A DNA stretch of 21,845 nucleotides from a virus. Of the stretch, positions 1 to 21,845 are shown piece by piece. Each line of letters opens with the position of its first letter. Position 1 is the first letter of the stretch. The stretch is taken from positions 1-21,845 of IMG/VR virus record IMGVR_UViG_3300043411_000745; one strand, written 5' to 3'. The translations under genes were made by a program, and so were the position numbers. The notes beneath the pieces were generated by a model that was not told where the DNA came from, made no database searches, and was given only the letters and a program-made list of their open reading frames with translations.

Positions 1-32
1 ACTCGCACATTTCTAAGTGATGCTGCAATAGA

Positions 33-96
33 AAACATTCTGACCTCTATCTTTGTATGACATGTGAATCATACAAAGATAGAGGTCAGAATGTTT
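33..96. repeat. 28-bp perfect inverted repeat (hairpin)
   Basis: Positions 33-60 and 69-96 are exact reverse complements, 28 bp each, around an 8-nt loop (CATGTGAA). As RNA this would be a very stable stem. On the minus strand it lies beyond the end of the dCMP deaminase gene and is followed by TTTTC. On the plus strand it is followed by GACTTTTTC. It could act as a bidirectional terminator or an RNase III site. The stem is much longer than an ordinary intrinsic terminator, so the function is uncertain. Confidence 0.8.
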
Positions 97-108
97 GACT
101 TTTTCGGG

Positions 109-300
109 TCAGTGTGATCGAGCACGCTCTAACTGTCTCAACCCCTCAAATGAACAAGTTTCACACGGCAATGACTTAATGATCGGCGCAAAAGTAATGT
201 GAACCGGATTTTGAAGTGTGAACCTAAGTGGAACCTTACTATGACGCAAGCTGTGGCTCCGAAGATTCTTGCGCGCTTCCCACAGCCCGTTGGTGTCCAT
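109..300 (-). CDS. Possible small ORF, unknown function
   Basis: A 63-codon minus-strand ORF begins with ATG at 300, 24 nt after the dCMP deaminase stop, and ends at 109 before the long hairpin at 33-96. The product is basic, with a stretch rich in Arg, Lys, Ser and His, then PVHITFAPII and a CETC pair near the C terminus. There is no good Shine-Dalgarno sequence before the ATG and I recognise no family. The same frame runs open further upstream, through the deaminase gene, so the open reading may be chance. It is listed because it fills an otherwise empty gap in the right orientation. Confidence 0.25.
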   Translation of the reverse strand: MDTNGLWEARKNLRSHSLRHSKVPLRFTLQNPVHITFAPIIKSLPCETCSFEGLRQLERARSH

Positions 301-323
301 GATCTGACTAATGATTTCGTTTC

Positions 324-791
324 TTACGGCCGTGGCAGCTGCGTCACTCCCACTCCGTACTTGTGCAATAAACGAATACCGGCGTCGTCCCGGTAAGAAT
401 CTCGATACACCACCCTCGCAATCTTTGACTGCGTTATGAGCTTCGCGCACTCTGTACACGGGGAAAGTGTAGTGTACAGTGTTGCGCCATGTGAACCGCG
501 GCCGCCCAACTTCGAGATCTTGAGCAGAGCATTGCTCTCCGCGTGCAAGACATCGGGCTTTGTTACTAAATTTCCCGCTGAATCGTAATACTCGCATACA
601 TCATCCTCTGTGCCCGCAGGCAAACCGTTATAACCGTCAGAAATGATCTGAAGATCTTTAACGATCAGGGCACCGACTTGTGCGCGATTTGCTTTACTAC
701 GTCTTGCCCAAATCTCTGCCATTTGCAGATACGCCTCGTCGAGGTCGATACGATTCGGGTTAATGGTGAGAAGGGGTAATTTTTCAGACAT
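324..791 (-). CDS. cd: dCMP deaminase
   Basis: A 155-residue zinc-dependent deoxycytidylate deaminase. It converts dCMP to dUMP, feeding dTMP synthesis for phage replication in the cytoplasm. The catalytic zinc signature is clear: HAE at residues 83-85 (His ligand and proton-shuttle Glu) and PCTEC at 111-115 with the two Cys ligands. The N-terminal core has the family pattern QVGALIVKD followed by DGYNGLPAGTEDDVCE. The length is close to that of T4 Cd. The start is the ATG at 791. It has no strong Shine-Dalgarno sequence, and a good sigma70-type promoter lies so close that the mRNA may be leaderless. It fits functionally with the RNR and glutaredoxin genes elsewhere in the window. The enzyme class is certain; the exact start is less so. 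Confidence 0.95.
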   Translation of the reverse strand: MSEKLPLLTINPNRIDLDEAYLQMAEIWARRSKANRAQVGALIVKDLQIISDGYNGLPAGTEDDVCEYYDSAGNLVTKPDVLHAESNALLKISKLGGRGSHGATLYTTLSPCTECAKLITQSKIARVVYRDSYRDDAGIRLLHKYGVGVTQLPRP

Positions 792-797
792 AACTTC

Positions 798-826
798 ATT
801 GTAGTCACCTAGTCCTTTTCTGTCAT
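798..826 (-). promoter_or_regulatory. Sigma70-type promoter for dCMP deaminase
   Basis: On the minus strand ATGACA (821-826, 5 of 6 to TTGACA) is separated by exactly 17 nt from TACAAT (798-803, 5 of 6 to TATAAT). The expected transcription start falls at about 791, the A of the deaminase start codon. That would give a leaderless or nearly leaderless early transcript. Confidence 0.55.
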
Positions 827-938
827 TTCAAATTTGGACGACCGAATTATTCGGACGGGTCATCTTAATCCCTGACTTAGACTTGATGCGCTACTCTTTT
901 GGCAGCTTAGTGTTTACAACATTTGTCACCACAAAGAA

Positions 939-967
939 ATTATAGGTCTGAACCTGAACTTTGTACA
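939..967 (-). promoter_or_regulatory. Second candidate sigma70-type promoter
   Basis: TGTACA (962-967, 4 of 6 to TTGACA), a 17-nt spacer and a perfect TATAAT (939-944) on the minus strand point toward dCMP deaminase. The -35 and most of the spacer lie inside the left arm of the inverted repeat at 950-1005, so a repressor or activator bound to that repeat could control it. The leader to the deaminase ATG would be about 140 nt. Confidence 0.4.
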
Positions 968-1005
968 TTAAAACGTGCATTAAAAACGTACAAAAATTCA
1001 GGTTC
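950..1005. repeat. Imperfect inverted repeat with inner direct repeat
   Basis: GAACCTGAA (950-958) pairs with TTCAGGTTC (997-1005), and TTTGTAC (960-966) pairs with GTACAAA (988-994). A small 1x2 internal loop separates the two segments. The 21-nt loop carries a near-exact direct repeat, CATTAAAACGT followed by CATTAAAAACGT. It overlaps the candidate promoter at 939-967. An operator-like site or a structured RNA are both possible. Confidence 0.6.
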
Positions 1006-1044
1006 ACGATAAGAAATCGTTACATGAAACGAAGAAAGCCGATA

Positions 1045-1072
1045 GAAGTCAAGGAGAGCTCTCCTTGACTTC
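1045..1072 (-). terminator. Perfect palindrome after glycosyltransferase gene
   Basis: GAAGTCAAGGAGAG is followed at once by its reverse complement, giving 14-bp arms and no spacer. As RNA it would form a stem with a four-base loop taken from the centre. It starts 5 nt beyond the stop of the 1077-1691 gene. There is no U-tract, so it may protect a 3' end or act as a processing site rather than as a classical terminator. Confidence 0.5.
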
Positions 1073-1076
1073 GTCG

Positions 1077-1691
1077 TTAGCCAATAAATCTTCTGTAGAA
1101 ATTCAGCATTTCAGTGCGGGCCAGGGCGACAGCTGGATTTTTGTGATGGGTATTTGACTCAGTGTTGTACCACTTATAAACTGGCATTGGATAGTAGGTC
1201 CAACCACCCTTCAAAGCAATCTCAAACACAATAGCCAAGTCGATTAGCTCTTTGAATTTGTCATCTGACTTAACAATTCGCTCATAGGCTGAATCAATCG
1301 CATCACGTGCAATGTCACGACGCATAATCAGCGGGTTGTGCGGCACCACACCGCTCAATAGTGTAGATTTGCCAAAGTAGGTGAAGTTTCTAGGGAATTG
1401 CCGTACTTTATAGGACGGATAGATTGCTATTGAATTTGCAAACACTGCTCCAGTGCTAGCTCCCGCAATAGCTTCCTTGTATCGATCGACACAAAAAAGT
1501 TCATCGCCCTGATCAAGAAAGGTAACCCACTCTGAAACGCCGGTAAAGCAGGACTGCTTACGTAGATCATACAAACTATCAGCGTTTCTTATGGTGTACT
1601 GTGACAGCCACTGTTTGTTTGACGGAATGCTTGGCAGCGCCCGTGTGGCCGCCAGCTCTGGATTTGTAATACCAACTATAATGTCAAGCAT
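1077..1691 (-). CDS. Glycosyltransferase-like protein (GT-A / family 2 type)
   Basis: A 204-residue protein with the pattern of a compact GT-A fold. The N-terminal strand is MLDIIVGITN. WVTFLDQGDEL at residues 55-65 stands where family 2 enzymes have the metal-binding D-x-D, here D60-x-x-D63. NPLIMRRDIA lies in the acceptor region, and a C-terminal part like family 2 ends (EIALKGGWTYYPMPVYKWYN) follows. It is the last gene after three large virion or fibre proteins, 40 nt below the last of them, with a good AAGGAA ribosome site. The position suggests it may modify a tail or fibre protein, but that is inference. Sugar donor and acceptor are unknown, and a degenerate non-catalytic role is possible. 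Confidence 0.65.
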   Translation of the reverse strand: MLDIIVGITNPELAATRALPSIPSNKQWLSQYTIRNADSLYDLRKQSCFTGVSEWVTFLDQGDELFCVDRYKEAIAGASTGAVFANSIAIYPSYKVRQFPRNFTYFGKSTLLSGVVPHNPLIMRRDIARDAIDSAYERIVKSDDKFKELIDLAIVFEIALKGGWTYYPMPVYKWYNTESNTHHKNPAVALARTEMLNFYRRFIG

Positions 1692-1731
1692 GTTCGTTCC
1701 TTATAAGTTACTCTTTGATTATGCCAATGGC

Positions 1732-4359
1732 TCACGTGCCACCACCACCAGAAACAAGATTCATAGTAATTGGCTTATCCTCAATCTTTTCAATTTGAAT
1801 CTCACAATGAGTAACCATAAGATTAATTGAAAGTCCGTTGCTGACGGGGAACAGTTTGAATACTCGAATTTGCCACTCTTCGTCCTGCACAGAATCAATA
1901 ATCCCGGACAACATGAAAGTATGTGAAGTTCTTGACTCAGCGATGCTCCAGATGGTTTGGACACTGCTCAGAACCTTTCTTTCATTTGGGTACTTGACTA
2001 AATGCAAATTGACATCTAGACTAGAAAGATCTGGCATTGAGACCGCTTCAGTCTGCGTAGAAAGTTGAACGACTGCATTGACGCGGTATGTTGCGCTCGT
2101 TGATAACGTCTTAAACACCGGCGCGTGTGCACTCGGCTTAACTTCAAGCTCATCAGGGTTAGAATGAACAAGGCTGCCGTGAAGCGTAATCCTACCGGTT
2201 TCAATAATTGGGACCCGGTTCTCATCTAAGAGGTCTACACCTTGAGTATCTGAGAAGTCAGAGGTGATCGCACCAGTCCACTGGCTCCTTGCAATCACTT
2301 GGAAGGCTTTAGTGATTACATCATAAGCAAGATCTACCCATGCGCCCTTAACACCTAGATAAATGGTGTCAGTGAACTCAGCTTCATTTCTAAATCCACC
2401 TCGAGCTCTCTCCACAATCGGAATAAGATCGCCGAAAGAGTCTGTGCTTAGTTTAACACCAAGTTTGATTGGCGCCTTAATTCTGACATTTGACCCATCT
2501 TGGTTGAAAACTCGCAATTTGAAACTTGAATCGTATCTGAATTTCTGTTCCGGCAAAACAAACTCGGCATCATGATGACCAGCATAAACCGATGCCGCTT
2601 TCAATGGATCGATTTCGATAACCACTGGAACAAACGCTGAGAACGTAATGTCATTCATTAACATAACATCGCGGTTATCAGTATCAGGATTAGGAAACTT
2701 AGATAGCGGCCACGTTGCTTCGTACCCTGATACACCAACATAATACTTTCCAGGCCCAAGATCGACATCTATAAGGCTAAGATAGTCATCACTGGATTTG
2801 TCGTCATTTGTTGAAACCAGCGTGCCATCTGCTTTATAGATCGCAATAGAGGTGTCTTCATCCTGATTGATACTCGTCGTCTCAAACCTGACGCCAACTA
2901 TGGCCTCATCTAAGGTGAACGTGAACCAAGCAATCGCACCAGAATTGGTGTCCTCCCAGTAGGTGCCTATTGCCCCCTTGAAAGGGATTGTAATTTCCTT
3001 AAAAACGGTTGGGGCGTTTAATGTGTCAATTTCTGTCATTGTTAGTAACAGTGATGACGCTGGCATTGGCACGGTGCTCTTCCATTGTGGAGAAGCATAG
3101 TATGTAGCATCGTAATCGGAAGCTACTAATATGATTTCTTGAGTACTTTCAGATGTGTTATCATAAATGAGCGGTGTATTTTCAGGGCCACTCAGAAAGC
3201 TACTTGCGTTGAGTTGAGATCCTCCAAGATAACCCTGAACTGCACCAATGAATGTAGCGCCGGGCGCGATCGAGAGACGCGTTGAAGGTGGCAGAGAGAC
3301 GGCAAATGCCTCACCATTCGATTGTGGGATTGTCCCATTAGCAACATCAAATGTAATTGTTGCCGGCGAAGAGATATTTTGAAGACGCGATGCATCACGT
3401 GGTGAATACAACGCGCTGCTCAGCTTCAATGTGACAGTTGTATTTGCATTCGCTGGGGTGATGTTTACTATACCAACAAGACATTCTGCCCCATTAGTGT
3501 CATTACCCATGAAACTGATTGCAATATTTTCTACATCTTCAGAAATCAAACCAATGGGAAGTCGGATTTCATCAGCAACTGGGCGAACGGATTCAGTTGT
3601 TTGCGGGTCGACTGAATAGATTGGAAAATACGCATCACGATTTGCTGGAACAGTCGTATCCGCGTAGTATAGCGCCATTTGCCCGTTCACGGTTTGTGGA
3701 ACACGTTGGTCACTAACAACGCCACGAGCCGCGTGAAATTGATTTGGGCGATTGAAATAATTGGTGCTGGTGAAAGCGTAAGGAATCGGCCCAACACGAA
3801 CGCCATTAAGGAACAACCCACAATTCTCATCTTCAGTGTCAAGAATAACCGCTTGTGGCGTTGTCACCCCAGTCGAGCTGATAGACATTGAAATTAGCGA
3901 AATGGCCTCAGGCGCAACGTTCGTGTACTTTAGAACGCAGAGTCCATTCGATGGGTTAGCTTCGGCCGCTGTCACGGTCCCGATCACTTCATCATTCGCG
4001 TTCAGCGCTTCTAACCGGAAGTTAAACTGTCCTACTTCTGGGGTGTAGAAAATTAGCTGCGATGCGGCATATTCCGGAATCGTAAACACTCGTGATTGGC
4101 CGGCCAGCACCTCACCCTGCGTCCCAATCCATGCATCTGGTACAACTCCGGTTCCACTAAAAGTCCCCTCCACAACTGCATCTACGAGAGGCGGGAGATC
4201 CGCGGTGCGGATGCGAGAGCCATCAAAGAAACCAAACTCACTCCTGAGTGTATTCTGGATGACGATCATTCCGCCAGGAATGGTGTCAATCGCGGTGACG
4301 CGTAGCTTGGACGGTGTGTGGCTTGCTGCCGGCCCAGTGAAAACAAAACTCATGCTCAA
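1732..4359 (-). CDS. Large virion/tail-fibre-like protein with PPC-type domain
   Basis: An 875-residue, beta-rich, Thr/Ser/Asn-rich protein with no signal peptide or membrane segment, as expected for a phage fibre or decoration protein. Residues about 455-578 look like a bacterial pre-peptidase C-terminal (PPC) beta-sandwich: EDTSIAIYKADGTLV, then LGPGKYYVGVSGY. Residues 618-628 (FNQDGSNVRIK) and 674-690 (WVDLAYDVITKAFQ) match segments near the C terminus of the next protein upstream, so the two share a module. The N-terminal SKLRVTAID (17-25) and NCGLFLNGVRVG (179-190) also have counterparts there. The C terminus ends in a Gly-rich SGGGGT. A GGGGGA ribosome site and a late promoter 62 nt upstream support the start. 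The function, probably host or surface contact, is inferred. Confidence 0.7.
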   Translation of the reverse strand: MSMSFVFTGPAASHTPSKLRVTAIDTIPGGMIVIQNTLRSEFGFFDGSRIRTADLPPLVDAVVEGTFSGTGVVPDAWIGTQGEVLAGQSRVFTIPEYAASQLIFYTPEVGQFNFRLEALNANDEVIGTVTAAEANPSNGLCVLKYTNVAPEAISLISMSISSTGVTTPQAVILDTEDENCGLFLNGVRVGPIPYAFTSTNYFNRPNQFHAARGVVSDQRVPQTVNGQMALYYADTTVPANRDAYFPIYSVDPQTTESVRPVADEIRLPIGLISEDVENIAISFMGNDTNGAECLVGIVNITPANANTTVTLKLSSALYSPRDASRLQNISSPATITFDVANGTIPQSNGEAFAVSLPPSTRLSIAPGATFIGAVQGYLGGSQLNASSFLSGPENTPLIYDNTSESTQEIILVASDYDATYYASPQWKSTVPMPASSLLLTMTEIDTLNAPTVFKEITIPFKGAIGTYWEDTNSGAIAWFTFTLDEAIVGVRFETTSINQDEDTSIAIYKADGTLVSTNDDKSSDDYLSLIDVDLGPGKYYVGVSGYEATWPLSKFPNPDTDNRDVMLMNDITFSAFVPVVIEIDPLKAASVYAGHHDAEFVLPEQKFRYDSSFKLRVFNQDGSNVRIKAPIKLGVKLSTDSFGDLIPIVERARGGFRNEAEFTDTIYLGVKGAWVDLAYDVITKAFQVIARSQWTGAITSDFSDTQGVDLLDENRVPIIETGRITLHGSLVHSNPDELEVKPSAHAPVFKTLSTSATYRVNAVVQLSTQTEAVSMPDLSSLDVNLHLVKYPNERKVLSSVQTIWSIAESRTSHTFMLSGIIDSVQDEEWQIRVFKLFPVSNGLSINLMVTHCEIQIEKIEDKPITMNLVSGGGGT

Positions 4360-4370
4360 ATCCCCCTAAG

Positions 4371-4394
4371 AACATGCCCTCACATGGGCATGTT
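4371..4394 (-). promoter_or_regulatory. Leader hairpin before fibre gene
   Basis: AACATGCCC (4371-4379) pairs with GGGCATGTT (4386-4394), a 9-bp perfect stem with a 6-nt loop. It lies between the late promoter at 4421 and the GGGGGA ribosome site of the 1732-4359 gene, so it belongs to that gene's 5' leader. It leaves the ribosome site free and may stabilise the late mRNA. It might also end transcription from the preceding gene. Confidence 0.5.
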
Positions 4395-4420
4395 ATTTTA
4401 TCAGTTCAACCTTAAGAAAG

Positions 4421-4427
4421 TATTTAG
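4421..4427 (-). promoter_or_regulatory. T4-type late promoter (CTAAATA)
   Basis: CTAAATA on the minus strand lies in the gap between two fibre genes and 62 nt from the ATG at 4359. It is one of only eight TAAATA hexamers in the window, all pointing at a nearby start codon. The expected start of transcription is near 4415. Confidence 0.75.
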
Positions 4428-4437
4428 TTCCTACCGG

Positions 4438-6507
4438 TTATGGTGCGGCGACGAACAACCCGTTAGAACTCCACCCAATAGGCTGAAATGCTTTATTTGT
4501 TGTGTCGTATACCAAATCGACCCATTGCCCCGTTGATAACGCAATTTCATATGTGAACTGGTCGCCAACGATAAATCCGCCGTTGATAGTGGTATCAACA
4601 TCTGGCGCAAACACACCATCTGGATTTTGAGCTGGGCCAAGTACTGATCTGATGCGCACGTTGGACCCGTCCTGGTTGATTACTCGGCATCTAAAAGTGT
4701 CATCGTACACGTCATCAATACATGAAAGCACGTAGATTCCACCATTGAAGCCGCCAAATGTTCCGCCATTATCATCTGGAATAACGGTGGTGGTGATATG
4801 TTCCTCGACTGTGAACGAGAAGTCAACACCATCCGTGATTGCTCCCCAGGGCCGTACAAAAAATCCATCAGCGAACGATGATTCTAAAGTTGCCACAGCA
4901 ATGTAATATGTTCCGGCAGGAATACTTGTATTGAGATTATCGTACTGGCCTACAGCAATCAACTCGCCAGTGGATGAATAAATGGCGCTGTTTACTGAAT
5001 CAAAGATGTTAGTGTTTCTTGACACAGAAGTGTCAAAGCTAATCGTGGATTCTTCTGTAGTAGTAAATGTGTACCACTTAAAGAACACGCTATTCAGGAT
5101 ATCATCCTTGGAAGTGAGTACGCTCCCAGTAAATGGGTACTGAAGAATGGTAGCAGTTTGCGGCGGAGTTGATGACGCAACAACTGTGCTAGTGAGCGTA
5201 GTTGTTGCGATACCGTCTAACGTGAAGTGAGCATAAACTGAATCACCTGGCAATACTAGTGCGGTGGGTTCCGTAATGACTGTATAAAAATGCAAACTAT
5301 CATCTGGAGCAGTGAACGTGTATTCAATATCTGGTCCAAGAATGACCTGTGAATCCGCGATTGAAAGATCAGGTCTAAAAGTCGTGAACTTTAGAGAATT
5401 ATAGGTCGCGCCCGCACCGGCTTGACAAGCCAGCGTCAATGTACCACCGCGAGGGAGGTAGAAGTTAACGTTGAGCCCCTTCTGTAGTGGGTCAATAGTC
5501 AGATCGTTTGTGGCTAACAAGTGTGAGACATCAGCCCAAGGAAATTCATTTGCCATTGGGTAAAAATCAATTTCGTACTCTGTAGTTTTTTGATTGGCAA
5601 CAAGGGTGGAAAAGAAAAGTAATGCTAAAACATGGCCTTGCTCATCTAACATCTCTAGTCTGATATCCGCGGCGCCAAGATTAATGTTGCCAACTACAAA
5701 ATCAAAACTGGTTGCTGTTTCATACCAAGAGTCCCCGTTGTCTGATTTTAGAATGCCAGCCAGCTTAACCTTAGCCTCTGGAGCCAAATCAAACTCTCTG
5801 AAGGTGCCATCCAGTACAGCGTCAGTTGTAAAAAATAGATGAGATTTCCCGCCAATGTCCATTGGCGAAGCATATGACGCCGCGTTAAAATTGTTAGTTT
5901 CAGGAGCATTTGTGGTAGACCACAATTTTCCAAGCGTGACGATATCATACGCAGACACTCCAACATGATGTGCATCTTCTGGAGATGGTACTTCAATTAG
6001 CCCCAGGCCAGCGGGCACATCCCCAATTGCCGTAAGTCGAATCTTAGAGAGACGCGGAGCAGAGGTTTCTTGGAGCAGAGTGAATGTTTTGTCGTCGTAT
6101 GTCAGACCATCCAGCGTCTTTACACCAACACAAGTGTCATTCTCATCATAAACCGCAACCACGACTCTTCGTAGCGTGTCGCTGCCTGAGGTACTGAAAA
6201 TGGGAAACCGAATGTCGGTGACATTCTCAATGACGGTGCCAAGAGTAAATTCAATGGACGCGTTGCTCGTACTCATGCTGCTGCCACAACCGAGTATGAT
6301 TTCTGGGTCAATTCCAGATCCATAGAAGGATCCAGGAGCATTTGCGCCACCAGTGAAGAGCGGGAAGTCCGCGATCTTCGTCCCATTTGAGAAGAACCCC
6401 ACCTTGGCTGCGGCAATAGGGTCATTTGCTGTGTTTTTGAGAATACCGCCGCCAACATCACTGATGGTTTCTGTTGCCCAGAACTTAAATTTTTTAATGT
6501 TCATCAT
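4438..6507 (-). CDS. Large virion/tail-fibre-like protein, partial paralogue of its neighbour
   Basis: A 689-residue beta-rich protein. The N-terminal region has VGFFSNGTKIADFP (about 36-49) and, near residue 155, SKIRLTAIGDVPAG, both like segments of the 1732-4359 product. A PPC-like beta-sandwich is visible around residues 445-580, including IPAGTYYIAVATLE. The C-terminal part has INQDGSNVRIR (610-620) and WVDLVYDTTNKAFQ (662-675), nearly the same as the neighbour. This points to duplication of modules between adjacent fibre genes. Two in-frame ATG codons stand together (6507 and 6504); AAGGA sits at good spacing for either. The preceding gene ends 32 nt away. The role as a structural adhesion protein is inferred from context. 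Confidence 0.65.
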   Translation of the reverse strand: MMNIKKFKFWATETISDVGGGILKNTANDPIAAAKVGFFSNGTKIADFPLFTGGANAPGSFYGSGIDPEIILGCGSSMSTSNASIEFTLGTVIENVTDIRFPIFSTSGSDTLRRVVVAVYDENDTCVGVKTLDGLTYDDKTFTLLQETSAPRLSKIRLTAIGDVPAGLGLIEVPSPEDAHHVGVSAYDIVTLGKLWSTTNAPETNNFNAASYASPMDIGGKSHLFFTTDAVLDGTFREFDLAPEAKVKLAGILKSDNGDSWYETATSFDFVVGNINLGAADIRLEMLDEQGHVLALLFFSTLVANQKTTEYEIDFYPMANEFPWADVSHLLATNDLTIDPLQKGLNVNFYLPRGGTLTLACQAGAGATYNSLKFTTFRPDLSIADSQVILGPDIEYTFTAPDDSLHFYTVITEPTALVLPGDSVYAHFTLDGIATTTLTSTVVASSTPPQTATILQYPFTGSVLTSKDDILNSVFFKWYTFTTTEESTISFDTSVSRNTNIFDSVNSAIYSSTGELIAVGQYDNLNTSIPAGTYYIAVATLESSFADGFFVRPWGAITDGVDFSFTVEEHITTTVIPDDNGGTFGGFNGGIYVLSCIDDVYDDTFRCRVINQDGSNVRIRSVLGPAQNPDGVFAPDVDTTINGGFIVGDQFTYEIALSTGQWVDLVYDTTNKAFQPIGWSSNGLFVAAP

Positions 6508-6539
6508 TCAATCCTTATTCATTGTTTGTTCGCGACAGT

Positions 6540-8651
6540 TTAAACTTCCGGCTCGTCAGAGATCAATACTATGGCCAGTGGGGTTAGCCCGAATGTCATC
6601 AACGGGTCAGATGCTGGCGGCACATAAAAACTAGAAGACCCAGAGCTGGATGAACCTTCTGGGCCCGCTGGGCCTTGCGGACCTACTTCACCTTGCGGGC
6701 CAGTAAGACCAATAGGGCCTTGCGGACCTACTTCACCCTGAGGGCCTTGTGCGCCAATCAGACCTTCAAGCCACTCAAGTTCAGTGCCGACAAAACCATT
6801 AGCGACTGCTACTTCGTAAGCAGACATACCATCGCTTGCAGCGACGATTTGACTACGTAAATCATCCAATTCAGTCTGAAGTCCTGTAACCCCGCTGATT
6901 GCGTGAGCATGGTCAACTAGCGCATACTCTGTGTGCGTGTGTTCAGTGCTTGCCTTGCCGTCTAATGTAGTTTGCAGGCCAGTAACCTGAGCTACCGTAT
7001 GCGTGTGTGACACGAAGGCACGGTTGTCAAGCTCAGACTGGAGACCTGGAACATCTGTAAAGGTGTGGGTATGCCCCACACTCGATTTACCGTCAAGTAC
7101 TCCCTGCAAATTATTCACAGATGAGATTTCGTGGGTGTGCTCCGTGTCAGCCTTACCTGCGAGAGCAGCAGTAAGAGTTTGCCCACTCCCAACGTCAGTT
7201 GCACCAGTTCGGTTAACCGTTGAGTAAACTTCGTCAAACGCATTGAGGTGCGCTCTGTTAGCCTTAGCGACGATCGCAGCATCCAGACCATCAACATCAG
7301 AAACTACATGACTGTGAACCGTCTGAGCGTACTCGCTATGCGAGTGATTCTGTAAAGCGTACTCATTATGCACGTGCGTTGTATCAGCTTTACCATCAAG
7401 TTCTGTCTGCAGATCAGTTACTTGCGCAATGGTGTGACTGTGGGCAACATCAGCTTTGGACGTCTCTAATGCAGTTACATCAGACTGAAGTTCAACAATT
7501 GCACTCGTGTTAGCGTCAATGCTGGTAACATGACTAGCCGTCATCAGTCCACTGGAAGTACCACTAGCATCACTAACAGCAATATCAACTACGCGCTCAC
7601 CAAGCCCGTTAATCGTGTCAGTAACTACTACAGGAGAACCACCAGTAACAATAAGTGAATTCACATCTGCCTGATAGACTTGCGGATAGGTTTCAGCGTC
7701 GATGCCCAGCAAAACCGTGTTTTTGTTCTTCACAAAACCAGCGCGATAGGCCAATAGCCCAGCAGGACGATCAAGGGTCAACTGCCCATTATAGTCGATG
7801 TACAGTGGATCACCTGCATGACCAGCCCAGTCCCATTGATCATGGGTGATTTCACCAAACGGAGCCATGTGCCCAACATCGCCCTGTACCAAATCCTCAA
7901 GGATGATGCCAGTGGGAACACGGGCGGGAACAAGAGCAGGATTAGAGCTCGCCAGGCGTACAGTATCATCAGCTGAGAAGTACACTAAAGACATTGCTGG
8001 AATGTTTTCGCCTGCCCGAACTGGAACGATTCTATTGACCGGCTGCACCAACACGCCAGACGTGCCGGTGGTTGTTTCAACGCGAACAGCGGTGTCGTCC
8101 GTTAGAAATTCACCATTGGATTGGCGAATTGGTTGCAACATGCTGTCGCGCATGATGAACCCTGGGTTGCTAGGCACATTGAGCGAAGCCTGAGTGCCGT
8201 GCGACTGTTGTGTGATTTGGTTTACGTTGCCGTTAAGTACCGTACCAGCAAAAATGCGCGCCTTTACTTGCCACTTATTTCTTGCCTCATTCCAGACCTT
8301 CATAGTCGTGGTCGACAGATCAAACCAATGTTGATCATGCAACTTAGCCGGTTCCACCGCTGACACTAGTGGTGGAACGATTGTGGTTCCATAAGTGACT
8401 TCACCATTAAGAAGGTCAACGTCCCAGTAAAGGTAGTTGTTCACTCCAGATGTCATTGGGCCCCATGCTGCATCTTTCTCACGATCGAAGTGCACCAAGT
8501 AATCTGACGTACCATGTGCCACCGCAAGAACTGTTGGTGTTGGTGACACCGCGTGATCCACGAAACCGGCTATTTGGCTTGGGCGAAGGAAATTGGAGGT
8601 GCCATTGTCCTTTTGGAAGGAAATAAGACCTTGACGGAAATTGATACGCAT
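6540..8651 (-). CDS. Tail fibre-like virion protein with HxH and collagen-like repeats
   Basis: A 703-residue trimeric-fibre type protein. The N-terminal 140 residues, beginning [20 protein letters not shown], look like a virion attachment domain. Residues 404-583 hold nine H-x-H motifs (HSH, HVH, HTH, HAH) in a repeat of the form HTHxxxQVTGLQTxLDGKA. Repeats of this kind form triple-stranded shafts, and in the T4 gp37 tip such histidines bind iron. Residues about 607-632 ([20 protein letters not shown]) form a conserved phage-fibre linker and lead into a collagen-like Gly-x-y stretch at 633-666. A Ser/Gly hinge and a short hydrophobic end follow. GGAG stands 6-7 nt before the ATG, and the start is 3 nt after the holin-candidate stop. 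Fibre type is well supported; host receptor contact is inferred. Confidence 0.85.
6654..6755 (-). repeat. Collagen-like Gly-x-y coding repeat
   Basis: Encodes eleven successive Gly-x-y triplets ([11 protein letters not shown] type). At DNA level a 23-bp segment at 6670-6692 recurs exactly at 6715-6737, 45 bp apart, in frame. Such repeats change length by slippage or recombination. Confidence 0.85.
6903..7442 (-). repeat. HxH fibre-shaft coding repeats
   Basis: Nine H-x-H motifs, most followed by a VxxLQxxLDGKA-like element. Spacing between motifs ranges from about 10 to 22 residues, apart from one gap of about 57. The copies have diverged at DNA level. This is a protein repeat within the fibre gene, not a CRISPR array. 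Confidence 0.8.
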
Positions 8652-8654
8652 TCT

Positions 8655-9035
8655 TTACTCCGGTTTTTCAACTGTCATTTCTGCTTGTGTTCTTACTGAC
8701 TTTTCGTTGTACCCATATTTAGCAGACACAAATTTGCTGTATGCTTCCACACCGCCAACGTACGTTAAGTAGATACCAAACAAGCTTTCAGTCAGCCCGC
8801 CGGTCAGGGTTAGCTTGATCATGATCCACGTAGCTGTCAACCCACCGACTAGCTGCAAGACTTTTGTGAGGGATACAGACTTGCCATTCTTAGTGATGAT
8901 GTCGGCAAAGTCTAGTTTTTCTGAGCGCTGAATGCGCCAAAATAAGAACAGTACTCCAAGCAGCAGCATCAGGATAGATACTGCCATAAGATTGATTTCG
9001 TATCCATAAATGGATAAGATCATGGCGGTGGTCAT
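8655..9035 (-). CDS. Small membrane protein, holin candidate
   Basis: A 126-residue protein from the ATG at 9035, which has an ideal AGGAG ribosome site; a longer reading to a TTG at 9071 would include the late promoter. The first hydrophobic segment is at about residues 16-33 (LMAVSILMLLLGVLFLFW). A charged stretch with KLDFADIITKNGKSVS follows. The second hydrophobic segment is VLQLVGGLTATWIMIKLTL, and a weaker third is SLFGIYLTYVGGVEAY. The tail is charged. Size and topology suit an inner-membrane holin. Its ribosome site is in the same promoter-hairpin arrangement as the endolysin gene, which supports a lysis role timed to late infection. Another phage membrane protein remains possible. 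Confidence 0.55.
   Translation of the reverse strand: MTTAMILSIYGYEINLMAVSILMLLLGVLFLFWRIQRSEKLDFADIITKNGKSVSLTKVLQLVGGLTATWIMIKLTLTGGLTESLFGIYLTYVGGVEAYSKFVSAKYGYNEKSVRTQAEMTVEKPE
8716..8722 (-). promoter_or_regulatory. T4-type late promoter (CTAAATA) for fibre gene
   Basis: CTAAATA on the minus strand lies within the 3' end of the holin-candidate gene, 65 nt before the fibre start at 8651. The spacing resembles the late promoters before the fibre gene at 4359 and gp32. Because it overlaps coding sequence, confidence is lower than for the intergenic copies. Confidence 0.6.
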
Positions 9036-9042
9036 TGCGTCT

Positions 9043-9066
9043 CCTAAACAAGATGGTCTATTTAGG
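9043..9066 (-). promoter_or_regulatory. RBS hairpin of holin-candidate gene
   Basis: On the minus strand CCTAAA (9061-9066, part of the late promoter) can pair with TTTAGG (9043-9048), whose GG begins the AGGAG ribosome site. The loop is 12 nt. A transcript started at about 9053 from the late promoter lacks the first arm, so only read-through RNA could hide the ribosome site. The stem is only 6 bp. Confidence 0.5.
9059..9065 (-). promoter_or_regulatory. T4-type late promoter (CTAAATA) for holin candidate
   Basis: CCCTAAATAGA on the minus strand, 24 nt before the ATG at 9035. The expected transcription start is near 9053, leaving a leader of about 18 nt with AGGAG. Confidence 0.75.
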
Positions 9067-9074
9067 GGCAAGAA

Positions 9075-9100
9075 TGAAAAAGGAACCTATTTAGGTTCCC
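9075..9100 (-). terminator. Intrinsic terminator after the 2H phosphoesterase gene
   Basis: On the minus strand GGAACCT (93-99), a 4-nt loop and AGGTTCC (82-88) form a 7-bp stem followed by TTTTTC, a standard Rho-independent terminator. It closes the nrd/glutaredoxin/2H operon, whose last stop is at 9134. Confidence 0.85.
9088..9094 (-). promoter_or_regulatory. Late-promoter motif inside terminator loop
   Basis: CCTAAATAGG spans the loop and inner stem of the terminator at 9075-9100. It is a second TAAATA copy 53 nt before the holin-candidate ATG. It may be a functional upstream start, so that termination of the operon and late initiation share the same bases, or simply a by-product of the stem sequence. 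Confidence 0.4.
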
Positions 9101-9133
9101 TTATTTGTCAGCTAATGCCTATATTCTGCGTTG

Positions 9134-9541
9134 TTACTCTGTCAGTGCCTCGGTATGTTCACGGTGAAAGTGTAGTTGGAAGTTTACAGGCGTTAGGTTG
9201 TTCAAATTCACAATGGCTTTGAACTGTAGTGTCATATGCAGATTGAACTCTGGGTAATCATGTGTTCCACCCTGCTCCATGAACATGTTATGCCGTGTTT
9301 CTAACTCGGGGCAAGACAGTCTCAGTACAAGACAGTCACCGAACATATCGAAATGAGTACCGGTTGCAATGAATTTTTCATCACAAGGAGACACATTCAC
9401 CACGCTCCGTGAATACAGGGTGGTCACGTGGAGGTTAGGATCTAGATGAATTTTGTTTTCGGCAGCCCACGCATTCAGAAGCTCCAGAGTTGACTCTGTC
9501 GGAATTACTGCAACATAGGTGCCGGTAACTACTTCACTCAT
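9134..9541 (-). CDS. 2H phosphoesterase, probable anti-CBASS Acb1-like protein
   Basis: A 135-residue protein with the two H-x-T motifs of the 2H (LigT-like) phosphoesterase superfamily: LHVTTLYS (H38, T40) and NLHMTLQF (H102, T104). The small size, single-domain form and T4-type genome match Acb1 (T4 gp57B), which degrades the cyclic oligonucleotide signals of CBASS defence in the host cytoplasm. The opening GTYVAVIPTES forms the usual first strand. The start ATG shares one base with the glutaredoxin stop (TGATG), so the two are translationally coupled. A terminator follows. The 2H fold and active site are well supported. The anti-CBASS assignment is inference; RNA ligase or cyclic phosphodiesterase roles are the alternatives. 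Confidence 0.75.
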   Translation of the reverse strand: MSEVVTGTYVAVIPTESTLELLNAWAAENKIHLDPNLHVTTLYSRSVVNVSPCDEKFIATGTHFDMFGDCLVLRLSCPELETRHNMFMEQGGTHDYPEFNLHMTLQFKAIVNLNNLTPVNFQLHFHREHTEALTE

Positions 9542-9786
9542 CAGGCCAACACCTTACGGAGTTCAGGAAGACTACCAATTTTAGTATCTCCGTTCATGAT
9601 TTGCGGCATCATTCTAGCGCCAGGGATCAGCTCAAGAAGCGCGTCTCGATCAATGTACTCAGCATCAGCCTCACGCGGTTGGCCAATGTCAAGCTGTACA
9701 GTTTTGTATTCAATGCCGTGACTTTCAAGCAGCGCTTTAGCTTGATCACACTGTGGGCAATTTGGTTTTGTGTATACAGTGAACAT
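9541..9786 (-). CDS. Glutaredoxin
   Basis: An 81-residue glutaredoxin from the ATG at 9786. It begins MFTVYTKPNCPQCDQAK, with the redox pair C-P-Q-C at residues 10-13, and has the GSH-binding cis-Pro region MMPQIMNGDTKIGS. It would reduce NrdA at its C-terminal cysteine pair, as T4 NrdC does, so the position directly after nrdB makes sense. A longer reading from a GTG at 9834 is less likely, because that codon is in the centre of the 9821-9847 hairpin. There is no clear Shine-Dalgarno sequence before 9786. The stop overlaps the next start. Confidence 0.92.
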   Translation of the reverse strand: MFTVYTKPNCPQCDQAKALLESHGIEYKTVQLDIGQPREADAEYIDRDALLELIPGARMMPQIMNGDTKIGSLPELRKVLA

Positions 9787-9820
9787 GCGTTTTGTGAAAT
9801 TTGTTGAGAGGGTAAATTGT

Positions 9821-9847
9821 AAGATGACGAGCACTGCTCGTCATCTT
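9821..9847 (-). terminator. Perfect hairpin between nrdB and glutaredoxin gene
   Basis: AAGATGACGAGCA and its reverse complement flank a single central base, giving 13-bp arms. It starts 3 nt after the nrdB stop. There is no U-run, so it may attenuate or process the RNA rather than stop transcription fully. Confidence 0.55.
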
Positions 9848-9850
9848 CTA

Positions 9851-10939
9851 TTACAGGTCAGGGAGCTCGTCGTAGTTGACTTCTGAAGTCATTGCGCCGA
9901 TCACGTAACTAACGCTCTCATTTTCTTGCAGGGCGGTTTGTGTCTTATTTGTATTCAAGTGCTTATTGAACCATGGGAGTGGAGCAGATTTGATACCAGC
10001 GTCGTACTTCATACCAATTTCGCGTAGGCGAAATTGAGCAGTAAAGTCAACGTGCGCACACATGATAGCCTCGTTCATTCCAAGAACTGTGCCCTTCTGG
10101 AAGATGTGCTTTGCCCATTCCTTTTCCTCACGAATGACATCCATCATCATTTCATAAGCTTCAGCAGCACAGTCAATTCGTGCTTGGCGGAACCGAGGAT
10201 CATCCTTACAGATGGTGTTCAATATCCAAGCAGTGGCGTCAGTATGCAACAGTTCATCAGCCAAAATCAAACTGATCACGTTACCATTGCCAATGAAGAT
10301 CTTGTTCTCCACCATACCAAGTGATGTACTGAAGGACACCATGAAGCGAATAGCTTCCAGGCCATACGAGGCAATCAGCGCCAAGTAGATAGCCTTAATG
10401 TACTCATATTCATCGACTTGTTGACCAACGGCAACCTTACAATTCATCACGTGCAGATTGTGATAGTACTTGTCGATAGATGACAACATACCAACAATTT
10501 CAGAGGTGTCATGAATTGTATTGAACTGCTCAGACGGCATCTGGTAGATGTTACGAATGATATGTGAATACGACTCACTATGAATCTGCTCGAATGCAGA
10601 CCACCACTGTACCCATGCCTCAGCTTCAGGAACGGAACATACGGGGGTAAAGATTTGGACTGGAGCTCTGCCCTGGATTGAATCGAGGGCAGTTTGACGA
10701 AGAAGGTTCTGCGTGAAGATGAAGCGTGTTGCTTCATCTGCCTTCGAGAAATCGATCTTGTCCTTAGTCAGGGTGACTTCATCAGGCACCCAAATAGCGC
10801 CGCGCTGAGTCTTGACAAACTTGTCAAGCTTAGGATACGCGAACTGGTCATAACGCTGGATGGTCACTGATCCTGCTGGATCCAAGAACATTTGACGCTT
10901 GCTGTAGTCTGTTTGTTTAGAAAAATCTAGTTTGGTCAT
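9851..10939 (-). CDS. nrdB: Class Ia ribonucleotide reductase beta subunit
   Basis: A 362-residue radical-generating subunit. With NrdA it reduces ribonucleoside diphosphates to deoxy forms. All diiron ligands line up with E. coli NrdB: Asp in ALDSIQGR, Glu and His in EQIH, Glu in LEAIRF, and Glu and His in ADELLH. The radical tyrosine is present in SESYSHIIRN. The C-terminal end, EVNYDELPDL, is the usual tail that docks on NrdA. The start is taken at the ATG at 10939 (MTKLDFSKQ); a longer reading to 11023 would only translate the HNH gene's 3' end in another frame. The first 23 nt overlap the HNH homing endonuclease gene, which also supplies the upstream GGAAAG ribosome site. Confidence 0.97.
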   Translation of the reverse strand: MTKLDFSKQTDYSKRQMFLDPAGSVTIQRYDQFAYPKLDKFVKTQRGAIWVPDEVTLTKDKIDFSKADEATRFIFTQNLLRQTALDSIQGRAPVQIFTPVCSVPEAEAWVQWWSAFEQIHSESYSHIIRNIYQMPSEQFNTIHDTSEIVGMLSSIDKYYHNLHVMNCKVAVGQQVDEYEYIKAIYLALIASYGLEAIRFMVSFSTSLGMVENKIFIGNGNVISLILADELLHTDATAWILNTICKDDPRFRQARIDCAAEAYEMMMDVIREEKEWAKHIFQKGTVLGMNEAIMCAHVDFTAQFRLREIGMKYDAGIKSAPLPWFNKHLNTNKTQTALQENESVSYVIGAMTSEVNYDELPDL

Positions 10940-11849
10940 TTTGCGAATCTTTCCATATGGTCCACTCTTGATCAAGTAATGGATTCCATCCGTGTTTGAT
11001 TTTAATATAAGGTCCCTTAGCACCTTGATACGGATTTAGGTTTGGGAACAGGCGAGATATTTGTCCGCACGTGGCATTAGGATCTTGCTGAATAGCTTCA
11101 AAAATCTCCCCAGCTAACAGCCAGGAAAGTTTAGCACTTGGGTTTGACTTGACCGCTGACCCATTCCATGCGCACCTTTTCGTCTTATCAGAGAGAAGCT
11201 TATAAGAAATACCCCTTTTGGTTAATTTTGTTGGTGTAAAGGTTGCGTCTTTATCATATGACCAAAATCTTTTTGCGGCTGTTCTCTTACCATCTGTTCT
11301 CACACAAGAAAAAATCGTCTGCACATGAACGTTATACTTCAGAGCAGCTTCAGCAACACAATGAAAAGATTCGATATACTTGCCAGTGCTAGGATCAAAG
11401 CAGTGCACGCTTTTAGTATTTTGTGCTGCGGCCGCACTGATTTTTCTCTTCGCTTCTTCAGAATGTTTTCTTCCAAGCATGGGATGCTTATTTTCAGAAT
11501 GCCATTCTTTCATTTTTGTACTAATCATGGCGGAATATCGTTTCTTAAACCACCCATATGTTTTATTTTTTCGTGGTGTTGTTGGGCTATCCATCAACAT
11601 TGCCGCTACAGCGTAAATTAACTTTTGATTCGTTGGATAAATTTTAACCAACATCAAATGTGCAACATAATGTTCCTCAGGTGTCAAATCAACAAGATTG
11701 GTTGTGTCATCTGTTCCACCAAGACACCGTGGAACAATATGGTGCCGTTCAAAATATCCAGAAAGCGTTCTTGATTTCGCCTTCTGGATAAGCTTCTCAT
11801 AATGTGAGAGCCACTTATAAGACGCAGGATTCGCAAATATAGTCTTCAT
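10917..11849 (-). CDS. HNH homing endonuclease (MobE position, nrdA-nrdB junction)
   Basis: A 310-residue free-standing endonuclease. The HNH core is at residues about 31-64: ERHHIVPRCLGGTDDTTNLV, then EEHYVAHL. A NUMOD3-type DNA-binding helix with LGRKHSEEAKRKIS follows at 125-138. A NUMOD1-like segment at 146-198 holds FDPSTGKYIESF and FWSYD. The rest is a basic C-terminal DNA-binding region. T4 carries mobE at the same nrdA-nrdB junction. The gene starts 32 nt inside the nrdA 3' end and ends 23 nt inside nrdB, in other frames, so its ends are built from both neighbours. The ATG at 11849 has GGTGAAG upstream; an ATG at 11873 is also possible. A late-promoter motif and hairpin precede it. 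Endonuclease class is certain; activity and target are not. Confidence 0.92.
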   Translation of the reverse strand: MKTIFANPASYKWLSHYEKLIQKAKSRTLSGYFERHHIVPRCLGGTDDTTNLVDLTPEEHYVAHLMLVKIYPTNQKLIYAVAAMLMDSPTTPRKNKTYGWFKKRYSAMISTKMKEWHSENKHPMLGRKHSEEAKRKISAAAAQNTKSVHCFDPSTGKYIESFHCVAEAALKYNVHVQTIFSCVRTDGKRTAAKRFWSYDKDATFTPTKLTKRGISYKLLSDKTKRCAWNGSAVKSNPSAKLSWLLAGEIFEAIQQDPNATCGQISRLFPNLNPYQGAKGPYIKIKHGWNPLLDQEWTIWKDSQNDQTRFF

Positions 11850-14307
11850 CTTCACCAGAATTAGTAATCTCATTACTATTTACTGGTTGAGAAACGCCTA
11901 CATTTTGGGGCTCGACACCCTTCTCGGGTTCACGAACCGCCTCTAAAGCCGCTTGTTTGTTGCGAAGATCATAATAGTGGCTCTTGACGCCATAGAGAAT
12001 AGCCATCATGTAAACACGAAGAACATCATTGATGTCAATTTTTCCATCTTTATAGAACTTACCATTAAACCACGTATCTGCAGAGATGCCTTGGTCAACG
12101 TACACTTGCAGCACAGCGACAGTCTTGATGTACTCAATACAGTCCTTTTGATCCCACAGGAGTTGATAGTGGTTCTTAAGCTTCTTGTACTCAGGAACAA
12201 CTTGAACAAAGTCACCAGCCTTAGAACGCTTGGTAACGATCATCTGCTTCACAAGGTTGATGCCATTGGTTGAATTCAACACAACAGATGAGGACTCAAC
12301 TGGGGCGATCGCCATAAGTGTTGCGTTACGAATGCCGTACTTCAACAACTTAGCGCGCAGCCCTTCCCAATCCAAGTCGTCACTTGGAGTAAAGTCAGTC
12401 AGTTCATTTACGCCTGCTGCCCGACGCTCCCATGGGAAGATGCCCTGACCATAACGCGTCTTGGATGACATCTCGCAAGGGCCCTTTTCCTTAGCAAGCT
12501 CAACGCTAGTTTCGGTCAGGTAAAAAGCTTGGTGCTCCATCCAGCGCTTGACTTCAGCAAGCGCTTCAGTTTCACCATACTTCAACTTACGCTTTGCATG
12601 CCAGTACGCAAGGTTAGTGATGCCAATGCCAAGAGGTTCGAACTCCTTATTGTGCAACTCAGAATGTGCAGACAGGAAGTCCTGGTACTGCAGCAGGTTG
12701 TGCAGCGCACGGTGGAGCAGACGCGCAGGGCGGCGCATTTCTTCTGGATGTCTGAATACACCCCAGTTCAATGACCCAAGAGTACAAAGAGCAATTCGAC
12801 CGGTATCTTCCTTGACTTCGAAAGTAACTTCCTCAGACGTCTGCTCGGCGACACGAGGGGCTGCCAGGTGGCGTGGGAGATTTGTCAAGAATGGAATTAC
12901 ATCGGCGAGTGCCTTAGTGACTCGGGTGAGTTTGAACTTACCGATTGCCACCGTCGGCAACATAATTTCCGTGCACAGATTAGTCTGATACACTGGGTGG
13001 ACGGCCGGGTCGAATGGCCCTTGGCGCTGTACATTGTCGATGTTCAGTAGGTAGATGCGACCGGTTTCAGCGCGCTCGATCATCAGCCAATCACGCATGA
13101 CTTTCTCGGCCGATTCCTGCTTCTTGCGCAGATCCGTGCGCTTCTCATACGCAACATAAAGTTCTTCAAACTTCTCGATGTCACTGTAGAAAGCATCGTA
13201 CAGCTCTGGCACTTCATTTGGGTCAAAGAACGTGATCACGCCCTTCTGTTTGAACCGGCGCCAGAAGAACGAACTCAAAACAACACAGTAATCCAGTTGA
13301 CGAACACGGTTTTCTTCAGTGCCCTTGTTGTTCTTGAGGACAATGTAATCATCAAACTGATAGTGCCAGATTGGTAGGTTTACGGTTGCTGAAGCATTGC
13401 GAATGCCGCCCTGTGAACATGAACGCAGATCACCAAACCACTTCTTTAGGAATGGCAGAATACCGGTATGCATGACCTCACCCTTACGGATGGGGGCACC
13501 AAGAGGGCGCATACGGCCAAACTCAAGACCAATGCCGGCGCGCTTGGCTGCGTAGTTGGCCATGATCTTGCCGGTGTCGAAAATCGAATCAAGATCGTCG
13601 CCCGTGCGAAGCAGAACGCAAGAGCTGAATTGCTTGGTTTTCGTACCAAGGCCAGCCAGCACTGGCGTAGCCAGCGTGAACATGCCGTCTGAAGCAGCGT
13701 TGTAGAAGTCACGAACCCACTTCAAGCGATCCTTCTTTTCAGCATGGAAGGCTGTTGCAGCAGCCACCATGTAGCGGATCTGCGGTGTCTCAACCATCAG
13801 CCCTGTAGCACGGTTGCGAACCAAGTACTTTTCAATCAGCTGCTCAACTGCCGCGTATGGAAGCTCTTCGTCCTTTGAGTGGTCAATGTGCTTCTCGAGC
13901 TGATCCCATTCATCTTCAGTGTACCACGTCAGAAGGTCGGGCGTGTACAGCTCATGCTCCACGTTCTTCTTCACCACATCATATAGGCGTGGTGGGGTGT
14001 AAGACCCAAACACGTCCTTGCGAAGCATAGTGATGCGCTGCTTGCCGGCCACATATTGATAATTCACATCACCAATATCAGGGTTTAGCTCTTCGTCAAT
14101 CAGGTTGACCATTGACTTCAATGCAATTTCATCAAGCATCCTTGTAGTCATGCCATCATGGAACTGCGCCCTGGCTGCAATCTCGATCATTGAAGGGCTA
14201 ACATTGGCGACACCCTCACAGATCTTAGCAATGTGAGCCTGCCACTTAGCAAGATCAAACTTTTCCTTTGTGTCGTCACGCTTGACGACGTATGTATTGT
14301 TATTCAT
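11815..14307 (-). CDS. nrdA: Class Ia ribonucleotide reductase alpha subunit
   Basis: An 830-residue catalytic subunit that reduces all four ribonucleoside diphosphates. An ATP-cone begins at the N terminus (YVVKRDDTKEKFDLAKW), so allosteric activity control is likely. Catalytic residues are in place: C230 (FSSC), N443-x-C445-x-E447 (NLCTEI), C508 (RIALCTL), and the C-terminal redox pair in CESC (C825, C828) reduced by glutaredoxin. It is about 70 residues longer than E. coli NrdA. About 40 of these lie between C445 and C508, where E. coli has only 23 residues between C439 and C462. The start ATG overlaps the preceding gene's stop by 4 nt (ATGA). The 3' end overlaps the HNH gene but is complete, so the enzyme is not split as it is in phage Aeh1. 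Confidence 0.97.
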   Translation of the reverse strand: MNNNTYVVKRDDTKEKFDLAKWQAHIAKICEGVANVSPSMIEIAARAQFHDGMTTRMLDEIALKSMVNLIDEELNPDIGDVNYQYVAGKQRITMLRKDVFGSYTPPRLYDVVKKNVEHELYTPDLLTWYTEDEWDQLEKHIDHSKDEELPYAAVEQLIEKYLVRNRATGLMVETPQIRYMVAAATAFHAEKKDRLKWVRDFYNAASDGMFTLATPVLAGLGTKTKQFSSCVLLRTGDDLDSIFDTGKIMANYAAKRAGIGLEFGRMRPLGAPIRKGEVMHTGILPFLKKWFGDLRSCSQGGIRNASATVNLPIWHYQFDDYIVLKNNKGTEENRVRQLDYCVVLSSFFWRRFKQKGVITFFDPNEVPELYDAFYSDIEKFEELYVAYEKRTDLRKKQESAEKVMRDWLMIERAETGRIYLLNIDNVQRQGPFDPAVHPVYQTNLCTEIMLPTVAIGKFKLTRVTKALADVIPFLTNLPRHLAAPRVAEQTSEEVTFEVKEDTGRIALCTLGSLNWGVFRHPEEMRRPARLLHRALHNLLQYQDFLSAHSELHNKEFEPLGIGITNLAYWHAKRKLKYGETEALAEVKRWMEHQAFYLTETSVELAKEKGPCEMSSKTRYGQGIFPWERRAAGVNELTDFTPSDDLDWEGLRAKLLKYGIRNATLMAIAPVESSSVVLNSTNGINLVKQMIVTKRSKAGDFVQVVPEYKKLKNHYQLLWDQKDCIEYIKTVAVLQVYVDQGISADTWFNGKFYKDGKIDINDVLRVYMMAILYGVKSHYYDLRNKQAALEAVREPEKGVEPQNVGVSQPVNSNEITNSGEDEDYICESCVL
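11854..11887 (-). promoter_or_regulatory. RBS hairpin of HNH endonuclease gene
   Basis: On the minus strand ACCAG (11883-11887) pairs with CTGGT (11854-11858), and TAGTAAT (11872-11878) pairs with ATTACTA (11862-11868) around a GAG loop, with a small asymmetric internal loop between. The outer right arm covers GGT of the GGTGAAG ribosome site. The late motif GTAAATA lies in the left arm. It recalls the hairpin that hides the mobE ribosome site in another T4-like phage. Confidence 0.5.
11877..11883 (-). promoter_or_regulatory. T4-type late promoter (GTAAATA) for HNH gene
   Basis: GTAAATA inside the nrdA 3' end, 28 nt before the HNH ATG at 11849. The predicted start of transcription near 11871 removes the whole left arm of the hairpin. 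Overlap with coding sequence lowers certainty, but TAAATA is otherwise absent from coding regions except at 8716 and at the stop of the 21348-21557 ORF. Confidence 0.55.
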
Positions 14308-14597
14308 CCGTTTAGTTGTTTAGTAGTTAAAGGAATAGCGACAGAATCTTCAGAACGAAGGTTGGCTGCTGCGATAGGGTCCTGCTGAATGATGACCTTG
14401 GCAATAATCTGTCGGCGTAAATCATTGGCTTGATCCACGGTCATGGCTGGCTTATTTGCCTCTAATCTTCGTTCAATCTCTAATCCCATCAAATACTCTA
14501 CAAAGTCCATGTTGTACGAGACCGCTTTACTGGTCACCGTGGTAAAAACCCTCGGCGGATCGGTGTCTTTAAGTTGTGGCGCAGAAAAGTCGTTCAT
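14304..14597 (-). CDS. Small protein upstream of nrdA, unknown function
   Basis: A 97-residue protein from the ATG at 14597 (MNDFSAPQLK); an ATG at 14606 is an alternative and neither has a good ribosome site. The N-terminal third is polar and the rest looks helical, with MDFVEYLMGLEIERRLEAN and VDQANDLRRQIIAKVIIQQD. No cysteines, signal peptide or membrane segment are seen, and I recognise no family. Its TGA overlaps the nrdA ATG (ATGA), so the two are translated together. This could mean a role linked to RNR or simply compact gene packing. Confidence 0.75.
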   Translation of the reverse strand: MNDFSAPQLKDTDPPRVFTTVTSKAVSYNMDFVEYLMGLEIERRLEANKPAMTVDQANDLRRQIIAKVIIQQDPIAAANLRSEDSVAIPLTTKQLNG

Positions 14598-14628
14598 ATG
14601 TAACATTGTAACTGGCAGAGCCCCCGAT

Positions 14629-14645
14629 GCCCACATAGAGTGGGC
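14629..14645 (-). terminator. Hairpin after endolysin gene
   Basis: GCCCAC, a 5-nt loop and GTGGGC form a 6-bp GC-rich stem 13 nt beyond the endolysin stop. There is no U-run, so it may be a weak terminator or a 3'-end stabiliser. Confidence 0.4.
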
Positions 14646-14658
14646 TCAGGATTAAGAA

Positions 14659-15246
14659 TTAAGCCAATGGGCCACGTACAAAATCACGAATTTCGTTGAT
14701 TCGACGCAGCCAGCCGTTTAAGAACTTTGCCTGTGTTGGCTTGGAAGCCACAATAGCTTTGTAGAACTTTTCACGGCGATCACACAGTAATCTGCAGACA
14801 TCTAGCTCATTCATTGCGCTTACGGCCTTCGCAGTTCCAGGACCCACGGCGCCATCTACAGGCTTCGCACCAACGACTTCTTGAAGAAATTTTGAAGCTC
14901 GCCCAACGCCATGATTCACGCACCCGTCAAAATGCAGAATGGCAACTCGAGGAGGTAGGCGGTCGCAACCACCAGCAATCCAGTACTTGTCAAAGTAGCA
15001 CTGTTTCGCTTGCTCCCAGGTGAGTGAAGTGATGTCAAGATCTGTGTTTGCGTTTTTGGCTACACCGTATTTGGTTTCACCACCCGCATCATCAGGATCA
15101 TTTACATAACCAACCTTGCGCCGCTGCGCTCGGCTTCCAATGAGACCAAGCTTGGTCTCTTTATCGTTCGGATTAAACCACCCGCCGACCTCATAGATCA
15201 TTGCGTGAGCAACGGCGCGCTCAAACGCCGGTGTGAATTTAGACAT
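14659..15246 (-). CDS. Endolysin, GH108-type muramidase
   Basis: A 195-residue peptidoglycan hydrolase of the GH108 family with a C-terminal peptidoglycan-binding type 3 region. The catalytic Glu is E19 in YEVGGW. The family's second motif, YVNDPDDAGGETKYGV, follows at 47-62. Usually this motif comes directly after the E-G-G; here about 25 extra residues (WFNPNDKETKLGLIGSRAQRRK) intervene. The C-terminal half has FDGCVNHGVGRASKFLQ and VDGAVGPGTAKAV, the usual binding-domain pattern. There is no signal peptide, so export needs a holin. The ATG at 15246 is chosen for its GGGAG site; upstream ATGs at 15261 and 15258 lie in the leader hairpin. It replaces the T4 e-type lysozyme, yet uses the same promoter-hairpin control. 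Confidence 0.9.
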   Translation of the reverse strand: MSKFTPAFERAVAHAMIYEVGGWFNPNDKETKLGLIGSRAQRRKVGYVNDPDDAGGETKYGVAKNANTDLDITSLTWEQAKQCYFDKYWIAGGCDRLPPRVAILHFDGCVNHGVGRASKFLQEVVGAKPVDGAVGPGTAKAVSAMNELDVCRLLCDRREKFYKAIVASKPTQAKFLNGWLRRINEIRDFVRGPLA

Positions 15247-15274
15247 ATAGACTCCCATCATTCAGGGAGCCTAT
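15247..15274 (-). promoter_or_regulatory. RBS-sequestering hairpin of endolysin gene
   Basis: On the minus strand ATAGGCTCCC (15265-15274) pairs with GGGAGTCTAT (15247-15256) through 10 consecutive pairs (one G-U) around an 8-nt loop. The right arm contains the GGGAG ribosome site and reaches the base before the ATG. The left arm contains the end of the late promoter. Late transcripts starting near 15266 lack most of the left arm and should be translated, whereas read-through transcripts should not. Confidence 0.8.
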
Positions 15275-15278
15275 TTAC
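15272..15278 (-). promoter_or_regulatory. T4-type late promoter (GTAAATA) for endolysin
   Basis: GTAAATAGG on the minus strand, 26 nt before the ATG at 15246 in the 41-nt gap after the previous gene. The expected start near 15266 lies within the left arm of the RBS hairpin, the same geometry as T4 gene e. Confidence 0.75.
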
Positions 15279-15287
15279 TGTGCAGAA

Positions 15288-15803
15288 TCAGCCCAGGATG
15301 TCACCTACGGTCTTGCCTGAAATGTATCGCCAGAGATCACTCGGCCCAACAACGACACCACGAGAGGTGACTTTCCCATGGCTTGTGCCGGGGCTAACCG
15401 CGTGAACAATGGCGTTTGCTTTTTCAATTGCGGGATAGATACATGATCCATTGGATTCCCAATTGACAACCTGAATTGGAGCAGTAATCAGCTTACCATC
15501 TTCAGGAGAAAAGATAAAAGCCTCATGAGCAAAAGAAGCACACGCTGTTACTGGAACTGCGTCCACAGTATAAGTTTCTCGATCAACGATAAGAATGTTC
15601 CACGCGCCTGGAACCTTTACCTCAGCACCTTCAATCATGAGAGTGACTGTGGGGCCGAGTGTTTCCTCAAGGTATGAGATTTCGTTGAGCGTGAAATCAA
15701 GTTGCTGACCACTAAATGCCCAGTGGAATCTTGCGCCTTGTGGAAGGGGTTGTGACAAGGAGTCTACAACATAGGGTTTATTCGTTTCGGCGAGGACGAT
15801 CAT
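15288..15803 (-). CDS. Unknown phage protein
   Basis: A 171-residue protein of unknown function. It appears globular and mixed alpha/beta, with no membrane segment or signal peptide. Notable segments are GAWNILIVDRETYTVDAVPV (67-86), where a hydrophobic strand is followed by an Asp, and a C-terminal VVVGPSDLWRYISGKTVGDI. A GAGAG ribosome site lies 7 nt before the ATG at 15803. It lies between uvsW and the endolysin gene and has the same strand, so it may share a transcript with either. I cannot assign it to a family. Confidence 0.8.
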   Translation of the reverse strand: MIVLAETNKPYVVDSLSQPLPQGARFHWAFSGQQLDFTLNEISYLEETLGPTVTLMIEGAEVKVPGAWNILIVDRETYTVDAVPVTACASFAHEAFIFSPEDGKLITAPIQVVNWESNGSCIYPAIEKANAIVHAVSPGTSHGKVTSRGVVVGPSDLWRYISGKTVGDILG

Positions 15804-15877
15804 TCATAGGCTCTCATAGTCAATAATGGAGATTGTAACAATGTAACCTTGAAATGCTTATGGCACCCGGGATGTTA

Positions 15878-15910
15878 ATAGCAGGTGAAATACTCAGTCA
15901 ATCCTGCTAT
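15878..15910. other. Hairpin in uvsW downstream gap
   Basis: ATAGCAGG (15878-15885) and CCTGCTAT (15903-15910) form an 8-bp stem with a 17-nt loop in the 155-nt non-coding gap between uvsW and the 15288-15803 gene. No gene is seen in this gap. Confidence 0.5.
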
Positions 15911-15928
15911 GTTCCTTCAAAACAAGTT

Positions 15929-15944
15929 ATAGGCGCGGGCCTAT
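15929..15944 (-). terminator. Possible terminator after uvsW
   Basis: ATAGGC and GCCTAT form a 6-bp stem with a 4-nt loop, 14 nt beyond the uvsW stop. On the minus strand it is followed by AACTTGTTTTG, a poor U-tract, so termination is likely only partial. Confidence 0.4.
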
Positions 15945-15958
15945 CAAGGGGTACACAA

Positions 15959-17368
15959 TCAAAGTTTTGCCTTAACCGTTTTCATCACGGTGTAAGAAGC
16001 CTCTTTGTAGAATTTGGTTCGTTCTCTGGCATGTTTCTTGCCCCACTTCAACCCACTATACACATCTGTGACGTGGACAAACTCTTTGTCACGCCCTTTA
16101 CGAAGCCCTCGCCCAATCGACTGAATGGCGCGAACAAATGATTTGCCAGCGTCGATTAGGCAAAGATGAAAAATTCTATCGATGCTAATACCGGTCGATG
16201 CAATACCGGCAGTTGCCAGTACGATCAGGTCGTCGCGCTTTTCGAATGTTGAGTACCACTCCGCGCGAACTTCAGTTTCATCAGCACCGCAGAGGAAAAC
16301 AGAGTCATTGATCAACTTCTGAAGCTGCTGACCTTGCTTGATGCTATTCACTAGAACCAATGTGTTACCGTGCTCAGCTGCCTTTGAGATGATGAGGTCG
16401 GCCAAGAATTCAAGGCGGTCCTTGCTCTTGCTGGTGTATGCCTTTTCTGACGAGTAATCTGGAAAGTCCTCTTCAACTGTCTCTTGGACTTCAATCGGCT
16501 GAATCTCGAGGTTCGCAAGGTAGCCCATGTTAATCAGGTCGGCCGCGTTAATCTCATAGAGGATGTCGCCAATAGATCCACGTAGGGTGTATTGATCTGT
16601 TAGTGGCTTAGGCCAAGTGCCTGTGAACCCGTAGCGATAGGCAATGTTCTTGCCGTGATTTGTCAGCAGATCACCAATAGTAGCTGCCTTTGCGCCGTGT
16701 GCTTCATCAACAATTGCCACTTGGAAATCTTCCATGACACTTGGATTATTTTGGAGCGCCTGCCATGTAGCAATCACGTGCGGCTGATACAAATCTTTCT
16801 TTGCACCAGAATACAGGCCGTGTTGAATACCGCACAGCTTAAAGGTCTGCGAGGTTTGCTCAACAAGGTCTGATGATGGAACGATTGTAATTGAGCGGTA
16901 GCCCTCATTACCAAAAACATCGCACATGCCAGCAACCATGATGGTTTTGCCGGCACCAGTTGCGGCAATCACAAACCCTGACCCAGCATCTAATGCGGCA
17001 TTTACTGCCTCAATTTGATAAGGTCTGATGGATATTGGAACTTGTGATCTCCCATCAAACCATTTTTCATGAAGCCGTCCTTCAACAAGGTTTACAGGAC
17101 GGCGCTCATCATGGAGTTCTACGTCATAGCCCCACTTTTCAAGGAATGGTAGGATGTCTGACAAGAACCGCAAGAAGACCTTACCTGTCTTCTCATAGAA
17201 GCGAATCTTGCCATCCCAACGACCGAGTCGGCGAGCAGGCATATACCAGGATCCTTCTACTTCCACCCCAAATCTATTCCATAAGAATTGATGGTCACTT
17301 GGCTCAACACCAGAGACTGTCATGTATACTTCATCACGTACCCAAATATGGGCAACTTTTTTTGTCAT
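15959..17368 (-). CDS. uvsW: UvsW-type DNA/RNA helicase
   Basis: A 469-residue superfamily 2 helicase. In T4, UvsW unwinds R-loops and branched DNA, moving replication from origins to recombination. An N-terminal substrate-binding region (about 1-105) precedes the RecA-like core. Motif I AATGAGKT is at 135-142, DEAH at 221-224 and FTGT at 248-251. A second RecA domain has motif V near LATAGIASTGISI (384-396) and motif VI QSIGRGLRKG at 416-425. Size and order match T4 UvsW. The ATG at 17368 lacks a good ribosome site, perhaps because the GIY-YIG gene was inserted directly upstream. Transcription probably comes from the uvsY side, antisense through that gene. Confidence 0.95.
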   Translation of the reverse strand: MTKKVAHIWVRDEVYMTVSGVEPSDHQFLWNRFGVEVEGSWYMPARRLGRWDGKIRFYEKTGKVFLRFLSDILPFLEKWGYDVELHDERRPVNLVEGRLHEKWFDGRSQVPISIRPYQIEAVNAALDAGSGFVIAATGAGKTIMVAGMCDVFGNEGYRSITIVPSSDLVEQTSQTFKLCGIQHGLYSGAKKDLYQPHVIATWQALQNNPSVMEDFQVAIVDEAHGAKAATIGDLLTNHGKNIAYRYGFTGTWPKPLTDQYTLRGSIGDILYEINAADLINMGYLANLEIQPIEVQETVEEDFPDYSSEKAYTSKSKDRLEFLADLIISKAAEHGNTLVLVNSIKQGQQLQKLINDSVFLCGADETEVRAEWYSTFEKRDDLIVLATAGIASTGISIDRIFHLCLIDAGKSFVRAIQSIGRGLRKGRDKEFVHVTDVYSGLKWGKKHARERTKFYKEASYTVMKTVKAKL

Positions 17369-17372
17369 TTAT

Positions 17373-17379
17373 CTAAATA
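17373..17379 (+). promoter_or_regulatory. T4-type late promoter (CTAAATA), plus strand
   Basis: The only plus-strand TAAATA in the window, in the 38-nt divergent gap between uvsW and the GIY-YIG gene. It is 28 nt before the ATG at 17407. A weak 6-bp pairing of TTTATC (17368-17373) with GATAGA (17391-17396) touches the GAAGG ribosome site, resembling but weaker than the hairpins at the endolysin and HNH genes. Confidence 0.65.
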
Positions 17380-17406
17380 CAGAAAGGTTGGATAGAAGGC
17401 CCGGCA

Positions 17407-18120
17407 ATGAAAGAAGCTTGTTTCTATGTGTATGCATATTGTAACGTTACAAAGCCATTGTTACAAGATCAGCTCAGGTTTGAGCCGTTTTATGTTGGTA
17501 AAGGGTGCAACAACAGAATCAATGACCATTTACGGGATGCAATTGCTGGAAAGCGCGGTAAGAAGCTTTCCCATATCAGAAATCTAATTCATAAGAATGC
17601 TCACCCAGAAATTGTGATGATATCTAATGGGCTTACAGAGAGCGAGGCGTTTGCGCTAGAAATTTCTCTCATTGCGAAATATGGGAGGTTAGATTTAGGA
17701 ACTGGCTGTTTGTTTAACAATACACCTGGTGGTGATGGTGCAAAACATACTGCAGAAACCAATAGGCGTATTGCTGAGAAATTATCTGGTAGAAAACTTC
17801 CACTTGAAGTTCGTTCGCGTATTTCCAAAGCTTTAACTGGGAAGTCTAGGGATAGTGCCGCTAAAGAGAAAATTTCCAAAACACTTTCGGGTGTAAAACA
17901 TAGTGACCAACGATGCCAAAACATCAGTAAAGGAACTAAAAACGCTGCGATGAAATGGCAAAAGAGGTGGCTTATTACTACACCTGAAACCTCCTTCTGT
18001 ATCTTGTCATTAGACTATCTCAATGAGACTGGTATTGAAAGTTTGTATGGATCATTTAGGTCCAAAAAACCCATCTCACGAGGCCGTCTCAAGGGATGGT
18101 CTCTTACCGAAATTAAATGA
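17407..18120 (+). CDS. GIY-YIG homing endonuclease
   Basis: A 237-residue free-standing endonuclease and the only plus-strand gene. The GIY-YIG domain is of the FYVY...FYVGKG type: FYVY at 6-9, FYVGKGCNNR at 28-37 with the conserved Arg37, H41, the metal-binding Glu at about 85 (ALEISLI) and FNNTPGGDG at 103-111. Three NUMOD3-like basic repeats follow, such as HTAETNRRIAEKLSGRK, RSRISKALTGK and KEKISKTLSGVKHS, which would bind the target DNA. A GAAGG ribosome site is 7 nt before the ATG. It overlaps uvsY tail to tail by 8 nt and fills the uvsY-uvsW junction. It looks more A+T-rich than its neighbours, consistent with recent acquisition. The target is unknown; a site in uvsW or uvsY of a related phage is likely. 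Confidence 0.92.
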   Translation: MKEACFYVYAYCNVTKPLLQDQLRFEPFYVGKGCNNRINDHLRDAIAGKRGKKLSHIRNLIHKNAHPEIVMISNGLTESEAFALEISLIAKYGRLDLGTGCLFNNTPGGDGAKHTAETNRRIAEKLSGRKLPLEVRSRISKALTGKSRDSAAKEKISKTLSGVKHSDQRCQNISKGTKNAAMKWQKRWLITTPETSFCILSLDYLNETGIESLYGSFRSKKPISRGRLKGWSLTEIK

Positions 18121-18598
18121 TCGCATCATGCATTTCAGCAACACGCAGTTTCACCATATTGGAGCACATCCACCCCATTTGTTTAATTGCCTCAACAATT
18201 TCATCGAAGTGCTGTTGTTTAAGATTGGCTTCGACAATAAGTTGATTCAATTCAACAACATCCTTCTCACCCTGAATGTACAGTGATTGCTCCTTGACGC
18301 CAAGGGCACGCGGGGAGTTGTTGTAATTTTTAACGTGACGAGATTCCTTGCGGGCCTTCTCAATCTCCAGCCACTTCACAACAGCTCGTGCTTCTTGAGC
18401 ACGTTTTGCATAGAAGAATTGGTGATGTGGAATATCGCGAGCGAGCTTTTCCAGACGCTCGCCTTCAATATCAAAGACTGGTTCAGCGGCGTCAATTTCC
18501 TCTTGCCACTGAGCGAAGAATGTTGGAAGTTCATTCTTCAGGTCTTCGTTAGTTTCGCCTAGCGCGAACAGATTGATCGAGGGGGCTTTTGATTTCAT
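18113..18598 (-). CDS. uvsY: UvsY-like recombination mediator
   Basis: A 161-residue, mostly helical, charged protein. In T4, UvsY loads UvsX on gp32-coated DNA. The match is in overall pattern: a Lys/Arg-rich middle (YAKRAQEARAVVKW, then EIEKARKESRHVKN), a segment ending SLYIQGEKDVVELNQ, and a C-terminal helix with VEAIKQMGWMCSNMVKLRVAE. Position next to uvsW and in the uvsX-gp32 cluster supports it. It is somewhat longer than T4 UvsY (137 residues), the extra part being N-terminal. The ATG at 18598 is preferred to a TTG at 18643 inside the upstream hairpin, but has no purine-rich ribosome site. Similarity to T4 is low, so the call rests largely on context. Confidence 0.7.
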   Translation of the reverse strand: MKSKAPSINLFALGETNEDLKNELPTFFAQWQEEIDAAEPVFDIEGERLEKLARDIPHHQFFYAKRAQEARAVVKWLEIEKARKESRHVKNYNNSPRALGVKEQSLYIQGEKDVVELNQLIVEANLKQQHFDEIVEAIKQMGWMCSNMVKLRVAEMHDAII

Positions 18599-18610
18599 AG
18601 AGTCGAAGAA

Positions 18611-18641
18611 GGGCGCCGTACCTTTTATTGTAACGGCGCCC
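18611..18641 (-). terminator. GC-rich hairpin upstream of uvsY
   Basis: GGGCGCCGT (18611-18619) pairs with ACGGCGCCC (18633-18641), a 9-bp GC-rich stem with a 13-nt loop. On the minus strand TTCTTC follows. It lies between the 18668-18952 gene and uvsY and could reduce read-through into uvsY. Confidence 0.55.
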
Positions 18642-18667
18642 AAGGTTTATGCCCTTTGGAAGTGGGA

Positions 18668-18952
18668 TCAGACAGGTTCGTATGTTGCCGCGAAAATGTC
18701 AGGCTTGCAAGGATAATGCTCACCTTGCACACCAGTAATGATCCAATCACCTGGTGTGACCAGGTGATTTGGGCTCTCCAAAGTACCAATCACGCCATAA
18801 GCAGATCGTTCTACTTCAAGCTTAAGTACTACACCGCCCATACCGGTCAAATACATATCGTCAGTTCCAGCCATCGGCCGAACCGCTGGATGATCGCCAT
18901 GCTTAAGCCACTGGGTGGCCTCGATAACGACCGGTTTCTTACGAAACTTCAT
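18668..18952 (-). CDS. Conserved small phage protein, unknown function
   Basis: A 94-residue protein of a family common in phages, with the usual start MKFRKKPVVIEATQW and C-terminal signature TPGDWIITGVQGEHYPCKPDIFAATYEPV-like (key residues PGDWI, G-V-x-G-E, YPCKPDIF, YEPV). It is predicted to be a small beta-rich domain. The role is unknown. The start ATG overlaps the stop of the preceding gene by 4 nt (ATGA), so the two are translationally coupled. Confidence 0.9.
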   Translation of the reverse strand: MKFRKKPVVIEATQWLKHGDHPAVRPMAGTDDMYLTGMGGVVLKLEVERSAYGVIGTLESPNHLVTPGDWIITGVQGEHYPCKPDIFAATYEPV

Positions 18953-19137
18953 TCAGCGTCCTCAGCAGCCTTCTTCACAAGGCTGAATTCTTGAACAGCG
19001 TCCTTGGCAAGACGCATAGCCTTACCGACTGAGGTAGCTACCTCAGTCACAACCACAACACCGTTATCTGTTTGGGTTGGGTACTCTACGATAAATCCGC
19101 CAAGAACTGGCTGGATAGAAATGGAAACTTGAATCAT
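18949..19137 (-). CDS. Small protein, unknown function
   Basis: A 62-residue protein with a beta-rich first half (MIQVSISIQPVLGGFIVEYP) and a helical second half ending KKAAEDAE. A good AAGGAA ribosome site precedes the ATG at 19137. It directly follows the uvsX terminator and overlaps the next start by 4 nt. No family is recognised. Confidence 0.8.
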   Translation of the reverse strand: MIQVSISIQPVLGGFIVEYPTQTDNGVVVVTEVATSVGKAMRLAKDAVQEFSLVKKAAEDAE

Positions 19138-19151
19138 GACTATTCCTTTTC

Positions 19152-19173
19152 AAAAAAGGGGGATTGCTCCCCC
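19152..19173 (-). terminator. Intrinsic terminator after uvsX
   Basis: On the minus strand GGGGGA, a 4-nt loop and TCCCCC are followed by six Ts. It is a classical Rho-independent terminator 5 nt beyond the uvsX stop, and it ends just before the ribosome site of the 18949-19137 gene. Confidence 0.9.
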
Positions 19174-19178
19174 GTTAA

Positions 19179-20309
19179 TCACTTCTTTGCGCGTGGAGAA
19201 TGAACAACGCTATCTACGTCAGGTTCATCATCCTCAAGCACTGCCAACATCTCCTCTTCAGAAGGTTCAACTTCCTTACGAGCTAGCATTGGCTGGCAGT
19301 CAGGATGCTCCAGAAGACGCAAGGCAATCTCGTTTGTGAGCTCCTTTTCCCTGAACACCACGCGATCCTTGATCACGCCATCTTCATCGGTAATCGTGCA
19401 CACGTACGACAGCTTTTCACCAGGCTGAGTGCCCTTGGCAATCACACCCATTTCTTCAAGAAGCTCTACCAAGCCAGAGAATTGTGACATTCCCTTGTTG
19501 TACGGCACTTCAAGTTCAACCTTCGTGCCGAGCTTCGCGAAGCGAGACTTGTAGGTCTCAAAACGCATACGAACACCGGTGACTGCGCCTTCTTCTTTCA
19601 ACTTCAACTTAGTAACAATCCCAATGATTGACACTGAGAACTTTGTTGAGTTAGTGATAGCCCAAGCACCATCGCCCATCATGATATCTTGTGGGTACAC
19701 ATGGTCAGTCAGCACCATTGAGATAGGCAGACGACCAATGTTACCGACCGCAAGACGTAGCATGGCTTTACGGCGCTTTGCAAGCTGACCTTGGTCACCC
19801 TTAATCACACCCTTGTCGTAGTTCTCCATTTCAGTTGAAGACGACAGCATTGCGAGGGAGTCCAAGACGATAAGCGTCTTTTGCGCTTGGTCGTTGTCTT
19901 TGCCGTATTCCTTTTTATACCCGCTGAAGAATTCAGAGAGGATAGCATTGACGTCTTCGATAGTGGCAACGGAGATGTATGTCAGCGCTTCTTCGGAAAC
20001 ATTGACCCCGATCTTTGCCAAGTAATCAACGTCGATCGCATGCTCAGAGTCGATGTAAAGGATGTGATACCCTTCCAACTGAGCTTGACGACAAAGGTTT
20101 GCCGAGATGAAAGACTTACCAGAGCCAGATGGACCCGCGAACAGGGTCAACTTGCCGAGGGGAATACCTTTCTTGAAGTCGCCAGACAGCGCGCGGTTGA
20201 GAGCATAATTGCCCGTGCTCAACCATGCTTCAGTGGCCTTGATACCGACACCGACAGTATCGAGCTTTGCCACTTCTTTCTTGAATTTGTCAAGAAACTT
20301 GAGAGCCAT
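19179..20309 (-). CDS. uvsX: UvsX RecA-like recombinase
   Basis: A 376-residue strand-exchange ATPase. It forms filaments on ssDNA for recombination-dependent replication with gp32 and UvsY. Walker A GPSGSGKS is at 59-66, YIDSEHAID at 85-93 holds the catalytic Glu, and Walker B LIVLDS is at 146-151. Loop region KGDQGQLAKRRKAMLRL and DHVYPQ follow, as in the T4 UvsX family. The C-terminal tail is acidic (EVEPSEEEMLAVLEDDEPD), then slightly basic. AGGAG lies 6 nt before the ATG at 20309. It is next to the ssDNA-binding protein gene and separated from it by a hairpin. Confidence 0.97.
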   Translation of the reverse strand: MALKFLDKFKKEVAKLDTVGVGIKATEAWLSTGNYALNRALSGDFKKGIPLGKLTLFAGPSGSGKSFISANLCRQAQLEGYHILYIDSEHAIDVDYLAKIGVNVSEEALTYISVATIEDVNAILSEFFSGYKKEYGKDNDQAQKTLIVLDSLAMLSSSTEMENYDKGVIKGDQGQLAKRRKAMLRLAVGNIGRLPISMVLTDHVYPQDIMMGDGAWAITNSTKFSVSIIGIVTKLKLKEEGAVTGVRMRFETYKSRFAKLGTKVELEVPYNKGMSQFSGLVELLEEMGVIAKGTQPGEKLSYVCTITDEDGVIKDRVVFREKELTNEIALRLLEHPDCQPMLARKEVEPSEEEMLAVLEDDEPDVDSVVHSPRAKK

Positions 20310-20330
20310 ATTTTCTCCTAACGATGGAAA

Positions 20331-20358
20331 ATAGAAGGGTGAGACCTCACCCTTCTAT
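20331..20358 (-). terminator. Hairpin terminator between gp32 and uvsX
   Basis: ATAGAAGGGTGAG and its reverse complement form 13-bp arms around 2 nt, followed on the minus strand by TTTCC. It starts about 10 nt beyond the SSB stop. It probably reduces read-through from the strongly expressed SSB gene into uvsX. Confidence 0.75.
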
Positions 20359-20368
20359 CAAACGCTGA

Positions 20369-21283
20369 TTAGGCGTTACCGGCTTGAGCGGCCTTTGCAG
20401 CGGCAGCACGTTGACGCAGTTGTTCAACCACGCTCAGCTTACCACCAGCAGCTGCTGGTGCAGCTTCTTGAGCTGCAGGAGCCGAAGCTTCATTGTCATC
20501 GCCGTCATCATCAGGCAGAGCTGCCTTCAGTGGAGCCTTTGCTGCAGGTGCAGGAGCCGCGGCAGCAGGAGCTTCATAGCTACCACCAGTCGAAGCGGCG
20601 ACCAGCATAGCTTCAATGGCCGTGCGATCGATCTTGGCTGTGCGGTACTCGTTCAGATCATACAGATTCATTTGCTCAATAACATCGTCGCTCACATCAG
20701 TTTGCTTAGGAGCAAAGTTCGACGTGGTGTACGAGTTCTGGCCAGAACCGGTCTTGGTCTTACGGAAACGGAAGTTGTAGCCACCTTTCAGTTCGTAAGG
20801 CGCAACTTCCAGGTCACCAGACTGGAATGCAGCTTGGATTTGCTTGAAGACTTGGGGTCCAAACTCGATCAGCTTGACGAGCTGTGAGGCGTCATGTTCG
20901 ATCGGGGTTTCGAGAACCAGAACTTGGCCGATGTAGCTCTTCTTACGGTAGAACTGCTTGCCGAGTTCTTCATTGTACTCGTTGCTGTTCTTGTCATAGA
21001 AACGAGCAGAGAGTTCGCAGATTGGGCAGGCTTCGCCGTACATCTTCAGACAGGCGACAGTTTCGCGCTTGCCGTTGATTGTCAGGGAGTGAGTAAGGTT
21101 TTCAACGAGGAAGCCGAATGGGTTCTCGTCATTTGCGTCTGGAAGGAAGCGAACAGTCGAGACGGTGTCAGTGTCGGCTTTCCAGAAAGGGAAGAACAGC
21201 TTCCAAGTCGCATTGCCAGAAGATTCGGACGTCTTGGAGGTGAATGCTGCGGCCAGATCGGCCAATGAACGCTTGGTGGTCAT
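20369..21283 (-). CDS. 32: gp32-like single-stranded DNA-binding protein
   Basis: A 304-residue T4 gp32-type SSB, which coats ssDNA at the fork and during recombination. The N terminus MTTKRSLADL resembles the basic LAST motif for cooperativity. Zinc ligands match T4: H65, C78, C86 and C89 in ACLKMYGEACPICE. The core contains FFPFWK and many aromatics. The C-terminal third is Ala/Pro-rich with an acidic patch DDDGDDNE near 258-265. Unusually, the protein then continues for about 40 residues with a basic, Ala/Gln-rich helix (VVEQLRQRAAAAKAAQ), whereas T4 gp32 ends acidic. AGGAG stands 6 nt before the ATG, and a late promoter is 67 nt upstream. Confidence 0.95.
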   Translation of the reverse strand: MTTKRSLADLAAAFTSKTSESSGNATWKLFFPFWKADTDTVSTVRFLPDANDENPFGFLVENLTHSLTINGKRETVACLKMYGEACPICELSARFYDKNSNEYNEELGKQFYRKKSYIGQVLVLETPIEHDASQLVKLIEFGPQVFKQIQAAFQSGDLEVAPYELKGGYNFRFRKTKTGSGQNSYTTSNFAPKQTDVSDDVIEQMNLYDLNEYRTAKIDRTAIEAMLVAASTGGSYEAPAAAAPAPAAKAPLKAALPDDDGDDNEASAPAAQEAAPAAAGGKLSVVEQLRQRAAAAKAAQAGNA

Positions 21284-21347
21284 AAAAACTCCTAAAGATG
21301 AAAACTATCAAAACAGATAAAGGTCTACGCTTTCCAACGTGACAAAC

Positions 21348-21557
21348 CTATTTAGCGGCTGCCGCCGATCTGTTTTGTTTTTGCTTATCGCATTGGTCAA
21401 CGCGATAGATGAATTGTAACAGGGTGTATATGATGCGCATCCCTGCATTGGGTCCAGTGTGCTTCTTGTGTGGGACGAGATTGTCGCGGATGTTGAATAG
21501 GGTGGATGATTGCAATGCACCGCCCTTGATGTTATCATTCGTCGCGCCTGCGATCAT
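21348..21557 (-). CDS. Small ORF upstream of gp32, unknown function
   Basis: A 69-residue ORF from the ATG at 21557. It is hydrophilic, with a central HKKHTGPNAGMRIIYTLLQF and a tail rich in Lys, Gln and Ala (CDKQKQNRSAAAAK). Third codon positions favour C and G, as in the genes nearby, which argues for real coding. The ribosome site is weak. Its stop codon TAG is part of the late-promoter motif of gp32 (GCTAAATAG). It lies between a strong palindrome and gp32. No family is recognised. Confidence 0.5.
   Translation of the reverse strand: MIAGATNDNIKGGALQSSTLFNIRDNLVPHKKHTGPNAGMRIIYTLLQFIYRVDQCDKQKQNRSAAAAK
21350..21356 (-). promoter_or_regulatory. T4-type late promoter (CTAAATA) for gp32
   Basis: CTAAATAGG on the minus strand, 67 nt before the gp32 ATG. 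The predicted leader of about 60 nt could hold a translational control site as in T4 gene 32, but no clear pseudoknot was found by eye. Confidence 0.7.
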
Positions 21558-21584
21558 TCCGATCTTCGGTATAGAACATAACAG

Positions 21585-21608
21585 ACGAGGGGCCCTAGGG
21601 CCCCTCGT
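21585..21608 (-). terminator. Perfect GC-rich palindrome
   Basis: ACGAGGGGCCCT is followed directly by its reverse complement, giving 12-bp arms and no spacer. It lies about 55 nt beyond the stop of the partial gene at the window end. There is no U-tract. It probably marks the 3' end of that transcript. Confidence 0.5.
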
Positions 21609-21661
21609 GCAGTTCTGGTGTCACCGGTCTATGTTATTTCACATTGCCGGTCTGAATTCAC

Positions 21662-21845
21662 TCATGTGATTTCTACCTCCAACCAAACTTTAGATGCTTC
21701 AACGCCTACCCACATTCCACAAACAACATCAAGCTGCTGTTTGATGGAACCATATGGAACACATTTATCGCCACGAGTCTTCTGGCGATCAATCAGTGTT
21801 GAGAATCTATTCCAGAACTCAACACCAACAACATCAAGTTTTCTC
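21662..21845 (-). CDS. Partial CDS, C-terminal end, unknown function
   Basis: An open minus-strand frame enters from the right edge of the window (frame set by 21844) and stops with TGA at 21662-21664, giving 60 residues. The visible part contains VEFWNRFSTLIDRQKTRGD, then CVPYGSIKQQLDVVCGMWVG and the end VWLEVEIT. Codon use looks like the neighbouring genes. A palindrome follows. Too little is present to name it. Confidence 0.65.
   Translation of the reverse strand, partial: RKLDVVGVEFWNRFSTLIDRQKTRGDKCVPYGSIKQQLDVVCGMWVGVEASKVWLEVEIT

Follow-up and report, generated by a model that had tools for sequence, protein, structure and literature searches.

The stretch analysed here (the window) is a virus fragment of 21,845 bases that carries the T4-like genes nrdA, nrdB, uvsW, uvsY, uvsX and gp32. 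When the window was compared with phage records by Megablast, no match was found, and an Rfam search gave none either. The relatives of its phage are jumbo phages of about 290–350 kb, and the source is itself a jumbo T4-like phage using TAAATA late promoters. The T4 late promoter is TATAAATA at −13 to −6, and that of phage Aeh1 is CTAAATA (PMC1524935); the core in the window is preceded by C or G, in agreement with these forms. Eight NTAAATAN late-promoter sites are present in the window, four of them near the start of a gene and three far from one (Table 1).

Table 1. Genes, late promoters and predicted hairpins of the window. Distances are those between the ATG and the leading T of TAAATA.
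Feature	Position	Strand	Remarks
Gene 1732–4353, distant late promoter	4421..4426	−	73 nt
Gene 6540–8651 (tail repeat), distant late promoter	8716..8721	−	70 nt
Small membrane protein gene	8655..9035	−	phrog_1322; no Pfam match; holin candidate of the initial annotation
Membrane protein, marginal hairpin CCTAAATAG...TTGTTTAGG	9043..9066	−	across promoter and first SD bases; −7.7 kcal/mol, p 0.03
Membrane protein, late promoter core	9059..9064	−	29 nt (9064 to 9035)
Terminator-like hairpin	9079..9102	−	TAAATA in loop; between Acb1-like and membrane-protein genes
HNH homing endonuclease gene	10917..11849	−	phrog_655, NUMOD3; between nrdA and nrdB
HNH extended hairpin	11849..11892	−	CCAG upstream of promoter pairs with CTGG at weak SD; −13.8 kcal/mol, p 0.002
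HNH late promoter core	11877..11882	−	33 nt (11882 to 11849); within coding sequence of nrdA C-terminal linker
Endolysin gene	14659..15246	−	GH108 muramidase domain (Pfam PF05838, E 1.8e-18) and PG_binding_3 (PF09374); phrog_315 endolysin
Endolysin switch hairpin, right arm GGGAGTCTAT	15247..15256	−	includes Shine-Dalgarno (SD) GGAG; by folding
Endolysin switch hairpin, left arm ATAGGCTCCC	15265..15274	−	overlaps promoter; mostly upstream of predicted late start (about 15266)
Endolysin late promoter core TAAATA	15272..15277	−	31 nt (15277 to 15246); −11 to −6 by analogy with T4 and Aeh1
GIY-YIG late promoter core	17374..17379	+	33 nt (17374 to 17407); no RBS hairpin; upstream uvsW divergent
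GIY-YIG homing endonuclease gene	17407..18120	+	
gp32, distant late promoter	21349..21354	−	71 nt

If the count begins where the motif ends, the near promoters lie at 23–27 nt and the far ones at 64–67 nt, close to the figures of the initial annotation, and the split it drew between them in the window is real. Folding also bore out its statement about the far promoters, at which no RBS hairpin with the promoter in one arm was found. The remaining TAAATA site (9093) sits in the loop of the terminator-like hairpin, where one palindrome (9079–9102) combines promoter core and terminator-like stem. The product of the gene at 9134–9541 (−) is homologous to Acb1, an anti-CBASS protein (Pfam PF23474, E 1e-25); the PHROGs label for the family is RNA ligase.

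Leaders of the four near promoters

The start of the endolysin gene was placed at 15246 because the leaders of its homologues end at the same codon. The family calls for the endolysin and the membrane protein came from protein queries with slightly long N termini, which did not affect them. The endolysin hairpin, of 10 bp and −16.7 kcal/mol, is the only strong one among the four near-promoter leaders and was rarely matched by shuffled sequences (p 0.0005 with the whole leader shuffled, p 0.002 with the left side only). None of 373 foreign RBS segments paired as well with its left side. The 5′ arm holds the promoter, a short distance from the start codon, and the 3′ arm holds the SD. In the folding model the SD has an unpaired probability of 0.00 in the long RNA and of 0.34–0.44, only partly open, in the predicted late RNA, which was modelled with 5′ ends placed +10 to +14 relative to the leading T of TAAATA and would lack most of the left arm. 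Upstream, on the same strand, the gene at 15288–15803 ends 11 nt before the promoter. An assignment of this leader to the promoter-in-hairpin switches of the T4 gene e type, as a new member at a GH108 enzyme, is well supported.

The initial annotation had described promoter-in-stem hairpins at the endolysin, membrane-protein and HNH genes and a weaker one at the GIY-YIG gene. Outside the endolysin leader this picture held only in part. The local HNH stem alone was not significant (p 0.2). Inclusion of 6–10 bases upstream of the promoter, extents that were chosen afterwards, gave −11.3 to −13.8 kcal/mol (p 0.002–0.004) and buried the weak SD; the late RNA remained mostly closed in the fold model. 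With the upstream bases counted this hairpin is plausible, and the leader may be a switch of the same kind. The membrane-protein hairpin is marginal: its p value rose to 0.14 when only the left side was shuffled, access to the SD hardly shifted (from 0.25 to 0.31), and the hairpin was absent from all 5 homologues with a near promoter. No hairpin beyond chance was detected in the GIY-YIG leader (p 0.2–0.55).

The HNH promoter and hairpin fall in a variable linker near the C terminus of NrdA. Relatives have no TAAATA inside this stretch, apart from one genome (G008) with a copy only at the stop codon. This suggests that the promoter was gained together with the endonuclease gene, a history that would be comparable to that of Aeh1 mobE. 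As with mobE, an HNH homing endonuclease with its own late promoter stands at nrdA/nrdB. A search of viral contigs for relatives of the HNH gene found none. The insertion neighbourhoods of both endonucleases are common to very distant phages, the HNH gene having the place of T4 mobE between nrdA and nrdB and the GIY-YIG gene that of T4 segE beside uvsW.

Endolysin leaders in related phages

A TAAATA 22–50 nt before the start is kept in 53 of 61 related endolysin loci. Of the 27 distinct endolysin leaders that lack a back-to-back opposite promoter, 21 have the hairpin, compared with 64 of 347 for all near-promoter genes (p 3e-10). The left arms of 24 such leaders, the window included, are all different, with a mean identity of 0.34 over 8 nt. 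Paired with their own right arms they reach a mean of −10.8 kcal/mol, against −5.0 kcal/mol when arms are swapped, and 0 of 10,000 permutations were as low. This covariation is the strongest result of the analysis and amounts to compensatory evolution of the pairing. It also bears on another reading, in which the hairpins would be intrinsic terminators that end the preceding gene and overlap the promoter by accident. Terminator-like hairpins do occur at this place in some relatives (for example at 15193 in genome G003), as does the one at 9079–9102 in the window, but the right arm of the endolysin hairpin is the SD itself, followed by the ATG and not by a run of T, and the arms covary with the SD. 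We consider the terminator reading very improbable.

Endolysins behind back-to-back late promoters had the hairpin in only 2 of 13 cases, against the 21 of 27 without such promoters. Examples of endolysins behind opposite late promoters (TATTTATC...GATAAATA), mostly hairpin-free, are loci L012, L013, L020, L022 and L061, among others. The back-to-back criterion was adopted after the data had been seen, in place of automatic calls of upstream orientation that were unreliable and gave no significant result. The contrast was not significant after allowing for the endolysin tree, on which it reduces to 3–6 independent changes, and genome-wide it was a trend only (hairpin in 2/24 vs 62/323, p 0.28).

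Near promoters and hairpins genome-wide

The phage of the window being known from a 21.8 kb fragment, the genome-wide test was made in nine jumbo relatives and T4, with gene starts and labels in the relatives taken from a simple gene caller and similarity searches. The method was checked on T4, where the scan returned exactly e, I-TevI, segB, 49 and soc; PMC3014915 lists four of these as sequestering the RBS, and PMC2988022 lists segB.

In the nine relatives TAAATA most often precedes the next start by 20–40 nt, and the genes in this set are mostly neither lysis nor endonuclease genes. Placement of the late promoter at 20–40 nt is ordinary in the jumbo relatives and in T4, and structural genes share it; the T4 set with a near promoter and no hairpin contains genes 9, 18, 20, 22, 24, 36, 51 and 53 as well as holin t. 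The promoter-distance rule of the initial annotation, by which short spacing would mark toxic or selfish genes, accordingly fails, since near distance does not separate lysis and endonuclease genes from structural ones.

Hairpins are nevertheless in excess at near promoters. In the nine relatives they were found at 51 of 286 near-promoter genes and at 53 of 804 without (p 1.5e-7), an about threefold excess, and 61 were observed where permutation of RBS segments among genes gave 20.9 ± 4.8. Could they be chance, arising in short leaders whose promoter region happens to complement the SD? The background rate at genes without a near promoter is 6.6%, some of the genome-wide hairpins may be chance pairings or terminators, and the membrane-protein, GIY-YIG and local HNH hairpins of the window are within or near chance, where the initial annotation had expected its pairings to exceed those of shuffled leaders. 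The threefold excess, the permutation test and the covariation of the endolysin arms speak against chance as a general account, to which we give hardly any credence, and for the endolysin it is refuted.

The hairpins stand before genes of many kinds: a baseplate wedge protein, tail-fibre-like proteins, many unknown proteins, members of the head–tail adaptor family (3 of 9 genomes) and the head maturation protease, in which the stem lies upstream of the SD. A 288-residue family (G001 155183–156049 and homologues), with weak matches to virion proteins, has a promoter-proximal hairpin in 5 of 9 genomes. Strong promoter–RBS hairpins precede RusA-like Holliday junction resolvase genes in G006 (39875–40492) and G009 (104440–104991), the latter matching phrog_244. 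The nearest large relative, G001, has about 26 homing endonuclease genes, of which 14 have a late promoter of their own near the start.

The initial annotation had proposed one control class for proteins harmful if made early, in lysis or DNA cleavage, marked by a late promoter 20–30 nt before the ATG. Some of the counts lean that way. Homing endonucleases often have a near late promoter (20/44 vs 317/3999 other genes, p 4e-11, mostly from the homing-endonuclease-rich G001), endolysins with a near promoter are enriched for the hairpin (4/5 vs 55/317 other genes, p 0.004), homing endonucleases and lysins pooled reach 9/25 vs 55/317 (p 0.03), and the RusA-like hairpins in two genomes parallel T4 resolvase gene 49. 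Yet homing endonucleases, taken by themselves, show no enrichment for the hairpin over other near-promoter genes (5/20, p 0.37), the membrane-protein homologues have none (0/5), and significance is lost when these holin candidates are added (p 0.14). The enrichment for lysis and endonuclease functions that the annotation anticipated was seen for endolysins but not for homing endonucleases or holin candidates. Holin t of T4 and the window's GIY-YIG gene have near promoters, the normal placement of late promoters, but no hairpin; conversely, hairpins recur before the head–tail adaptor, the virion-type family, the baseplate wedge protein and tail fibres. Since they also precede structural genes and unknown proteins, a lysis and DNA-cleavage class does not cover the pattern. 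Moreover, when the I-TevI hairpin was deleted, the endonuclease did not mediate any effect on T4 viability; the harm came via intron splicing (PMC2988022). A single harmful-protein class is thus unlikely.

Read-through and known switches

The mechanism itself is already known from T4: the long early RNA is closed, and the late RNA, begun inside the 5′ arm, is open (PMC3014915, PMC2988022). Genes under this switch are late genes that lie on long early or middle polycistronic transcripts (PMC2988022). By analogy, early or middle RNA would read through from the upstream gene at 15288–15803 and carry the whole promoter region of the endolysin. This long RNA would fold the 10 bp hairpin and bury the SD, and no endolysin would be made. 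Late RNA polymerase would start within the left arm, giving an RNA without most of that arm, and the ribosome site would then open for endolysin synthesis. The same design probably operates at a minority of the other genes with a late promoter near the start. Its selective cause is most likely the risk of too-early read-through, rather than toxicity of the product or promoter distance.

Read-through accounts for the hairpin pattern better than toxicity on three grounds. In T4 every hairpin gene lies on the minus strand, that of the early/middle genes (5/12 vs 0/14, p 0.012), and holin t has no hairpin. Hairpin genes more often lie behind a same-strand gene, a weak association (upstream gene co-directional for 50/64 vs 182/283 others, p 0.04). 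Finally, the hairpin is mostly absent from endolysins behind back-to-back promoters, with the tree caveat given above, and also from the window's GIY-YIG gene, which is divergent. We judge it quite probable that the leader of the endolysin acts as a timing switch like that of T4 gene e, selected by early read-through and not by toxicity or promoter distance. The toxic-gene rule is thereby replaced by a testable one, that the hairpin should track upstream read-through.

A broader proposal is more tentative, and we hold it at somewhat below even chances: that promoter-in-hairpin leaders form a widespread layer of timing control in jumbo T4-like phages, present, beyond background, at about one in ten near-late-promoter genes. 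Such leaders would be gained where a late gene sits in an early or middle unit and lost elsewhere, many of the affected genes are of unknown function, and origins would be independent at unrelated endolysins, resolvases and endonucleases.

The closest known counterpart of the window endolysin is T4 gene e, also an endolysin gene with a late promoter in the 5′ arm and the SD in the 3′ arm (PMC3014915), the RNA states of the window gene being predicted. The window enzyme differs in being by Pfam a GH108 muramidase, outside the T4 lysozyme family of gpE, and in having a single promoter, GTAAATA, in jumbo T4-like phages. It belongs by the kind of switch, not by protein family: the classic T4 lysozyme switch recurs on an unrelated endolysin family in distant phages, and what recurs is the control and not the enzyme.

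The HNH gene resembles Aeh1 mobE, an HNH gene at nrdA/nrdB with a late promoter and RBS-sequestering RNA (reviewed in PMC2988022). It differs in that it lies between intact nrdA and nrdB genes, with promoter and hairpin written into the nrdA C-terminal linker, and in that opening of the late RNA is not clearly predicted. T4 I-TevI and segB are homing endonuclease genes with hairpins of the same geometry, and the window GIY-YIG gene is like T4 segE in its near promoter, lack of a hairpin and divergent neighbour. T4 gene 49 (endonuclease VII) and soc, no homologue of which was seen in the window, share the geometry and bring a resolvase and a capsid protein into the class.
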